Source: an uncultured Ignisphaera sp. (GTDB lineage Archaea > Thermoproteota > Thermoprotei_A > Sulfolobales > Ignisphaeraceae). From it: a stretch of DNA of 64,000 bases. Where the stretch lies: positions 1-64,000 of the forward strand of contig CALJEI010000005.1 of assembly GCA_938074605.1 (NCBI GenBank), written 5' to 3'. This document shows positions 1 through 64,000 of the stretch, piece after piece. The position numbers and the translations under genes are program-made. The notes below the pieces were generated by a model, which worked only from the letters and a program-made list of their open reading frames with translations, did not search any database and was not told the DNA's origin. Positions within the stretch are counted from its first letter, which is position 1; every line of letters starts with the position of its first letter.

Positions 1-81
1 TTGGCAAACAATAGCCTCCCTACTTCCAGACAACCTAGGATTTAGGGGAAGAGATCATAGCTCTAAAGACCCTATGAACAT

Positions 82-109
82 GGCTTTAAACTACGGCTAT
101 GGAATTCTC
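82..109 (-). repeat. possible degenerate terminal CRISPR repeat
   Basis: By eye this segment matches the 28-base repeat at about 15 positions, and it starts 58 bases left of the first clear repeat, close to the 59-base period. With leftward transcription it would be the leader-distal end, where repeats often decay. The match is weak and could be chance. Confidence 0.25.
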
Positions 110-138
110 TATGGCGTATGCGAAAGAGCAATTCTTTT

Positions 139-226
139 CGCCTTTCTACTCCCTTTTGGGAGTTTCTTTTTAGCCATATTCGTAAGCCTTCTTCTAACGC
201 CTTTCTACTCCCTTTTGGGAGTTTCT
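139..226 (-). CRISPR. minimal CRISPR array, two repeats and one spacer
   Basis: Two identical 29-base copies lie at 139-167 and 198-226, separated by a 30-base unique spacer (168-197). The core contains the inverted repeat CTCCCTTTTGGGAG. Read on the minus strand the repeat begins GAAACTCCC and ends AGTAGAAAG, like the GAAAG-ending repeats of many crenarchaea, so a 25-base repeat with a 34-base spacer is likely. This orientation means transcription runs leftward, the same direction as the cas operon beside it. A possible third, badly degenerate copy sits at the right period on the left side (82-109). The array is exceptionally short and may be a relic or a newly seeded array. Confidence 0.75.
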
Positions 227-492
227 GGATCAGCTGTATTTAAAATAAGTGTAGTTGATGAAAAGCCTTCACTATAAACTGCATTGAGGATATCTCTAGC
301 TATATTCTCAAAGCCTTTTAGAGGGTCTAGACAAAGATATTTACTACAGATATCTCTACCTACCTCAGATCCTATTACAGCTATCTTTGCCTTTTTGTCG
401 ATACCAACAATTTTTAGAACCTTATCTATATCTCCATCAATAGGGTTGGTAGCTACTAGAAGTTTTGCCAATATTTTACACCCTAGGTTCAA
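205..492 (-). CDS. hypothetical 95-aa protein downstream of cas6
   Basis: I do not recognise this protein. It starts inside the 3' end of cas6 (17-base overlap) and is co-directional with the cas operon, so it is plausibly translated from the same mRNA. The composition looks protein-like, with a hydrophobic strand IAVIGSEVGRDI around residues 37-48 followed by a helical Cys- and Leu-containing stretch. The last residues (about TPKRE) and the TAG stop are encoded by the CRISPR repeat at 198-226. The ORF therefore occupies the place where an array leader would be expected. It may be a real small gene, a gene truncated by the array, or an open frame over a leader. Confidence 0.4.
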   Translation of the reverse strand: MNLGCKILAKLLVATNPIDGDIDKVLKIVGIDKKAKIAVIGSEVGRDICSKYLCLDPLKGFENIARDILNAVYSEGFSSTTLILNTADPETPKRE

Positions 493-1276
493 TAACTCTA
501 TACTCTATGTATCCAAAGCCTATACCCCTAGATCTACCAGCACCAATTACTCTTCCAACCTCAAGAAGCTCAACAAAATCTCTTAGATTAATAAGTCCTT
601 GAACTCCAAAAATAGCTTTACCCATAAATGCTTTTACCTTTCTATTTCTACCTATAGAAACATCAACAACTTTAGTACCAAAACTAATAACATCTATGTT
701 TTTTGAAAGCGTTCTAGCTCTCTTTTTAGCTATACGAGGGTCTACACCAAGAAAATCTACACAGGATTTAGCTAATGTATATACAAGTCTTTGAGGCGAT
801 GGATAGAGGATTCTCCATCCTCTAAACATTAGCATAGTGGGGCCAAAAAATACTTCAACCAAACCCCTCCCCCTAGAATCAATATAGTTAACAAGTTTAG
901 CTTCACCACAAAGACTACAGCTGTTAATAAAATCCATAGAGGAATCAAAAACCTGAAACTCAACACCATCAACTTTAAAAACATAGAGACTAGAACTAGT
1001 TAACATGTTAAGAATTTTGGAAATAGATGAGATATCTCTACAAAAGAAAGTAAATCTAAAAAATACCTTAGAGCCAGCCTCCAAAACAGTAGAAAAACCA
1101 TTAACACCACTCAAAACAATTTTTCCACCCTGTATCAAAGGAGATAGGGAAAAGCCGCATTCAATAACCTCTTTAGGAAAATAGGACTTAGCTATTTTAG
1201 CTAAAAAAGAGCCACTCCAACCAATAAGAGGAATAGATTTAACAACAGTTGCTTCAACACTAAATACAGTCACCAT
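476..1276 (-). CDS. cas6: Cas6 pre-crRNA endoribonuclease
   Basis: This 266-aa protein carries the C-terminal glycine-rich loop of the Cas6 RAMP family (GAGRSRGIGFG, about residues 245-255) and a RAMP-like N-terminal domain. In the family, Cas6 cuts the CRISPR transcript inside each repeat to make crRNAs with an 8-nt 5' handle. It is the last recognisable cas gene of the operon, overlapping the HD nuclease gene upstream by 7 bases and lying next to the array whose transcript it would process. The catalytic residue varies in this family and cannot be assigned from sequence alone. Length is normal for crenarchaeal Cas6. Confidence 0.85.
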   Translation of the reverse strand: MVTVFSVEATVVKSIPLIGWSGSFLAKIAKSYFPKEVIECGFSLSPLIQGGKIVLSGVNGFSTVLEAGSKVFFRFTFFCRDISSISKILNMLTSSSLYVFKVDGVEFQVFDSSMDFINSCSLCGEAKLVNYIDSRGRGLVEVFFGPTMLMFRGWRILYPSPQRLVYTLAKSCVDFLGVDPRIAKKRARTLSKNIDVISFGTKVVDVSIGRNRKVKAFMGKAIFGVQGLINLRDFVELLEVGRVIGAGRSRGIGFGYIEYRVIEPRV

Positions 1277-2082
1277 TTTCCTTTACCCAATTTTCTTCTC
1301 GCCTCATAGGCTATAGAGCCATCGCATAAATTAACTAAACCCAAAATTGCCTCAATAATAAATTTAGCTAAAGATATTGTTGGTAAAGGTGTTGTTAGCT
1401 TTTTTACATCCTCCTCCACTACCTCTTTTCCAAAGTTTTCAATAAACAATTTACTAGCTCTATACAAATCACTATCTCTATACCCATTTATATTCAATAG
1501 AATTCCATATAACTCTTCAATAAATGGCGTCAACTGTTTATCAATTTTAGATAGATACATTAAATCATCTAAACATTCCCTCCACATCATAGGATTATCG
1601 ATAAACTTCTCAACATTTCTATATTCACTTATATAATAGCTTTTAAATCCTCCAACTTGATGGTAGTGATGGAAAATTATTGGGAGTAGAACTAGCATAG
1701 CTATAATCTTATCTTTTTCAAGCTTATCAAATCTATCCTCCAAGAATTTTCCTAAATCTTCAAATGTTATTCTAATGCCCATTGAATTATATGTTAAATG
1801 TATTAAAAAAACTGATAGTAGATGATGTCCTCTAAAGTCTTTACATCCACTAGAGCATCGCTCTTGGTATATATATGCAGCTTTACCTATATCGTGTAGA
1901 AGTAAAGCTAAAGTTAATACATTTCTTACACTATTTTCATCTAGATTTAACATCTTCGATATCTTTTTAGCTAATGCACTAAACTCCCACCTATTTCTAC
2001 AAAATTCAGCTACTTTTTCTAGATGCTCTAATAGAGGTTCTTCACTAGCACTATCTCTATATGCATAACACATTTCATTCAC
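1270..2082 (-). CDS. cas3'': Cas3'' HD-domain nuclease
   Basis: This 270-aa protein has the HD phosphohydrolase signature LLLHDIGKAAYIYQ (H63, D64, K67), an upstream His at residue 20, and further metal-ligand candidates at GHH (86-87) and in the FHHYHQ segment. In type I-A systems Cas3'' is the stand-alone HD nuclease that degrades target DNA opened by Cascade, with its helicase half encoded separately. It overlaps the cas3' gene upstream by 8 bases and cas6 downstream by 7, which indicates translational coupling. The split HD/helicase arrangement is characteristic of I-A. Confidence 0.88.
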   Translation of the reverse strand: MNEMCYAYRDSASEEPLLEHLEKVAEFCRNRWEFSALAKKISKMLNLDENSVRNVLTLALLLHDIGKAAYIYQERCSSGCKDFRGHHLLSVFLIHLTYNSMGIRITFEDLGKFLEDRFDKLEKDKIIAMLVLLPIIFHHYHQVGGFKSYYISEYRNVEKFIDNPMMWRECLDDLMYLSKIDKQLTPFIEELYGILLNINGYRDSDLYRASKLFIENFGKEVVEEDVKKLTTPLPTISLAKFIIEAILGLVNLCDGSIAYEARRKLGKGKW

Positions 2083-3808
2083 CTAAACCTATACCCCTTC
2101 TATAACAATTTTCTTTCACTACAAATCCAGAGAATACCATCCTTCCCATACTTCTTGCCGCAAATTCTAGACACCTTCTGTATAAATCTGCATACTCCTG
2201 TCCATTAACATGCATTATTCCCTCCTTAATTCTCTCTACAACAATATCACCATATTGATCTACAACACATACATATCCCTCAAGACATTTTAGAAGATTT
2301 TCCGCTAACTCTAGCGTATATGGAAGCGTGCCTAGGATAATGCGATAAACATCTCTTTCAGCCTCCAATCTATGGTATCCATTGACATAGAATTGAGCTA
2401 GAGGCTTTCTAAGGACACTATAGTTAAAGTCCCTTAAAACCTTATTTATATAACTTGATGGTACGGTTATGGGATATGTTAATGCTTTAAAAATAGCTTC
2501 TATGTCTTGAGGAATACCTATTTCTGTTTGTATTAACTCCAATACCTCAGTATATCCCCTAGCCTCACCCCAGTTCATAGTATAGTTATACGGAATTCTC
2601 CAATCGATATAAACACCCCTACGTACGTACTCTATAAGCTCCTCTATGCTATCCCTAGTTTTAATTAGATAGACAGAGGCATTACAATCTCTTCTACTCC
2701 TACACACCCTTCCAAAAACCTGGATCATCGATGGTATGTTTGTTGCATCTCTAAACCCAACATCGAAATCCCAATCAACACCAGCTTCAATAATAGGTGT
2801 TGCAACAACTACTTTAGCTGTTTCTATATTTTCTAGAGCCTTTTCCCTATCCTCTAAACAGAGTTTGCCATGGATGAGAATCTTTTCGCCTTGACTTAAA
2901 TCTAATGCACTATATGTATCTATAGCAGATTTAATAGTGTCTCTAACAATAAGAACACGTTCACCACTTTTAACATGCTCCATAGCTTGTGCGACAAGAT
3001 TTTCTTCATCTAAAATTTTTGTAGTCCACTTTATGCTTTTTGCAAAATCTTCAAACTCTCTATCCCTTACATATATAGTTGAACCAAATTTTTCATCTCT
3101 ATTAGATAGCGTGAAAAATGTTATTTTATCACTACTCCAACTCTTTATTACATCTCTAAATCTACTCCAAAGAGTTGCTGACGCCATTACTAGAGGCGTT
3201 GAAGTTTTTATGCTAAACTCAATTAATATTTTAAGTAGTGTTAAAATACGTTCAGAGTATTCATCCTCAAATCTCTTAAGCATATGGACTTCGTCTAGAA
3301 ATATAGAGGAGGTAAATATCCTCGTCCTTGGGATTGCGTAGTGTTTTACCTCTTTAGAAATTTCCGTTACAGGCATCCTAAGAAAGTTATATGCAAAAGA
3401 ATCTAGCGTTGAAATAACTATTTTTGCATCGTATGTAGGTTCTTTTCGACCCACACCTCTAATCATATAGTCAAAGCCCATTTGGTAAGCGATATCAGCT
3501 TCAGTTACATCCATAGCTTTTAGAGCATTGTGGAAAGCTTTAGGAGGCGGTCTACGGCATCTATCTATGGAGTTTTTAAAAACAGCTAGATACTTACATA
3601 AATACAAATCTTCTACAATAGCTCTTAAAGGTAGTATGTGGATAAAATTAAATGAAAAATTATTTTTATAGTTTAAGGCAGCTATAAGTGGTGCTCCAAC
3701 AGATTTCCCGTAGCCTGTAGGAGCCTCTATAACAATAACTCTATCTACTTTATCTAGCTTCCCAACATAGTTTATTACAACATCTATGAGCGTTCTAGTT
3801 ATAGACAT
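2075..3808 (-). CDS. cas3': Cas3' superfamily 2 helicase
   Basis: This 577-aa SF2 helicase has Walker A APTGYGKSV (residues 29-37), motif II as DEVH (172-175), an SAT-like motif III (MASATLW) and motif VI-region residues in ATPIIEAGVDWDFD followed by QVFGRVCRSRRD. It lacks an HD domain, which is supplied by the next gene. Its role is ATP-driven unwinding of target DNA with the type I-A effector. The gap to csa4 upstream is 32 bases. Nothing looks broken. Confidence 0.9.
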   Translation of the reverse strand: MSITRTLIDVVINYVGKLDKVDRVIVIEAPTGYGKSVGAPLIAALNYKNNFSFNFIHILPLRAIVEDLYLCKYLAVFKNSIDRCRRPPPKAFHNALKAMDVTEADIAYQMGFDYMIRGVGRKEPTYDAKIVISTLDSFAYNFLRMPVTEISKEVKHYAIPRTRIFTSSIFLDEVHMLKRFEDEYSERILTLLKILIEFSIKTSTPLVMASATLWSRFRDVIKSWSSDKITFFTLSNRDEKFGSTIYVRDREFEDFAKSIKWTTKILDEENLVAQAMEHVKSGERVLIVRDTIKSAIDTYSALDLSQGEKILIHGKLCLEDREKALENIETAKVVVATPIIEAGVDWDFDVGFRDATNIPSMIQVFGRVCRSRRDCNASVYLIKTRDSIEELIEYVRRGVYIDWRIPYNYTMNWGEARGYTEVLELIQTEIGIPQDIEAIFKALTYPITVPSSYINKVLRDFNYSVLRKPLAQFYVNGYHRLEAERDVYRIILGTLPYTLELAENLLKCLEGYVCVVDQYGDIVVERIKEGIMHVNGQEYADLYRRCLEFAARSMGRMVFSGFVVKENCYRRGIGLGE

Positions 3809-3840
3809 CCCTCAATTTCCCGCATATAATAACTATATAG

Positions 3841-4914
3841 CTATACTACCAATTTTGAAAGCCTTGAAAATCTCGATACAATTTCACTCCATTCAAGTAT
3901 TTTTTCAGCTTCCTTCTTATACCATATAATACCCTCTTTATTTAGCTCATCGGATCTGAGGTATCTAAGTATATCGTATATGTAGTTGGCTTTTCTAAAG
4001 CTTTGAAACTTAAGTAAATTTATGGCAGTTACCTCAATAAATCTTCTTAGAGAGTTAAACTGTTTTGGCGGATATCTACTTAGAATTGCATATAATGCAC
4101 CTGCAATACCTCCTCTTACAATAATTTTTACCAGCTGAATAAGATCTATAGAGTCAAAGCCTTTTACAATAATTTTATTACCTGTTCGTGTAATTCTAAG
4201 ATAGTTTGCAATTGCATGGCCATCTCTCTTCACAATATCTCTAAGCATTTCTCTAACTGTAATAGCTATTACTGTAGCCATTCCAAGTAGAACAACGTTT
4301 ACGCTTCCCTCATTACGCTGTACCATCCCTACAATTCTTTTAGCCCTAGAATTTATTTTTCGAATCCTGTCTAATGCTAGAAGATATGGAATAACCTCCA
4401 CATACGTATAGCCATATTCGCCCCCTATAGCATATGATTGAGAGAGATAAGCTCCAATAACTGACATAGCCAATACACTTTCATCTATAATGAAAATTTC
4501 ACGCTTTTTTCTACCTGCACCCATAAACGATCTAGTATACTCTGCAAATTCTAGTGAAATTGATGTGGGGAGAGATAAAGCTCCACGTGATATACCCATG
4601 GATAAATCATTTAGTGTTTTAAATGCATAGCAAAGACCTATTTTATCCCTTGGATCAGTTCCTGTTATTGGTATTGGTCTAAGTTCACATGGATCTATAT
4701 TTCTCTTACGTAAAATCTCAATCTCATTATTTATGCAATTGCCTACTTCAGCCACAATACCCTGTATATTATTTGCATTTAGTTCATCAAGATTTCTACC
4801 TGTACATAATTTAATTGCTATTTCAGAAAACCATGTAAATATGTAGTTTCTATAGTTAACAAGATTCAGTAGAGTTATTTCAGGTTTCTGTTGAGTTTTT
4901 GTACGTTTTGACAT
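3841..4914 (-). CDS. csa4: Cas8a2/Csa4, type I-A Cascade large subunit
   Basis: This 357-aa protein lies between cas5 and cas3' at the position occupied by csa4 (cas8a2) in crenarchaeal I-A operons. Length and the helical, basic character agree with the family. It has a very basic N terminus (MSKRTKTQQK) and a segment GRKKREIF near residues 134-141. Family members act in PAM recognition and in recruiting Cas3. The assignment rests on operon position and overall resemblance rather than a single catalytic motif, because this subunit has none. Confidence 0.75.
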   Translation of the reverse strand: MSKRTKTQQKPEITLLNLVNYRNYIFTWFSEIAIKLCTGRNLDELNANNIQGIVAEVGNCINNEIEILRKRNIDPCELRPIPITGTDPRDKIGLCYAFKTLNDLSMGISRGALSLPTSISLEFAEYTRSFMGAGRKKREIFIIDESVLAMSVIGAYLSQSYAIGGEYGYTYVEVIPYLLALDRIRKINSRAKRIVGMVQRNEGSVNVVLLGMATVIAITVREMLRDIVKRDGHAIANYLRITRTGNKIIVKGFDSIDLIQLVKIIVRGGIAGALYAILSRYPPKQFNSLRRFIEVTAINLLKFQSFRKANYIYDILRYLRSDELNKEGIIWYKKEAEKILEWSEIVSRFSRLSKLVV

Positions 4915-4929
4915 ATTTTTACACCAGTT

Positions 4930-5715
4930 TTAGTTTTCTATAACTGTACGTGGAATTGGGATTTCTAAACGTTTTCCATCATTTGTATTAATCTCTAGTA
5001 TAGCGCCATTTTCGTTTATATGGACTGTAGCTTTTCTATCGATGTATGGACTTGGTATTATGTAGGCTTCCTCTACTACAGCCGTTCTCTTAATAAAATT
5101 ATCTAGGTGTAGGGTAGGTATGGCGCTTTTTATCCATGCATCTTTTGGAGAATAGTCTCTAGCTATATTGCTTGGGAAATAGAAGCTGGTTTCACAAAAT
5201 TCTCTTTTCCTTAAACTCTCCTTTACTGGCGCAACAATAACTCTCTCAACAGCTACTAGGGATTCTTTTCTACCAAGTCTTGTAATTCCATAGCAATATT
5301 TTGTAAGATCTTTGGTGCTCGTAACAAATAGGATGTATAGCTTATCTACAAGTACAACTGAGCGCACACCTACTGTATACGCCATTTCAGCTATTTTCCA
5401 GTGTTGTTTTCTTAGATATATATGCTGATATATTTTTTCTATTGTTTTTGAAACTGTATATGGCTTTACAATACCTGCAGCAGCATATAAAACTTTCTTC
5501 TTTTGCACTAATTCTACCGCGGGGGAATACCCATTTACATCGAGTTCTCTTAAATCATTTAACGCTCTTTTATATGCATATGCAAGTGCTCCAACTAACG
5601 TTGTTGGTGGTGGGAGGAGGTATGTATTTGCAGATACTGATGTATATGGGGTGTAGACAGCTATAGAGCCAAAGGTTGATACCTCTGCTAATATGGCATA
5701 CAGCTCTTTAGACAC
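4930..5715 (-). CDS. cas5: Cas5, type I-A Cascade subunit
   Basis: This 261-aa RAMP protein has the typical Cas5 N terminus, in which a ferredoxin-fold strand (STFGSIAVYTPY) is followed by the LPPPTTLVGALAYAY segment. Cas5 binds the crRNA 5' handle and caps the Cas7 backbone. It lies 9 bases after cas7 and 15 bases before csa4. In type I-A Cas5 is non-catalytic because Cas6 is separate. Confidence 0.88.
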   Translation of the reverse strand: MSKELYAILAEVSTFGSIAVYTPYTSVSANTYLLPPPTTLVGALAYAYKRALNDLRELDVNGYSPAVELVQKKKVLYAAAGIVKPYTVSKTIEKIYQHIYLRKQHWKIAEMAYTVGVRSVVLVDKLYILFVTSTKDLTKYCYGITRLGRKESLVAVERVIVAPVKESLRKREFCETSFYFPSNIARDYSPKDAWIKSAIPTLHLDNFIKRTAVVEEAYIIPSPYIDRKATVHINENGAILEINTNDGKRLEIPIPRTVIEN

Positions 5716-5724
5716 ATTTAATCC

Positions 5725-6693
5725 CTAAATTTTTCTCTCAACAATGTCTATAGTCTTTGATATTAGTTGTGATACAGTCTCAACTCTAACAATATTTATG
5801 CCTTCAGCTTTTACATCTTTTGCTATTCCTTCTCTATCCATATACAAAACATGGATTTCCTCATTTACCTCTTTAAAGAGTTGTAGGTAGTTTAAAGCTC
5901 TAGCCAACGTTTTTGATATATAGTTTTCATCTCTACCTATCCTAGCTGGTGATACCATGAATTGAACTGGATGTGATATTGCTGCTATAGCTCCTACAAC
6001 ATCGTATATTGGGAGGTAGCGAGCTTTTTTAGCTCCAAAGCTTAATCCCTCAATAAGATTTGCTATAGCTTGTATAGCTGTTTTAACTCTTTCAACTCTA
6101 TTACCATCAACACTCTTAGGCTTACCTTCTGCTGTAGGTATAACACCTATTTTGTCTACGTCTATCGCAACTCCAAGAACATATATTGCCGTACCTGCCT
6201 CTACCTGAAACGGCTGTGGCTTCTGTCCCGGCATAGGCGTTCTTGCATGGAATTGTGGCTCTATTGCTACATCTGAACTATCTACATCTGGAATCATATA
6301 GCTAAATTGTACTGGCGATGTTCTTCTAATATTTGCTTCCGGTACCATGAATCCAGTCACATCCTCAACTATACAGTTTTTAACAAGATTCTCTAACTCT
6401 GCTTTCTCCTCTGTTCCATGTTTTAGAAAGCCACCTCTAACTTCATAGTTTATGCATTGATCACATATAGGTAAATTCTTTTTTGTTGCTAGCTCCACCA
6501 AACTCTTCATATATCCATATGCTACTGCCTGTCCTGATACGGCTGGCGCTATAATTAGCCTATATCCTCCCTCACCCCTTGGCTTAAGTAGCGATACAGT
6601 TCTATGCCTGCTATAAGCGCCCATCGCCTCAACCATATTTAGAGCTTCTACCTCTACTCTTAATCTAAAGCTCATAGAAACGAACACATCCAT
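5725..6693 (-). CDS. cas7: Cas7 (Csa2), Cascade backbone subunit
   Basis: This 322-aa RAMP protein of the Csa2/DevR type has the recognisable opening VSMSFRLRVEVEALNMVEAM followed by the APAVSGQAVAYGYMKSL segment. Several copies polymerise along the crRNA spacer in the I-A effector. A small cysteine cluster (CDQC near residue 79) may bind a metal, as in some crenarchaeal homologues. It begins directly after the csa5 stop with no gap, so the two subunits are probably translationally coupled. Confidence 0.9.
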   Translation of the reverse strand: MDVFVSMSFRLRVEVEALNMVEAMGAYSRHRTVSLLKPRGEGGYRLIIAPAVSGQAVAYGYMKSLVELATKKNLPICDQCINYEVRGGFLKHGTEEKAELENLVKNCIVEDVTGFMVPEANIRRTSPVQFSYMIPDVDSSDVAIEPQFHARTPMPGQKPQPFQVEAGTAIYVLGVAIDVDKIGVIPTAEGKPKSVDGNRVERVKTAIQAIANLIEGLSFGAKKARYLPIYDVVGAIAAISHPVQFMVSPARIGRDENYISKTLARALNYLQLFKEVNEEIHVLYMDREGIAKDVKAEGINIVRVETVSQLISKTIDIVERKI

Positions 6694-6990
6694 TCACCCC
6701 TGCTGTTTTGGTGGTGGTGCTGCTGCTAAAGCTATTGCAGCTATTTTTTGTGCAATTGCAAGATTTCTCTCCACCTCACTTAGAAATGTGTCCACCTCAC
6801 TTGCAGATGGAACATGCCAGCCCTCAGTAACACTAATTCTTAGCGCTTCATATAATGCAATTCTAATCATTTCAGGAGATAAAGCTCGGGCTAATCTATC
6901 TATTGGACCATACCTTTTATTTTCAGCTAATTTCATAAATATTTCAACAATACCTGGAAATCTTTGCATTACAGACATATTTGTACCCAC
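6694..6990 (-). CDS. csa5: Csa5, type I-A small subunit
   Basis: This 98-aa helical protein is the first gene of the leftward cas operon and matches Csa5 in size, position and Ala-rich C-terminal helix (IALAAAPPPKQQG). Csa5 is the small subunit of archaeal I-A Cascade and takes part in R-loop formation. ATG codons exist at residues 1 and 5. The first is placed about 25 bases after a TATA-like sequence (7010-7018 on the minus strand), consistent with a leaderless or near-leaderless mRNA. Confidence 0.8.
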   Translation of the reverse strand: MGTNMSVMQRFPGIVEIFMKLAENKRYGPIDRLARALSPEMIRIALYEALRISVTEGWHVPSASEVDTFLSEVERNLAIAQKIAAIALAAAPPPKQQG

Positions 6991-7026
6991 GTAATTCTAT
7001 CTGTAACCAATATATAAAGCTATCCA

Positions 7027-7047
7027 CTACTGTATCCAATAGAGTAG
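7027..7047. promoter_or_regulatory. dyad-symmetric operator candidate between csa5 and csa3
   Basis: A 21-base site has arms CTACT...AGTAG with inner TAT...ATA. Eight of ten base pairs are symmetric around the centre at 7037. It lies in the 127-base divergent region, just upstream of the TATA-like element for csa5 (7010-7018, minus strand) and about 25 bases before the csa3 TATA-like element (about 7073-7081, plus strand). Csa3 proteins bind palindromes in cas promoters in Sulfolobus, so this is a reasonable Csa3 site. Binding itself is inference. Confidence 0.45.
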
Positions 7048-7117
7048 CCATAGTGTTTTTGTTGTACAAAATAATTTTTAAGTTTACAGGGTATAGAGCA
7101 TCTATTAGTGTATCCAG

Positions 7118-7765
7118 GTGCTGGAATTGAGGCTAATATCTCTACTAGGATTTGATATCTCTCACATTTTACTAATATTGAGTAAGAGTAGTATAAAGTT
7201 AAATAAAATTATAGTACTTGTTGGAAATATTAGGGGGGAGATAGATTCAAGAGTTGAAACTGCATACATGATGTTGAAACAATTCGCCAATATGGTTAAT
7301 ATAGATGTTGAAAGAATTGATATAGATGTTATAGATACTGTAGCTGCTATAAAGAAAATTACGGAGATTCTAGAAAATAATGTACCAGCTATATTGGATT
7401 TAGGTGGAGGATTAAGGCTACTAGTAATAGAAACATTCTTAGCATACACACTTCTAACTCGATCTAAATCACAGTATATAACGGTGTATACAGTGCTTGA
7501 GGGAAGAAATGAAATAATTGAAGTAGATTTAAATAAAATAAAGAAGGGGGTTGAACAAGCAAAGATGTTAAATGAAAGAGAAAAAAGAGTGTTAGAATAT
7601 ATAGTAAAAAAAGAAGGTGCAATAGTAACACCAAAAGAAATTTTGGATGAGCTAAAAGCTATAGGCTATAACATATCAAAACAACAGCTATCAAAAATAT
7701 TATCAAAATTAGTAAGAATTGGATTGATAGAAAAGATAGATATAGGAAAATATAGAAGCTCCTAA
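7118..7765 (+). CDS. csa3: Csa3, CARF-winged-helix regulator of cas genes
   Basis: This 215-aa protein has an N-terminal CARF/Rossmann-like domain (strand IIVLVGNIRG at 31-40, glycine loop LDLGGGLRLL at 93-102) and a C-terminal winged helix (about 150-215, with the recognition region SKQQLSKILSKLVRIGLIE). Csa3 proteins sense cyclic oligonucleotides and control cas and CRISPR transcription. It is divergent from the cas operon. The start is GTG (7118), preceded closely by an AGGTG sequence and a TATA-like box near 7077. The ring-facing glycine loop appears intact. Confidence 0.85.
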   Translation: MLELRLISLLGFDISHILLILSKSSIKLNKIIVLVGNIRGEIDSRVETAYMMLKQFANMVNIDVERIDIDVIDTVAAIKKITEILENNVPAILDLGGGLRLLVIETFLAYTLLTRSKSQYITVYTVLEGRNEIIEVDLNKIKKGVEQAKMLNEREKRVLEYIVKKEGAIVTPKEILDELKAIGYNISKQQLSKILSKLVRIGLIEKIDIGKYRSS

Positions 7766-7811
7766 AAGAGAATAGAAAGTATAATATTTTACCAGGCTCA
7801 TAGCAAGCCAT

Positions 7812-8085
7812 CTACACAACTCTAAACACTTTAAAAATAATTCGTTCTCCATGTAGGGCTATTCCAACAATTGCCAAAACTAATATAAGCCGTGAAAAAC
7901 TCAGTGGCAGAATATAGCCACTCCTTGAAGCACAAAGTATACCAGAAAACAACATTAATCCATAACCCCAGATGAGAAAAACTAGATATCCAGAAGTCAA
8001 CTATTTCCACGCCTTTAAACTTAAAATAAAGCCACATTAATACCCCAAGCGTAAATATTAAAACTCCTAAAACATTATTGCACAA
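7812..8085 (-). pseudogene. small membrane protein gene with apparent frameshift
   Basis: Two overlapping minus-strand frames look like halves of one protein of about 90 aa. The first (from 8085) supplies the start and one hydrophobic helix (VLGVLIFTLGVLMWLYFKF). The second (from about 8000 to the stop at 7812) continues with two more helices (LVFLIWGYGLMLFSGI and LILVLAIVGIALHGE). A single-base indel near 8000 would join them. I do not recognise the family. It lies in a decayed stretch between csa3 and the CARF-PIN gene, so true decay is more likely than sequencing error. Confidence 0.4.
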
Positions 8086-8158
8086 ATGAAAGGTAAGGGG
8101 AGAAAGTATATAAAAACATTAGTTATATTATTATAGGATATAATTAAAGCGATTATGA

Positions 8159-8855
8159 ATGCTGGATATGATGTTGTTAAAAAATAGTGTTTATCTATTT
8201 GTTGATTTGAGTAAGGAAGAAGTTTCTGTTTTTGAAAAATTTGTGCCTAAATTGGATGGTGTTATTAAGTGTAGAGTTTCTCCAGTGTCATGTCTTGTAC
8301 TAATAATCTATAACCCACTAGTAACATTTAAAGAAACTTTAGTGAATTCAATAAGAAAAAGATATTCAGCAGTTAGAAAAATTTCTAAAGGAAGTAAAAA
8401 ACTAAAAGAAAAAGCGGTAAACAAAAATTGTTTTTAAGACTTAGCTTATTTGCTATTAGGGCTTATTTCAGTAGCTTACCATACAGCTATTACTTTAGGA
8501 GCAGCAATGCCACTCTAAAATATGAGAGACTAACCTACTTTTTACTACAGCAACCATAATAATGATTCTATGTAGCGATGTTTTGTTTAAGGGCATTAAA
8601 TCATTAGCGAGAAACACCCCAACTATGGAGTCTCTAACAATAGTATCAATCCTCACATAATATTTCTTCAACATTCTAATGCTACTTAATATAATTCATG
8701 ATGGGATGTATTTTTGGATCATCTGCATTAGACTTGATATTGTTGTAGTTAAAGGTGTATATAAAAGTGTAAAAGAGGTAACCTCTATAGATTTAATTAT
8801 TGGGTGTAAGATAGTGCATTTGGGGAATAAAAAGATCTCTATACCCAGATTCTAG
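8159..8855 (+). pseudogene. relic of a P1B-type heavy-metal ATPase
   Basis: The first frame (8159-8437) resembles a heavy-metal-associated domain without its CxxC (YNPLVTFKETLVNSIRKRY). After an in-frame stop the same frame gives a membrane helix (8438-8515). A second frame (8526-8855, with one internal stop at 8658-8660) gives ILCSDVLFKGIKSLARNTP then MESLTIVSI, the hallmark loop and helix of CopA/ZntA-type pumps. It then gives a remnant of the actuator domain (VKEVTSIDLIIGCKIVHLG, ending KKISIP where intact pumps have GEKIPVDG). The phosphorylation and nucleotide domains are gone. Stops, a frame change and internal deletions show it is dead. Confidence 0.6.
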
Positions 8856-9064
8856 CTTATTTAAATAAATTCAATCCTAAGAAATTTATTATTGCATTAC
8901 TTCATCTTGTGCTAAATCTAGTTAAGCATTTGTTGGGGTGTAGAGGTTGTAGATAGTCTTAGCCCTAGCAATAGAAATGCTATTAATGGGTTTGCTAATT
9001 TTGTGTCAAGTTTTTGCTGCATCTTTAGGTGGTTAGCAAATATTTATTGGTTGTATTTTTGTTT

Positions 9065-10495
9065 TTAGCTGTATCCTATTTCGATAGATGTTTTCATTTC
9101 GTTTAATGTTTTTTCTATTTTCTTTATTGATGTTAGTGTTTTTAGTTGTGTTAATGCATAGTATGCATATGCTATTTTTCTTGTTTCTTCTCTTTTTAAA
9201 AACTTTATTTGTTTTAGTGGTTTTGGTTGTATTAATATTGCTTTTGTTTTTAGTGTTTTAAATATTTCTTCATACGCTTTTTTATCGCTTGTTACTGCAA
9301 TTTTATTTGTTAGTGCTATACCTATTTCACATGGTTGATGGGATGCTTTTTCATCTATATCTATTTTTATTGTTTTAAGTTCTTCTAAAGCTATTTCTGC
9401 TATTGCTGATCTAATTTTTTCGTATGGATTTGTAAAATGTGCTTTGTGTTTTAATAGCTCTATATATGTGCATAGAGGTAAAACTGTATTTTCTTTATTT
9501 TCATAGAGTAGTGTATGTAGTGATGTATACACAATATTTGTGTCTATCAAAACTTCTTCACTTAGTATTGAGATAAAGTCTATTAGAATGGTATCTCTAT
9601 AGCTATTGCAATTAAATGTACATTCCTCTACAGCAGGTAGTAGTATTGAGGAGAATTTAAGTAGAAGGTTAATGGTTTTATCAATATCGTTGTTACTACT
9701 AAAAATTTTTGTTGCTTCAACACCTATTTTATCAACTATATCGATAACTTCTTCATAGTTGCAATAGCTATTGGTTTTAACTAATAGTTTGGGAATACCG
9801 CTAACAGATATAGATATTTTCATCTCTTTGCATATAACATCTATTGGGTGGAGGAGTGTTGATGGTGTAAACCCTTGATTAAATCTATATTGTGTATATG
9901 CTAATTCTCTTCTAAATTTAGATGCAATACCTATTTTCTCAAGAAAATACTCTATAGATTTACGATCAATTAAATATATAGAGGTTGATTTAATCAATGA
10001 TTTAACATTTTCTGCATTTGGATGAAGAATTGTTAGTGGTTCTAAAGGCTTAGGTGTAAATGGGTAGAAGAGTTTGTTCCACGGACCCCAGTAGAAAGGT
10101 ATGTATACAAGAACTATATCTTCTCTAATACGTGAAGCAGCTAAAACAACTGTAGAAATCTCTAGTCTAGAACCTGTAAATACAGCTATAACTATCCTCC
10201 CCCTATCCCTAAAACTCTTTAAAATACTCCAAATTTTTTCAACAAGACCATCAAAAGAATTTAAATCATTTGGATCTGGAAACAATGGACATACATCAAA
10301 AACAACATCAGAAAACAAACCACTTAACAACCCAACAACATCTCTAGCCTCAACCTCCCTAGATCTAGAAACAAAAACCTCAACAAAACCACATTTAAAA
10401 ACTTCTAAAACCCTAAAAACAGATGTTAAAAAAGCCTCCCTAGGCTCACTATAAAACGTAACTAAAACACAAACCTCACTAGACAAAACCAACAA
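9065..10495 (-). CDS. putative CARF-PIN fusion, CRISPR-ancillary nuclease
   Basis: This 476-aa protein has two parts. Residues 1-150 look like a CARF Rossmann domain: strand VCVLVTFYSEPRE with following helix near 8-30, and IVIAVFTGSRLEISTVVLAA (101-120), which corresponds to the TGG-K-loop motif of CARF proteins. Residues about 310-425 look like a PIN nuclease: VLIDTNIVYTSL with D318, YIELLKHK with E346, and KIAVTSDKKAYEE with D404. The middle is helical. CARF-PIN combinations are known among ring-nucleotide-activated ancillary effectors. It stands alone, about 1.3 kb from csa3, across a decayed region. The assignment is by eye, and no cyclase (Cas10) is in the window. Confidence 0.5.
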   Translation of the reverse strand: MLVLSSEVCVLVTFYSEPREAFLTSVFRVLEVFKCGFVEVFVSRSREVEARDVVGLLSGLFSDVVFDVCPLFPDPNDLNSFDGLVEKIWSILKSFRDRGRIVIAVFTGSRLEISTVVLAASRIREDIVLVYIPFYWGPWNKLFYPFTPKPLEPLTILHPNAENVKSLIKSTSIYLIDRKSIEYFLEKIGIASKFRRELAYTQYRFNQGFTPSTLLHPIDVICKEMKISISVSGIPKLLVKTNSYCNYEEVIDIVDKIGVEATKIFSSNNDIDKTINLLLKFSSILLPAVEECTFNCNSYRDTILIDFISILSEEVLIDTNIVYTSLHTLLYENKENTVLPLCTYIELLKHKAHFTNPYEKIRSAIAEIALEELKTIKIDIDEKASHQPCEIGIALTNKIAVTSDKKAYEEIFKTLKTKAILIQPKPLKQIKFLKREETRKIAYAYYALTQLKTLTSIKKIEKTLNEMKTSIEIGYS

Positions 10496-10545
10496 CCATA
10501 AACACTATACAAACAAAAACTTATAAACAATACGCTAACAAAAAA

Positions 10546-11382
10546 CTATCTTCCTACAAAACGCCTCAACACAAACAAAATAGGAGGCAATACTATCAAC
10601 AATAAAATTGCTGCTGACAAAGGTGATAACCGCTCTACAGTTGTTGTTACCGTAGTTTCAACTGTATGTATAATTGGAGTTGTAACTATATATGTGGTTG
10701 GTAGATGTAGTGTAGTCATCATTGTATAAGTAGTTGGTATATATTTTGTGATTGGCATTGTTTCTACAACAGTTGTTGTTACCGTGTCTTTAACTATTCT
10801 GGTTTCTGTAGCTATAGTTCTTACTGTTGTTGTAGCAACTATTGTGAATGTTGATGTTAGTGTTTTAGTTATTGTAGTTGTTATAGTTTTTTCTGCACAT
10901 GGGTCGTATGGTAAATATATGTATAGACTCCATGTGTATGGGTTAAACTCATTTTTATAATCAAATATATCTGCATAGCCATTGTCAATAAGCCATTTAT
11001 TTACATTAAGAATATGTGTTTTGTTGTATCTTAGATAAGCAATAGCTACAATTCTATTATATTTATCCATAACATAGAGATCATCTACATCTAGATATAC
11101 CCTGGCTCCATATTTTAACACAAGATTGTATAGGGCATTTCGAGCAAGAACCCCTTCATCTGTATTAATTTCAGGTGCATTTATATCAGCAAGTCTAACT
11201 CTACCAATAGGAAAAGCATCAAAAGTATCACCATCAACAACATGATATATATCTGCACATACATCAACCTCAACATACTGAGTATCAATATCTATATTAA
11301 TAACCATCAGATATGTGGTGATAGATAGTATAAAGAGGTATAGCAAAAATTTAGACATGGATCTATTAATCAAACAAAACAC
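10546..11382 (-). CDS. membrane-anchored thermonuclease (SNase family)
   Basis: This 278-aa protein has an N-terminal hydrophobic signal (about 11-28), a staphylococcal-nuclease fold (about 42-140), a Thr/Val-rich low-complexity stalk (about 165-245) and a C-terminal helix followed by RRFVGR. The nuclease motifs are VVDGDTF (48-54), GRVRLADINAPE (60-71) and DKYNRIVAIAY (106-116), containing the expected active-site Arg residues. This is an exported, wall-tethered DNase/RNase, probably for degrading environmental nucleic acid. The stalk is typical of crenarchaeal S-layer-anchored enzymes. Downstream on the same strand is the CARF-PIN gene, 51 bases away. Confidence 0.82.
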   Translation of the reverse strand: MFCLINRSMSKFLLYLFILSITTYLMVINIDIDTQYVEVDVCADIYHVVDGDTFDAFPIGRVRLADINAPEINTDEGVLARNALYNLVLKYGARVYLDVDDLYVMDKYNRIVAIAYLRYNKTHILNVNKWLIDNGYADIFDYKNEFNPYTWSLYIYLPYDPCAEKTITTTITKTLTSTFTIVATTTVRTIATETRIVKDTVTTTVVETMPITKYIPTTYTMMTTLHLPTTYIVTTPIIHTVETTVTTTVERLSPLSAAILLLIVLPPILFVLRRFVGR

Positions 11383-11494
11383 CCCTACATCTATATCTTA
11401 TAAGCTATTTCAGTTTTTAGTTAGATAGAAATTCTCTGCTTTAAACTTATTGCTAAAAATAGTGCTACCCACTTATACTATTTTTCTTTAGCTT

Positions 11495-13777
11495 TTAAGA
11501 CTCTTCTTCTCTTCTAGATTCTTCTAATGAAATCCACTCATCTTCGATTAATTCTAGGTCAAAGATGTATTCTTCTGGTGTATAGATAGCTTTACTAATA
11601 TAACTATTATCTATAGTGTTTATGTCTATAGTGTTTATATGGGGGTTTACTGACAATAGATTTAACTCTATTGGGTAGTAGGTACAAGCACCTTGTTCCT
11701 CTGGAAGTGTACAGATTTGTAGATGTAGATATAGTGTTGCTGTTTGCCCTGTTGTGGGGAAGTATGCTGAAAGAGTTGCATTTGCTTTACCACTAGGCTC
11801 TATTGTTATCCAGCTAGTTCTATCTGAAATAATTACACCATTAACTATTTTAATATTTGTAGATATAGATGTATCACTAGCTAAACTTATATTAGCTGTT
11901 AAACTATCTAGGTTACTCATGGGGTTGAGGAGTAGGTGTATGTAATATGTTTTTAAATTAGAGTTAGCTATAGTAATGAAAACAACTCTTGACGTTGTTG
12001 ATGGATTTGCTGAAATCTTAGCTGATATAGAAGTAGATGTTTTGTTAGCCCCCATAGCATAGTTTAATGGAGATAGTATAAGGCTATATACATCTCCACC
12101 AAGAATAGCATCAGGCGATGTATATATAGCACATATAGAGCCATCTGGATATCTAACAAAAATTCTTCCATCAAAACCCCTACCAACAACAACATCATGA
12201 ACTACACTAAGCTGTAGTGTAGCACCTATAGCAAAACCTAAAGACACAAGATTGCCAAGATCATCCCACACCTCTACAGCCATACCATTAACTAAACCAC
12301 TAAAAACAATATTCCTTGGATCAGAAACAGCTATCATAAAATCATCAAAGTAGGCATTTACATTATCCACTTCAACACCTATATATGCAGGAGCAAACAT
12401 TCTTGCATGAGTTGAAGAAGCTGATACCGATGTTAATAAGCTACCAGTAGAGCTGTAAACCCTTGCCATAATGTTTACAGCTGCTGGTGTAACTGTATAG
12501 TTAGTAACTAAAATATACCATGAACCTCTTACGTAATCTGGAATAGCGCTAGAGGCTAACAGACTCCAACTTGTTGACTCAACGTTATAGCTCCGTATCT
12601 CAACATGACCTGTTGTACGTATCTCAACTGTGTATAGCCTAGTTCTATCTTTATTCATCATCGATATTCCATACCATCCTGATCCAGATACCCACCTTGT
12701 TTTTGAAACAATCCAAAGACTTGTATATGATGATAGATCTATATTGTAGTAGTAGTGTGATGCCCCGCCTAAACCTAGGCCATTATCAACTCCCTGTAGA
12801 ACATTTCCCTTGGCTCCCGAAACACCGCTTACTAAACTCCATGTACCACCAGAGCTACTCCATCCAGGTACTGGATATACTTCAAAGTCTGTATATGTAA
12901 TTGCTGCTCTACCTGTTCTTAATAGTGATGTACAGATGTAGTTGTATGGTGGTATATCTAGTGTTATGGGTGGTGGTAGTGGGGTTGCTGTAAGTATTGT
13001 TGGGTTATAGACAAAGACTGTAGCTCCTGTTTGTGTAAATAGCATAGATGCTAGTAGTATTGATGCTAGTATCTGTAGTGGTGGTAGTCTAAATGTTTTT
13101 CTATTCTCAACATTTTTTCTCATTGTTTGCTGTAAATATATTTTGTCATATATATAGAGAATCCATACCATTGATGCTACTGATAATATAACTAGTATAG
13201 TGAGAATTATCTGTAGAGCTATACTGTAGGTGAATAGTATGTGGTATACAAATGTTTTTACTATAGACATACCTATAAATTCTATAGTACCTGCTAACGT
13301 TTCAACACTAATTATATTCCTATTTTCATTAACTAGAAATATATTTGCATCAACTTTAAATGCTTGTGCTAAATATCTAACTACACTATTGGTTATTACT
13401 AGAGATAGAGAAACTCCATAGATTATTGCTGCTGATAAAATTATACGCCTTCTTAAATACATTAGTGCTGCTATAGACATAACCAACAATGATGCTATGT
13501 AGATAACTGTAGCTATTGCAGGCATTTTTACAATATCTAAATTAATAAGTCTAATAGATCTATAGTTATTTGCATAGTACATGCTGTAGCCTACTAAAGA
13601 TATATATCCATTGATATATCCTGTAATAGCTATTTGTGGATAGAGAAGAGCAGCTATATACATTATAGAAAGAGCTATAGATAAAACTCCACTAACTACA
13701 GCTATTAGCTTAAGCCTCCTTGGAATATACAGCACTATATCTTTATCTACCCATATCTTACTGTTGTTCGCATCCAT
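11495..13777 (-). CDS. large membrane protein with extracellular lectin-like domain, pilus-associated
   Basis: This 760-aa protein has several hydrophobic helices in its first 250 residues (for example LIAVVSGVLSIALSIMYIAA and AIATVIYIASLLVMSIAAL). These are followed by a long extracellular part that includes a concanavalin/LamG-like stretch (about 295-475; SLWIVSKTRWVSGSGWYGIS, YVRGSWYILVTNY, NVNAYFDDFMIAV) and further beta-rich repeats. The acidic C terminus ends LEESRREEES. It overlaps the upstream signal peptidase gene by 31 bases, so the two are made together. Probable role: anchor or accessory factor for the TasA-like filament encoded two genes upstream. I cannot name the family. Confidence 0.5.
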   Translation of the reverse strand: MDANNSKIWVDKDIVLYIPRRLKLIAVVSGVLSIALSIMYIAALLYPQIAITGYINGYISLVGYSMYYANNYRSIRLINLDIVKMPAIATVIYIASLLVMSIAALMYLRRRIILSAAIIYGVSLSLVITNSVVRYLAQAFKVDANIFLVNENRNIISVETLAGTIEFIGMSIVKTFVYHILFTYSIALQIILTILVILSVASMVWILYIYDKIYLQQTMRKNVENRKTFRLPPLQILASILLASMLFTQTGATVFVYNPTILTATPLPPPITLDIPPYNYICTSLLRTGRAAITYTDFEVYPVPGWSSSGGTWSLVSGVSGAKGNVLQGVDNGLGLGGASHYYYNIDLSSYTSLWIVSKTRWVSGSGWYGISMMNKDRTRLYTVEIRTTGHVEIRSYNVESTSWSLLASSAIPDYVRGSWYILVTNYTVTPAAVNIMARVYSSTGSLLTSVSASSTHARMFAPAYIGVEVDNVNAYFDDFMIAVSDPRNIVFSGLVNGMAVEVWDDLGNLVSLGFAIGATLQLSVVHDVVVGRGFDGRIFVRYPDGSICAIYTSPDAILGGDVYSLILSPLNYAMGANKTSTSISAKISANPSTTSRVVFITIANSNLKTYYIHLLLNPMSNLDSLTANISLASDTSISTNIKIVNGVIISDRTSWITIEPSGKANATLSAYFPTTGQTATLYLHLQICTLPEEQGACTYYPIELNLLSVNPHINTIDINTIDNSYISKAIYTPEEYIFDLELIEDEWISLEESRREEES

Positions 13778-14871
13778 CTATCTACACCTAGAAACCTATA
13801 TCTAATATCTGCATATACATATCTACTACCATCTGGAGGATTAATAACAACCTCCCTAAACCCATCAATGGTGAAACTACTTGATGTATTTCTCCATATA
13901 TCTCCAACTCTATAGGCATAGATAAAAGTTATGTTTATAGGTATTGGAAAACAATTTGGATTTCTTATAAATAGTGATCCATTTAAAGCTTTAACCTCTA
14001 GAAACTCTCCATAGAGTTTAACACTATATCTACCTCTAAGTCTCCCCATACCATTATCTAAAATAGCTACAACCTGTATATCCACAGCATTACTCCAACT
14101 CAATGTTTTAGTTATGCTATGTGGTATTGTAGCTACAATAAATGTTTCATTAAATTGTGTAAAAGCTTTAACACCATCTATATAAACCTCAGCATCTGTT
14201 ATTCTTGGAACACCTGTATAGCCTATAGAAATTGTACAGTCTATATGGCTAAACCCTATTTTAGATAGATAGAGAACTGGAAATTCAATATGTGTTAATT
14301 CAGGTGGTGGTTGTGTAAAGCCATATACAAATAATATGAATAGAAGTATTGTTGTATAAACTATAGCTGCAGCTATGCCAACTAATCTTGTTTTAACTAT
14401 ATCTAGAATAGCTAAAGCTACTGCATAGATAAATAGAGATATCCACAACTCTCTAGGAATAACATATATAGCAACACCTTTAACCATATTAAGGGAAACT
14501 AAAAATGGGTCTGGAGCTAGATTAGCATCACCTTTTGTAATTATACAATTTCCATTAGGGCAATCACCTATATATCTATGAACAACACAAAAACTATGCG
14601 TTAAACAATACACAACTACATCTCCTTTAGATGGCTTAACCCCCATAAAAAGAACTAGATCCCATCTACGAATAGACGGCTCCATACTACCTGAATAAAC
14701 TATAGCACCACCAAACAAATTAAAAATATCTAGACGAGAGAAAAGAGTAAATAGAAAAAGAATTATAAAAACAATTAAAATAGCTGAAGTCAAAACTCTA
14801 AACAAAAGAAAATACAGTAAACGAAAAGGAGAGCATCTATAAAAAAATGAATTAAACTTATAGATATTCAA
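13747..14871 (-). CDS. SipW-type signal peptidase I with C-terminal extension
   Basis: This 374-aa protein has an N-terminal helix (about 25-45), the nucleophile motif SGSMEPSIRRWD (S62), a Ser/His-type second residue in CVVHRY (H98) and the KGDANLAPD box (113-121). His in place of the bacterial general-base Lys puts it in the ER/SipW class. Two more helices follow (about 141-190), then about 180 residues of beta-rich extracellular domain (for example VEVKALNGSLFI-like strands). SipW enzymes process TasA-family filament proteins. Here it sits between a TasA-like subunit gene (13 bases upstream) and a large surface protein gene. Confidence 0.78.
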   Translation of the reverse strand: MNIYKFNSFFYRCSPFRLLYFLLFRVLTSAILIVFIILFLFTLFSRLDIFNLFGGAIVYSGSMEPSIRRWDLVLFMGVKPSKGDVVVYCLTHSFCVVHRYIGDCPNGNCIITKGDANLAPDPFLVSLNMVKGVAIYVIPRELWISLFIYAVALAILDIVKTRLVGIAAAIVYTTILLFILFVYGFTQPPPELTHIEFPVLYLSKIGFSHIDCTISIGYTGVPRITDAEVYIDGVKAFTQFNETFIVATIPHSITKTLSWSNAVDIQVVAILDNGMGRLRGRYSVKLYGEFLEVKALNGSLFIRNPNCFPIPINITFIYAYRVGDIWRNTSSSFTIDGFREVVINPPDGSRYVYADIRYRFLGVDRWMRTTVRYG

Positions 14872-14884
14872 TTATAGTACACCG

Positions 14885-15523
14885 CTATGGCGGTGTTTCT
14901 CCAGATGGTGTATACACTATATACATACTAAATGTTGCTGAGGCTCCAGTTATAGATGTATCCTCAGGTATATAGACCATAAAATCTATCTCCCACTTCG
15001 ATCCAGCACCAAGACTCCCAATTTCTAGAGTGTTAGTGCCTAAAGTATTTAGCTCAATTACTTTAACTACTGCAGCATTATCTGGAGGAGCTGGCTGTGG
15101 ATAGAGTTTGATAGCCCTAGTCTCACCACTACTGTATACTATTAGCCATACACTGGAGTCAGGTGGAAGATTGTTGTTTACATTATTTAGAACTAGATAG
15201 ACGTTATACACCTTGTTATCTGTGTTGATTATCATTATAACGTTTTTGTAGTAAGTTATTTGATATGTTGGATGTATTATTACTTCAGCACTACTTCCGC
15301 TGGCTCCTAATTCAACATCAATAGTCTTACCACTCCCTAGATCAGGTTGATTTGCATTGCTTCCACGATCAAAGTATATTGGTGGTTGAACTGGTTGAAC
15401 TATTAGCTGGAATGGGTAGTATGCAAAGACAGTAGCTGCTATAAATGCTGCTGCTAATATAGCTATAGTTGTTAGCAGTGGTTCTCTATCTCTTATCCTC
15501 ATACTAATTACCCCTAGATACAC
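14885..15523 (-). CDS. TasA/AbpA-like filament subunit
   Basis: This 212-aa secreted protein has a signal helix (LLTTIAILAAAFIAATVFAY, about 17-36) and a beta-rich body with the layout of TasA/archaeal bundling pilin proteins: a strand VIMIINTDNKVYNVYLVLNN, a later GAGSKWEIDFMVYIPED segment, and a C-terminal strand FSMYIVYTPSG. It lacks a class III pilin signal, so it is not a type IV pilin. In Pyrobaculum the homologous AbpA subunits polymerise by donor-strand exchange into cell-connecting bundles. The adjacent SipW-type peptidase supports this. Its own promoter (TTTTAAATATATAA-like, about 15536-15550 on the minus strand) lies just upstream. Confidence 0.55.
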   Translation of the reverse strand: MYLGVISMRIRDREPLLTTIAILAAAFIAATVFAYYPFQLIVQPVQPPIYFDRGSNANQPDLGSGKTIDVELGASGSSAEVIIHPTYQITYYKNVIMIINTDNKVYNVYLVLNNVNNNLPPDSSVWLIVYSSGETRAIKLYPQPAPPDNAAVVKVIELNTLGTNTLEIGSLGAGSKWEIDFMVYIPEDTSITGASATFSMYIVYTPSGETPP

Positions 15524-15975
15524 TATTTTTAGTGTTATATATTTAAAATTTCTCTCTAAATAAAAGCAGTTTTATCCATGATATCTATTCGAATTTCCAA
15601 GTTTCTAAAATAAAATTTCTATCCTTATATGCAATATATGTGTTCTATTTATTTTTCAAAACACTATATATCCATATTACTTAACGATATATTTAAAGAA
15701 ATATCTTCTTTTTAATTGTTTTACTCCATAAACCTTATTCTAGCTATAGTCATAAGCATTGTTTTAAAATACTCTATATCTATACCCCTCTATCTACTTC
15801 CTCTATCAACCCTATTTCCACCAATTTTAATGCTATCTCTTCTCCTATAGCCAGAACATTTTCAAAAATATAGATGTTACTAGCTTTTGTACCAAATTTC
15901 TAAAGAAATGCTTTAAGGGGTGGAAGGTTGGATGAACCGATGAACACTTTTGGTTGATGGGAGGTGTGTTTTTGT
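15524..15975. other. 452-base intergenic region
   Basis: The right part is AT-rich, with the leftward promoter of the filament subunit near 15536-15550. The segment 15721-15900 carries a short protein-like minus-strand relic (listed separately). The end, 15901-15975, is G-rich on the plus strand with GATGAAC repeated, without a recognisable RNA gene. No other feature seen. Confidence 0.5.
15721..15900 (-). pseudogene. possible gene relic, unidentified
   Basis: Minus-strand translation gives a protein-like string (FENVLAIGEEIALKLVEIG, then LIEEVDRG), a stop at 15780-15782 and, in another frame, IEYFKTMLMTIARIRF ending at 15721. The two pieces read as one C-terminal fragment broken by an indel. 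There is no start region and I cannot assign a family. Confidence 0.25.
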
Positions 15976-16773
15976 TTAGAGTTGGAGGTTGTATGTTTCT
16001 TTTGTGTGTTTCTCTATTTTTTCTCTGATGATATCTATTGCTAGAATTGTTGTGAATGTTGCTATTGTTGGTGGTATTATGATGTGTGGTGCTATCGTTA
16101 TATATTTTATGCCTTCAGCTAATATGTTGCCTATGGATGGTGTTGGTGGCTGTATTCCAAGTCCTATGAAGCTAAGTGTAATTTCTGTTGATAGAGCTTC
16201 TGGAAGGCTGTAGATGGATAGAATTGATATTGTGTATAGTGCTTCTCTAGCTATATAGCGTGTCAATATATATAGTGTTGATGCACCCATTGCCTTAGCT
16301 GCTTCTATATATGGCTGTACAGCTATTGTTAGTGCTACAGTTTTTGTTATTCTATAGAATGTTGGTATAAGCCTAAGTATAACAGCTATAACCACTATAT
16401 GAGCTCCAAAACCAGTTGTAAAAGCAGCTACAACTGCTATAAATATCGATGGAACTATGTAGAGGAAGTTAAATATAGAATCTAAAGCTATTTGAAGCTG
16501 TTTAGAAAAAGCTGAAAAAACCCCCATTAAAAAGCCTATAGCTGTAGATAAAACTATAGATAAAATTGATAGTAGTAACGAAAGTCTATAGCCATATAGA
16601 AATCTTGTAAATAAATCTCTACCAAGAGAATCAGTACCAAATAAATGTTTTAGTGATGGTGGAAGAAATCTTTCATCTAAATTAATTTCATCATATCTAT
16701 ATGGAGCAATCCAATCAACAATAACCAATAGAAATATGATAAAAACTATAGCTATAACTATTCTAAAACTCAA
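15976..16773 (-). CDS. peptide ABC transporter permease, DppC-like
   Basis: This 265-aa inner-membrane permease of the Opp/Dpp C type has the N-terminal cytoplasmic signature HLFGTDSLGRDLFTRFLYG and the EAA loop region AAKAMGASTLYILTRYIARE, with about five to six helices. It pairs with the DppB-like gene upstream (4-base overlap) to form the channel. No ATPase genes follow, so the ATPases must be encoded elsewhere or shared with the second transporter at 36835-38793. Confidence 0.85.
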   Translation of the reverse strand: MSFRIVIAIVFIIFLLVIVDWIAPYRYDEINLDERFLPPSLKHLFGTDSLGRDLFTRFLYGYRLSLLLSILSIVLSTAIGFLMGVFSAFSKQLQIALDSIFNFLYIVPSIFIAVVAAFTTGFGAHIVVIAVILRLIPTFYRITKTVALTIAVQPYIEAAKAMGASTLYILTRYIAREALYTISILSIYSLPEALSTEITLSFIGLGIQPPTPSIGNILAEGIKYITIAPHIIIPPTIATFTTILAIDIIREKIEKHTKETYNLQL

Positions 16774-17693
16774 TGCTGAACAACCCTTGGATCCAATAAA
16801 CTATGTATAACATCAATAACAAAATTTATAGTGATTAAAGTAATTGATATAGCCACCCCCCACCCAATAAGAACTGGGTAATCCCTAGACAATAAAGCTG
16901 TATAGAAGATAAACCCCATACCAGGATACATAAACATTGTTTCAGCAACTATAGCACCAGCTATAATTAAACCAAATCTATATAGTGCTGTAGATAAAGC
17001 TACTGGAAGAGAGTATCTTAAAACCCTTAGAAATACATATCTTCTACTAAACCCCATCATAGCATAGGTTGCTACAAATGGCTGTTGATAGCCATACTCT
17101 ATAGCTGATCTAAACAATCTATAGAAAACACCAATACCAGCTATAGTCAATAGTATTAAAGGTGGAGTTATATCTCCAACCACAGACCCTTTAAACAATA
17201 TTAAAAACAAAAGAAGTATAGCACCCCATACAACTATAGGCATTGAGCCAAGTACTAAGGCTATAAACTGAAGTACTCTACCATTAAAACTATAGACAAA
17301 CTCAATATAAAGCATAGCAATACAAAAAATAAATACAAGTAGAGTTGAAAGAAAAGCTAGTTTAAAAGAAGCTATAAAACCTCTAAACACTATTAAAGCA
17401 ACACTCTCCCCCGTATAAATCGATTTACCCCAGCCACCAAAAAACACATTCCCTATATACATTAAAATCTGTATGTATATAGGTTTATCAAAACCAAGCT
17501 GATGCTCAAGAAATTTTCTAGATACTATATCCCCAGCTACTTCACCATATAGAACAGTTATTGGATCTCCTGGAATAAACCTCGCCAATACATATATAAA
17601 TGATAGTATAGCTATAAAAAGTATAGAATATATGAAAACTTTTTTCAAAAAAGCTCTCCAAAAACCCAAGACCTTAACCCCTAATAGAAACAT
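16770..17693 (-). CDS. peptide ABC transporter permease, DppB-like
   Basis: This 307-aa DppB-type permease has the N-terminal helix, the PGDPITVLYGE segment after it, the AYMGFSRR-like EAA loop (ATYAMMGFSRRYVFLRVLRY) and the C-terminal signature VIDVIHSLLDPRV. It overlaps the binding-protein gene upstream by 20 bases and the DppC gene downstream by 4. The order is substrate-binding protein, B, C. Substrate unknown, probably a small peptide or oligosaccharide as is common for this family in crenarchaea. Confidence 0.85.
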   Translation of the reverse strand: MFLLGVKVLGFWRAFLKKVFIYSILFIAILSFIYVLARFIPGDPITVLYGEVAGDIVSRKFLEHQLGFDKPIYIQILMYIGNVFFGGWGKSIYTGESVALIVFRGFIASFKLAFLSTLLVFIFCIAMLYIEFVYSFNGRVLQFIALVLGSMPIVVWGAILLLFLILFKGSVVGDITPPLILLTIAGIGVFYRLFRSAIEYGYQQPFVATYAMMGFSRRYVFLRVLRYSLPVALSTALYRFGLIIAGAIVAETMFMYPGMGFIFYTALLSRDYPVLIGWGVAISITLITINFVIDVIHSLLDPRVVQH

Positions 17694-19233
17694 TGTCTAG
17701 TATAAGTATTTGGAATGGGAGTATCTTAAGACCCTCTACCCCAGGTCTTGTAGCAACAATAATATTTTCATAGTATAGCCATATAGCTGGACATTCACTC
17801 CATATAATATCCTGTACCCTTTCATACAGCTGATACCGCCTTTCAATATTACTCTCCCTAGCAGCTTCATCTAAAAGTCTATCAACCTCAGGATTACTGT
17901 ATAGAGGTGCGTTAAGTGCTGCTCCAGACCTCCAATATGTTAAAGCATAGTGGAGTGAAGATGGTGAAGGTCCATATATAGCAAGATCAAAGTCGTGATC
18001 TGTAAACACTCTTTTTAGAAAAGCTGTATGTTCCATAGGCTGAATCTCTACATCTATACCTATCGCCAATAGATAGTTTTGTAGTACTTGTGCAAGCTCT
18101 ATATCCTTAGGGCTACGGGTTGAAACAAGAAGTATAAGTGTTTTATTTATACCTCCAGCCTCCTCAATAAGCTGTTTCGCCTTCTCTACACTATAGCTAT
18201 ATGGCTCTAGATATACAGCCCCTGGAAATATGGGAGACACTATACTTTTTGCAACTACCGCAAAACCGTCCATCAACCTATCTACAATAGCCTTTCTATC
18301 AACTGCATAGTTCATAGCCTTTCTAATTCTTGCATCAGAAATCCTCTGAATATTTATAGCAGCTATAACAAATCTAACACCAGTTTCATTATAGACTATA
18401 TAGCCTTTTTGCTTTAGCCTTAAAGCTTGTTCAGGAGGAATAGCAGTAGCTATATCAACTTCCTGAGTTTCTAAAGCAGCCACTCTTGTATCTGGAGCTA
18501 GTATAATCACATAGACTATATCTTTTATTATCGGCTTTACACCCCAGTATTCATTAAAGCGTTGAAGTTTTATATACTGCCCCCTTACATACTCCACCAA
18601 TCTATAGGGACCTGTACCAACAACACTATCTATACCATCTATTCTACCATTTCTAAACCTCTCAACAACACTCCTAGGCATTATAGCAATTGATAGATGT
18701 GCAAGATGTTCTATAAGTGGTGTAAATGGTTTTCTAAGCCTTAAAGCAAAAACCGTTTCATTATAAACAATAATATCATCTATAATTGGCCTACCATCTC
18801 CATCCCTAAGAAGCATTCTCCCAATAGGGCTAATCTCCATAGACCTCTCTATACTTGCCTTAACATCCCATGAAGTTAGCAATTCACCATTATGAAACTT
18901 TATATTTTTTCTAAGGGTGAACAGCCAATAGCTATTGTTAACCATTGTATAGCTTTCTACAAGCCAAGGTATATACACAAGCTTTCCATCCACATAATCT
19001 ATTCTAAATAGACTTTCATACACCTTCCCAAGAACCTCAAAATCAGAAACACCTGTAGCATAACTTATATCAAGTGTTGAAATATCTGTCGATATAGCAA
19101 TTCTAAGCTCTTTAACACCTTGAAACCCCGCCCAACTTCTAGACCATGGAGCAATATAGTATAGATAACCTATTGCTATAGCCACAACTATAGCAGCTAT
19201 AAATAGAGATTTTCTTAGCATGTGTAGCCACAC
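17674..19233 (-). CDS. extracellular solute-binding protein, family 5 (DppA-like)
   Basis: This 519-aa protein has an N-terminal membrane helix (about 8-29) and the SBP family 5 fold: LRIAISTDISTLDISYATG near 43-61, FTLRKNIKFHNGELLTSWDV, and AMNYAVDRKAIVDRL. It has no lipobox, so it is likely held by its uncleaved signal helix. It is the first gene of the leftward transporter operon and divergent from the AbrB-PhoU regulator. A TATAAATAG-like box at about 19256-19264 (minus strand) lies about 25 bases upstream, suggesting a leaderless transcript. Confidence 0.85.
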   Translation of the reverse strand: MWLHMLRKSLFIAAIVVAIAIGYLYYIAPWSRSWAGFQGVKELRIAISTDISTLDISYATGVSDFEVLGKVYESLFRIDYVDGKLVYIPWLVESYTMVNNSYWLFTLRKNIKFHNGELLTSWDVKASIERSMEISPIGRMLLRDGDGRPIIDDIIVYNETVFALRLRKPFTPLIEHLAHLSIAIMPRSVVERFRNGRIDGIDSVVGTGPYRLVEYVRGQYIKLQRFNEYWGVKPIIKDIVYVIILAPDTRVAALETQEVDIATAIPPEQALRLKQKGYIVYNETGVRFVIAAINIQRISDARIRKAMNYAVDRKAIVDRLMDGFAVVAKSIVSPIFPGAVYLEPYSYSVEKAKQLIEEAGGINKTLILLVSTRSPKDIELAQVLQNYLLAIGIDVEIQPMEHTAFLKRVFTDHDFDLAIYGPSPSSLHYALTYWRSGAALNAPLYSNPEVDRLLDEAARESNIERRYQLYERVQDIIWSECPAIWLYYENIIVATRPGVEGLKILPFQILILDNVSIRG

Positions 19234-19248
19234 TAATTGTATAGCCAG

Positions 19249-19299
19249 TGTTTAAACTATTTATAGATTACTATCTAATACTGTTTAAAGTATTTAAAC
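19249..19299. promoter_or_regulatory. divergent promoter with repeated TGTTTAAA-STATT sites
   Basis: The sequence TGTTTAAASTATT (S is C or G) occurs at 19249-19261 and 19282-19294, 33 bases apart, each next to one of the two divergent TATA-like boxes. The second copy is also part of an inverted repeat GTTTAAA-gta-TTTAAAC (19283-19299). A related inverted repeat precedes the other peptide transporter (32971-32990). These may be operators, but AT-rich promoter DNA makes chance similarity possible. Confidence 0.4.
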
Positions 19300-19318
19300 T
19301 GCTGAAGAAATAGGGTAT

Positions 19319-20362
19319 TTGGTAAACTATATGAAGAGAGTATATAGACTTCAAAGTATTGGCGGTTCTCTCTATGTAGCTCTACCTAGAGAGTGGCTAA
19401 AAAATCTTGGTCTTAGTAAAGGTTCGCCTATAGAAATTTCTATAGAGGCTGATGGCTCTATCAAGATAAAGCCAATGGATATAGGCGATAGATTTAGGAA
19501 GGATTTAAACAATAGAATATCTATTGATATAAAAGATGTTAAAAGCGTATTCAATATAGTTATAACATCTTATCTAAGAGGCTTTGATATCATTACAATA
19601 AATTTTGTTGGTGGATCTATGGAGAAAGAGGTTAAGAGAATTCTTGATGATATTAGACAAATTCTACTAGGTCTTGAAGTTATTGATATGGATAGCAATA
19701 GTGTAACACTACAAGTTCTATCTACAGTTGAAAGCAACATCTCTAACCTTATAAGGAATATGGGTAAAATCGCTAGATCTATGTATATAGATGCTATAAA
19801 TGCTTTAATAGATAGAGATAGAGAACTTGCTGAAGCAATCCCCTTAAGAGATTTCGATCTAAATAGACTATACTTCTATGTAACAAGAACAATAAGAAAA
19901 AAGATGGCTTTACAAACCATTGACTATAGAGAACTTCTAGAATTGGTGGATCTTAGAATGACTGCAAAAGCTATTGAGGAAATAGGTGATGAAGCTAAAA
20001 AAGCTGCTAAAGCCATAGCACAACTAATACAGCTAAATGGTACATCAAATGAAGTAATTCATAGCCTTAAAGAAGATGTAGATGGTCTAGATAAAATATT
20101 TGGGAAAATCATTAAAAAAGGATTTGCCTCACCAATAGATATAGTAGAGCTATACAAAGATATGATGGTATGTGAAGAATTGAAAAGAAGTCTCTCCAAA
20201 ACAAAAAATAACATTACTGGAAACACCGCTATGGAGTACACTCTCTTCAAAATAATTGATGCATATGAAAACATAGCCACAAGAATCTACGACGTCCTAA
20301 GCCTTACACCATTAAAACTAGAAACTCTTTACACACTCCAAGAAACCCAGCCAAACAAATAA
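19319..20362 (+). CDS. AbrB-PhoU domain regulator
   Basis: This 347-aa protein has an N-terminal SpoVT/AbrB swapped-hairpin DNA-binding domain (YRLQSIGGSLYVALPREWLK then KGSPIEISIEADGSI) and a PhoU-like helical region with two repeats (about 140-330). This fusion is widespread in archaea and often annotated as a phosphate-uptake regulator. Its position, divergent from a peptide transporter, makes control of that operon an alternative. The open frame starts at TTG 19319, but the ATG at 19331 (MKRVYRLQ) gives the conserved N terminus and is the likelier start. Confidence 0.8.
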   Translation: MVNYMKRVYRLQSIGGSLYVALPREWLKNLGLSKGSPIEISIEADGSIKIKPMDIGDRFRKDLNNRISIDIKDVKSVFNIVITSYLRGFDIITINFVGGSMEKEVKRILDDIRQILLGLEVIDMDSNSVTLQVLSTVESNISNLIRNMGKIARSMYIDAINALIDRDRELAEAIPLRDFDLNRLYFYVTRTIRKKMALQTIDYRELLELVDLRMTAKAIEEIGDEAKKAAKAIAQLIQLNGTSNEVIHSLKEDVDGLDKIFGKIIKKGFASPIDIVELYKDMMVCEELKRSLSKTKNNITGNTAMEYTLFKIIDAYENIATRIYDVLSLTPLKLETLYTLQETQPNK

Positions 20363-20694
20363 AACAAAATACACTCCTAACCATATCACTCAATTCTATA
20401 CAAATAACACATTCAATCCAAAATAATTAGAATATTTAAGCTATTTCTTTTCATTACATCATTGGAACAGCTATATAAAGTCAACTCTATATAATCAAAA
20501 CACCTATTCCATAAATCATTGATTATCCTACGACATTCATAGAAGTATCTAAAACCTTTAAAAACATAAAAATATAAATGTAGATGCAAAAACTCCAAAA
20601 TATCTATAGAATAGAGATAGCTAAAAAACAATAGATAAAATAATCTAAAATCAAAAGATGTTGTTTAAAGATGTAGAAAATTTTGTGTTGATAA
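20363..20694. other. 332-base intergenic region between convergent genes
   Basis: Very AT-rich DNA between the converging ends of the AbrB-PhoU and radical SAM genes. The open frames here are low-complexity (rich in Phe, Tyr, Ile, Leu) and I do not regard them as genes. No RNA gene or clear repeat seen. Confidence 0.5.
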
Positions 20695-21597
20695 TTATTT
20701 ATTTCTATAGAATGGTGTTGTTCCATCACATATATAATTTTCTGTATGGAGATATTGAAAACCCTCTCTACATGTTGTAAATCCAAGCTCGTATTCCTCT
20801 ACAATACTCTTTAGCTTTACCATATACCTATATCTTATTTGTTGCGGTAGATAGAAATAGCCATGTATTTTCTCACCTTCCCCTATGTATAGCTTTCTCC
20901 ACAGTTTCTCCATATCTGGAAAAACTGTTGACAATCTCTTTAAACTATCGTATTTTGCTTTATATGTAGATACTGTTATTTGCTTAACTCCAACATCAGC
21001 TAACCTCTTGATCAATTCCCTAAGTTCATCTATATCATCATTAATTCCAGGGATTATTGGATCAATTCTTATAGTAACATATATACCTCTTCTACCCAAC
21101 TCTTTAGCTACAGAAATTCTCTCTATTGGCGGAGGTGCTTCTGGTTCTAAAAGTTTTGCATTACTACTATTAAGAGTAGTTATAGTTAGTGCAACAGCAA
21201 TTCTATCTCTATACCTCTCAATAACATCAATATGCTTTGCAAGTATAGAAGTACCTTTAGTTGTTATAAGAATTCTATGTCCTCTACTAGCCAAAACCTC
21301 TATAATTTTACGGGAGTAGCCATATATATCATCAATTGGCTGAAAGGGATCACTACTAGGAGAAAGCTCAATAACGCTACCCATCGGAATGGCTAGAGAA
21401 TCCCTATGCACTACCTCCAAAACACCTCTCTTCGCCCTAGGGCTATAGAATTTAGGTACGTAGCTTGAAGCATAGCAATAGAGGCACCCATGCCCACAGC
21501 CAGTATATGGATTTAGACTCCACTTAAAGGGACACGTACATAGAGGAGACCTCCATGGATCAAAAGGCTTAATAAGTCGTGTTCTAACCATATGCAC
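20695..21597 (-). CDS. radical SAM protein, SPL-like
   Basis: This 300-aa radical SAM enzyme has the cluster motif CGHGCLYC (C34, C38, C41), preceded by CPFKWSLNPYTG as in the archaeal spore-photoproduct-lyase-like (SplB/COG1533) family. SAM-fold strands include VIELSPSSDPFQPID and ILITTKGTS. The reaction is unknown for archaeal members, and DNA repair is only suggested by homology. It is a single gene, convergent with the AbrB-PhoU gene. The start ATG at 21597 is followed by another ATG two codons later (MHM), and either could be used. Confidence 0.8.
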   Translation of the reverse strand: MHMVRTRLIKPFDPWRSPLCTCPFKWSLNPYTGCGHGCLYCYASSYVPKFYSPRAKRGVLEVVHRDSLAIPMGSVIELSPSSDPFQPIDDIYGYSRKIIEVLASRGHRILITTKGTSILAKHIDVIERYRDRIAVALTITTLNSSNAKLLEPEAPPPIERISVAKELGRRGIYVTIRIDPIIPGINDDIDELRELIKRLADVGVKQITVSTYKAKYDSLKRLSTVFPDMEKLWRKLYIGEGEKIHGYFYLPQQIRYRYMVKLKSIVEEYELGFTTCREGFQYLHTENYICDGTTPFYRNK

Positions 21598-21821
21598 CCC
21601 TCAACAACACATAGGGGTAGACGCTAAAAAATTCTACACAATTAGCAATTTTTAGGCTTTCCATATCGAATGTCCACTACGCGCTTTTGACCAAATCTAT
21701 ACTAGTATTAACGTGGGTTAGGAAGGCCATTTAAAAATTGATTGAGGCACGTCTAGGCCATTCCATTGTGTTACACCATTTGAAGCAATAAAGATTTAAG
21801 AGCAACGCACATTTAAAAGTA

Positions 21822-22388
21822 TTGGGGGATTACGTGATTGGTCAAGTACTTGCCATATGGAGGTTCACAGGTGTTGCCGCCGTAATAGCAGCTTGGATTG
21901 TCATAGCTCTTTCCATATCCCAAAACCCATGGTTTAACGTGTATAGGCATGCGCTTAGCGACTTAGGTGATCCAAAGGCTAACAAGCCGTGGATTTACAA
22001 CATCGGTTTAATAATCGTTGGTATAATAACGTGTCTTTACTCCCTATATCTTACGTATAGAGCTGTCGGCAAGGCACATGTATATGCATCTGCGCTACTT
22101 TTCATAGCCGGAATATTTTTAGCGCTAATAGGTGTTTACCCAAGTGGATCAAGGCCTCACACATTTGTTTCAACATGGTTCTTTGTACAAACGTGGTTAG
22201 CATTAATAGTATCAACAATAGGAATGGCAATAGATGGAAAAACTATATATAGTATGATACTAGGCGCTATATCAATTGTTGGACCACTAGGGGCAATATA
22301 TATTAAATGGCCTTCTGTAGCGCTTCAGGAAATATATGGAGTAATATTAATAAACATCTACGTAGTGCTACTAACGCTATACTTCTAA
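21822..22388 (+). CDS. DUF998-family membrane protein
   Basis: This 188-aa integral membrane protein has about six helices. The family signature includes NPWFNVYRHALSDLGDP after helix 1 and GVYPSGSRPHTFVSTWFF between helices 3 and 4. The biochemical role of DUF998 is unknown. The frame opens at TTG (21822), and a GTG at 21834 is an alternative. The gene and the 220 bases before it are noticeably richer in G+C and use more GCG/GTG/ACG codons than their neighbours, which hints at separate ancestry. Confidence 0.75.
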   Translation: MGDYVIGQVLAIWRFTGVAAVIAAWIVIALSISQNPWFNVYRHALSDLGDPKANKPWIYNIGLIIVGIITCLYSLYLTYRAVGKAHVYASALLFIAGIFLALIGVYPSGSRPHTFVSTWFFVQTWLALIVSTIGMAIDGKTIYSMILGAISIVGPLGAIYIKWPSVALQEIYGVILINIYVVLLTLYF

Positions 22389-22575
22389 TAAACAAAACAA
22401 TCCAATCTATATATACCATCACTACCACGCCATCCCAAACGCTCCATATAGCTATCGCTAAAGTCCTAAGTGCGTTCAACCAATGGCTACAAATAGACTA
22501 CCTACACCTTTTTAATTTATTATTTAAATAAGACTTAAATTCTTGGACATAGTAGATTCTATAGAGGGGGTAAAG

Positions 22576-25500
22576 ATGATTGACGTGCCACGTGTAGATT
22601 ATAGTGATGGTTTTATTGAAGTAAATGGCAATAGGATTTTTATATTCTGTGGCGAAATCCACTATTTTAGAGTTCCTAAAAATCTATGGTTTGATAGATT
22701 ATTGAAAGCTAAAAGAGCTGGTTTAAACTGTATTGCTAGCTATATTCCATGGAATTGGCATGAGCCTATAGAAGGCCTTACCCTCTTTGGCGATAAATCC
22801 CCTCCATCACCATATGAATCAAGTGTTTTTAGTAGAGATTTAGAAAGCTATATAGATCTTATTAAAAGGCTAGGCATGTTCTTTATAGCTAGACCAGGTC
22901 CATATATCTGTTCTGAATGGGATAGTGGTGGACATCCAAACTGGCTATATACAAAAACATCTATGCTTAGATCACTTGACAGTAAATATATTGAATATAG
23001 TGAAAAGTGGTATTCAACAATATTACCAATCATAGAGAGATATACATATCCAAAAGGTGGACCAACACTACTTCTACAGATTGAAAATGAGTACTTCTGG
23101 GGAGATACACCATATCATATGAAGCTCTATGAAATTGCTAGAAAATATGTTAAAGACATACCAATTATAACTAATGAGAATTGGTATGTAGAGAAAACCC
23201 CTATAATAAACACTATAGACGACTACCCCCAACCATGGGATATACAAAGATTTGACGATAAGGTTAGAAAATATATTGCTACACAGCCTGGAAAACCAAA
23301 AATATTTATGGAGTTAGAAGGAGGCTGGTTTTCAACATTTGGAGCACCTCTACCAACAAATAGAGGAAGTTTTCCAGCCAAATGGACAGAAACTCTAATT
23401 AAAACAGCTATAGGTATGGGTATAAATGGAATAAGCATATATATGTTCCATGGAGGTACAAACCCTGGATACTACACAGGAAAATATATAACAACAACAT
23501 ATGACTATGAAGCTTCAATTAGAGAATGGGGAGAACTCTCACAAAGATACTATACAATAAAGAGGGTGGCACTATTTACTAAAACGTTCAACAGCCTTAT
23601 AGCCAATACGAAACCTGTGGATAACATTATTAAAGTTTCTGGGAATATTGATGCCTTTGCTAGAGTTGGGGATGGTGGTGAAGCTATAGTTGTTTTAAGA
23701 AATACTTCTGAATTCATACAATATACAAGGGTATTCTATAGAGGCGTCTGGTATCCGTTGGTTAACGCTATTACCATTCCTCCAAGGCAAACAAAGGTAA
23801 TTCTGCTAAACTATGGTATTAGTGGAACGCCGTTTAGGATCCTCTATACATCCTCAGAACCTCTACTAATGAAAACAGTTGGCAATGAGACTGTAGCCAT
23901 TCTATATGGTGATGCCCTTGAGCTAAGCGAAATTGGTATAGAAGCTAGTGAGGCTATAGAGGTAGAGTTAACGGATGGTGTAACAATATCTAGGCTAGAT
24001 GATAGAAGGATTGTTATAGGCTGTGTACATGATAGTAGCGATAAAATTGCTGTAGTAAGGTCTGGAGCTAGCAAACTATATATTATAGCTACCTCTAGAG
24101 CTAGAGCCGATAGGACATGGTATATAGATGACGTGGAGCCTCCAATAATACTTATATCCAACATATACTTTGTTGGCAGGCTCTCAATGGTAGATGGAAA
24201 AACGTTAGTAGAGCTTGAGCTTGACGAATATAGTAGCGGCTACGTAACTATAGTATCATTTAAACCACTATCAAGCGTTGTAATAGCTGGTAGAAAAGTT
24301 CAATTAAAACATGTATGTGGACCCATATATAGATTTTACATCGATGGCCAGGGAATTGCTAGAGGAAGAACTATAATTTCTATAGATCACATCTGGAGAT
24401 ATGCTATAGAACCTCCAATACAGAGTGGAGATGTTGTAGAAGCTGAAAAACCTCTTGAACAACTAAATATGTTATTCAATGGATATTCTCTATACTCCAT
24501 AGAATTTGAGGTCGATAAAAAGTTACTTGATTCACTAAAGAATAGAAAGATCTATATAAGTTACTTTAACGACTACACCACTGCTATACTCAATGGGGTG
24601 CCCATAGCATCAGGCTACAATAGTGTAGAAGCTGAAACATCTAACCTATTGAAAGAAGGTGAAAACAAACTTAATATAATTCTTGAGTCTACCGGGCATC
24701 CAAATGACGGCCTAGTGTATATCCCTAACGGCGTTGTGGGAAAAATATATGTTAGTAAAATTGGTGAAGAACTGCTAACCAACTGGATGTATATAGAATA
24801 TACATTGAGATATGTAGAAGAGTTTAGCATGTCTAGATTCCTACATAGTCCAAAGGAGGTAGAAGAAATACTTTTAGATGTAGAGAAGCGTAGAAGTGTA
24901 AAACATGTCAACACAATATCTTCTCCAGGAATATACGTTAAGAATATTTACATTGATAAAAAGATTTGGAGATATATCTTGGATCTTGGTAGAGCCATCT
25001 ACAATAACTACTACCCAGGGGTACTTCTATTTGTAAATAAGAAATTTGTTGGAGTATATAAAGGGCCTATAGACATTACGGACTACATTATGGAGGGAGA
25101 AAATCAGATTGCAGTTGCCATTGGGCTAACACTATCGCTAGTTCCAACTATAAAGATATATCAGCATTCCATAGATGGTGTGTGGAAAGTTAAAGAACAT
25201 ACAAAGGGTCTTGTAGATAGCTGGTATAGAGAAGGTTATGATGACAGTAGTTGGGAGGTGGTAGAGCTACCACTACAAATGGAGAATTCTATGGGGAAAC
25301 TCGTATGGCTAAGGGGAAGAGCATATATAGAGTATGAAGAAAATATTGTAGCACCTCTAAAAATAATTATTAGAGCAGCAGGTATTAGAGCTCTAATATA
25401 CTTCAATGGACAGCTCATAGGGAGGCTTGTTGATGAAGGACCTCAAACAGAATTCTACATACCTGAACCACTAATCAAGAAAGGAGTTAATGAAATAGCT

Positions 25501-25596
25501 ATAATGCTTCACATTACCAGCAACCATGCCTATATCAACAACATTTCAATAGAGCCTTACTACACCAATGTAAAAACCTATGTAGAGCTATTATAA
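22576..25596 (+). CDS. glycoside hydrolase family 35, beta-galactosidase-like
   Basis: This roughly 1006-aa enzyme has a GH35 TIM barrel at the N terminus: GEIHYFRVP (26-34), SYIPWNWHEP (55-64), ARPGPYICSEWDSGG (105-119), the acid/base region QIENEYFWGD (E172) and the likely nucleophile FMELEGGW (E246). C-terminal beta-sandwich domains follow (about 640-1000), with jelly-roll strands. It hydrolyses terminal beta-galactosides or exo-beta-glycosides. No signal peptide is seen, so it is probably cytoplasmic. I chose ATG 22576 over an upstream TTG (22543) because GAGGGGGT lies just before it and the GH35 fold begins directly after. A TATA-like TTATTTAAATA is near 22520. Confidence 0.88.
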   Translation: MIDVPRVDYSDGFIEVNGNRIFIFCGEIHYFRVPKNLWFDRLLKAKRAGLNCIASYIPWNWHEPIEGLTLFGDKSPPSPYESSVFSRDLESYIDLIKRLGMFFIARPGPYICSEWDSGGHPNWLYTKTSMLRSLDSKYIEYSEKWYSTILPIIERYTYPKGGPTLLLQIENEYFWGDTPYHMKLYEIARKYVKDIPIITNENWYVEKTPIINTIDDYPQPWDIQRFDDKVRKYIATQPGKPKIFMELEGGWFSTFGAPLPTNRGSFPAKWTETLIKTAIGMGINGISIYMFHGGTNPGYYTGKYITTTYDYEASIREWGELSQRYYTIKRVALFTKTFNSLIANTKPVDNIIKVSGNIDAFARVGDGGEAIVVLRNTSEFIQYTRVFYRGVWYPLVNAITIPPRQTKVILLNYGISGTPFRILYTSSEPLLMKTVGNETVAILYGDALELSEIGIEASEAIEVELTDGVTISRLDDRRIVIGCVHDSSDKIAVVRSGASKLYIIATSRARADRTWYIDDVEPPIILISNIYFVGRLSMVDGKTLVELELDEYSSGYVTIVSFKPLSSVVIAGRKVQLKHVCGPIYRFYIDGQGIARGRTIISIDHIWRYAIEPPIQSGDVVEAEKPLEQLNMLFNGYSLYSIEFEVDKKLLDSLKNRKIYISYFNDYTTAILNGVPIASGYNSVEAETSNLLKEGENKLNIILESTGHPNDGLVYIPNGVVGKIYVSKIGEELLTNWMYIEYTLRYVEEFSMSRFLHSPKEVEEILLDVEKRRSVKHVNTISSPGIYVKNIYIDKKIWRYILDLGRAIYNNYYPGVLLFVNKKFVGVYKGPIDITDYIMEGENQIAVAIGLTLSLVPTIKIYQHSIDGVWKVKEHTKGLVDSWYREGYDDSSWEVVELPLQMENSMGKLVWLRGRAYIEYEENIVAPLKIIIRAAGIRALIYFNGQLIGRLVDEGPQTEFYIPEPLIKKGVNEIAIMLHITSNHAYINNISIEPYYTNVKTYVELL

Positions 25597-25694
25597 CTTA
25601 AACTATCTTTAGATTCAGCCAAAACCTAAATTTTTTACTATGGCTATTTACTAGCAGGCAACTCTTCCATATTCCTAGGGCTAAATTGTGTAGC

Positions 25695-26966
25695 CTATGG
25701 TAAAACGCCTATTAAAAGACTATCGCTATTAAATTCAGGCATCTCTATCACTGTATATTCTCCTAAAACCTCTATCCTTGGTCTAAAGATTCTTCTAGAT
25801 TCAAGCTCTATACCCTCCCACCTATACATTCCTCCATCTATTTTCAGCTTTATACTCCAGCTATATGGTGAGTACACCACTATCTTATCCCTAGCCATAG
25901 AGACTCTTATTTCTGAACCAGTATTGTATAGAAGTTTATCGTTTGCAGGCTCTATATCAAATAGACTATATCTCTCAAATACCCATTTCGCAAATGCTGC
26001 ATCAAATGCCCCAGGGAATCTAAGTGCTGTTCTCCAATCATATGATTCTCCCGAGAATAACTCCCCAAAAAATCTACTTCCCTTCACATGCCAGTTCCAT
26101 ATACCGTGAGCCCCATAGGCTACACCAGCTTTAGCTCCTGACAATAGGCTTTGCCATATAGCTTTTCTAACATCAAAGCTATTGAACCTTCCATACTTTC
26201 CACCATGTGCATGCCCCTCATAACACGGCTCTCCATTAACAATAGGTCTTTTAATAGGCATGAAGTAGTACTTTTGGGCAAGCTCAAATGTTAGTGTCTG
26301 TCTCTCTTTACTATGGCCTGATTGATACATATAGAAATCGAGATACTGCGACTTTACAAATACCTCTGGTAGAACTAGACCCCCCATTAGATGCATAGTA
26401 GTTAGAGAGTTTGGAGCTTTTTTCTTTACAATCTCTAGAGCAGTCATATAATACTCTATAGCTTCATTTGCTTCAAAATTAGTATCTCCACTTACTATAA
26501 AAATAGGGTTGTATTTCCCAAACCTCTCCACCACATACTCTATATACTCCCCTACATACTCTATTGGAATAATTTTTGAGGGCGTTATATTAGAGCCCCA
26601 TGTACCCCTAACATAATTACACCAAAGGAGTACTAAAGCAGGAGTAAAACCCTTTTCAACAGCCATTTCAACCATTTTTTCAGCTCTATCAAAATACCTC
26701 TCATTCCTTTTCCTAAAATCCCAGCCGCCATCTAAAGTAACTTCAAATGGGTCTATATAGTTGCTAGAGTAGCTTCTATCATGCTGAGGAAGAATATTTA
26801 TTTGAAGTACATTAAATCCCTGCATCCTCCTATACTCCAAATAATAGCTCCACTCATCAAGTAAAGCATTGGTGAAAACACTCCAGCATGTATCTGCAAG
26901 ATAGAAGAACTTCTCACCACCCTTTATGAAATAGTCTCGACTCTCAGAAACATAAAGTCTTCCCAT
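25695..26966 (-). CDS. glycoside hydrolase, DUF4038/GH140-like
   Basis: This 423-aa TIM-barrel protein has the DUF4038 opening (FYLADTCWSVFTNALLDEW, about 22-40, and MQGFNVLQINILPQH), the VSGDTNFEANEAIEY segment with a probable catalytic acid, and VNGEPCYEGH (about 241-250) with a second candidate Glu. A small C-terminal beta domain follows. Related enzymes (apiosidase GH140 and others) release terminal sugars from plant pectin side chains. It is convergent with the GH35 gene (98 bases apart), pointing to polysaccharide use. The precise substrate is unknown. Confidence 0.75.
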   Translation of the reverse strand: MGRLYVSESRDYFIKGGEKFFYLADTCWSVFTNALLDEWSYYLEYRRMQGFNVLQINILPQHDRSYSSNYIDPFEVTLDGGWDFRKRNERYFDRAEKMVEMAVEKGFTPALVLLWCNYVRGTWGSNITPSKIIPIEYVGEYIEYVVERFGKYNPIFIVSGDTNFEANEAIEYYMTALEIVKKKAPNSLTTMHLMGGLVLPEVFVKSQYLDFYMYQSGHSKERQTLTFELAQKYYFMPIKRPIVNGEPCYEGHAHGGKYGRFNSFDVRKAIWQSLLSGAKAGVAYGAHGIWNWHVKGSRFFGELFSGESYDWRTALRFPGAFDAAFAKWVFERYSLFDIEPANDKLLYNTGSEIRVSMARDKIVVYSPYSWSIKLKIDGGMYRWEGIELESRRIFRPRIEVLGEYTVIEMPEFNSDSLLIGVLP

Positions 26967-27288
26967 ATCTCCACACTCTTACTATAGAGAATTATAGAAA
27001 GTTGATAAATCTTTTCACAATCTAACCATAAAATAGGGATATCAAAAACTTTAAAAACTCGCAAAACATAGACATAATATATTCAATATAGAGTTAAAAA
27101 AGGAGTAGAAAGGATTTATACAATCCAGTTTGCTCAGTGGGAGGAATACTGCACATCCATTCTATTCACAGCGACCGAAAGTTCATCACAGCTACCCCTA
27201 TACTATTAAATAGATAAATAAGTTTTAATAACTTTAACTTCTATTGCTCTAGCTATTTTCCAGTAATTACAAAAGAATAATCAAGTAA
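26967..27288. other. 322-base intergenic region holding an sRNA candidate
   Basis: AT-rich flanks surround a G+C-richer core at about 27120-27205, which contains a minus-strand C/D box RNA candidate (listed separately). The leftward hypD gene ends at the right edge. No protein gene seen. Confidence 0.5.
27130..27193 (-). ncRNA. C/D box sRNA candidate (degenerate internal boxes)
   Basis: On the minus strand a consensus C box GTGATGA (27189-27183) is followed 45 bases later by a D box CTGA (27137-27134). Internal boxes are weaker: a D'-like CTGT (27171-27168) and a C'-like TGGATGT. The segment is a G+C-rich island in AT-rich DNA, and a TATA-like CTATTTAATAG lies about 22-25 bases upstream (near 27208-27218). 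Guide segments would be GTATTCCTCCCA before D and ACTTTCGGTCG before D'. Confidence 0.45.
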
Positions 27289-28518
27289 TTATAATAGGCC
27301 TAGCTCTTTAGCAATTTCATTAGCAAGTCCTCCTGCTCCAAATCTAGCCCATATTGAACAAGTTCCTTCAATTGATACCATACAGGGTCCTACGGGGGTG
27401 CTAGGAGTGCAGCTCTTCATAAATAGTGGGCATTGTGTTGGCTTTATTTTACCGATGATAACATCTGCACATCTACAGCCTGGTGTAAGGTCGTATCTCC
27501 AGCTATCTGGTGTTAAATCCTTAATGCCATACACTTTAAATGCGTCATACTTACTGTAACGGTCTTTAATTCTTAAACCACTCTTTGGTATAAAGCCTAT
27601 ACCCCTCCAAGCATCATCAACAATTTCAAAAGTGTTTGCTATAAGGCTTTGCGCCTTTAAATCACCTTGCCATGTTACAGCTCTAGTATACTCTATAACT
27701 GTCTCAGCCTTGCCACTAGCTAACTGTTTTAGAATTTCCGCTATAGATGCAAGTACATCTATAGGCTCAAACCCAGATACTACAACAGGTATTCTAAAAC
27801 TTTCAGAAACAGGAGCCCAGGCTTTAGCCCCAGTTATAGTAGATACATGGCCAGGTGCTATAACACCCATTATAGGTGGCTCTATTACATCTCCTTTCTG
27901 TACATCTATTGAGTAAAACATTGCTGGAGGTGTAAGTTTAACAAGACTTAAAATCTTTAGATTATTTGGTATAAGCCCTCTATTCAATGCTTGTGCATAG
28001 CCAGGTGCAACTGTTTCAAATCCTATACCCATAAACACTGCATCCCTCCCACGGCTTTTAGCATCATTAGCAGCATCAAGTATATTTGTAACAACCCTAA
28101 TATCACCACCTAGAGCTTTAGCATCACTAAGAGAACCTGCACCTCTTACAAACCTAATACTTCTAAGCCTATACACATCACCATATGTATAAATAGTTAC
28201 ACCATCAAGAGCAAGCTTTATAGCCTCCTCAATAAAATACGATGGTGTTACACACACTGGACACCCTGGACCTGCTACAAGCTCAATACTAGGTGGCATT
28301 AAACTACGTATTCCAAAATATGTAATAGTCCACTCATGAGTACCACAAAAATCCATTATCTTAAACCTAAAGCCCTCACCATACCTCTTACCAAGTTCTA
28401 GAGCTAGAGACCATATCTTTGAAACAATTGTTTTAGCAAGAGGTAGATTAACTCTAAATGAATCCACCAACACCTTAATAGCATTAAGACTATCACTAGT
28501 TTTTACACCCATAACCAT
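27289..28518 (-). CDS. hypD: hydrogenase maturation protein HypD
   Basis: This 409-aa protein has all HypD landmarks: the CGTHE box (C58-E62), AGPGCPVCVTP (C86, C89), the central GFEPIDVL region and the C-terminal 4Fe-4S ligand region PGCRCADVI...CPLFMKSC...CMVSIEGTC. With HypC, HypD assembles the Fe(CN)2CO moiety of [NiFe] hydrogenases. No other hyp or hydrogenase gene occurs in the window, so it is detached from its partners here. The preferred start is uncertain (ATG codons at residues 1 and 3). Confidence 0.92.
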   Translation of the reverse strand: MVMGVKTSDSLNAIKVLVDSFRVNLPLAKTIVSKIWSLALELGKRYGEGFRFKIMDFCGTHEWTITYFGIRSLMPPSIELVAGPGCPVCVTPSYFIEEAIKLALDGVTIYTYGDVYRLRSIRFVRGAGSLSDAKALGGDIRVVTNILDAANDAKSRGRDAVFMGIGFETVAPGYAQALNRGLIPNNLKILSLVKLTPPAMFYSIDVQKGDVIEPPIMGVIAPGHVSTITGAKAWAPVSESFRIPVVVSGFEPIDVLASIAEILKQLASGKAETVIEYTRAVTWQGDLKAQSLIANTFEIVDDAWRGIGFIPKSGLRIKDRYSKYDAFKVYGIKDLTPDSWRYDLTPGCRCADVIIGKIKPTQCPLFMKSCTPSTPVGPCMVSIEGTCSIWARFGAGGLANEIAKELGLL

Positions 28519-28703
28519 CTACCACACCTAAATGTAGTGCCTTTAAGAGATCTACTACCCAATACTATTCCACATCCACCTTCTAAAAACTCTATTACAT
28601 CTAACACCACCTATTTTTCTAGTTTAAAAACATTATAGCCATATTTATGGCTAAACCAGTATAACACTTTTAAACTAGCATCACTATATATTTTATCAGG
28701 TAG

Positions 28704-29096
28704 ATGGTTTTGAGTCTTGAGAATATCATGAGTAGAAGGATAATTATAGCAGAACCTTCTACACCAATAAAAAGAGTTGCTGAAATTATGTATGAAAATA
28801 GGGTTGGTAGCATCATTATAGTTGATTTTAGTGGTAAAGTTGCTGGAATTTTTACTGAGAGAGATCTTGTTAGGGTAGTTGCTCTAGGGATAGATCTATC
28901 ACTACCTGTAGAAAAGGTTATGACAACAACTGTTATAACAGCATCCCTTAGAGAGGATCTAGGTAGTGTTGTTAGTAAAATGATTGAGAATTGGATTCGG
29001 CATGTACCAGTTGTAGATGAAACTGGTAGACCTATTGGCATGGTAAGTATAAGAGATGCTTTAAGAGCCTATATCGCAGGCTGTTCAATGCCTTAA
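28704..29096 (+). CDS. CBS-domain pair protein
   Basis: This 130-aa protein is made of two CBS motifs: residues about 8-58 (ending GKVAGIFTERDLVRVVALG) and about 70-125 (HVPVVDETGRPIGMVSIRDA). Such stand-alone pairs bind adenine nucleotides and regulate other proteins. The ATG start follows a TATA-like element near 28670-28690. It is a single gene divergent from hypD; partner unknown. Confidence 0.85.
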   Translation: MVLSLENIMSRRIIIAEPSTPIKRVAEIMYENRVGSIIIVDFSGKVAGIFTERDLVRVVALGIDLSLPVEKVMTTTVITASLREDLGSVVSKMIENWIRHVPVVDETGRPIGMVSIRDALRAYIAGCSMP

Positions 29097-29258
29097 AGCC
29101 TCAAAAACTCTATCTAGATTATAGCAATATAGGTCTATAACACCATTTTTTCACCATACATAGACCCTATATATACTAAAGGAATTACACTAAACTGCTA
29201 TAGTATATGAATTTATAAATTTTGCTTCTAGCCTAACTAAAGTTTTTGGTGTTTAGCT

Positions 29259-30305
29259 GTGGTTACATATATGGATTTTGAGCTTATGTACTCCGCCATA
29301 AAACTTGTAAGAGATGTGCTAAAGATTTCAGCTGGTGAGGAGGTTGTTATAACTGCTGATACAGCTAGTGATTGGAGTGTTGTTGAAGCTACTGCTAGAG
29401 CTGTAGCTATAGTTAATGCAAAACCCATAGTCTTTCTACACCAAACCCCAGTAGGGGTTGGAAAAGCTGCAGACCCATACCTCCCAATAAAAACACTTAC
29501 AGCTGTACTAACTTCTACTGACACATGGATTGAATACAACAGAAATTGGCTACTATACTCAACACCATATTGGAGGGCTATGGAGTATGGAAAGCTTAAA
29601 TATATATGCCTAGTTGGAATGTATGCAGATATGATGGTTAGAACCATTGGTCGAATAAATCTCGATGCAATCTATGTATTTCAGAGGAGGCTTGCTGAAA
29701 TAACTAAAAGATGTAGGCATATGAAAATTACAACCCCTGCTGGCACAAATATAGAGTTTGAAAATGATCCAAGTAGACCAGTACTAGTCGAGGGGGAGGT
29801 ACAGGGACCTGGGGAATACATGCTTTTTGGCCAAGTAGATTGGGCACCCATAGAAGATAGCATAAATGGTGTTATAGTATTTGACGGCTCTATATGGCCA
29901 CCTGAAGAATTAGGTATTCTAAAAACACCAATAAAGCTGTTTATAAGGGATGGAAAAGTCTATAAAATAGATGGTGGATGGGAAGCTAAACACTTTGAGA
30001 AATGGCTTAAATCATTTAATGATGAAAACATGTTTAGAGTTGCACACATATCATATGGCTGCAACCCAGGTGCAAAACTTAGTGGAAACATACTTGAAGA
30101 TGAAAGAGTGTGGGGCGTTGTTGAATGGGGCCTAGGCTCACAATCATCAACATTTAGGGGAAAGCTTGGACCAGCTCCATCACATACAGATGGTGTTTGC
30201 ATGAATCCTACTGTTATTGGCGATGGAGAAAAGATAATTGAAGATGGAGAATATATACATCAAGAACTTACAGAACTTGTAGCAAAACTAAGAGCTGGTA
30301 AATAA
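29259..30305 (+). CDS. M29 aminopeptidase/NicX-like metalloprotein
   Basis: This 348-aa protein resembles the thermophilic aminopeptidase (M29) family, which also includes 2,5-dihydroxypyridine dioxygenase NicX. Typical features are the N-terminal LKISAGEEVVITADT segment and the C-terminal metal-ligand region AHISYGCNPGAKLSGNILEDERVWG, then GVVEWGLG and APSHTDGVC, with His, Glu and Asp. It may hydrolyse peptides or open a heterocycle. It lies convergent to the racemase genes and near DUF917. The frame opens at GTG 29259, and an ATG at 29271 (MDFELMYS) is equally plausible. Confidence 0.65.
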   Translation: MVTYMDFELMYSAIKLVRDVLKISAGEEVVITADTASDWSVVEATARAVAIVNAKPIVFLHQTPVGVGKAADPYLPIKTLTAVLTSTDTWIEYNRNWLLYSTPYWRAMEYGKLKYICLVGMYADMMVRTIGRINLDAIYVFQRRLAEITKRCRHMKITTPAGTNIEFENDPSRPVLVEGEVQGPGEYMLFGQVDWAPIEDSINGVIVFDGSIWPPEELGILKTPIKLFIRDGKVYKIDGGWEAKHFEKWLKSFNDENMFRVAHISYGCNPGAKLSGNILEDERVWGVVEWGLGSQSSTFRGKLGPAPSHTDGVCMNPTVIGDGEKIIEDGEYIHQELTELVAKLRAGK

Positions 30306-30312
30306 AAGTGGT

Positions 30313-31032
30313 TTAACTTTGGTATGAAGTCTTCAACCTATTGAATAGATAGATCTTGCTATGCCTTAGCCCAAGTCTTACAATAGACTCTGCCACCTTT
30401 AGTGTAACAAGCGTAGGGTCAATAACAGGAACACCACTCATCTTTGAAAGATCTTCAGCAAGCCCTATAAAACCTCCACAACCAAGAACTATAACCTCAG
30501 CACCATAGATTTCAATAGCCTTTTTTATCTCATTAAGCAATAGCTCCTTAACCCTATCTAAATCCTTTCTAAGACTAAGTACAGGAACCTCTATACCAGA
30601 TGTATATACAATTCTTCTATCTATTCCTAATGAAACAGCCCTTCTATAGTATGTAAGTCTAGAGTTTCTACCTGTAGATATAACAGCTATTCTATAGCCG
30701 AGGAGAAGGGCCATCACCATAGATGTTTCACCAATACCCAAAACAGGAATATCTGAAATCTCTCTAGATGCCTCTAAACCAGGGTCATCAAAACAGTTGA
30801 TTACAACACCGCTAAACCCTTCCCTATTAGCTTTTACAACCTCTTCAACGACATATGGTGCTGCAAAATCTCTATCATACTCACTTTCAATAGCTGGAGG
30901 TGCCTTAGGTAAACTCCTTACCTCAACCTCAACATCTCTCGATAGTATTGATTTTGCATACTGCAATACATATTCATTCCACATAGATATACTTACAGGA
31001 TTTATTATTAGAAGTCTATATGTTGAAGCCAC
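30313..31032 (-). CDS. hydantoin/Asp-Glu-type racemase (copy 1)
   Basis: This 239-aa member of the Asp/Glu/hydantoin racemase family has the two catalytic cysteines in VINCFDDPG and VIVLGCGGFIGLAE and the opening LLIINPVSISMW. Members epimerise hydantoins, allantoin or acidic amino acids by a two-base mechanism. It is the last gene of the leftward trio DUF917-racemase-racemase, 6 bases after its paralogue. The pair shares motifs but is clearly diverged, so two substrates or a heteromer are possible. Confidence 0.8.
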   Translation of the reverse strand: MASTYRLLIINPVSISMWNEYVLQYAKSILSRDVEVEVRSLPKAPPAIESEYDRDFAAPYVVEEVVKANREGFSGVVINCFDDPGLEASREISDIPVLGIGETSMVMALLLGYRIAVISTGRNSRLTYYRRAVSLGIDRRIVYTSGIEVPVLSLRKDLDRVKELLLNEIKKAIEIYGAEVIVLGCGGFIGLAEDLSKMSGVPVIDPTLVTLKVAESIVRLGLRHSKIYLFNRLKTSYQS

Positions 31033-31038
31033 AGTATA

Positions 31039-31710
31039 TCACCTTTTACCTCTAGGGCTATAGAGCCCTAGTTTAACCATAGCCTCAGCCATTTTTAGAG
31101 CAGCTCCAGCTGGATCAATAACAGGTCTACCTATAGCATTTCTAACAGCTTCTGCAATACCTGCAAGCCCTGTACAGCCAAGAACTATAACCTCAGCACC
31201 ACTATCTATACTCTCTCTAGATACTTTAATAACCATCTCTTTAGTTTTTTCAGGTTCTTCATCAAGCTGAAGTACAGTGAGTTCTATACCCCTAATAGAT
31301 ACTACATAGTCTCTATAGCCAAGTTGTCTAACTCTATCCTCAATCATCCAAAGAGCCTCATTACCAACACTAACAATAGCTATTCTTCTACTAAGTATAG
31401 AGGCAATAGCCAAAGAAGATTCACAGGGCCCAACAACAGGCTTTTTCAATACCCCTCTTAAGAGATCTACTGCTGGATCAAGAAAACAGTTAACTATAAT
31501 AGCATCATAGCTATTGTGAAGCTCTAAAACTCTATCAAATATTAGGGGAATAACCTCTGCATGGCTTTTAGGATTTTCAACACTTGGTGGTCCTCTAGGA
31601 AGAGATACTACATCTACCTCAGTACCAGGGGATGCAAATAGGCTATACAGCCTTCTATCCTGTTCATCCCATTTAGAGTGTCCAACCGGATTAACTACAA
31701 GTATCTTCAT
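31039..31710 (-). CDS. hydantoin/Asp-Glu-type racemase (copy 2)
   Basis: This 223-aa paralogue of the next gene has opening ILVVNPVGHSKWDEQDRR and catalytic Cys motifs VNCFLDPAV and VIVLGCTGLAGIAE. It overlaps the DUF917 gene by 4 bases, a coupling that supports a shared pathway. The CF-DP and LGC-TG motifs are those of the hydantoin racemase subgroup rather than glutamate racemase MurI. Confidence 0.8.
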   Translation of the reverse strand: MKILVVNPVGHSKWDEQDRRLYSLFASPGTEVDVVSLPRGPPSVENPKSHAEVIPLIFDRVLELHNSYDAIIVNCFLDPAVDLLRGVLKKPVVGPCESSLAIASILSRRIAIVSVGNEALWMIEDRVRQLGYRDYVVSIRGIELTVLQLDEEPEKTKEMVIKVSRESIDSGAEVIVLGCTGLAGIAEAVRNAIGRPVIDPAGAALKMAEAMVKLGLYSPRGKR

Positions 31711-32819
31711 AGACCAAACCTTTTAACAAGTTCTTCAACAGGTGTATAGCTATAGTCAAATCCAAAGTGTTTAGGCCCAAATAACTCTAACCCCCTTGAA
31801 GACCTCCATATATCTGGAGCTTTTGCCACAACAACATTAACTTTATTCCCAACACTCAAAACAGTATTTGTTATTGGCTCACCATCATCTCTAGTAAAGA
31901 TAATTAGATCTGGAGCCATGGCAATAGGCTGACCGTTTATCCAAGCCATTAGATGTTCATTCTTTATCCATGTCCTAAGCACCTTACCCTCCCATCTACC
32001 AGTCCCCTTAACACATGTTTCACCAACAAGAAAACCACCCTCATCCCTCCAGCTATACTCAGCTACAATACCTTCAAAAACCCTCCATCCACCAAGGGTA
32101 TCAGCAATAGCTTTAACAGGATCACCACCACTATCTCTAGCCTCCCTAACAGCTCTACCAACCCTTAAACACAGAGAAATAGTGTTTCTAACTATAACCC
32201 TCTTGGCATCACCTATAGTGAGAGGAGTATCAACAACAGCTACAAACCTACCTGATAAAACAGATAGATATCTAGCTATAGACTCATAGTCATCTATATC
32301 AGCATACCTTTCAACAACTACAATATTACCTGTTGGTGTAACAAGTACCGAGGGATACATTGGTATATCAAAAATATGTACCGTATTTTGGTGAAGTTCT
32401 GGAGCTGCTCTCCCAAGAAGATCACCATCTACTATTGGTATGCCAAGCTCTGTAGCTATAAGAATAGCAACCGCCGTATTACCACCACCAAGCTCTGTAG
32501 CAATAGCCGCTGATATCATCTTACCTAAAATTCTAGACATAACCCTAAAGGCCTCCCCAATAGAATTAGCAATCTTTATAGGCTTTTTCACCTTAGCTGT
32601 AGGTGCAATAGTTCCTACATAATATGGTGAAACTATAATGCTATCCTCTGAAAGCTCATCAACATCAACAACCTTGATCTCCAGCCCCTTCTCAATAAGC
32701 TCCTTAAGCATATTAAAACCTTCAACAGGACTTCCACCACCACCTGTACCCATTACAGTTGCTCCTAATACCAAATCCTCTACCTCCTCCAACGACTTTA
32801 TAATAAACACTTCAACCAC
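31707..32819 (-). CDS. DUF917-family protein
   Basis: This 370-aa protein has the DUF917 glycine-rich opening GATVMGTGGGGSPVEGF (about 19-35) and ATELGGGNTAVAILIATELG (about 107-126), followed by the VDGDLLGRAAPELHQ segment. DUF917 proteins recur next to hydantoinase and racemase genes, and their reaction is unestablished. It is the first gene of the leftward trio and is divergent from the transporter operon at 33069. Confidence 0.82.
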   Translation of the reverse strand: MVEVFIIKSLEEVEDLVLGATVMGTGGGGSPVEGFNMLKELIEKGLEIKVVDVDELSEDSIIVSPYYVGTIAPTAKVKKPIKIANSIGEAFRVMSRILGKMISAAIATELGGGNTAVAILIATELGIPIVDGDLLGRAAPELHQNTVHIFDIPMYPSVLVTPTGNIVVVERYADIDDYESIARYLSVLSGRFVAVVDTPLTIGDAKRVIVRNTISLCLRVGRAVREARDSGGDPVKAIADTLGGWRVFEGIVAEYSWRDEGGFLVGETCVKGTGRWEGKVLRTWIKNEHLMAWINGQPIAMAPDLIIFTRDDGEPITNTVLSVGNKVNVVVAKAPDIWRSSRGLELFGPKHFGFDYSYTPVEELVKRFGL

Positions 32820-32970
32820 CTCTTAAACTATAGCATTACAACAATAAATACTGTTATGCTAAATAGCTAAATACATCCCTAGACAACAACACTCCAATCT
32901 CAAACTCTTAGCCACAATACATTCTATACAAAGTCATCTCCATTCAATTAACTAATACAATGTAATATAC

Positions 32971-32990
32971 TGTTTAAATGAATTTAAACA
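32971..32990. promoter_or_regulatory. perfect inverted repeat upstream of transporter operon
   Basis: TGTTTAAATgaATTTAAACA is a perfect 9-base inverted repeat with a two-base centre. It lies about 80 bases before the binding-protein start and about 40 bases upstream of its probable TATA-like element (CTTTTAAAC, about 33029-33037), within the divergent region shared with the DUF917 gene. The core GTTTAAA-N4-TTTAAAC matches the N3 version in the other transporter's promoter (19283-19299). Confidence 0.45.
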
Positions 32991-33068
32991 AATATTTACT
33001 ATTAAAATAGGTGGATATCGATAAATACTTTTAAACTAAGAATACTTTAGATTAAATAAGGTGTAAAG

Positions 33069-34724
33069 ATGAGAATTTTAAAATATGGCGTATCAAGAAC
33101 AGTATTAATATCTATAGTAATTGCCATAATCGTTATAGCAAGTGTTGTAGGCTACTATATATTTGCTATAATGGGGCAGCCCCAGGTAAAAAGGAGTATG
33201 GTTATATTTGCAAGTATTTCAGAAATGACCACAGCCGACCCAAGTACAGAGTTTTCAAATTCTATTAGATGGCTTCCTCTAGTATATGAGCCTCTGCTAT
33301 GGTATGACCCACTAAAAGATGAATTTATACCAGCATTAGCTGAAAGGTATGAATCTAAAGATGAGGGTAGGACATGGGTATTCTATATTAGAAGAGGTGC
33401 AAAGTTTCATGATGGCACACCTGTTACAGCATATGCTGTTAAACTATCTATAGAGAGAACTATTGCATTAGGCCAGGGTGCAGCATTTATATGGAGCCCT
33501 GTTGAAGAGATAGAGGTTGTAGACGACTATACAGTTGTATTTAGACTTAAGTATCCAGCTCCACTTGACAAAATTGCTGCTTCAGCATATGGAGCCTATA
33601 TATTTAGCCCAAAGGTTGTTGAGTTAGCAGGAGCTAAGAATTTAACAGATCCTAAAGTAGCTGAATGGTTTAATAGGGGAAATGATGCTGGTTCTGGACC
33701 ATATAGATTAGCTAAGTGGGAGCCTGAAACTGAGGTTATACTTGAGAAGTGGCCTGATTGGTGGGGGTGGAAGCTCCCAGACTATCCACTAAAATCTGAT
33801 AAAGCCCCAGATATATATATCCTTAAAATCATTAAGGATGCTGTTACCCAGGAGAGACTATTGCTTGCTGGAGATATAGATGTAGCTCAATATGTTCCTC
33901 TAGAGGATATAGAGAAGCTAAAGAGTGACCCAAGGCTAAAAGTTGTTGTTAAACCAAGTTTTCAAAACCTCTTAATGTTAATAAATACAAAGAAACCTCC
34001 TCTAGACAATATACTTGTAAGAAGAGCAATAGCACATGCAATACCCTATGAAGATATAGTTAAAATAGCTAGATCAGGTCTAGCTAGAATTGCAAGTGGG
34101 CCTATACCCTATGGTATGTGGGGACACTTCGACAATCTAACCTATACCTACAACCTAGATCTAGCTAAAAAACTTCTAGCAGAAGCTGGCTATCCAAATG
34201 GTATAGACAGAACACTTCTACTTGTATATACAGCTGGCGATATATATGAAAAGAGAACTGCTGAGCTAATAGCCATCAATCTAGCAAAAATTGGCATAAA
34301 TGTTGAAATAAGGCCTATGAGCTGGGAGGAGCAGTGGGCGCTAGCACAAAGAGGATGGGAGGATCCAGAGGCAGTTCAAGATCTATTTCTATTCTACTGG
34401 TGGCCAACATATATAACACCATTCGACTTTCTATACAATATGTTCCATAGCGATAGCAAGGCATTTAACCTATGCTACTATGAGAATCCAGAGTTTGAAA
34501 AACTGATAATTGAAGCATCTATTCTAGAGGGCTATGACGAAGCTAAAGCTCTAGAGCTATACTATAAAGCACAAAAAATACTCTACGAAGATGTTCCAGC
34601 AGTACCACTATGGGACATGATATACGTAGAGGTTGGATCTAAGAGAGTTGGAAATCTTGATAAAGCTATAAATCCAGCATATCCAACAGCGATTTTCGCT
34701 CAAGTTCTTAGTATAGAGGAGTAA
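33069..34724 (+). CDS. extracellular solute-binding protein, family 5 (OppA-like)
   Basis: This 551-aa protein has an N-terminal helix (TVLISIVIAIIVIASVVGYY, about 11-30) and the SBP 5 domain: WVFYIRRGAKFHDGTPVTAY, AGSGPYRLAKWEPETEV and RAIAHAIPYEDIVKIA. It captures peptides or similar solutes outside the cell for the permeases that follow. AAGGTG just before the ATG is a good ribosome site. It is followed by a 210-base gap before the permeases, long for an operon, so a second promoter or processing site may be there. Confidence 0.87.
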   Translation: MRILKYGVSRTVLISIVIAIIVIASVVGYYIFAIMGQPQVKRSMVIFASISEMTTADPSTEFSNSIRWLPLVYEPLLWYDPLKDEFIPALAERYESKDEGRTWVFYIRRGAKFHDGTPVTAYAVKLSIERTIALGQGAAFIWSPVEEIEVVDDYTVVFRLKYPAPLDKIAASAYGAYIFSPKVVELAGAKNLTDPKVAEWFNRGNDAGSGPYRLAKWEPETEVILEKWPDWWGWKLPDYPLKSDKAPDIYILKIIKDAVTQERLLLAGDIDVAQYVPLEDIEKLKSDPRLKVVVKPSFQNLLMLINTKKPPLDNILVRRAIAHAIPYEDIVKIARSGLARIASGPIPYGMWGHFDNLTYTYNLDLAKKLLAEAGYPNGIDRTLLLVYTAGDIYEKRTAELIAINLAKIGINVEIRPMSWEEQWALAQRGWEDPEAVQDLFLFYWWPTYITPFDFLYNMFHSDSKAFNLCYYENPEFEKLIIEASILEGYDEAKALELYYKAQKILYEDVPAVPLWDMIYVEVGSKRVGNLDKAINPAYPTAIFAQVLSIEE

Positions 34725-34934
34725 TCTAAATAGAAGATTAAGTCTAATTCAAATAATTTTTGCACATACAATCCATATATGTAGCGAAACCAGGCATCCT
34801 AACTCGTATAAACGTGTGGAAAACGTACATGGGATATATTAATATTCGCACCACTGATATACACATCATTTATTTAAACTCTGTTTGGAGTAATGTACAA
34901 ACTAATAAATTATGTTTATTTAAGGAGCTAAACA

Positions 34935-35957
34935 ATGCCAATCAATAGAGAGTATATAGTGAAAAGAGCTATATCACTTATATTTGTAGTGCTTGGAGTT
35001 ATAGTAATAACCTTTATCATTACCAGGGTGATTCCCGCTCGACCTGAGCTTCTATGGGCAGGCCCACATGCAACAATTGAACAGATAGAACGGGCTAGAA
35101 GAGAACTACATCTAGATAAACCAATACATATCCAGCTATGGTATTATTTCACAGATCTATTTACAGGTAACTGGGGCATTTCATGGAGGACTAGAATGCC
35201 AATCCTACCATCTATACTAGGCGCTCTTCCAGCTACATTAGAGCTAGTAGTATTTGCTTTTATTTTAGCTATAGCTATTGGAATACCCCTGGGTATATCT
35301 GCAGCTATTAGAAGGGGAAGTAGTGTAGATAACATTATAAGGATATTTAGTGTTTCTGGAGCTTCTACACCAGTTTTTTGGTTAGCACTACTTCTACAGC
35401 TAGTACTCTGCAATTGGCTAGGGCTACTACCAGCTGCAAAAAGAGTTGATGAATATATTGTTCTCTCTACGGGCTTTAGACCTATAACAGGCTTCTATAT
35501 TATCGATAGTTTAATCCAGGGCAATATGCTAGTCTTCATAGATGTAGTTAAAAGAATTTTTCTTCCAGCAATAGTTCTTTCACTATATCCAATGTGTTTA
35601 AGCATTAGAATGACAAGAGCTCTTACACTAGAGGTTCTTAGCGAACTACATGTAAGAAGCTCTATTGCATGGGGTATTCCACGAAATAGGGTACTCTATA
35701 GATATGTACTTAAAAATGTTTTAGCCCCCGTAATAGCCTCTCTCGGACTTTCCTTTGGTTATACTGTTGTAGGAGCCTTTATGGTTGAAATAATATTTGT
35801 TTGGCCTGGTATAGGCTACTATACAGCTATGTCTCTTCTCAGCTACGACTATCCAGCTATAATTGGCTGTATAATTTTTGTTGCAATTCTATACTCTATA
35901 ATAAATACTATTGTTGATTTAATTCACGCCATTATAGACCCTAGGGTGAAGCTATAG
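34935..35957 (+). CDS. peptide ABC transporter permease, OppB-like
   Basis: This 340-aa OppB-type permease has the N-terminal helix (SLIFVVLGVIVITFIITRVIP), the HLDKPIHIQLWYYFTDLFTGN segment shortened as usual for the family, an EAA loop (ARSS-like: HVRSSIAWGIPRNRVLYRYV) and the C-terminal VDLIHAIIDPRVKL signature. A clear AAGGAG (34922-34927) stands 7 bases before the ATG. Its TAG stop overlaps the GTG start of the next gene. Confidence 0.88.
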   Translation: MPINREYIVKRAISLIFVVLGVIVITFIITRVIPARPELLWAGPHATIEQIERARRELHLDKPIHIQLWYYFTDLFTGNWGISWRTRMPILPSILGALPATLELVVFAFILAIAIGIPLGISAAIRRGSSVDNIIRIFSVSGASTPVFWLALLLQLVLCNWLGLLPAAKRVDEYIVLSTGFRPITGFYIIDSLIQGNMLVFIDVVKRIFLPAIVLSLYPMCLSIRMTRALTLEVLSELHVRSSIAWGIPRNRVLYRYVLKNVLAPVIASLGLSFGYTVVGAFMVEIIFVWPGIGYYTAMSLLSYDYPAIIGCIIFVAILYSIINTIVDLIHAIIDPRVKL

Positions 35958-36835
35958 TGGATTTAGAGGAGATTACATCAATACTTAGACTCATTAAATT
36001 AAATCCTCTATCCATAGTTGGCATAGCTATAGTTGCTACATTCATTACACTTGGAATTATATCTCCATATATAGTACCATATCCAGCTGATGCATGGGGC
36101 TATTCATATAATTTAGAAACAAGGCTTCTACCACCTTCATCAAAATATCTATTTGGTACTGATGAAATGGGTAGAGATTTATTTAGTAGAGTACTGCTTG
36201 GCACAAGATTCTCTCTAATTATTGCTATAGGAGTTGTTGGTATAGCACTAGCAATAGGCATTGTAGTAGGGTTGATAGCTGGTTACATGGGCGGCTCTAT
36301 AGCTATGATTCTCATGAGAATTACCGACATGTTTCTAGCCTTTCCACCACTTCTACTTGCAATAGCCTTTGCAGCAACACTTGGAAGAGGATTAGTAAAT
36401 GTGATTATAGCTCTAGCTCTTTCATGGTGGCCATGGTATGCAAGGCTAATATATATTCAAGTAAATTCTGTAAAAAATCTACCATTTATTGATGCCGCAA
36501 GGGTTATAGGACTTAGTACAACCAAAATAATGTTTAGACATATACTTCCAAACTCACTAACCCCTATCATAATTCAAGCAGCCCTTGATATGGGGTCAGC
36601 AATACTTGAAGCAGCAGGACTTAGCTTTCTAGGTATAGGTGTTCCTCCACCAATACCAGAATGGGGTCTTCTTATAAGCCAGGGATGGGCTCTTATAAAT
36701 AGAGCTTGGTGGCTAAGCCTCTTCCCAGGAATTGCAATTGTTATTACTGTTATAGGTTTTAATCTTCTTGCAGATACCTTTCAAGAGATTATGGATCCAA
36801 GGCTTAGAAGCACAATGGTTATGAGGGGCATATAA
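35957..36835 (+). CDS. peptide ABC transporter permease, OppC-like
   Basis: This 292-aa OppC-type permease has the KYLFGTDEMGRDLFSRVLLG signature after helix 1 and the EAA motif DAARVIGLSTTKIMFRHILP, followed by SFLGIGVPPPIPEWGLLI. It starts with GTG overlapping the OppB stop, and its TAA stop overlaps the OppD ATG by one base, so all are tightly coupled. Confidence 0.88.
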   Translation: MDLEEITSILRLIKLNPLSIVGIAIVATFITLGIISPYIVPYPADAWGYSYNLETRLLPPSSKYLFGTDEMGRDLFSRVLLGTRFSLIIAIGVVGIALAIGIVVGLIAGYMGGSIAMILMRITDMFLAFPPLLLAIAFAATLGRGLVNVIIALALSWWPWYARLIYIQVNSVKNLPFIDAARVIGLSTTKIMFRHILPNSLTPIIIQAALDMGSAILEAAGLSFLGIGVPPPIPEWGLLISQGWALINRAWWLSLFPGIAIVITVIGFNLLADTFQEIMDPRLRSTMVMRGI

Positions 36836-37815
36836 TGGTTAGAGACATAATTTTGAGCATCAATGACCTACATATAGACTACTATACACCTGATGGTGTT
36901 ATTAGAGCTGTTAGGGGAGTCTCAATAGAGCTCTGTAAAGGAGAATCTCTTTGTATAGTTGGTGAAAGTGGCTCTGGAAAATCAACAATAGGACTTGCTA
37001 CAATAAGAGCACTACCACAAAATGCTGTTATTACAAGGGGGGCTATACTATACAATGATATAGATATACTTAAGCTTAGTGAGGAAGAGATGTCAAAAAG
37101 AGTAAGAGGTAAGGAGATATCTATAGTATTTCAAGACCCTGCAGCTATGTTTAACCCCCTCTTCACTGTAGGTGAAATACTGCTAGACGTTATAGCTACA
37201 CACCTTGGTATAAGGGATAGGAGAAAGGCATATGAATATGGAATCAATATGCTAAAACTTGTTGAACTTCCAGATCCTGAAAGAGTAGTAAATTCATATC
37301 CACATGAGCTAAGTGGTGGAATGCTTCAGAGAGTTGCAATAGCAGTAGCACTATCTGCTAATCCAAAGCTGCTTATAGCTGATGAACCTACAACAATGCT
37401 TGATGTAACTATACAGGCCCAGATACTAGATCTTCTTAAAAGACTTAGAAATGAGCTTTCACTGTCAATGATATTCATAACACATAATCTTGGCGTTGCT
37501 GCAGAAGTGTGTAATAGAATTATGGTTCTCTATGCAGGCACATTATTTGAAGAGGGCTATACAGAGGATATACTTACAAACCCAATACATCCATATACAA
37601 GGAGGCTGCTTGAATGTATTCCAAGAGCAGGTAGAAGAGTTTCAAGGCTAAAATTTATACCTGGTACACTCCCTGACCTTAGGACGCCCATACCTGGATG
37701 TCCATTTGCACCTAGGTGTGAGTATACCACTGACATTTGTAGAAAAACACCACCACCAATATATGAAGTTGGCTATAAACATAAAGTATCATGTCATCTA
37801 TATCAAAAGAGGTGA
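36835..37815 (+). CDS. peptide ABC transporter ATPase, OppD-like
   Basis: This 326-aa ATPase has Walker A GESGSGKS (43-50), Q-loop FQDPAAMFNP, ABC signature LSGGMLQRVAIA, Walker B LLIADEPTTMLDVT and a switch His in FITHNLG. The C-terminal oligopeptide-transporter extension has the cysteine motif PGCPFAPRCEYTTDIC, which binds a 4Fe-4S cluster in this family. It energises uptake with OppF. Confidence 0.9.
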   Translation: MVRDIILSINDLHIDYYTPDGVIRAVRGVSIELCKGESLCIVGESGSGKSTIGLATIRALPQNAVITRGAILYNDIDILKLSEEEMSKRVRGKEISIVFQDPAAMFNPLFTVGEILLDVIATHLGIRDRRKAYEYGINMLKLVELPDPERVVNSYPHELSGGMLQRVAIAVALSANPKLLIADEPTTMLDVTIQAQILDLLKRLRNELSLSMIFITHNLGVAAEVCNRIMVLYAGTLFEEGYTEDILTNPIHPYTRRLLECIPRAGRRVSRLKFIPGTLPDLRTPIPGCPFAPRCEYTTDICRKTPPPIYEVGYKHKVSCHLYQKR

Positions 37816-37821
37816 ACTTTA

Positions 37822-38793
37822 ATGCTTCTAAATATTCTAAATCTTAAGATGTACTTCCCTATAAAAAAAGGTATCTTCGGTAGGGTGGTAGGCTATGTAA
37901 AAGCTGTTGACGATATAACATTTAGCGTTAATTTAAATGAAGTATATTCACTTGTTGGTGAAAGTGGTTCTGGAAAGTCAACTGTTGCAAGATGTATATT
38001 AAAGCTGTATGAGCCAACCAGCGGTAGAATTTTATTTGAGGGTAGAGATGTGACTTACGCCAGGGGTAGGGAACTACTTGAATATAGGATGAAGATTCAG
38101 GCTGTATTCCAAAACCCTTACCTCTCACTCAATCCAAGGATGCGTATAATTGATATTGTTGCTGAACCCATACTAGAGCATATGGATGTAGATAAAGCTG
38201 ATGCATATAGAATTGCTCTAGAGCTTCTTGAGAAGGTTGGGCTATCAGATGAATTAACTAGAAGATATCCAAGTAGCTTAAGTGGAGGTCAGGCTCAAAG
38301 AGTTGCTATAGCTCGTGCAATAGCTCTAAAGCCAAAGCTTGTAGTACTTGATGAACCTACATCAGCATTAGATGTATCTCTACAAGCCCAAATACTAAAT
38401 CTTCTTGAGGATCTATATAACGAGTATAGAATGTCATATCTTCTTATTTCACATGACCTCTCAGTCGTAAGATATATAAGTGATCGTGTTGGGGTTATGT
38501 ATCTTGGAAAGCTTGTTGAGGAAAGCTATACAGAAAACCTCTTTGAAAATCCACTACATCCATATACACAAGCACTTATTTCAGCAGTTCCAGAACCTGA
38601 TGCTACACGTAGTAAGCTAAGTAAAAGAATTGTATTGCCTGGAGAGCCACCTAGTGCAATTAGTCCTCCATCTGGCTGTAGACTTAACCCCAGATGCCCA
38701 CATGCAATGGATATCTGTAGAAGGGAAGAGCCCCCTATAATAGAGATAGAGAAAGGTCATACCGTTAGCTGCTGGCTATACACTAAAGCATAG
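37822..38793 (+). CDS. peptide ABC transporter ATPase, OppF-like
   Basis: This 323-aa ATPase has Walker A GESGSGKST (about 46-54), signature LSGGQAQRVAIARA, Walker B LVVLDEPTSALDVS and the C-terminal GCRLNPRCPHAMDIC cluster motif. It lies 6 bases after oppD. Its 3' end overlaps the 3' end of the convergent M20 peptidase gene by 11 bases. It may also serve the ATPase-less transporter at 15976-19233. Confidence 0.9.
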   Translation: MLLNILNLKMYFPIKKGIFGRVVGYVKAVDDITFSVNLNEVYSLVGESGSGKSTVARCILKLYEPTSGRILFEGRDVTYARGRELLEYRMKIQAVFQNPYLSLNPRMRIIDIVAEPILEHMDVDKADAYRIALELLEKVGLSDELTRRYPSSLSGGQAQRVAIARAIALKPKLVVLDEPTSALDVSLQAQILNLLEDLYNEYRMSYLLISHDLSVVRYISDRVGVMYLGKLVEESYTENLFENPLHPYTQALISAVPEPDATRSKLSKRIVLPGEPPSAISPPSGCRLNPRCPHAMDICRREEPPIIEIEKGHTVSCWLYTKA

Positions 38794-40039
38794 ATAGTGC
38801 TGCTATAACCTTTGCATCACTAATAATATTCTCAATTCTAGCGTATTCATTTGGCTCATGTGCAGTATCATCTATTGTTGACCATACAGCTGCTGGTATC
38901 CCCATACTTCTAAAGGCTGCAGCAACAGTTCCCCCACCAATACCAATAATTTTTGCATCTACCCCCCTAATAATCTTTAGAGCTTTTTTCAGCAGTTGAA
39001 CTATTTCAGAATTTGGATCTGTTGGTCTAGGGGCATCCTCCCTCTGAATAACCTCTATTTCTATCTCAGCATTCCTTCCATGCATATTCTTAACCTCATT
39101 AGCAATACTATGTATATCAGAGAGAACATCATCTACCCTATAAATTGGTAGTATTCTACAGTCAAAGGTAAACTCATGATCGCCAGGTATAATATTTGGA
39201 GCTCCAGTACTATTCCTCGATATTGTTGGTTCAAATGTACTTTCAGAAGGGTCAAAAAGCATATCTCTAGCTGAATACTTTTTATGGAGTATTTCATCAA
39301 GTTTTTGTATAAGGTTTACAGCAACTCTATGCGCATTTAACCCCTTATGTGGAGTACTTCCATGTGTTTGCCTACCCTTCACTCTAGCTTTAAACCATAG
39401 AATACTTTTTTCAGCAACCTCTATACAGCTTCCATCAGGTGTACCATAATCTGGTACAAGTGCTTGATCACTAGATTTAAAGAGCTCTGGATGTTTCTCC
39501 ATAAGCCATCTAATACCATACCTACTACCAGTCTCTTCATCACTTACAAATGCTAAAACCATAGTTTTTCTAGGCCTTATACCCAAATCAATAAGGGTTT
39601 TTAGAGCATAGAGAGAAGATACTATTGCCTGTCCATTATCCTCAGTACCTCTACCATAGATTTTACCATCTCTAAATACTGGATTGAAAGGTTTTGTTAC
39701 AGTCCACTGACTCAAATCCCCAGCTGGAACAACATCTAAGTGGCTCAATACCCATATTCTTGGAGCATTACGGTCTTCAGCATAGTAATAAACAATTATA
39801 TTTGGTCTAACACCATTTTTAGCCCTATGATCACTAGCATTAAATACATCAATTCTATCAAAACCCCACCTCCTTATAATATCTATAAGTCTTTCAGCCT
39901 TATCATACTCCCCCTCATAGCCATAGTCAGGACTAATAGCAGGTATACTAATTAGTTCCATAAGAGTTTTAACCATTTCATCCCTATATCTATCTACAGC
40001 ATCTAAAACGTTTTGTAAAGATCTTTCAAGACTCTCCAT
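38783..40039 (-). CDS. M20-family metallopeptidase
   Basis: This 418-aa zinc amidohydrolase of the M20 (ArgE/DapE/CPG2) family has VLSHLDVVPAGDLSQW (metal His and catalytic Asp), YGRGTEDNGQ (bridging Asp), FVSDEETGSRYG (catalytic Glu pair), and the C-terminal ligand region in IDDTAHEPNEYARIENI. It removes acyl or carbamoyl groups, or cleaves dipeptides. Its convergence with the transporter operon and nearness to the racemases suggests action on the imported compound, for instance an N-carbamoyl amino acid; this is inference. Confidence 0.85.
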   Translation of the reverse strand: MESLERSLQNVLDAVDRYRDEMVKTLMELISIPAISPDYGYEGEYDKAERLIDIIRRWGFDRIDVFNASDHRAKNGVRPNIIVYYYAEDRNAPRIWVLSHLDVVPAGDLSQWTVTKPFNPVFRDGKIYGRGTEDNGQAIVSSLYALKTLIDLGIRPRKTMVLAFVSDEETGSRYGIRWLMEKHPELFKSSDQALVPDYGTPDGSCIEVAEKSILWFKARVKGRQTHGSTPHKGLNAHRVAVNLIQKLDEILHKKYSARDMLFDPSESTFEPTISRNSTGAPNIIPGDHEFTFDCRILPIYRVDDVLSDIHSIANEVKNMHGRNAEIEIEVIQREDAPRPTDPNSEIVQLLKKALKIIRGVDAKIIGIGGGTVAAAFRSMGIPAAVWSTIDDTAHEPNEYARIENIISDAKVIAALSML

Positions 40040-40219
40040 AGACGTTCAGCCAAAACAATATAGGGGGTGCGGAAAATAAATCTATTATAGAATAATATGA
40101 TATAGAGCATAAGGTGTAGCGCCATGTTATAGCTGAAGATGTGTTACATGATTAGCTTTCCATAGAAGAGCTACGGCTAAGACTTCTAAATCTAAAACAC
40201 TTAATAATTTATCTAGCAG

Positions 40220-40735
40220 CTATATGCGTTTCTGAAGTTCAAGAAGCGCTCTTCTAATTCTATCAAGACCTTTAATATAGTCGCCAGGCTTTAGCTGTTC
40301 GCGCACCTCACCATAGTCTTCAGGACACGTTGTTAAAATAATACAACCCATAGACCACTGTAAAGGGAGATTGAAGTCTCTAGCTATTTCAAATAGCTTC
40401 ACCAGTGCTCTTTCATCTACAAGCCACTCATTCCCAAGTATAGAAAACACCTTTATAGCACAAGCTGCACATCTATCCTCAAAATACTTATATACCATTA
40501 CACACATATTTTTAAGAACATCATCAACATCTATTATGCTAGGCATTTCTTCTGGACAGAATTTTACTTCAGGTATTATATCACTAGCTTCCAGCCTAAG
40601 TTTAGCAGTAGATATATCTTCAGAAACTACAAGACTTCTACCTCTCAATTTTGCAATTCCACTCCGTAGCAGCATGTAGATAAGCGATATAGGTATAGCT
40701 AAATTGTTATTAGAATCCACAACAGTAATCTCCAT
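40220..40735 (-). CDS. hypothetical 171-aa cysteine-containing protein
   Basis: I do not recognise this protein. It looks cytosolic and helical, with paired cysteines near the centre (DRCAACAIKVFSILGNEWLV) and single cysteines in KFCPEE, KNMCVMV, MGCIIL and TTCPEDYG, perhaps a metal or cluster site. The N-terminal stretch (PISLIYMLLRSGIAKLRGR) reads like an amphipathic helix pair. Base composition and codon use match the neighbours. It stands alone between the M20 gene and the threonine synthase gene. Confidence 0.6.
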   Translation of the reverse strand: MEITVVDSNNNLAIPISLIYMLLRSGIAKLRGRSLVVSEDISTAKLRLEASDIIPEVKFCPEEMPSIIDVDDVLKNMCVMVYKYFEDRCAACAIKVFSILGNEWLVDERALVKLFEIARDFNLPLQWSMGCIILTTCPEDYGEVREQLKPGDYIKGLDRIRRALLELQKRI

Positions 40736-41079
40736 TGAAATAACCCAGTAGAGACTTTAAGTCTACGAAACATAAAAACTTTTAGATTATATAGTCATTA
40801 AGATTTGCTTTACAAATGCCTATCTATGGTAAAACAGTGAACATTATCTCTATTGGAAAATCCTTAATGTAAGGAGTAGAGAATATGATCTTAAATAGAG
40901 CCTAAAAGAATAGCGACAGATTGCTAAGCATTAAAACATATCAAATATCTATTTAATAAATTAATAAAACAATATAGTTTAAATAATGGATATAGAACAC
41001 ATCATTAGGACTACTAAAAGGTGTAGCAAAAACTATTAGATTGTTTTGGGATTTACTTAAAATTGTAGAGTTGGTGGCT
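40736..41079. other. 344-base intergenic region upstream of thrC-like gene
   Basis: AT-rich divergent region. A TATA-like ATAGTTTAAATAATGG (about 40974-40989) may serve the threonine synthase gene. A leftward promoter for the 171-aa gene is expected near 40760-40790. No RNA gene or repeat seen. Confidence 0.4.
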
Positions 41080-42147
41080 ATGTCTATAGATAAAGCTTTG
41101 TGGATCTGTAGGATGTGTGGATTTAGTAAGCCTATTATTGATGGCTATTTTTGGAGATGCCCTTTATGTGGATCACCACTTGATATAGGCTATAGTCCTA
41201 TATATGAATTTGGTGGAAAAGGTATTGATAGATTTAGAGGTCTTCTACCCTTCACACCTGAGAAATATAGGGGTGAGGGGGAGACAAAGATTGTTGAAGA
41301 GAATATTGATGGCGCTAAGATTTTCTTCAAGCTAGAGTATCTCAATCCTAGTGGAAGTTTTAAGGATAGAGGAACAGCTCTAGCTATTCACTACGCCCAT
41401 AGAATGGGATTTAGAAATATTATAGAGGATTCTAGTGGCAATGCAGGCATATCTGTGGCCATGTACTCCTCCATCTACGGTCTACACTCAACAATTGTTG
41501 TACCTAAGACTATCCCCCATACTAAGAAGAAATTAATTGAATTATTTGGAGGAAAAATTGTGGAGATGGATACAAGAGCTGCTGCAGCTAAATATGCGTT
41601 ACAGAATTCAGACAAGGGATTCTATGTTGCACATACGTGGAACCCCATGTATATCTATGGAGCTGCAACCATAGCCTTTGAAGTGTATGAAGACGTTGGA
41701 AAACCACATGTAGTTATAGTTCCAACAGGATCTGGAGGACTTCTACTAGGAATTTTAAAAGGATTTGAAATACTAAAGAACATGGAAAAAATAAATAGAA
41801 TGCCTATACCTATAGCTGTCCAAGGATATAGCGTTCAATCTATATATAGAGCTTTTAAAGGTTTTGAGAAATCTGGAGAAGAATCCACTCTTGCTGAAGG
41901 CATAGCAGTACCGGATCCACCCAGGCTAAAGGAGGTTGTTAAAGCTATAGAGATGTATGGAGGGGACGTAGTTCTCATAGGAAATAGCGAAATAGTTAAT
42001 GCATTAAGAGAGTTAATACAAATGGGATTCATAGTTGAACCAACATCAGCTACAGCCTATGCAGCATTTAAGAAAATTAAAAAAGAGTTAAAGAACCAAA
42101 CTGTATTAATACCCCTAACAGGTTCAGGCCTAAAGTTATCCCTATAG
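41080..42147 (+). CDS. thrC: threonine synthase
   Basis: This 355-aa fold-type II PLP enzyme has an N-terminal zinc-ribbon-like pair (CRMC and CPLC), the PLP lysine motif NPSGSFKDRG (K95), the substrate loop SSGNAGIS (119-126) and the phosphate loop VPTGSGGLLLG. It converts O-phosphohomoserine to threonine; a related cysteate or Ser/Thr lyase role cannot be excluded. I chose ATG 41080 over the upstream TTG (41041) because GGTGG lies just before it and the zinc-ribbon starts directly after. It is convergent with the lysine-less homologue at 42263-43384. Confidence 0.78.
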   Translation: MSIDKALWICRMCGFSKPIIDGYFWRCPLCGSPLDIGYSPIYEFGGKGIDRFRGLLPFTPEKYRGEGETKIVEENIDGAKIFFKLEYLNPSGSFKDRGTALAIHYAHRMGFRNIIEDSSGNAGISVAMYSSIYGLHSTIVVPKTIPHTKKKLIELFGGKIVEMDTRAAAAKYALQNSDKGFYVAHTWNPMYIYGAATIAFEVYEDVGKPHVVIVPTGSGGLLLGILKGFEILKNMEKINRMPIPIAVQGYSVQSIYRAFKGFEKSGEESTLAEGIAVPDPPRLKEVVKAIEMYGGDVVLIGNSEIVNALRELIQMGFIVEPTSATAYAAFKKIKKELKNQTVLIPLTGSGLKLSL

Positions 42148-42262
42148 TCATTTAAAGAATTGCTAATCCCATTAACGTTTATCAAAATAGGAAAATAACG
42201 GATTTAAAGTATTAAAACTTCTAAAAGGGGTACAAAGTAGGGTATAGCCATATGAATACAGT

Positions 42263-43384
42263 TTATAAGCCTTTGGTGCATAGCCTATAGTACTTAACCT
42301 TACGTCCTCCCCTAACCCTAACTTCGCTACATACCTCGCCCATTTTCTCCATACTTGATAACGCTTTATAGGTGCCTCTTAGCGTATATATTGGAGTCCT
42401 TTTCCATAATTCATATGCAGTTGCTTCACCAAGTTCAGCTAGTGCTGTACGTAGCTCTTTCCTCAATCCTATGCCATTGTATCTCTTCATCTGTTGCTTA
42501 AACCCCATAGTAACTACAGCAATAGAGCTACCTAGATTCTCTGCAATAGTGTATGTAAGTGCTGATAGAGCTTTGGTCTTAATACCCATTTTACTTAGCT
42601 TTACAAGAGTTTCAAGGACCTCTTCTTCACTAATCTCCTCAACACGAACATTGCTATAGTATTGCAATAGCTTTGGTCTATCATACCCCTTTAGCACCAC
42701 CGCTACAACGCTATAGTGGTGGTCGTAGCCTAGCTCACGTAGTTCTTGAAAACCCTTAGCTAGGGAGATGGCTAGAGTTCCTGTACTAGCTGGCACCACT
42801 ATGTTTTCAGCCCTAACCTTTTTCTCAAAAATTTCAAAGGCTATAGTCTTTAAACCCTCAACTGTTAATGGATTTATGTAGCTTATCTCTAGTACTGCTG
42901 GAGCTTTATTTAAACTAACTAATTCTACACCTACTTCCTCAAGCAGTAGTAGATCGGAAGAACTTAGTAGCGATATTCTAGGGACTACGATGTATAGCTT
43001 AAGTGTATTGGCTAAATAGTAGGCTAGGGAAGCCGTAAAATCTTCCTCAAGCATTACTCTTGCAGTGGTTACGCCATTGGATAGTAGATAGCTAGATATT
43101 ACAGCCGATGCTCTATCAGCATAGGTTCCAGTAGGGTTAAACCTTTCATTCTTAACAACAACCTCTCCAACCCTATTGATTGGTGTTAAACCTTCGCCTC
43201 TACTAACGATTTTAGTAAATGGTGGTAGTAGTGAATATCTCCATACGCCTGGCTTAGATTTATCTATCTTAAAAATTGGGTTGCGATATTTTAGGAGGGG
43301 TAGACCGTTGCAAATAGGGCAAGTAAAGAGTAGAGCATCAAATGTGTGGCCGCAGGATATACACTGTAGGTAGTAGTCCATCAT
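42263..43384 (-). CDS. threonine-synthase-fold pseudoenzyme with winged helix, candidate pdx regulator
   Basis: This 373-aa protein has the same layout as the intact enzyme at 41080: a Cys4 ribbon (C8, C11, C22, C25) and a fold-type II PLP domain. Yet the PLP lysine motif reads NPTGTYADRA, with Ala at 89 where Lys is needed. The SSGN loop is replaced by EEDFTASL, and the glycine phosphate loop by VVPASTGTLAI. Residues about 305-370 form an added winged helix (RKELRTALAELGEATAYELW then YKALSSMEKMGEV, and the wing RVRGGRKVKYYRL). It follows pdxT by 11 bases in the pdxS-pdxT operon. I infer a ligand-sensing transcription factor, perhaps for PLP or an amino acid. Confidence 0.65.
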   Translation of the reverse strand: MMDYYLQCISCGHTFDALLFTCPICNGLPLLKYRNPIFKIDKSKPGVWRYSLLPPFTKIVSRGEGLTPINRVGEVVVKNERFNPTGTYADRASAVISSYLLSNGVTTARVMLEEDFTASLAYYLANTLKLYIVVPRISLLSSSDLLLLEEVGVELVSLNKAPAVLEISYINPLTVEGLKTIAFEIFEKKVRAENIVVPASTGTLAISLAKGFQELRELGYDHHYSVVAVVLKGYDRPKLLQYYSNVRVEEISEEEVLETLVKLSKMGIKTKALSALTYTIAENLGSSIAVVTMGFKQQMKRYNGIGLRKELRTALAELGEATAYELWKRTPIYTLRGTYKALSSMEKMGEVCSEVRVRGGRKVKYYRLCTKGL

Positions 43385-43395
43385 TAGACAACAGT

Positions 43396-44004
43396 TTACC
43401 TCTTAACCATATCTAGAAAGTAGTTATATATAGCTATAGATTTAGTGATCTCAGGATGGAATGCAAGGGCCAGCATGTTCTTTTCAATGGCAGCAGCACC
43501 AACTCTATTGGTAGCCGGATGTTCAATATATGCTATAATTTTAGCATCATTCCATGCCTCAACAATTGCTGGAGCCCTTATAAATGCTACATCAATTTCA
43601 CCAACACCCTCAACCATAACCTTAGCTATAAATGAATCCCTCTGTCTTCCAAATGCATTTCTTACAACAGCTATATCCATTAGCTTTAGGGTGAACTGCC
43701 CTGTATCTCCAACAACCCTATCTTTTACACTTTTAGCCAGGAGTATGGTACCAGCACAAGTACCCATAACTACTCCACCACTCTCTACAAACTCTACTAT
43801 AGCCTTATCTACACCCTTAACTCTCATTAGAAAACCTATAGTGGTGGACTCACCACCAGGTATTATAAGTGCATCCAATCCATTAAAATCCTTAATACTT
43901 TTAACTGGTATTGCCTCAACACGTAACTCCTTAAGTAGCTGTAGATGCTCTAAAAAATCCCCTTGAAGCGCAACCACACCCACTTTAACCATACGGCTAC
44001 TCAC
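43396..44004 (-). CDS. pdxT: PLP synthase glutaminase subunit PdxT
   Basis: This 202-aa class I-type glutaminase has [14 protein letters not shown] at the N terminus, GGESTT (51-56), the nucleophile in GTCAGT (C83) and the His-Glu pair in AFHPEIT (H183, E185). It supplies ammonia to PdxS for de novo pyridoxal phosphate synthesis. It overlaps pdxS by 8 bases. The start may be the first ATG or the one at residue 5 (MVKVGVV). Confidence 0.93.
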
Positions 44005-45022
44005 CTCTAACCTGCATAAGCTGCTCTGGTTTTAGGGTCCTTACATCTATTCCAAGCATAGATGCTTTTTCACTAACCATTTTCTGAGCTTCAACAACAG
44101 TCTCAGGGTCATCATAGTAGGATGTGGCAAGCACTATTGCTCTTGCTCGAGCCTCTGGATCACTACTCTTAAATATACCTGATCCTACAAATACGCCATC
44201 AGCGCCTAGCCACATCATAAGAGCGGCATCAGCTGGAGTCGCTATACCGCCAGCAGCAAAATTCACAACCGGTAGTCTGCCTAGCTTAGCTGTCAGTAGT
44301 GCTAACTCGTATGGAACTTTATTCTCCTTACAGTAAACCCATATTGCCTCCACATCACCTGACATATAGTAGCCTCTTAATGTAGCTATATCTCTGTTAA
44401 CCAACTTCATATGCTTTACAGCCTCAGCAACATTACCAGTACCAGGCTCTCCCTTAGTCCTAATCATTGAAGCACCCTCATAGATTCTTCTTAGAGCTTC
44501 TGGCAAACTTCTAGCACCATTTACAAATGGTGTTTTAAACATCCATTTATCGATATGAGCCTTTTCATCAACTGGCGTAAGAACCTCACTTTCATCAATA
44601 AGATCTACACCTATCTCCTCAAGCAATCTAGCCTCCTCAGCATGTCCTATTCTACACTTTGCTGACACTGGTATTGTTAGAGTCTCCATAACCCTTACAA
44701 TCACATTTAAATCAGCAGTTCTAGCAACGCCGCCTGCCGCCCTAACGTCATAGGGTAGCTTATCTAATATCATAACCCCTACGGCACCAGCATCCTCTGC
44801 TATACCACCCTGCTCCTCATTCGTTACATCCATAATTACACCACCCTTAAGCATTGATATAAAGCCATATCTAACAAGTGGGGTACCAATCCTTAGCGGT
44901 ATAAGTTCAAGACCTTCTTCACGCACACTATCCCTAAACTCAAGTAGTTTATATATCAAATTTCTAAGCTCATCCAAAAACATGTATGAATCTACTAACT
45001 TCATAGATATCCCTAGAATCAT
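43997..45022 (-). CDS. pdxS: PLP synthase subunit PdxS
   Basis: This 341-aa (beta/alpha)8 synthase has [20 protein letters not shown], the catalytic-lysine region [28 protein letters not shown], the second key lysine in [10 protein letters not shown] and the phosphate-binding [17 protein letters not shown]. It makes PLP from ribose 5-phosphate, glyceraldehyde 3-phosphate and ammonia. It is the first gene of the leftward operon pdxS-pdxT-regulator. ATG 45022 and ATG 45004 are both possible starts. A palindrome lies just upstream. Confidence 0.95.
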
Positions 45023-45049
45023 AACCTATTTGAAGAGCTTTTTACACAT

Positions 45050-45065
45050 TATTGAACGTTCAATA
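45050..45065. promoter_or_regulatory. perfect 16-bp palindrome in the pdxS promoter
   Basis: TATTGAACGTTCAATA is fully symmetric and lies 28-43 bases upstream of the first pdxS ATG. A weak TATA-like TGTGTAAAAAG (about 45036-45047, minus strand) directly follows it on the transcribed side. Size and symmetry fit a dimeric winged-helix operator. The obvious candidate binder is the winged-helix pseudoenzyme encoded by the third gene of the operon. Confidence 0.5.
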
Positions 45066-45279
45066 GCAAAAACCAAACCAATACTTTCTTTTCTACAGCT
45101 TTTTAACTCTAATAGCAACATACAGAGTTTTCCACATGAGAGACTAGACATAAAGACTTTTCACTAAATTTAAAAACCCTATGTGTTTCAATACATATAT
45201 CTACGCCTACAATTTGTATATCTTCTTCCCAATGTCTAGGGTTATTACGCTAAGCTCTATAACATTATTAAGCCTCTAA

Positions 45280-45621
45280 CTTCATTTTAACATTAAAAAC
45301 TTCCATCAATTTAATGGAGGTGAGCTACAAAGAGTAGCTAGAGCGCTTATAGCAGAACCCAACATACTTCTACTAGATAAACCAACTGCTAGTCTAGACC
45401 CTAGATACTAGGAGATACTTAATATGATTAAAAGACTTTCCATAGAGACTTGCTATCATCATGGCATCCACGATCTTACCCATATCTATAGATTCTCCAA
45501 CAAGGTAATTATGCTTAGAAATAGTAGTCGAAGGTTCTCCAAAAATGTTCTAACACCAAATAATATAGAAAAGGTCTTTGAGGTTAAAGCTAAAATACTT
45601 AGGGATATGAAGGCTATTTAA
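45280..45621 (+). pseudogene. relic of an iron/cobalamin-type ABC ATPase (FecE-like)
   Basis: The translated fragments line up with the C-terminal half of FecE/BtuD ATPases: LHFNIKNFHQFNGGELQRVA (a degraded signature motif), ALIAEPNILLLDKPTASLD (Walker B with Glu changed to Lys), a stop at 45412-45414, then MIKRLSIET, a damaged switch segment GIHDLTHIYRFSNKVIMLR, and the family C terminus VLTPNNIEKVFEVKAKIL. The Walker A half is missing. No transporter partners remain nearby. Confidence 0.65.
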
Positions 45622-46180
45622 TTGACTAGATCTTTCTGTCCTCTTTTAAAAGTCTCTACTAAAACCCTTAGCTTTGTAGACCTTCAACCTCTTTTACTAT
45701 CAATACCATTAACCTTCATTTATTTAGAATTTGTCGATAGTTTTTGAATACACACCTCTAATATTGAATACAAAGCTAAGTTAAATGCTCTATCAGTTAA
45801 ACGTTAACTCAAAGCATGCTTTAAGCTTACGCCTAGTATGTGATAGAAGATTAATACTAAAAGAGCGTATGTTGTTAAAATGTAAATGCAGATATTAAAC
45901 AACATGTATGAATCTGCTTAAGATGTGAAGACCCCCATTGCCCCTGAAGCTTAATTGAAAGCTTTAGCTGAGATGAAACAAATGGTCGTAAAAGTTGGCT
46001 ATTCGACAAAGGTAACTCTAACTATAGCCCAATCCAACTCTAGCTTATAGCTATGGAAAAACCTATATTCTAAACAATAACCACTCTATTAACTTAATTT
46101 TCCAACACACCTATATTGTAAGCAAAAGAATTTGTACAACAATAAACATCAGTCCATATAAGTTTATAGAACTTAGTATG
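45622..46180. other. 559-base non-coding, probably decayed region
   Basis: No sustained open frame on either strand. One short stretch (45912-45947) reads CLRCEDPHCP, like a 4Fe-4S ferredoxin motif, and a neighbouring frame continues EA-stop-LKALAEM, so further gene relics are possible. No RNA gene or repeat recognised. Confidence 0.4.
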
Positions 46181-46723
46181 CTAGGACTTTTTTGACGGTA
46201 TGGCTACATTGTTTGATGTTGTCATAACAGCTATTGATATTGCTATGGGTGTTTTTGTTGATTGTAGATTTATAATCGTTGTTGTTGCAGGAGGGAGTGG
46301 ATAGGGAAGCTGTAGATTCTTATGCATTGAAGTAGAGAGCCATTCATTATGATACATCACGATACCTCTATCTATAGTTCTATTGATTCTCGATATAGTT
46401 TCATAACTTTCATCGCTATACACAATAACTATTGCTGTAAGCAATGCGGCTTTACTCATCTTATTATCTATATATATGACTATATTAGAGCCGTTAAAGC
46501 TCCACCAACTTTCTACGCCATATAGTATAAGTAGCCTATCGCTTCTCCCAATAACACTATTTGTAACCTCCATAATTAGTGAGTTAAGTCTATCCATCAT
46601 AATAATAGTGGATGTAGCTAAAACTATAAAAATTGCTATAATTATAGCAGAACCAATTATTGCTGATATACCTCTATATAATTTTTGCCGCCCATGACAC
46701 AATTTCACCACCTCTATACACAA
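46181..46723 (-). CDS. type IV pilin-like protein
   Basis: This 180-aa protein has an archaeal class III signal: basic RQKLYRG followed by the hydrophobic helix ISAIIGSAIIIAIFIVLATS. The rest is a variable extracellular domain with no family match. It overlaps the second pilin gene upstream by 50 bases in the same direction. Probably a minor pilin of the neighbouring pilus system (ATPase at 47880). Confidence 0.65.
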   Translation of the reverse strand: MCIEVVKLCHGRQKLYRGISAIIGSAIIIAIFIVLATSTIIMMDRLNSLIMEVTNSVIGRSDRLLILYGVESWWSFNGSNIVIYIDNKMSKAALLTAIVIVYSDESYETISRINRTIDRGIVMYHNEWLSTSMHKNLQLPYPLPPATTTIINLQSTKTPIAISIAVMTTSNNVAIPSKKS

Positions 46724-47120
46724 TCTTTATATATGCCAAAGCCCCTTGCACAGGACATTTAATTATTGCAATAGAATTTGATGGAATTCTAGCTACATCA
46801 ACCCCATTAACAATATAGATATCGTCACCTGTATAAAGTTTACATGTAGAGAGCGTATTATTTATATATATAGCAGCAACCTCAGTAGAGAATTCACCTG
46901 TAACAACTATAACTATAACATCTACACCCCCTATATAGCTAGCCATAACATCAAGGCTCTCCCTATACCCAGTTTTTGTATACTCTATGCTTTGACTAAA
47001 TGCAAAACTATAGCTATCAATAACTGTATAAGCATATATAAATATCCCTAGCCCAGCTGCTAGAGTAACAATAGCAGTTATAAATACAGCAATATATTCA
47101 CTTACACCCTTTACAAACAA
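46674..47120 (-). CDS. type IV pilin-like protein
   Basis: This 148-aa protein has a short basic N terminus (MFVKG) and the pilin helix VSEYIAVFITAIVTLAAGLG, followed by a small beta-rich domain with one possible disulphide (CKLYTG and IIKCPVQG). It is first of the leftward pilin pair and divergent from the pilin at 47276, with a common 155-base promoter region. Confidence 0.65.
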   Translation of the reverse strand: MFVKGVSEYIAVFITAIVTLAAGLGIFIYAYTVIDSYSFAFSQSIEYTKTGYRESLDVMASYIGGVDVIVIVVTGEFSTEVAAIYINNTLSTCKLYTGDDIYIVNGVDVARIPSNSIAIIKCPVQGALAYIKIVYRGGEIVSWAAKII

Positions 47121-47275
47121 TCTCCCACCCTATATAATGCATAGCAACATACCATATATAAAATTCTCAACACCATTACTAGACTATTTACTGATTGAAG
47201 TACTGTATTAAAAACTTAATAAATTTATGAAGGAAATGTTTAAATATATGAACAAAGAATAATACTTGTGGGAGA

Positions 47276-47728
47276 GTGCTAGTGAGGCTATCAAAAGGAG
47301 TTTCACCAATTATTGCAACAATAATACTTATAATAATTTCTGTAGCTGCTGGAGCCCTCCTATGGATGTGGGTATCAGGTTATATAACCTCATCACAAAT
47401 GCCATCACAATCTGTATGGCATGAGAGAATAAAAATAGATGCAGTAAATGTAGTTAGTAAAAATGCGCTAAATATATATGTTAGAAATCTCGGTGGTGCA
47501 ACAGTAAATATTGTGTCGGCCTATATCCTTGATACAAATGGAATTGCAATAGAATCTATATCTATTGAACCTGGAGTTGTAATTGAGCCGTATAAGGTGA
47601 AGGAGGTAAGACTTAAAGTTAGTAACTCAAGCCTCTATAAACCTGGATATACCTATATAGTAAAGGTTGTTACAAGTAGTGGTGTAGAGGCAAGCTATGG
47701 CTTTATATGGCCAGCACTTGTTGAATAG
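47276..47728 (+). CDS. archaeal pilin/flagellin-like protein
   Basis: This 150-aa protein has the archetypal archaeal pilin start RLSKGVSPIIATIILIIISV, with the class III cleavage expected between KG and VS, and an Ig-like C-terminal body (KNALNIYVRNLGGATVNIVS). It is probably a structural pilin of the system whose ATPase and membrane proteins follow. The start is GTG at 47276 or 47282. TTTAAATATATG upstream (about 47240-47251) is TATA-like. Confidence 0.8.
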   Translation: MLVRLSKGVSPIIATIILIIISVAAGALLWMWVSGYITSSQMPSQSVWHERIKIDAVNVVSKNALNIYVRNLGGATVNIVSAYILDTNGIAIESISIEPGVVIEPYKVKEVRLKVSNSSLYKPGYTYIVKVVTSSGVEASYGFIWPALVE

Positions 47729-47775
47729 ATAGAGAGTAGAATGCTGTATTCTTGACTTGAGTTTAAAAGTAGTTG

Positions 47776-47789
47776 ACCAACATGTTGGT
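47776..47789. promoter_or_regulatory. 14-bp palindrome before pilus ATPase gene
   Basis: ACCAACATGTTGGT is fully symmetric and lies about 20-40 bases upstream of a TATA-like TACTATTTTTATATA (47806-47820) that would drive the ATPase gene at 47880. It is a possible operator for pilus control. A stem without loop makes a terminator unlikely. Confidence 0.35.
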
Positions 47790-47879
47790 AAGACCTTTAT
47801 GTAGATACTATTTTTATATAACCCATTTATTTATTAGTTACCGTTTACATACTCCCTATGCAGCTGTGGTGTCCTCACT

Positions 47880-49424
47880 ATGGCTGTTCTTGGTAAGAGG
47901 GTTGTTGATCAATATTCTATTGGTTTTCGAAACTATGTAACAGTATCTATTGTTGAAGGTATTGATGGTAAGCTTCTTTATATAGTTTCTGAACCACAGC
48001 TTAACCATATTGAAGAAAAAATGTATAGAGAGGTTCATAGCTATACTACTTCTGACATAAATATCTTAAGGAGGTTTTCAAGCTTTACTACATTTGATGA
48101 CGGCTATGAATATGCTAAAGAGATTGTGTATAGAGTCTGTAAAAAGACTCTAAAAAGCTGTAGGGCTGAAGAAAAATCTATTGAATATATCACCTACTAT
48201 ATTCTGCGGGACTTTATTGGCTATGGCGAAATAGATCCATTTATAAGGGATTCAAATATTGAGGATATTACATGCGATGGTGTTAACAGACCAATATATG
48301 TATTTCATAGTATATATGAGTGGCTTGAAAGTAATAGGGTTTTTGATAATAGAAATCTTGAAAAAATTGTAAGAAGACTTGCATATAGGGCGGGTAGAGA
48401 GGTAAGTATTGCACAGCCTATTGCCGAGGGGATCCTTAGGCCAGAGGGATACAGAGTACATATAGTACTTGATGTAGTTTCTTTAATAGGACATAGCTTT
48501 ACAATTAGAAGATTTAGAGAGTCCCCATATACAATTGTAGAGCTTATCAATAGGGGTATGCTAAGTCCTGCAGTAGCTGCACTTTTATGGCTTGCAGCAG
48601 AAAATAGACAGGGGATAATATTCTATGGCCCTACAGGCTCAGGAAAGACTACACTCATGAATGCTATAGCCATGTTCATACCACCTGAACTAAAAATTGT
48701 TACTATAGAGGATACCCCTGAGATAAGACTTCCATTCCACGACAACTGGATCTCCATGACAACAAGATTGAGTAGCGATCCATATATACAGAATGTTACA
48801 CTACAAGCACAGGTAGAATCCGCAATGAGGCAAAGACCTGACGTACTTATACTTGGTGAAATTAGATCTAGAGAAGCCTATAGCTTCTTTCAGGCTGTTT
48901 CTACAGGGCACGGCGGGCTTACAACAATACATGCTGAAAACATAGAGTCGCTAATTAGAAGACTTGCAGCCCCCCCAATGTCAGTATTGAAATCCCTTAT
49001 TGCTACAGCTAAACTCTTTGTACACACACTTAGACTTACAAGTGCAAAAGGTGCCATGAGAAAGGTTACATATATATATGAAGTTGAGAACTATAATTCT
49101 GTAGATGATAGAATTACAGTTAAAACAGTTGTACGATGGGAACGGCAGAAAGATGTATGGCTAATAGATATAGATGGTAGTAGAATGCTAAGGGAGGTTG
49201 CAGACCTTATGCTGCTAAACTATAGTGATGTTGTTGAGGATCTCTATAAAAGGGCAGCACTACTGCTATATGCAGCTAAAAATAATCTCGATATAGTTTC
49301 TATCCATGCTCTAGCTAGAAGATATAGGAGGGATCCAGAGAATACCTATAGGGAGGTTATAAAGAATATGGATGGTGAGGTAATAATTGAAAAACTTAAA
49401 GATGTTGAGAAAAGAATTCTATGA
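47880..49424 (+). CDS. type IV pilus assembly ATPase (secretion superfamily)
   Basis: This 514-aa GspE/FlaI-type ATPase has an N-terminal domain, then YGEIDPFIRDSNIEDITCDG (about 115-134), Walker A GPTGSGKTT (250-258), an Asp box VTIEDTPEIRLPF, Walker B RPDVLILGEIRSREAY and the His box GHGGLTTIHAE. It powers pilin polymerisation. It overlaps the first membrane-protein gene by 38 bases. The regular archaeal arrangement ATPase-membrane protein follows, but with the membrane part split. Confidence 0.88.
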   Translation: MAVLGKRVVDQYSIGFRNYVTVSIVEGIDGKLLYIVSEPQLNHIEEKMYREVHSYTTSDINILRRFSSFTTFDDGYEYAKEIVYRVCKKTLKSCRAEEKSIEYITYYILRDFIGYGEIDPFIRDSNIEDITCDGVNRPIYVFHSIYEWLESNRVFDNRNLEKIVRRLAYRAGREVSIAQPIAEGILRPEGYRVHIVLDVVSLIGHSFTIRRFRESPYTIVELINRGMLSPAVAALLWLAAENRQGIIFYGPTGSGKTTLMNAIAMFIPPELKIVTIEDTPEIRLPFHDNWISMTTRLSSDPYIQNVTLQAQVESAMRQRPDVLILGEIRSREAYSFFQAVSTGHGGLTTIHAENIESLIRRLAAPPMSVLKSLIATAKLFVHTLRLTSAKGAMRKVTYIYEVENYNSVDDRITVKTVVRWERQKDVWLIDIDGSRMLREVADLMLLNYSDVVEDLYKRAALLLYAAKNNLDIVSIHALARRYRRDPENTYREVIKNMDGEVIIEKLKDVEKRIL

Positions 49425-50295
49425 ATATATTCAGGTAGTGGTAAAACCTCTCTACCACCTCTTCACCACAATAGATAATCTACTTAAATTAAAACTAGAT
49501 ATCTATGTGGTTGGCTCCGGTATATCCTCCAGCATAGAGAGATATTTTATAGAAGCATCTAGATACACCCTAATTGCTATACTAGTAGCTATATCCACTA
49601 TACTACTATATATACATAGTATAGGGCTACCGCTACTAAACTCAATACTATTAGTAGTAGTAGCATCTCTACTACTACTCCTCACCTCAATAGAATTTAC
49701 AGTAATACTACCCAAAATTCTATATAGAAGTAGGGGTAGCACTATAGAGTCTAAAGCTATACTACTACTTTCAGCCACAACACTACTGCTTACTGGAGGA
49801 CAAAACATACAGAATGTTTTTGAAAATCTTCCAAAAGCTTTAGGAAAAGATTATCGCTATTTCTCAATAGAGATTGATTTTGTAAAATCGCTTACTAGAT
49901 TGGGAACTCCACTAGATATAGCTCTAAGGAAAGCTGCTGAAATAACACCTTCAGCAACAATTAAGGAGTTTTTATCAACACTTGCCTCAATTTCAAATAT
50001 AGGCGGCGATACACCTTCTATCATGAGACAACAGCTAGATAGATATATAGCTAGATATGAAATAGGTGTTGAAAAAGCTGTTGAAAGTTTAAATATATAT
50101 ATGGAGGTCTTTGTTGCTCTAGCCCTACTTATACCAGTTCTTGTAGGCTCTATAGCAGTGCTAACTCTACTTCATCCAATAGCTGGAGTATCATTTGAAT
50201 ACATAATGTTCTTATCATCATTCATACTCCTTCCACTATCAACAGTAGTAGTAATAGTGTTAGCAGATACAATTGTATCGAGGATTAGACCATGA
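49387..50295 (+). CDS. pilus membrane platform protein, TadB/TadC-like (first half)
   Basis: This 302-aa integral membrane protein has two helices at about 58-105, a T2SSF-type helical cytoplasmic domain (LPKALGKDYRYFSIEIDFVK, then ISNIGGDTPSIMRQQLDRYI), and two C-terminal helices. It resembles one T2SSF repeat of FlaJ/TadC. It overlaps the ATPase gene and, by 4 bases, the next gene. Together with its neighbour it would equal one full archaeal FlaJ-type platform. Confidence 0.75.
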   Translation: MKNLKMLRKEFYEYIQVVVKPLYHLFTTIDNLLKLKLDIYVVGSGISSSIERYFIEASRYTLIAILVAISTILLYIHSIGLPLLNSILLVVVASLLLLLTSIEFTVILPKILYRSRGSTIESKAILLLSATTLLLTGGQNIQNVFENLPKALGKDYRYFSIEIDFVKSLTRLGTPLDIALRKAAEITPSATIKEFLSTLASISNIGGDTPSIMRQQLDRYIARYEIGVEKAVESLNIYMEVFVALALLIPVLVGSIAVLTLLHPIAGVSFEYIMFLSSFILLPLSTVVVIVLADTIVSRIRP

Positions 50296-51194
50296 ATTGG
50301 AGAAAAGTAGCTATACTACCTATACTCTTCATATTTATAGCATTTATAGCTCCACACTATATTCTACCTCTACTCTCAAATATAATTGGATTTACTGTGT
50401 TTAGAGGTCTACACGGAATTCAGATATATATAGGGGTAGTGGTAATCCCAATACCAATTTTTGTATCACCTGATTCATACACCTTTGTAGGATTTTTTAT
50501 ATCTAGTTTAACAGCCATACTATACCTTCTCCATAGGGATAGTATTAGGATGCGTAGAGCATTAAGAAGACAGATCACCTCATTAACAACCCTTACAGCA
50601 TCGTATGCTAGAACAGGTATGCCTGTGCTAGAAGCTTTAAATGAATCTAGTAAAGTACTAGGGGAGCCTCTCCATAGATATGTTGCTAGATTTGTAGAAC
50701 TTATTAAGCTTGGCTATAGTCTTGAAGACTCCTTTGAGGAAAGCTTCTCTAGCTTTCCAGGAGATGTAAGAGTGCCTCTTGCAGCTATAGCTATAGCTAT
50801 AGGTAGTGGTGGTAGAATTGCTGAAATTCTTTCAGCAGCTGAGAGATATACTCTATATATGTCTAGACTTGAAGAGTTTAGAAAATCAAGGCTTGAGGGA
50901 TACAAGGCTGTACTCATTCTCGCAATAATAGCATTTACAGTAAGTACTATTCTCTCACTCACCATAATATCCTATATATCGAAAACCCTTTATGCCACCG
51001 GCATAATGGGGAGGAGCCTTAATCTACCACTGATTTCCACAATGTATTATATACCGGCAATGCTTATAGTGATTACCTCATCTATAGCTATAAGCAGAAT
51101 AGTATATGGTGAAACTACTATCGCTTTTAAATACACATCAATCCTATCCCCAATAATATCCACAGTCTTTGCAATAGCTACACATCTTTTGTAG
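50292..51194 (+). CDS. pilus membrane platform protein, TadC-like (second half)
   Basis: This 300-aa membrane protein has the T2SSF layout: N-terminal helices, TSLTTLTASYARTGMPVLEA, the domain ending IAIGSGGRIAEILSAAERYT, and three C-terminal helices. It is the partner of the preceding gene and the end of the pilus operon. Confidence 0.78.
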   Translation: MNWRKVAILPILFIFIAFIAPHYILPLLSNIIGFTVFRGLHGIQIYIGVVVIPIPIFVSPDSYTFVGFFISSLTAILYLLHRDSIRMRRALRRQITSLTTLTASYARTGMPVLEALNESSKVLGEPLHRYVARFVELIKLGYSLEDSFEESFSSFPGDVRVPLAAIAIAIGSGGRIAEILSAAERYTLYMSRLEEFRKSRLEGYKAVLILAIIAFTVSTILSLTIISYISKTLYATGIMGRSLNLPLISTMYYIPAMLIVITSSIAISRIVYGETTIAFKYTSILSPIISTVFAIATHLL

Positions 51195-51244
51195 GGAGTC
51201 ACTAAAAATACTAATAATAGCTATAGTTAAAGGGTATCATATAC

Positions 51245-52024
51245 ATGTATACATGCATATATGTTACATCTCCTATAGAGCTTATAACCGCTAGTCATAA
51301 TTCATTTTATCGGCTGAATGTATTGCCAATAAAGGCTATAGCATTTGATGTATGGAATACCCTATTAAGTATAGATAAAGTCTTTAGCCAAATAGCATAC
51401 ATAGCTTCAAATATGCTTAACATTGATGTGGAGAACGTCATCAAAACAATAGAGAAAGTATATAGAGCCACAAAAATATTGAGAAGATATAGTGATTTAG
51501 ATGGATTTCAAATTGTAGTTGAGTCACAAAAGATTTTAGCAAAAGAGCTTAATACAGATGTAGATACAGTTATAAAGATTATTGATGAAGTTTTCTCATC
51601 AATTGATACAAACAGCCTTCTCTTTAATGATGTTAAGGACACCCTTAAAATACTTAAGAGACTAGGATTTAAGATGGGTATTATAGGCAATGTGTTATTC
51701 TGGAGTAGCATATATACAAGAAAGATTTTGAAGGAGCTTGGAATACTAAGCTGTATGAATGTAGTGGTGTTCTCTGATGAGCTAAGGATTAATAAACCTG
51801 ATAGAAGAATCTTTCTACACTTTAGTAGAGAAATAGGGGTAGAGCCTGAGTATATAGCATATGTAGGGGATAGTGTTATTGAAGATGTTGGTGGAGCTCT
51901 CTCTGCAGGAATGAAGGCAATACATTTAGATAGATCTAGGGTAGAGAAAAATATTTTAAAGGACATAGGTATTGCAGCTATAACAAATCTTCTTGAAATT
52001 ATAGATGTCATAGACGTCCTCTAA
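51245..52024 (+). CDS. HAD-superfamily hydrolase
   Basis: This 259-aa haloacid-dehalogenase-like phosphatase has motif I AFDVWNTLL (nucleophile Asp), motif II IGNVL (Gly-Asn in place of Ser/Thr), motif III Lys in RINKPDRRIF and motif IV YVGDSVIEDVGGA. Substrate unknown. The second acidic residue of motif I is replaced by Asn, unusual for phosphatases and worth noting. The first about 25 residues are not typical of the family, so the true start may be a later TTG near 51323. Confidence 0.8.
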   Translation: MYTCIYVTSPIELITASHNSFYRLNVLPIKAIAFDVWNTLLSIDKVFSQIAYIASNMLNIDVENVIKTIEKVYRATKILRRYSDLDGFQIVVESQKILAKELNTDVDTVIKIIDEVFSSIDTNSLLFNDVKDTLKILKRLGFKMGIIGNVLFWSSIYTRKILKELGILSCMNVVVFSDELRINKPDRRIFLHFSREIGVEPEYIAYVGDSVIEDVGGALSAGMKAIHLDRSRVEKNILKDIGIAAITNLLEIIDVIDVL

Positions 52025-52211
52025 ATAAATATGAATACAATTAGTTTTAGAATTAAAAAGAGTTGGAGGTACCTATTTTTACAATATTTGGTTTGAATAG
52101 CACATATATAGAAATACTATGGCACCTATATTTTATGGCCTTAGGCTTACCTATGTAGTCATCTATATATATTAAGTAGAGTTCCCCCTAAGCTATGCTA
52201 GGGGATGTAAA

Positions 52212-52574
52212 ATGTCACAACAACAAGCACCAACACAGCCTAGTGTTAGTGATGATGAGAAGCTATGGGGGCTTTTAGCATGGCTTCTATCAATAATTGG
52301 AGCAATTCTGGCACTTGCATTGAAGCCTGGCTATAGATATGCAAAGTACTGGGCATATCTATCAATAGCATTCTTTATAGTGATAATTATAGCAGCTATA
52401 ATAAATACAATTTTATCGTTAATACCAATCATAGGATGGATATTAATAGTATTGATAAACCTAGGACTAGCAATTATATGGATTATTGGTATACTTAAAT
52501 CGCTTCAACCAAATTGGTGGAAACCACCGATAGTATATGATTTAGCTAAAGCTCTCGGAATAGAGCGTATATAG
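52212..52574 (+). CDS. DUF4870-like small membrane protein
   Basis: This 120-aa protein has a short soluble N terminus, WGLLAWLLSIIGAILALAL as helix 1, and two further helices (about 55-100), in the pattern of DUF4870/Tic20-like proteins. Function unknown. GGGGATG precedes the ATG by 5 bases as ribosome site. Confidence 0.72.
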   Translation: MSQQQAPTQPSVSDDEKLWGLLAWLLSIIGAILALALKPGYRYAKYWAYLSIAFFIVIIIAAIINTILSLIPIIGWILIVLINLGLAIIWIIGILKSLQPNWWKPPIVYDLAKALGIERI

Positions 52575-52620
52575 AAAGACAAAAATGCTTCTTATTCAAA
52601 CTATTTTTTATAGAATAATG

Positions 52621-52680
52621 TAGCGTGATGACCCCTTCATGCACTGAATTGTGATGAGTGCTGGGAAGACTGACACACTC
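52621..52680 (+). ncRNA. C/D box sRNA (methylation guide)
   Basis: All four boxes are present with canonical spacing: C box GTGATGA (52625-52631), D' CTGA (52644-52647), C' GTGATGA (52651-52657), D CTGA (52670-52673). Both guides are exactly 12 bases (52632-52643 and 52658-52669). The D' guide CCCCTTCATGCA is complementary to TGCATGAAGGGG, which resembles the conserved 23S segment CTGCAYGAATGG (from memory). A TATA-like TTTTTTATAG lies about 15-25 bases upstream. Confidence 0.85.
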
Positions 52681-52746
52681 TAAAATAGCTGATAGCATTA
52701 TTGAAATACATTATTAGTTTGGGTCTATAATTATTTATTGAGTGTT

Positions 52747-54270
52747 TTAACACTCTATAAACTCAGGATAGTATTGTTTAAGTAGACGCTTCATATCAAC
52801 ACGTGGCGTAAATGTAGTATAGGCGTTGTATGCCACCTCCATAAAATCTTCTCTATTAGAGCTATAGAGATCTACTATCTTTAGCAGCTTTTTAAGGAAA
52901 TCGATATACTCTTTCTCATCTATTTCAGATGCTCTAACATCTCTTTCAATATCTATGAATTCTGTTAGCTCCTCCCCAAAAAACCACCCATTAACACCAT
53001 CCTCAATAAGTTCAAGGCTTGCACCATCCCTTGACGATAATATTGGCACGCCATTGACTCCTGCCTTCATCATACTAGTTCCACTAGCCTCCCAACAGCT
53101 AAATGGTGTAAATAACAATAAATCTGAGCCTGATAGTGCGTAATACGCAAAATCTACTCCATAGCTTGGATAGAAGTAGAAGTTTGGTACGGCTCTAGAA
53201 AGTTTTACGAATAGCTGGGCCTGTCTTTTACCCCATTCATCACTTGGATGAGGCTTACCTGAAACAACTATAAATACTACATCCCTTACATCTGTATTTT
53301 CCTCTAGAAGCCATTCAATAAAGTAGGGTCTTTTATACCTAACTATCCTTCTACACCACGATATAACCATTCTATCCCCTACCTCTTTACCAGATAAAAC
53401 TTTAATTAAAGAGATAAATTCGTTCTTAAGATTTTGATGTAGTTTAGAGAAAGACTCTCTATCCCCTATACTATTCTTTATCCTCTGCCACCTCTCTAAA
53501 TCGATAGCATTAGTTATATAGCTAAGCTTATCAGCATATCTTGAAAAAATAGTCTTTGTGATTTCAAAATGTTTTCTAGATACTGTAAACACTTTTTCAG
53601 AAACCTCCATAGCAGCTTCAGTCATAGTCTTAACATCTGGTAGCGATATACCTAGAATTTCTTCTGCTTCTCTACATATTTTTGGATGGCCCCATGGACC
53701 AGGTGTATGTGTTATAAAGCGAATTCTAATATTCTTTGGTAGTAGATATGGTGTTAAAGCTAGGTGTGATTCCTGAATATCAACAACAGCTATTTCAGTT
53801 GTTGATACCATCCTCTTTATAATTTCACTAGATATTGCTGCAGCTACTATATAGTATGTACACTCATTGCTATGATGTCTATATAGATATCTAAATAGTT
53901 TAGCTACTGCCAATGGCCTTTTAACTCTATAGAGTATAGCCTTTGCAGAACCATAGGTATATTCATATAGATCAGCTTCAGCAATAAGCCTACCGCCACT
54001 AGATCGAACTTCTAAACCCCCAATATAGCTAAGTTTTGATAGAAATGAGAAGCTATGTCTATGTCTAACCTCAACATACTTAGCTCTATTAACGCTATTC
54101 CAATCAACATATCCATTTGGGTAGAGTGGCACAATTAATATATATGGTAGTCCTGCCCTACCAGCAGCATAAAATTTATCTGCAATTAATACCCCAAGGC
54201 CACCAGCATAATTTGCAGATCCCTCAAATGCAGCCTCCATAGCAACATCTACAATAACTCGTGCCACCAA
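52747..54270 (-). CDS. alpha-glucan phosphorylase-like (GT35), short archaeal form
   Basis: This 507-aa protein opens with SANYAGGLGVLIADKFYAAG, matching the GGLG nucleotide-sugar/phosphate loop of glycogen phosphorylases, and ends with SCWEASGTSMMKAGVNGVP, where the Lys (about 402) is the PLP-binding residue of the family. SSRDGASLELIEDGVNGWFFG follows. It would release glucose 1-phosphate from storage glucans; a related glycogen-synthase role is the alternative. It is much shorter than bacterial phosphorylases (about 800 aa) but close to crenarchaeal ones. Confidence 0.72.
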   Translation of the reverse strand: MVARVIVDVAMEAAFEGSANYAGGLGVLIADKFYAAGRAGLPYILIVPLYPNGYVDWNSVNRAKYVEVRHRHSFSFLSKLSYIGGLEVRSSGGRLIAEADLYEYTYGSAKAILYRVKRPLAVAKLFRYLYRHHSNECTYYIVAAAISSEIIKRMVSTTEIAVVDIQESHLALTPYLLPKNIRIRFITHTPGPWGHPKICREAEEILGISLPDVKTMTEAAMEVSEKVFTVSRKHFEITKTIFSRYADKLSYITNAIDLERWQRIKNSIGDRESFSKLHQNLKNEFISLIKVLSGKEVGDRMVISWCRRIVRYKRPYFIEWLLEENTDVRDVVFIVVSGKPHPSDEWGKRQAQLFVKLSRAVPNFYFYPSYGVDFAYYALSGSDLLLFTPFSCWEASGTSMMKAGVNGVPILSSRDGASLELIEDGVNGWFFGEELTEFIDIERDVRASEIDEKEYIDFLKKLLKIVDLYSSNREDFMEVAYNAYTTFTPRVDMKRLLKQYYPEFIEC

Positions 54271-54573
54271 GCCGCCCTACATGAAACTTATTAAACACCA
54301 CTCATTTAAGTTGTGATACAAAAAAATTAATTGAAGTAAATAGAATTAGTATTACCTCACTAAATTTAAACATTTATAAGCCTCTAAAGAGATTTTGTTA
54401 TAAACCCTAAGCCATACGTCTAGCCTTAGAACCACTTATTTAGCTAAGTGTTCTGCATGAAAATTATTAGGTGGTAGCATTGATTGATTTAAATAAAAGC
54501 TATTTTAGTTAAAGAGCCTAATAACCTGTTGTTAGTTATTTTGGCAGTAATGCAATAGAGGCTATTTATTGGA
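54271..54573. other. 303-base intergenic region
   Basis: AT-rich region between the phosphorylase promoter and the 3' end of the EcfT gene. The leftward promoter of the phosphorylase gene must lie near 54295-54330. A G+C-richer core (about 54410-54475) was checked for tRNA and C/D boxes without success. Confidence 0.4.
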
Positions 54574-55155
54574 TTAGCTACTCAATTCTATTCCTCTAGC
54601 TTTTAACGAGTCTATAAGTACATCTATTCTAGATAGTGCTACCTCTATAGATACTACAAATATCCTTAGATAGTATCTAAAACCTGCTTCCCCCCTTGCT
54701 CTAAGGACTATCTGCACATCTCTTATCTCTCTTAACACACTATTGAGAGTTACTAGAAGTAAATAGAGTAGTATAAACCTCCTTACATGATTAGGCGGTA
54801 GTGTTGCAAATATTAAAACACTAATTGATAGAGTTGATGATGCTACTAGCAATGGCCTTACCGCATACCATATATTACCGCCTAGGGCGAGTGTTACTAA
54901 ATATAGAGTTATGTATAGAAATGTAGTTGAAAATATGATGTAGAGAACTGTTTTTCTTAGACCCATGAGATATACTGTTAACCATAGGGCTACTGTATAC
55001 ACTATAGCGATACTCAATTTAGTGGTTAAAGGAATAACTATCGACAATACAAATAGTATTAGTTTAAGCAGCAGTACCCTTCCTCTATGCATAAACGTTT
55101 TCTTCTCTCTAAAACTCAGTACTTCATCTACTATATAGGTTAACACATATATCAC
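54574..55155 (-). CDS. ecfT: ECF transporter transmembrane component EcfT
   Basis: This 193-aa membrane protein has about five helices and the two Ala-Arg-Gly coupling motifs of EcfT (VLRARGEAGF and DSLKARGIELSS) in its C-terminal cytoplasmic helices. It couples ATPase to the substrate-binding S component. Its start overlaps the ATPase gene by 32 bases; a start at Met 22 would remove this overlap. Confidence 0.82.
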   Translation of the reverse strand: MIYVLTYIVDEVLSFREKKTFMHRGRVLLLKLILFVLSIVIPLTTKLSIAIVYTVALWLTVYLMGLRKTVLYIIFSTTFLYITLYLVTLALGGNIWYAVRPLLVASSTLSISVLIFATLPPNHVRRFILLYLLLVTLNSVLREIRDVQIVLRARGEAGFRYYLRIFVVSIEVALSRIDVLIDSLKARGIELSS

Positions 55156-55843
55156 CTATTGTAAGAAGACCAGAGTTGATAAGCATCTCATCTGTGATAC
55201 TACTCCAGACACCATTCCCAATAATCCTTCCACCATCTATAACTATATATGTATCTGGGTTAAGAAGATATGCATAGAATATTTCATGGAGTGAAACAAC
55301 TATTGTTTTACCCTTTTTCCTACCATACTCTACAACTTTTATTAGAGCTTCAACACCGTCTCTATCTAAATTTGTAAAAGGCTCATCTAGTAGCCATATC
55401 GGCTGATCTGCAATAAGTATTGATGCTATTGAAACTCTTCTAGCTTCACCACCACTAAGAGTTGTAGGATCTCTATCCATAAGGTGTTTAGGAACAAGTA
55501 TGTCAGCTATATAGCTATTGCCTAAAACCCTTAGAGTCTTTAATATTACTTCAATTTCATCTCTTACACTAACCTCTATAAATCCATAGAATGGATTTTG
55601 CCAGCAGTATGCTATGAGCTTAGATAACTCTTTTCTACTCAAACCCTTAATACTCCTACCATCAACCATAACATCACCCATAAAGTTAACTAGTCCAGCA
55701 ATAGCTCTAAGTAGAGTAGTCTTCCCAGCACCATTTCTACCCAAAACTATATGTATACCAGAATCAAACTCTACATTTATATCACTAAGTATATATCTTC
55801 CACCATATCTAACCGTAAGATCTCTAACCTCAACCCTCGGCAT
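55124..55843 (-). CDS. ecfA: ECF transporter ATPase
   Basis: This 239-aa ABC ATPase has Walker A GRNGAGKT (35-42), Q-loop YCWQNPFYGF, signature TLSGGEARRVSIA, Walker B WLLDEPFTNLD and switch His VSLHEI. Only one ATPase gene is present, so it probably works as a homodimer. It is divergent from the S component gene, with an 81-base shared promoter. Confidence 0.88.
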   Translation of the reverse strand: MPRVEVRDLTVRYGGRYILSDINVEFDSGIHIVLGRNGAGKTTLLRAIAGLVNFMGDVMVDGRSIKGLSRKELSKLIAYCWQNPFYGFIEVSVRDEIEVILKTLRVLGNSYIADILVPKHLMDRDPTTLSGGEARRVSIASILIADQPIWLLDEPFTNLDRDGVEALIKVVEYGRKKGKTIVVSLHEIFYAYLLNPDTYIVIDGGRIIGNGVWSSITDEMLINSGLLTIGDICVNLYSR

Positions 55844-55924
55844 TATATAGACACCATACAGTTGGCATTTCTATATCTGCATAAATGCTTATAGGCTAAA
55901 GGTTTTGATGATACTTCACAAAAG

Positions 55925-56428
55925 GTGTATATAGTGAGGATAGTAGTTGTTAGAGGTATTGTAATTGCAGCCACATATATATCTCTTGTACTACTCCTAC
56001 ATCCACTTAGCTATGGAGCTATACAAATTAGAGTAGCTGATATGCTTTCACCACTACCATATATAATGGGTATTGAAAGCGTATTAGCATTAACTATAGG
56101 CACATTTATAGCAAATATATTCTCCCCCTTTGGAGTATGGGATATTGCAATAGGCACTATATGTACATTCACATATACTCTAATCAATTATATTATTGGG
56201 AAAATATTTGGCTATAGAAAATGGCTACTACCAGTAATAGCAATAATAGATTCAGCTATTGTTGGTATCTATATAGGTGTATTGCTACTTGGATACATAT
56301 TTGGGGTGGGGGAACCCAGCCTACTATTCATATTTGTTACAGCAGGCAATCTAGTAGCAACTCTACCAGGAGCTCTCATAGTTATTCCAGCCATAAGGAG
56401 GATACTATATAGAGGATCTGTAAGTTAG
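55925..56428 (+). CDS. queT: QueT-like ECF substrate-binding membrane protein
   Basis: This protein of about 165 aa has six helices and the QueT signature AIQIRVADMLSPLPYIMG, with FIANIFSPFGVWDIAIGT. QueT proteins are S components linked to queuosine precursor uptake. In archaea the likely use is salvage of a 7-deazaguanine for archaeosine, which is inference. The frame opens at GTG 55925, but the GTG at 55934 has AAAGGTG 6 bases before it and is my preferred start. Confidence 0.78.
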   Translation: MYIVRIVVVRGIVIAATYISLVLLLHPLSYGAIQIRVADMLSPLPYIMGIESVLALTIGTFIANIFSPFGVWDIAIGTICTFTYTLINYIIGKIFGYRKWLLPVIAIIDSAIVGIYIGVLLLGYIFGVGEPSLLFIFVTAGNLVATLPGALIVIPAIRRILYRGSVS

Positions 56429-56762
56429 ATTTCAACTATTTACCTAACTCTAATAGAGTTATATCAATATATCTTCACCTAAACTAAAACAATTTTTAAT
56501 AGAGACTATTTTATAAACACTTATAGATCAACAATAAGATAGCTTTGGGGAGAACTTGGTTAATGTGATGATGGCTGTGAACTCTGAAATGTGATGAGGT
56601 GTTTCAAGGCTGATTAGAAGAAGTGATAGCAGCTTTTCTTCATTTAAAGAAATGTTTTGATTAAAAACCATAAGATATTTATATAGCGTTAAATAAGTGT
56701 TGTATGGATGAGTGTGGATAGCAGCTCTAAAATAGAGTAGAAAGTGTTATGGGGCGAATAGC
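56429..56762. other. 334-base intergenic region holding a C/D sRNA
   Basis: The region contains a well-formed C/D box RNA at about 56561-56617 (listed separately), a TATA-like TTTTATAAAC near 56508-56517 that may serve it, and the promoter region of the helicase gene (about 56675-56735, ATTTATATAG near 56677). No protein gene seen. Confidence 0.55.
56561..56617 (+). ncRNA. C/D box sRNA (methylation guide)
   Basis: Canonical boxes: C GTGATGA (56565-56571), D' CTGA (56584-56587), C' GTGATGA (56591-56597), D CTGA (56610-56613). Both guides are 12 bases long. The D guide GGTGTTTCAAGG is complementary to CCTTGAAACACC, which matches 11 of 12 bases of CCTTGAAACACG, part of a large-subunit rRNA region conserved in archaea and eukaryotes (from memory). 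Spacing is identical to the sRNA at 52621. Confidence 0.85.
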
Positions 56763-59700
56763 TTGACTATTGTAGATAGTAGCAATATATTTATGAGGAT
56801 GGGCTATGAATATATTAAAAGGGTTGATCAAGCTATAGAGCCTAGAAGAACCAGTATAAAATTTAGTGATATTGCTTTAGAGCTAAAGTCTATCTGGATC
56901 TCTTCTCAGGAACTCTATAGACATCAGCTAAAGGCTTTAGAGGCTCTTGGAAATGGTTTTTGTGTTATTCTTAAGTCGGGTACAGGTTCTGGAAAGACTG
57001 AAGCATGGTTTTTCTACTTCTATAAAAAATTTAAAGAGAATAACAGCTTTAGAGCTATGGCAGTTTATCCAACGCTAGCTCTTGCAAATGATCAAATAAA
57101 GAGAATTTCACTATACTCAGAAGCTATAAATGCAAAGGTTCTTAAGCTAGATGCTGTATATAGGGATGAGCTTATTAAAAGGCTTGGAACATCTGGATTG
57201 AGAAGAGAGATATCTGCATCAAATCTCATTATAACAAATCCAGCTTTTCTCTTCCATGAGATAAAGAAAATTCTTCTAAAACCATCATCGATGCTATATC
57301 AGTTTATTAAAAAACTCAATCTTTTAGTTATTGATGAATTTGACTTCTATAGCCCTAGAAGTATTGCACTTATGCTAGCTACAATAGATATTCTTAGTAG
57401 CATTGCAGATGAAAAACCACAGGTAGTAGTATTAACAGCAACTTTAGCAAATCCAGAGGACCTATGTGTATTTCTAGAGGGTGTTACTAAGAGGAGGTGT
57501 GTAATTATTGATGGTGAGCCATTTAAGGTTGAGAATAGAATATATATTGTTCTTGGGAAGAATCTATATGAGATTTGGAGTAAAATTAAAGAGTACAAAA
57601 GCTATGTGATTGATAGAGGAATAGATGATGCAGTGGTTATAAGAGCACTAGAGGATTTTGAAACCTTTAAGAAGAATGCTTATAGAGTAATTCAATTTCT
57701 AGAAGCTCTAGGGCTAGAAGTACCATCAATTGCAATGGATATTGGAGAAATTCTATCAAACTATGTAAAAGATGATGGTGTTACTCTAGTCTTTACTAGA
57801 AGTATTGCAAGAGCTGAAGAAGTAAGTAAGATGCTAAAAGAGTATGTTGGGGATGCTGTTGCATCTCACCACCATTTAGTTTCAAAGAGGTTGAGGGAGG
57901 AGATAGAGGAGAGAGCTAGAAGAGGAGAGATAAAGATTGTTGTAAGTCCAAGGACATTAATGCAGGGAATAGATATTGGAACTATTGTAAGAGTAGTTCA
58001 TATAGGCCTTCCTGAGAATGTAAGAGAGTTTTTACAGAGGGAGGGTAGAAAGGGTAGGAGGAAAGAAATACCATATACGGAATCTATAATAATACCCTCA
58101 ACAAGATGGGACTGGGAGCTACTATCAAAAGGCTTTGATGCTTTTGAAAAATGGCTTTCACTTCCAATAGAAAAAGCTATAGTAAATCCAAACAACGACT
58201 ATATCAAGTTGTTTAAAGCACTTACAAAAATTTTATCGCCTTGGTTTAAAGATAAGCTAAGCGAAGAGGAGTATAGAGTTCTAAGGAGTGTAAGGGTTAT
58301 TAAAAAGGATGGGTCTATAGATAGTGAAAGGGCTAAGTGGATTTGGGAAAAACTCAACTTCTATGAATTTGCACCACCGTATGGTGTAAAGAGATATCTT
58401 GATAGCGATGGAAAACTTATTCCATTAGAGCCTATAGGCCACTGCGATCTTGTTGAAAGATTTCAAATTGGCTGTATAGATCTTAGCCAAGATGCAATAA
58501 TCACTAATATAAATCATGGCACTTCTACAAAAATTGTTAGAAGTATTATAGAAAAGCCTCTAAGAAAATTTAGAATTGCCGACCACGATGCTATTGCTGA
58601 AGCCTTTGAGGAGTACAGGTATATAAAGGCTTTATGGGGTGAAGAAACTTCTTTTCTAAGGGATATAGCACGTGGAAAAATCTATAGCTATGTACTAGCA
58701 GTTGTATATCCACCAAAAAAAGGCTTTGGAGAATATAGAAAAATACCCAATAGAACTATATGGCATTTAGTATCAAGCAGACCTAGAATTATAAGAATTG
58801 GCGATAGCTTTACTGTAACATATGATAGAAAAGTTGTCTATGTCCCTACAGAAACTTTTGGGGAATATAGAGATTTCACCTATGGAATGATATATGATGT
58901 TGATGATAGAGAAGATTCATCGCTATTAAGACTAGGTTTAGCACAACTAATGATTGTCCTAAGGAGAGTATATGGAATACCATTCGAAACTATAATGTAT
59001 AGTGTAGAGAAAATTGGTGAAAAGAAATTCTTTGAGCTTCACGAACCTGAGGCAGCAGGACTTCTCAACACCCTTAGATGGAGTGATATTAGGAAAATTT
59101 TAGAGGACTATAAACCCGATGATCTTGATCTTATTCTTCTCTCACAACTAGATGATATAGCCTTCTCAGATGTTATTAGCCTTGGCATAGATCTCTCAAT
59201 AGCTAAAAATATGGCAATAAGGGTTGTAGACTATATAATGCTTAAAGATAAACTACGTGCATTATTTAAAGATAGAGTATTCTCTATATTAAAACCAAGT
59301 AAAGCTCTTAAACTACTCAGCCTAGAGACAACCACATGGATAATTGATGAAGATACCCCTATACCAAAGATTATTATAGGTATTTCTATATTTGATGGTG
59401 AAGAAGCTAGAAGCTATACTGAGCTCTACATAAAATACCCATTTACACCACCACCAAAAAGCCTAAGGGATACTGAAAATAGTATTGAGGATATGATCTA
59501 CTACAACGATTTTAAGCTCATAGTATATGATGTAGATTCAATACTTAAAGAGCTACAGAGGGCTAATCTAAAGAGGCTTATGAATATTGTTAAAGAGAAA
59601 GCTATTAGCATTAGAGATGAATTTATTAAGCTTGGTATAGAGCCACCTGCACTATCATCAATACTAGAGGAGGTTAGAGTTGAAGGTATTGAGATAAAAC

Positions 59701-59879
59701 CCATAGATATAACGCTACTACACTCTAAGCTTATTGAAGCTACACATAGTAGTAATGAAGAGTTATTTAAATTAGTTTCACATTCTATTCAAAGCTTTAC
59801 TGAATCACGAGCTAAAGCTATATACATTCTCTACCTAATTATAGATGCAATTAAGAATCTTGAAAGAAACGTTAGGTAA
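56763..59879 (+). CDS. large SF2 DExD/H-box helicase
   Basis: This 1038-aa protein has motor domains in the first half: Walker A KSGTGSGKTEAW (about 72-83), motif II VIDEFDFY, motif III VLTATLANPED, motif IV region FTRSIARAEEVS, and motif VI LQREGRKGRRKE. The C-terminal about 550 residues have no recognised domain. The motor resembles the YprA/Lhr-like DNA helicases. It is convergent with bax1-xpb, hinting at a DNA repair role. It starts at TTG 56763; an ATG at 56793 is an alternative. Confidence 0.75.
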   Translation: MTIVDSSNIFMRMGYEYIKRVDQAIEPRRTSIKFSDIALELKSIWISSQELYRHQLKALEALGNGFCVILKSGTGSGKTEAWFFYFYKKFKENNSFRAMAVYPTLALANDQIKRISLYSEAINAKVLKLDAVYRDELIKRLGTSGLRREISASNLIITNPAFLFHEIKKILLKPSSMLYQFIKKLNLLVIDEFDFYSPRSIALMLATIDILSSIADEKPQVVVLTATLANPEDLCVFLEGVTKRRCVIIDGEPFKVENRIYIVLGKNLYEIWSKIKEYKSYVIDRGIDDAVVIRALEDFETFKKNAYRVIQFLEALGLEVPSIAMDIGEILSNYVKDDGVTLVFTRSIARAEEVSKMLKEYVGDAVASHHHLVSKRLREEIEERARRGEIKIVVSPRTLMQGIDIGTIVRVVHIGLPENVREFLQREGRKGRRKEIPYTESIIIPSTRWDWELLSKGFDAFEKWLSLPIEKAIVNPNNDYIKLFKALTKILSPWFKDKLSEEEYRVLRSVRVIKKDGSIDSERAKWIWEKLNFYEFAPPYGVKRYLDSDGKLIPLEPIGHCDLVERFQIGCIDLSQDAIITNINHGTSTKIVRSIIEKPLRKFRIADHDAIAEAFEEYRYIKALWGEETSFLRDIARGKIYSYVLAVVYPPKKGFGEYRKIPNRTIWHLVSSRPRIIRIGDSFTVTYDRKVVYVPTETFGEYRDFTYGMIYDVDDREDSSLLRLGLAQLMIVLRRVYGIPFETIMYSVEKIGEKKFFELHEPEAAGLLNTLRWSDIRKILEDYKPDDLDLILLSQLDDIAFSDVISLGIDLSIAKNMAIRVVDYIMLKDKLRALFKDRVFSILKPSKALKLLSLETTTWIIDEDTPIPKIIIGISIFDGEEARSYTELYIKYPFTPPPKSLRDTENSIEDMIYYNDFKLIVYDVDSILKELQRANLKRLMNIVKEKAISIRDEFIKLGIEPPALSSILEEVRVEGIEIKPIDITLLHSKLIEATHSSNEELFKLVSHSIQSFTESRAKAIYILYLIIDAIKNLERNVR

Positions 59880-59899
59880 TAGCTACACTATACAGTAAG

Positions 59900-61114
59900 C
59901 TACCTACCATCTATAATATCAATAATCTTCTTATATGGAAGAATAGGCTTTCCATGCACTACAGTATAGTATATTATTGGTATGTCTATCTTCTTTAAAA
60001 ATGGCTTTAGATTTTCATCAGCAATAACTATAAGGTTATCTAAAGTTTTTGAAATTTCTCGAAGCTTATACACTTTTTTCTCTGCATACTCCTTCCTCCA
60101 AAAACCTGCAACCTCAAGATAGTAGACTCTACCATTTCTATATATCTTGAAGTCTGGTAGGTAGAGTAGCTGCCCAAGTGCTATAGGCTCCTCCTCTCTT
60201 CTAATGTCTACACCAAGTGAGTTTAGCACTCTATAGATGGACTCCTCTATAGAGCTATCAAAAACCTGCTTAACCTCATACTCAATACCTGTAGTAATAG
60301 CGGGTTTTAGCCTATGTGACAAAACCTCAATAATAATAGTTTTTCTTGCCAATTGTGTTTCAGCCTCTACAGACCATACCCTAGATGAATACAGTATATC
60401 AATAATTTTTAGAAGTAGTAGTGAGAGTCGAAAGCCATAGGCTGTTGGTCTTCTAAAGAGGCTTCTAGGACCCTCAACAACTATTTTAAGTATAGTTCCA
60501 CGATACCTCATATCATATACAAGGCCATATAGCTTTGAAAATCTTCCAACGGTTTTTACAATACTACTTAAAAGCCTCTCATATCTACTAACCTCTATAG
60601 CAATCCTTAGTGAATTTACACATATAGTATCTATAGTTTCAAGGTTGTATACCTTAGCTATATCCTCAATAGATGGATTGGCTACTCTAGTTAGAGGTAG
60701 CTCATTTATATCATCAGCCCATAGAAGCTTATCTAAATCACCATCTATACCAATCTCCCTCTTTAGAATCTCTATAGCCTTATCCCTACTACTCTGTGGT
60801 ACAAATCCTCCAAACTTTGTATTTACAAGCTGAAAGATTCGTAGCCTTAAGACCTTTGGATCTACCTCTCTATGTAGCTGTAGTGGTTTGAAAAAATGCA
60901 ACATTGTCTTTTTCAATGCATTATAGAGCCTATCATCACCTACAATTATCCTAAGCTCCTCCCAATCTATATCCCCAAGACGCTTCCCCTCATTATCTAT
61001 ATAAAACTGTAGAACCTCTTTAATTAGTTCTCTATCTCCCTCCGGATCTAGATAGAGTGGATATGCTTTTCCAGAACTGTATCTCAGTCTTAGATTTTTT
61101 CTCCCATATGTCAA
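59900..61114 (-). CDS. bax1: Bax1 nuclease (DUF790), XPB partner
   Basis: This 404-aa protein of the DUF790 family has an N-terminal region with DPEGDRELIKEVLQFYIDN and a C-terminal PD-(D/E)XK-like nuclease core (YLPDFKIYRNGRVYYLEVAG, with Asp, Glu and the following Lys in WRKEYAEKK). Bax1 is the structure-specific endonuclease that binds archaeal XPB. Its start overlaps the xpb stop by 4 bases, the conserved operon order. Confidence 0.88.
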   Translation of the reverse strand: MTYGRKNLRLRYSSGKAYPLYLDPEGDRELIKEVLQFYIDNEGKRLGDIDWEELRIIVGDDRLYNALKKTMLHFFKPLQLHREVDPKVLRLRIFQLVNTKFGGFVPQSSRDKAIEILKREIGIDGDLDKLLWADDINELPLTRVANPSIEDIAKVYNLETIDTICVNSLRIAIEVSRYERLLSSIVKTVGRFSKLYGLVYDMRYRGTILKIVVEGPRSLFRRPTAYGFRLSLLLLKIIDILYSSRVWSVEAETQLARKTIIIEVLSHRLKPAITTGIEYEVKQVFDSSIEESIYRVLNSLGVDIRREEEPIALGQLLYLPDFKIYRNGRVYYLEVAGFWRKEYAEKKVYKLREISKTLDNLIVIADENLKPFLKKIDIPIIYYTVVHGKPILPYKKIIDIIDGR

Positions 61115-62763
61115 GATCTCTCCTCCCTATTAGCGAAAACCTCAAATCTCCTTCTTCTTCTAGCTATCGATGGTTCTATAGTTCTTTTTGTTATAATCTC
61201 AATAAGTATAGCCTCTCTACTTTTTGGTCTTAGAATTCTACCTAACCTCTGTATATATTCTCTATGAGATCCAGTTCCACTTACAACTATAGCAACTGAG
61301 GCATCTGGAACATCAACACCTTCATCAAGTGCCATGGCTGTTGCAAGAACTTTTATCCTACCCTCTCTAAACATCTTTAGATACTCCTTCCTCTCATCAT
61401 CTGGAGTATCGTGAAGTATTCTTGGTATTAAGAATCTTCTAGATATTTCTCTAACTATATCCGTAAATCTTGAGAATATCAATATCTTTTCATCTTTATA
61501 CTTAGATAGAAGTTCTTCAACAATAGCAATCTTTTTCTCATTGCTTAAAGCTATTCTTCTAGCTTTATGTTTTGCTCTTAGTGCTTCTCTAGCCTCTTGA
61601 TCCCTTGATGCTAGCTTAAGTACATTTCTGAATCTCTCCCTAGGATCTTTAATGCCAGAAAGTCTCTTTTTACAAAACTCCATATATATTTTTATGAGCC
61701 TTCTATATTCTCTAAGTTTCTCCTCTGGTAGTACTACATATATCTTCTCCTCTCTATGTTTAGCTAGATAGCCTTTAGACTGTAGACTTTCACTCTCTAA
61801 AAAATATATAATAGGTCCTAACACATCCTCATAATATCTATGGAGACCATCACTTCTATATGGAGTTGCCGTTAAACCTAGTCTATATGGCGCTGTTATA
61901 TTCTCTAGAGCCTTTCTATAGCTTGGGCTAACAGCATGGTGACACTCATCAGCAATAACAAAACCAAAGAGGTTTGGATACTTCTCTAGATTTATATAGG
62001 CTGAATCATATGTCATTATAGTTATATCGTTTAGTTCCCTCCTTCCACCACCGTAGATACCAATTCTATTTATTGGTATGGATAGAAGTTTTACTATATT
62101 TTCAGACCACTGATTTAAAAGATCTATTGTAGGAACTAGCACTAGTGTTTTAACACCCAGCTCCTCTATAGCCTTTAAAGCAACTATGGTCTTTCCAGCA
62201 GCTACAGGAAGCACTATAACACCTCTATATCTATTTGCAGCCCATGCTCTATAGGCTTCAAGCTGATAGTCCCTCAATTCAATTTTTAGATGAGCTTCAA
62301 ATGAAGCCTTATAGTCTACACTAAAACTAAGTCCATATTTAAGACCACGTCTTTTAGCAACCTCTAAAACCATGTGTAGATTTTTAGGAGCTAATCTATA
62401 CGTTGCAGTCCTTTCATCAAAAACCACTATATCTCTAGACATTAGACTCTTAATAAACCCACTAGAATCTGTGTACACTATAATATCAGGTGTTTCTAAC
62501 ATAAAATATAGATCTATACGCTCCTCCTCAAGAGACTTTATAAGAAGTTTAATATCATCTGGCACATATACATCAACACAATTTAGAATATAGAGTGTTT
62601 TCTGAAAACCTATTCTAGCAGCTTTAACAGGATTCAAACGATATAGCAATAGAGAAGAATTTTCATCAAACCCAATAGCATCAGCAATAAGATCTATATT
62701 ACAGCGATGTGGTTGTGTAACCTGTTTTCTAACCCTAAACACAAACACCATATCTATCAACAC
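61111..62763 (-). CDS. xpb: XPB-family DNA helicase
   Basis: This 550-aa SF2 helicase has an N-terminal damage-recognition-like domain, Walker A VLPVAAGKTIVAL, motif II ADECHHA, motif III LTATPYRSDG, the second motor with ILIFSRFTDI, and motif VI YIQRLGRILRPK. The archaeal XPB-Bax1 pair unwinds and incises damaged DNA in a nucleotide-excision-like pathway. Translational coupling to bax1 is visible. Confidence 0.9.
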   Translation of the reverse strand: MLIDMVFVFRVRKQVTQPHRCNIDLIADAIGFDENSSLLLYRLNPVKAARIGFQKTLYILNCVDVYVPDDIKLLIKSLEEERIDLYFMLETPDIIVYTDSSGFIKSLMSRDIVVFDERTATYRLAPKNLHMVLEVAKRRGLKYGLSFSVDYKASFEAHLKIELRDYQLEAYRAWAANRYRGVIVLPVAAGKTIVALKAIEELGVKTLVLVPTIDLLNQWSENIVKLLSIPINRIGIYGGGRRELNDITIMTYDSAYINLEKYPNLFGFVIADECHHAVSPSYRKALENITAPYRLGLTATPYRSDGLHRYYEDVLGPIIYFLESESLQSKGYLAKHREEKIYVVLPEEKLREYRRLIKIYMEFCKKRLSGIKDPRERFRNVLKLASRDQEAREALRAKHKARRIALSNEKKIAIVEELLSKYKDEKILIFSRFTDIVREISRRFLIPRILHDTPDDERKEYLKMFREGRIKVLATAMALDEGVDVPDASVAIVVSGTGSHREYIQRLGRILRPKSREAILIEIITKRTIEPSIARRRRRFEVFANREERS

Positions 62764-62849
62764 AGCAGAGTGGCTATCACCATTAAAAACATTAATTATC
62801 TTTTCTACTCTATTTTTGGGTTTTCACATTTCTATTATATTAAATGAGC

Positions 62850-63221
62850 TTATTTAAGGTTTTTAAACATACTATGCTTTATTCTTATGTATTCTAGCAA
62901 CTTTTTATCATTATCTAAGGCATTAATTATTTCAGTAGTTTCATTAAGTGTTACAAGATAGTCTTCAACACCACTAGTATGCAATAGAGATCCTCTATAG
63001 CTTTTCTTCATCTGAATATATCCTTTATCACTTAGCTCTTTAACAGCATTTTTTATATCGTTATAGCTAGGTATACTTTCTTTTAGTGTAGAATTCATAC
63101 CCTCTATCTCCATACGAATCTCTGTTAACCATAGACGTTTATAAAGAGCTAAAACTCTAAGAACATCCCCCATAACCTTTTCAATACCCTCTTTAGCATT
63201 TAAAATAGTAGTTATATCCAA
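62850..63221 (-). CDS. small winged-helix-like protein
   Basis: This 123-aa protein is predicted to be all helical with a winged-helix pattern: VLRVLALYKRLWLTEIRMEI, then YNDIKNAVKELSDKGYIQMK and a wing YRGSLLHTSG. A C-terminal coil follows (DNDKKLLEYIRIKHSMFK). It is possibly a DNA-binding regulator, with no named family. It is upstream of xpb on the same strand (86-base gap). Confidence 0.6.
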   Translation of the reverse strand: MDITTILNAKEGIEKVMGDVLRVLALYKRLWLTEIRMEIEGMNSTLKESIPSYNDIKNAVKELSDKGYIQMKKSYRGSLLHTSGVEDYLVTLNETTEIINALDNDKKLLEYIRIKHSMFKNLK

Positions 63222-63395
63222 TCAAACTCCACCTCACATACTATCTATGTATACTATCCTTATTCTAAATTATAAATCTATAAGTAATAGCTATAATGAC
63301 GTTAAAGTGTATAGTTTAATCCCAATTAATCCACAATAAAGTATATTAATATTAATTAGTTTTATAGTTTAAGATAATAATCAAGGTTTTGAATT

Positions 63396-64000
63396 ATGAA
63401 AACCTTTAAAAATGGTATTGAGATGCCTTTTGGTGTTGGAAAAATTGTTATAGAGTTTTTTGATAGCAATATTGTTCATGTTACCCACTTCCCACAGTCT
63501 TCATATCAAATCAATAGTCTTGTTATTGTTGCAAAACCTAGGCATGTTGATGTTAAAGTTAATAGAATTGGTGATGAAGTTGTTGTTTCCTCTAATGAGA
63601 TTAGCATCTATGTGAGGAGTGGTGTTATAGAATTTAGCCTTGGCGAATTTTTAATTAAAGAGATTAGTAGAAGGGCTATTAAGCAAAAGCTCTATGGTGA
63701 AGAGTTTTATTCTTTTGAACAAATATTTGAAATTGAACCTAATTCTATGCTGCATGGCCTTGGTCAACATGCTGGATACTCTGCTTCTACCACATTTAGC
63801 TATAGAAATCATGTTGTCTATTTAGCACAGAGAAATACTGATATTGCTATACCTTTTCTAGTTTCTAGTTCTGGCTATGGTATTCTATGGGATGTTTATT
63901 CAATGGGTGTTGTAGAATCTAGAGAAAATTTGCTTAGGGTTTGGTTTGAAGCTTGTGACTATCTAAGCTACTATATTATCTATGGACCTAGTATAGATAG
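63396..64000 (+). CDS. glycoside hydrolase family 31, 5' part only
   Basis: The gene runs off the right edge after 201 codons. The N-terminal beta domain of GH31 alpha-glucosidases/alpha-xylosidases is recognisable: HGLGQHAGYSASTTFSY (where others have GLGQ), LAQRNTDIAIPFLVSSSGYG, then ILWDVYSMG. The catalytic barrel lies outside the window. No signal peptide. The start ATG follows a TATA-like TTTATAGTTTAAG (about 63361-63373). Confidence 0.82.
   Translation, partial: MKTFKNGIEMPFGVGKIVIEFFDSNIVHVTHFPQSSYQINSLVIVAKPRHVDVKVNRIGDEVVVSSNEISIYVRSGVIEFSLGEFLIKEISRRAIKQKLYGEEFYSFEQIFEIEPNSMLHGLGQHAGYSASTTFSYRNHVVYLAQRNTDIAIPFLVSSSGYGILWDVYSMGVVESRENLLRVWFEACDYLSYYIIYGPSID

What the first reader, a model, noticed from the sequence alone, without database searches (positions are those of the whole stretch)
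11495..15523. TasA/AbpA-like filament cluster with a large lectin-like partner
A beta-rich secreted subunit, a Ser/His SipW-type peptidase with its own surface extension, and a 760-aa membrane protein with a LamG-like ectodomain are adjacent and co-directional. The first two match the known bundling-pilus arrangement. The third could be a cell-surface anchor or adhesin that has not been assigned to these filaments.
Basis: partly seen in the sequence, partly recalled or inferred. Interest (0 to 1): 0.6.

Follow-up and report, generated by a model that had tools for sequence, protein, structure and literature searches.

The report
Archaeal thread-filament operon with lectin subunit
This archaeal gene cluster probably builds a thin adhesive surface fibre of the 'thread' type, and its largest protein looks like a fusion of a membrane assembly protein with a lectin-bearing fibre subunit that is cut loose by the cluster's own signal peptidase, making it a candidate for the fibre's missing adhesive end piece.

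Summary
The small protein belongs to the archaeal thread-filament family: its family profile finds the Saci_0406 thread subunit (7pnb, E 7e-9), and the AlphaFold model (pLDDT 93) matches thread (E 5e-8) and AbpA bundling pili (E 2e-7) and little else. The second protein is a Ser/His signal peptidase with a conserved C-terminal ectodomain; the genome has another, stand-alone one. The 760-aa protein is not a simple lectin-bearing membrane anchor. It is a fusion of two genes that are separate in most relatives: a 4-TM membrane protein (aa 1-225) and a secreted subunit. The secreted part starts with a SipW-type cleavage site and the same N-terminal donor-strand motif as the thread subunit (A|TVFVYNP...PLPPP), then a lectin/LamG-like domain, then a domain homologous to the thread head (96%). 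The unit thread-large-SipW-4TM recurs in this order in 27 loci and as the fusion in 10-11, across many families. Best reading: the large protein is a minor, lectin-bearing thread subunit (tip adhesin or cap) released by the dedicated peptidase, with the 4-TM and peptidase ectodomains as assembly platform. Filament incorporation and tip location are inferred. New variant of a known kind.

The parts
14885..15502 (-). Thread-type filament subunit (likely ATG start 15502; mechanical ORF start GTG 15523)
   Evidence: Profile A1 hits 7pnb E 7e-9; thread vs small profile-profile prob 98.4, E 9e-15; AF2 model matches 7pnb and 7ueg
15371..15433 (-). Mature N-terminus / putative donor strand TVFAYYPFQLIVQPVQPPIYF, following cleavage after invariant A30 (GTG-start numbering)
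   Evidence: A30 invariant in 50 relatives; same position as the Saci_0406 Ala23|Asp24 site (PMC9715654)
13747..14871 (-). SipW-type (Ser62/His98) signal peptidase with C-terminal ectodomain
   Evidence: TIGR02228 60 bits over cutoff; alignment A5
13750..14289 (-). Conserved C-terminal extracellular extension of the peptidase ('SIPC')
   Evidence: Own HMM recovers it in about 40 loci; kept without the peptidase domain in f10-family genomes L106/L108/L109/L114/L115
13103..13777 (-). N-terminal 4-TM membrane module of the 760-aa protein (separate gene of about 200 aa in most relatives)
   Evidence: Alignment A7; hydropathy; 62/226 class genomes
13022..13093 (-). Internal signal-peptide-like segment FRLPPLQILASILLASMLFTQTGA with predicted cleavage after A252
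   Evidence: HMM built from thread N-termini only hits here, E 4e-4, and at the matching place in the other fused proteins
12953..13021 (-). Putative donor strand of the large subunit, TVFVYNPTILTATPLPPPITLDI
   Evidence: Thread-N-terminus HMM; small-vs-large hhalign 97%, 42 columns
12317..12940 (-). LamG/legume-lectin-like domain of the large subunit (aa about 280-487)
   Evidence: AF2 pLDDT about 97 in this part; Foldseek 3zyp, legume lectins, galactocerebrosidase, prob 1.00, TMt up to about 0.57 for single-domain targets. The boundary is approximate.
12107..12313 (-). Small beta linker domain (aa about 489-557)
   Evidence: AF2 secondary structure; conserved block in A2
11651..12094 (-). 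Thread-head-like C-terminal domain of the large subunit (aa about 562-709)
   Evidence: hhalign of head domains alone, without the N-terminus: prob 96.4, E 1.3e-9, 120 columns in register
11498..11650 (-). Acidic C-terminal tail, not hydrophobic, absent from relatives
   Evidence: Alignment A2; low pLDDT at mature 461-491
15536..15548 (-). TATA-like sequence TTTTAAATATATA upstream of the thread gene
   Evidence: Sequence inspection only

Best explanation
A four-module operon for an adhesive donor-strand filament of the archaeal thread / bundling-pilus kind. The small protein is the repeating subunit: exported by Sec, cut after A30, and polymerised by insertion of its N-terminal strand into a neighbour's head. 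The large ectodomain is a minor subunit of the same kind (same cut site and donor strand, thread-type head) with a lectin-like domain between the strand and the head; it is probably the filament's terminal adhesive or capping piece. Here it is translated in one chain with the 4-TM membrane module and should be released by the operon's own signal peptidase at A252|T253. The 4-TM module and the peptidase's C-terminal ectodomain most likely form the membrane platform that holds and feeds subunits. Shown: homologies, fusion, shared N-terminal motif, conserved linkage. Inferred: cleavage by this peptidase, incorporation in the filament, tip position, sugar binding, platform role.
For: Thread homology: profile vs PDB 7pnb E 7e-9, hhalign 98.4%, Foldseek 7pnb 5e-8 and 7ueg 1.8e-7 with the next hit at 9e-3. 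Large protein: an HMM made only from thread N-termini picks 44 ORFs of 240 aa or more from 3,397, nearly all of them large partners or long thread-like genes of these loci, the fused proteins being hit at an internal position of about 200-250. Head-to-head hhalign 96.4%, E 1.3e-9. Lectin fold. In L063, L078 and L087 the lectin-like domain interrupts a thread-like sequence that resumes after it. Linkage: 27 loci THREAD>LARGE>SIPW>4TM, 10 loci THREAD>SIPW>4TM::LARGE plus one split copy. Thread and 4TM co-occur in 53 genomes against 9 with 4TM only and 24 with thread only; Fisher p 2e-23, not corrected for ancestry. Fusion or fission of 4TM and LARGE changed at least 4 times on the tree. The genome has a second, stand-alone signal peptidase, so the operon's one looks dedicated.
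Against: No experiment here. In some genomes the large gene lies elsewhere (G092, G095, G113, G117) or was not found, so it is not strictly required for the operon. The fused protein could stay uncut and hold the lectin at the membrane. The lectin fold is also used for non-sugar functions, and no ligand site was identified. The match of the window's own large N-terminus to the thread-N-terminus HMM is modest (E 4e-4).
Confidence: 0.62

Rival explanations
1. The large protein is the cell-proximal anchor or terminator: its 4-TM part stays attached or rebinds, its donor strand plugs the last thread subunit, and the lectin-like domain binds S-layer or cell-surface glycans to hold the filament.
For: Fusion to a membrane module; Gaines et al. 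proposed either a cell-proximal or a distal cap for Saci_0405 because filament polarity is unknown (PMC9715654).
Against: The A|[ST]VFxYxP cut site is kept in the fused proteins. In most relatives the two parts are separate genes and the secreted part has no C-terminal membrane segment.
Confidence: 0.25
2. The large protein is a separate adhesin that merely shares the secretion route and peptidase with the thread subunit and is not built into the filament.
For: LamG paralogues occur in unrelated surface proteins of some genomes (L116, L072, G129); the large gene is unlinked in some genomes.
Against: The donor-strand motif and thread-type head have no obvious purpose in a non-filament adhesin; tight linkage in most loci.
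Confidence: 0.12
3. TapA-like role: the large subunit is mainly a chaperone or nucleator for thread assembly, and the lectin domain is incidental.
For: TapA of B. subtilis is a minor protein whose strand nucleates TasA filaments next to SipW (PMC10151520).
Against: The lectin-like domain is retained widely, and some other loci carry large partners with weak PA14/GLEYA matches instead, which suggests selection for binding.
Confidence: 0.15

Closest known systems
Sulfolobus acidocaldarius thread (Saci_0404-0409 cluster; PDB 7pnb, 8rzl)
   Same: Homologous subunit, same signal-peptide cut position and N-terminal strand, linked minor subunit (Saci_0405 putative cap), a large secreted neighbour (Saci_0404) starting with a similar ...SA|SVYYFF motif, and linked membrane genes.
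   Different: No signal peptidase in the Sulfolobus locus; saci_0407/0408 and the next 266-aa 4-TM gene are only weakly similar to the peptidase ectodomain and the 4-TM module (hhalign not significant); the isopeptide residue Asn57 aligns to an insertion.
Archaeal bundling pilus AbpA of Pyrobaculum calidifontis (7ueg)
   Same: Predicted fold (Foldseek E 1.8e-7, TM about 0.6).
   Different: No sequence-profile match to 7ueg at E up to 10; the AbpA locus was not examined because its paper is not held.
TasA/TapA/SipW of Bacillus
   Same: Logic: major donor-strand subunit, minor partner and a dedicated Ser/His signal peptidase in one operon.
   Different: PF12389 finds no match; no lectin-like domain and no 4-TM partner in that operon as far as I know (from memory).
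CFA/I and type 1 pilus tip adhesins (CfaE, FimH)
   Same: Analogy only: a lectin or adhesin domain joined to a pilin-type domain at the end of a donor-strand filament; weak Foldseek match to CfaE-CfaB chains.
   Different: Not homologous by any test here; no chaperone or usher seen in the locus.

Membership tests
Archaeal thread subunit (Saci_0406 family) | Sequence homology to Saci_0406 | tested here: met
   E 7e-9, prob 98.4; Saci_0406 alone hits several members
Archaeal thread subunit (Saci_0406 family) | Sec signal peptide cut by signal peptidase I just before the N-terminal tail strand | tested here: met
   Sequence signature only: invariant A30 followed by [ST]VFxYYP; cleavage itself not assayed
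Archaeal thread subunit (Saci_0406 family) | Beta-sandwich head of the thread fold | tested here: met
   Predicted model, Foldseek 7pnb E 5e-8, TM 0.63
Archaeal thread subunit (Saci_0406 family) | Polymerisation by donor strand complementation | not testable with these tools
   Only the strand and the fold are seen
Archaeal thread subunit (Saci_0406 family) | Isopeptide bond between the N-terminal amine and Asn57 of the n-2 subunit | tested here: inconclusive
   Asn57 falls in an insertion relative to this family (alignment); another Asn (N56) is nearly invariant here
AbpA bundling pilus | AbpA fold | tested here: met
   Foldseek 7ueg E 1.8e-7
AbpA bundling pilus | Sequence match to AbpA | tested here: not met
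   7ueg absent at E up to 10 with profile A6
TasA/camelysin (PF12389) | Pfam model match | tested here: not met
   0 matches in the genome; B. subtilis control positive
SipW-type / archaeal signal peptidase I | Ser/His catalytic pair and family score | tested here: met
   S62, H98; TIGR02228 60 bits, cutoff 51.85; NCBI's Bacillus SipW model 28 bits, under its cutoff of 190
LamG / concanavalin-like lectin fold (large protein) | Fold match | tested here: met
LamG / concanavalin-like lectin fold (large protein) | Sequence family match (Pfam/NCBIfam) | tested here: not met
   No match
LamG / concanavalin-like lectin fold (large protein) | Carbohydrate binding | not testable with these tools

The most novel reading that the evidence does not exclude
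This is the complete parts list of a chaperone-free, usher-free donor-strand adhesive pilus: rod subunit, lectin-bearing end subunit, dedicated signal peptidase whose ectodomain doubles as part of the assembly platform, and a 4-TM platform protein. In this lineage the platform and the end subunit are made as one polyprotein, and peptidase cleavage both matures the adhesin and starts the filament.
Probability: 0.4. Interest if true: 0.75.

Novelty: new variant of a known kind. Interest (0 to 1): 0.55.

Why it matters
The thread papers report that the assembly machinery of threads is unknown and that Saci_0404, 0407 and 0408 have no assigned role. The conserved four-module unit found here names concrete candidates (end adhesin, dedicated peptidase, platform) across many Thermoproteota families, and extends thread-type filaments well beyond the Sulfolobus, Acidianus and Vulcanisaeta species named in that work. 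The retained internal cut site makes a simple, testable prediction.

Tried and rejected
PF12389 (TasA/camelysin) in the genome: nothing. Pfam, NCBIfam, PHROG and PDB sequence searches of the 760-aa protein: nothing useful. Phage origin: no match. Homology of saci_0407/0408 with the peptidase ectodomain, and of the 266-aa 4-TM Sulfolobus gene with the 4-TM module: positions and topology agree, but hhalign is not significant (best local P 2e-4 at 47% probability for the 4-TM pair), so this is left as a suggestion. Saci_0404 vs large: only the N-terminus looks alike, not significant. Simple membrane-anchor reading of the 760-aa protein: set aside because the parts are separate genes in most relatives and the cut site is kept. 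Link to the SNase-like neighbour: it recurs in only a few loci. First genome-contig scan with the small protein: no relatives. The AbpA paper (PNAS 2022) is not held, so its locus description could not be checked.

Full report
Observation. The three ORFs are present and co-directional on the - strand. The small ORF most likely starts at ATG 15502, which has an AGGGG motif upstream. The 760-aa ORF begins inside the end of the peptidase ORF. The genome is a 1.63-Mb assembly in 17 contigs with a single copy of the small gene. Named relatives of the large gene are Thermoproteota MAGs: Desulfurococcales, Thermogladius, Fervidicoccus, Zestosphaera, Nezhaarchaeota and a Bathyarchaeota.

The small protein. 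Relatives by single-sequence search occur in 59 of 229 class genomes and 30 of 87 genera. Their profile finds the S. acidocaldarius thread subunit in the PDB (7pnb E 7e-9, 8rzl E 9e-4), and Saci_0406 alone finds several of them back. Profile against profile the two families match with 98.4% probability over 182 columns. The AlphaFold2 model (pLDDT 93) matches the thread (E 5e-8) and the Pyrobaculum bundling pilus AbpA (E 1.8e-7), and nothing else below 8e-3. The invariant alanine A30 followed by [ST]VFxYYP....PxxPPVxF matches the Ala23|Asp24 processing site and tail strand described for Saci_0406 (PMC9715654). It is therefore a thread-type subunit.

The peptidase. Ser62/His98 and TIGR02228 over cutoff. 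The C-terminal ectodomain is conserved in about 40 loci. In one family of genomes (f10: L106, L108, L109, L114, L115) the peptidase domain is gone while the TM plus ectodomain and the neighbouring 4-TM gene remain (99.4% and 99.7% probability). This suggests the ectodomain has a job of its own. A second, stand-alone signal peptidase exists elsewhere in the genome.

The 760-aa protein is a fusion. In most relatives the segment matching aa 1-214 is a separate ~200-aa 4-TM gene, and the segment matching aa ~237-707 is a separate secreted protein of ~390-500 aa. Hydropathy places four TM segments before aa 215, then a basic stretch expected to be cytosolic, and then a signal-peptide-like segment ending at A252. 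An HMM built only from thread-subunit N-termini (signal peptide plus 21 mature residues) was run against 3,397 ORFs of all loci. The 44 hits of 240 aa or more were nearly all large partners or long thread-like genes of these loci, and the fused proteins hit at the internal site. After that strand comes a domain predicted at high confidence to be lectin-like, a small linker domain, and a C-terminal domain that matches the thread head on its own (96.4%, E 1.3e-9, in register). In three divergent relatives the lectin-like domain visibly interrupts a thread-like sequence. On the tree of large ectodomains the fused state needs about six changes, at least four by well-supported branches. So fusion, fission or transfer happened repeatedly, which fits a close working relation of the two parts.

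The conserved unit. Loci fall into THREAD>LARGE>SIPW>4TM (27), THREAD>SIPW>4TM::LARGE (10, plus one split copy) and THREAD>SIPW>4TM with LARGE elsewhere or not found (9, including four where only the peptidase's TM-plus-ectodomain part is left); most of the rest are contig ends or Sulfolobaceae/Vulcanisaeta-type loci with a different accessory set. The unit also appears outside the order, in other phylum-level relatives. Flanking genes of the window recur in only 1-5 loci. Thread and 4-TM genes co-occur strongly, although that test ignores ancestry.

Comparison with S. acidocaldarius. Genome G213 holds Saci_0406 at 100%. Its locus (L130) has, by position relative to Saci_0406, Saci_0404 beginning with ...ITSA|SVYYFFQAQLIFTP, Saci_0405, Saci_0406, a membrane-anchored beta protein (0407/0408, split in this genome and a single ORF in sister G214) and a 4-TM gene. 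The layout parallels the unit described here without the peptidase. The sequence tests between the accessory genes are not significant, so the equivalence is a hypothesis. The thread papers call Saci_0405 a putative cap and leave 0404, 0407 and 0408 unassigned (PMC9715654, PMC11607397).

Mechanism. Most likely: Sec export, cleavage of both subunits by the dedicated peptidase at A|[ST]V, strand complementation into a thin filament, and the large lectin-bearing subunit at one end. The platform is made of the 4-TM protein and the peptidase ectodomain. Cleavage, incorporation, position and binding are inferred; the homologies and linkage are shown. Whether the lectin end is distal (adhesin) or proximal (anchor) cannot be decided here.

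Noticed in passing
window 10546-11382 (-): 278-aa surface protein with an SNase domain (PF00565 E 3e-6), a Thr-rich stalk and a C-terminal TM segment; relatives lie near thread loci in L078, L106, L109 and L062.
   Followed up: partly
L106, L108, L109, L114, L115 (f10 genomes): The thread locus has lost the signal-peptidase domain but keeps its TM plus ectodomain and the 4-TM gene.
   Followed up: partly
L130:10652-11483 and L131:10571-11401: The saci_0407/0408 region is two overlapping ORFs in the S. acidocaldarius genome but a single 276-aa ORF in the sister genome G214.
   Followed up: partly
L154-L157: Genomes of Vulcanisaeta-like size carry a ~335-aa thread-like gene, a thread gene, the two Sulfolobus-type membrane genes and a further strand-bearing gene; L157 and L171 have large partners with weak PA14/GLEYA matches.
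   Followed up: partly
L119:8060-9289, L116:7482-10160, L072:7991-9940: LamG-type domains of the same family in other surface proteins, one joined to a thread head, one with a weak Kelch match.
   Followed up: no
L079:9585-10138: In G132 the thread gene appears split into two ORFs (103 and 83 aa) by a frame change.
   Followed up: no
window 9065-10495 (-): 476-aa ORF with no Pfam match (and one weak, sub-cutoff NCBIfam match) and no relative in the fetched loci.
   Followed up: no
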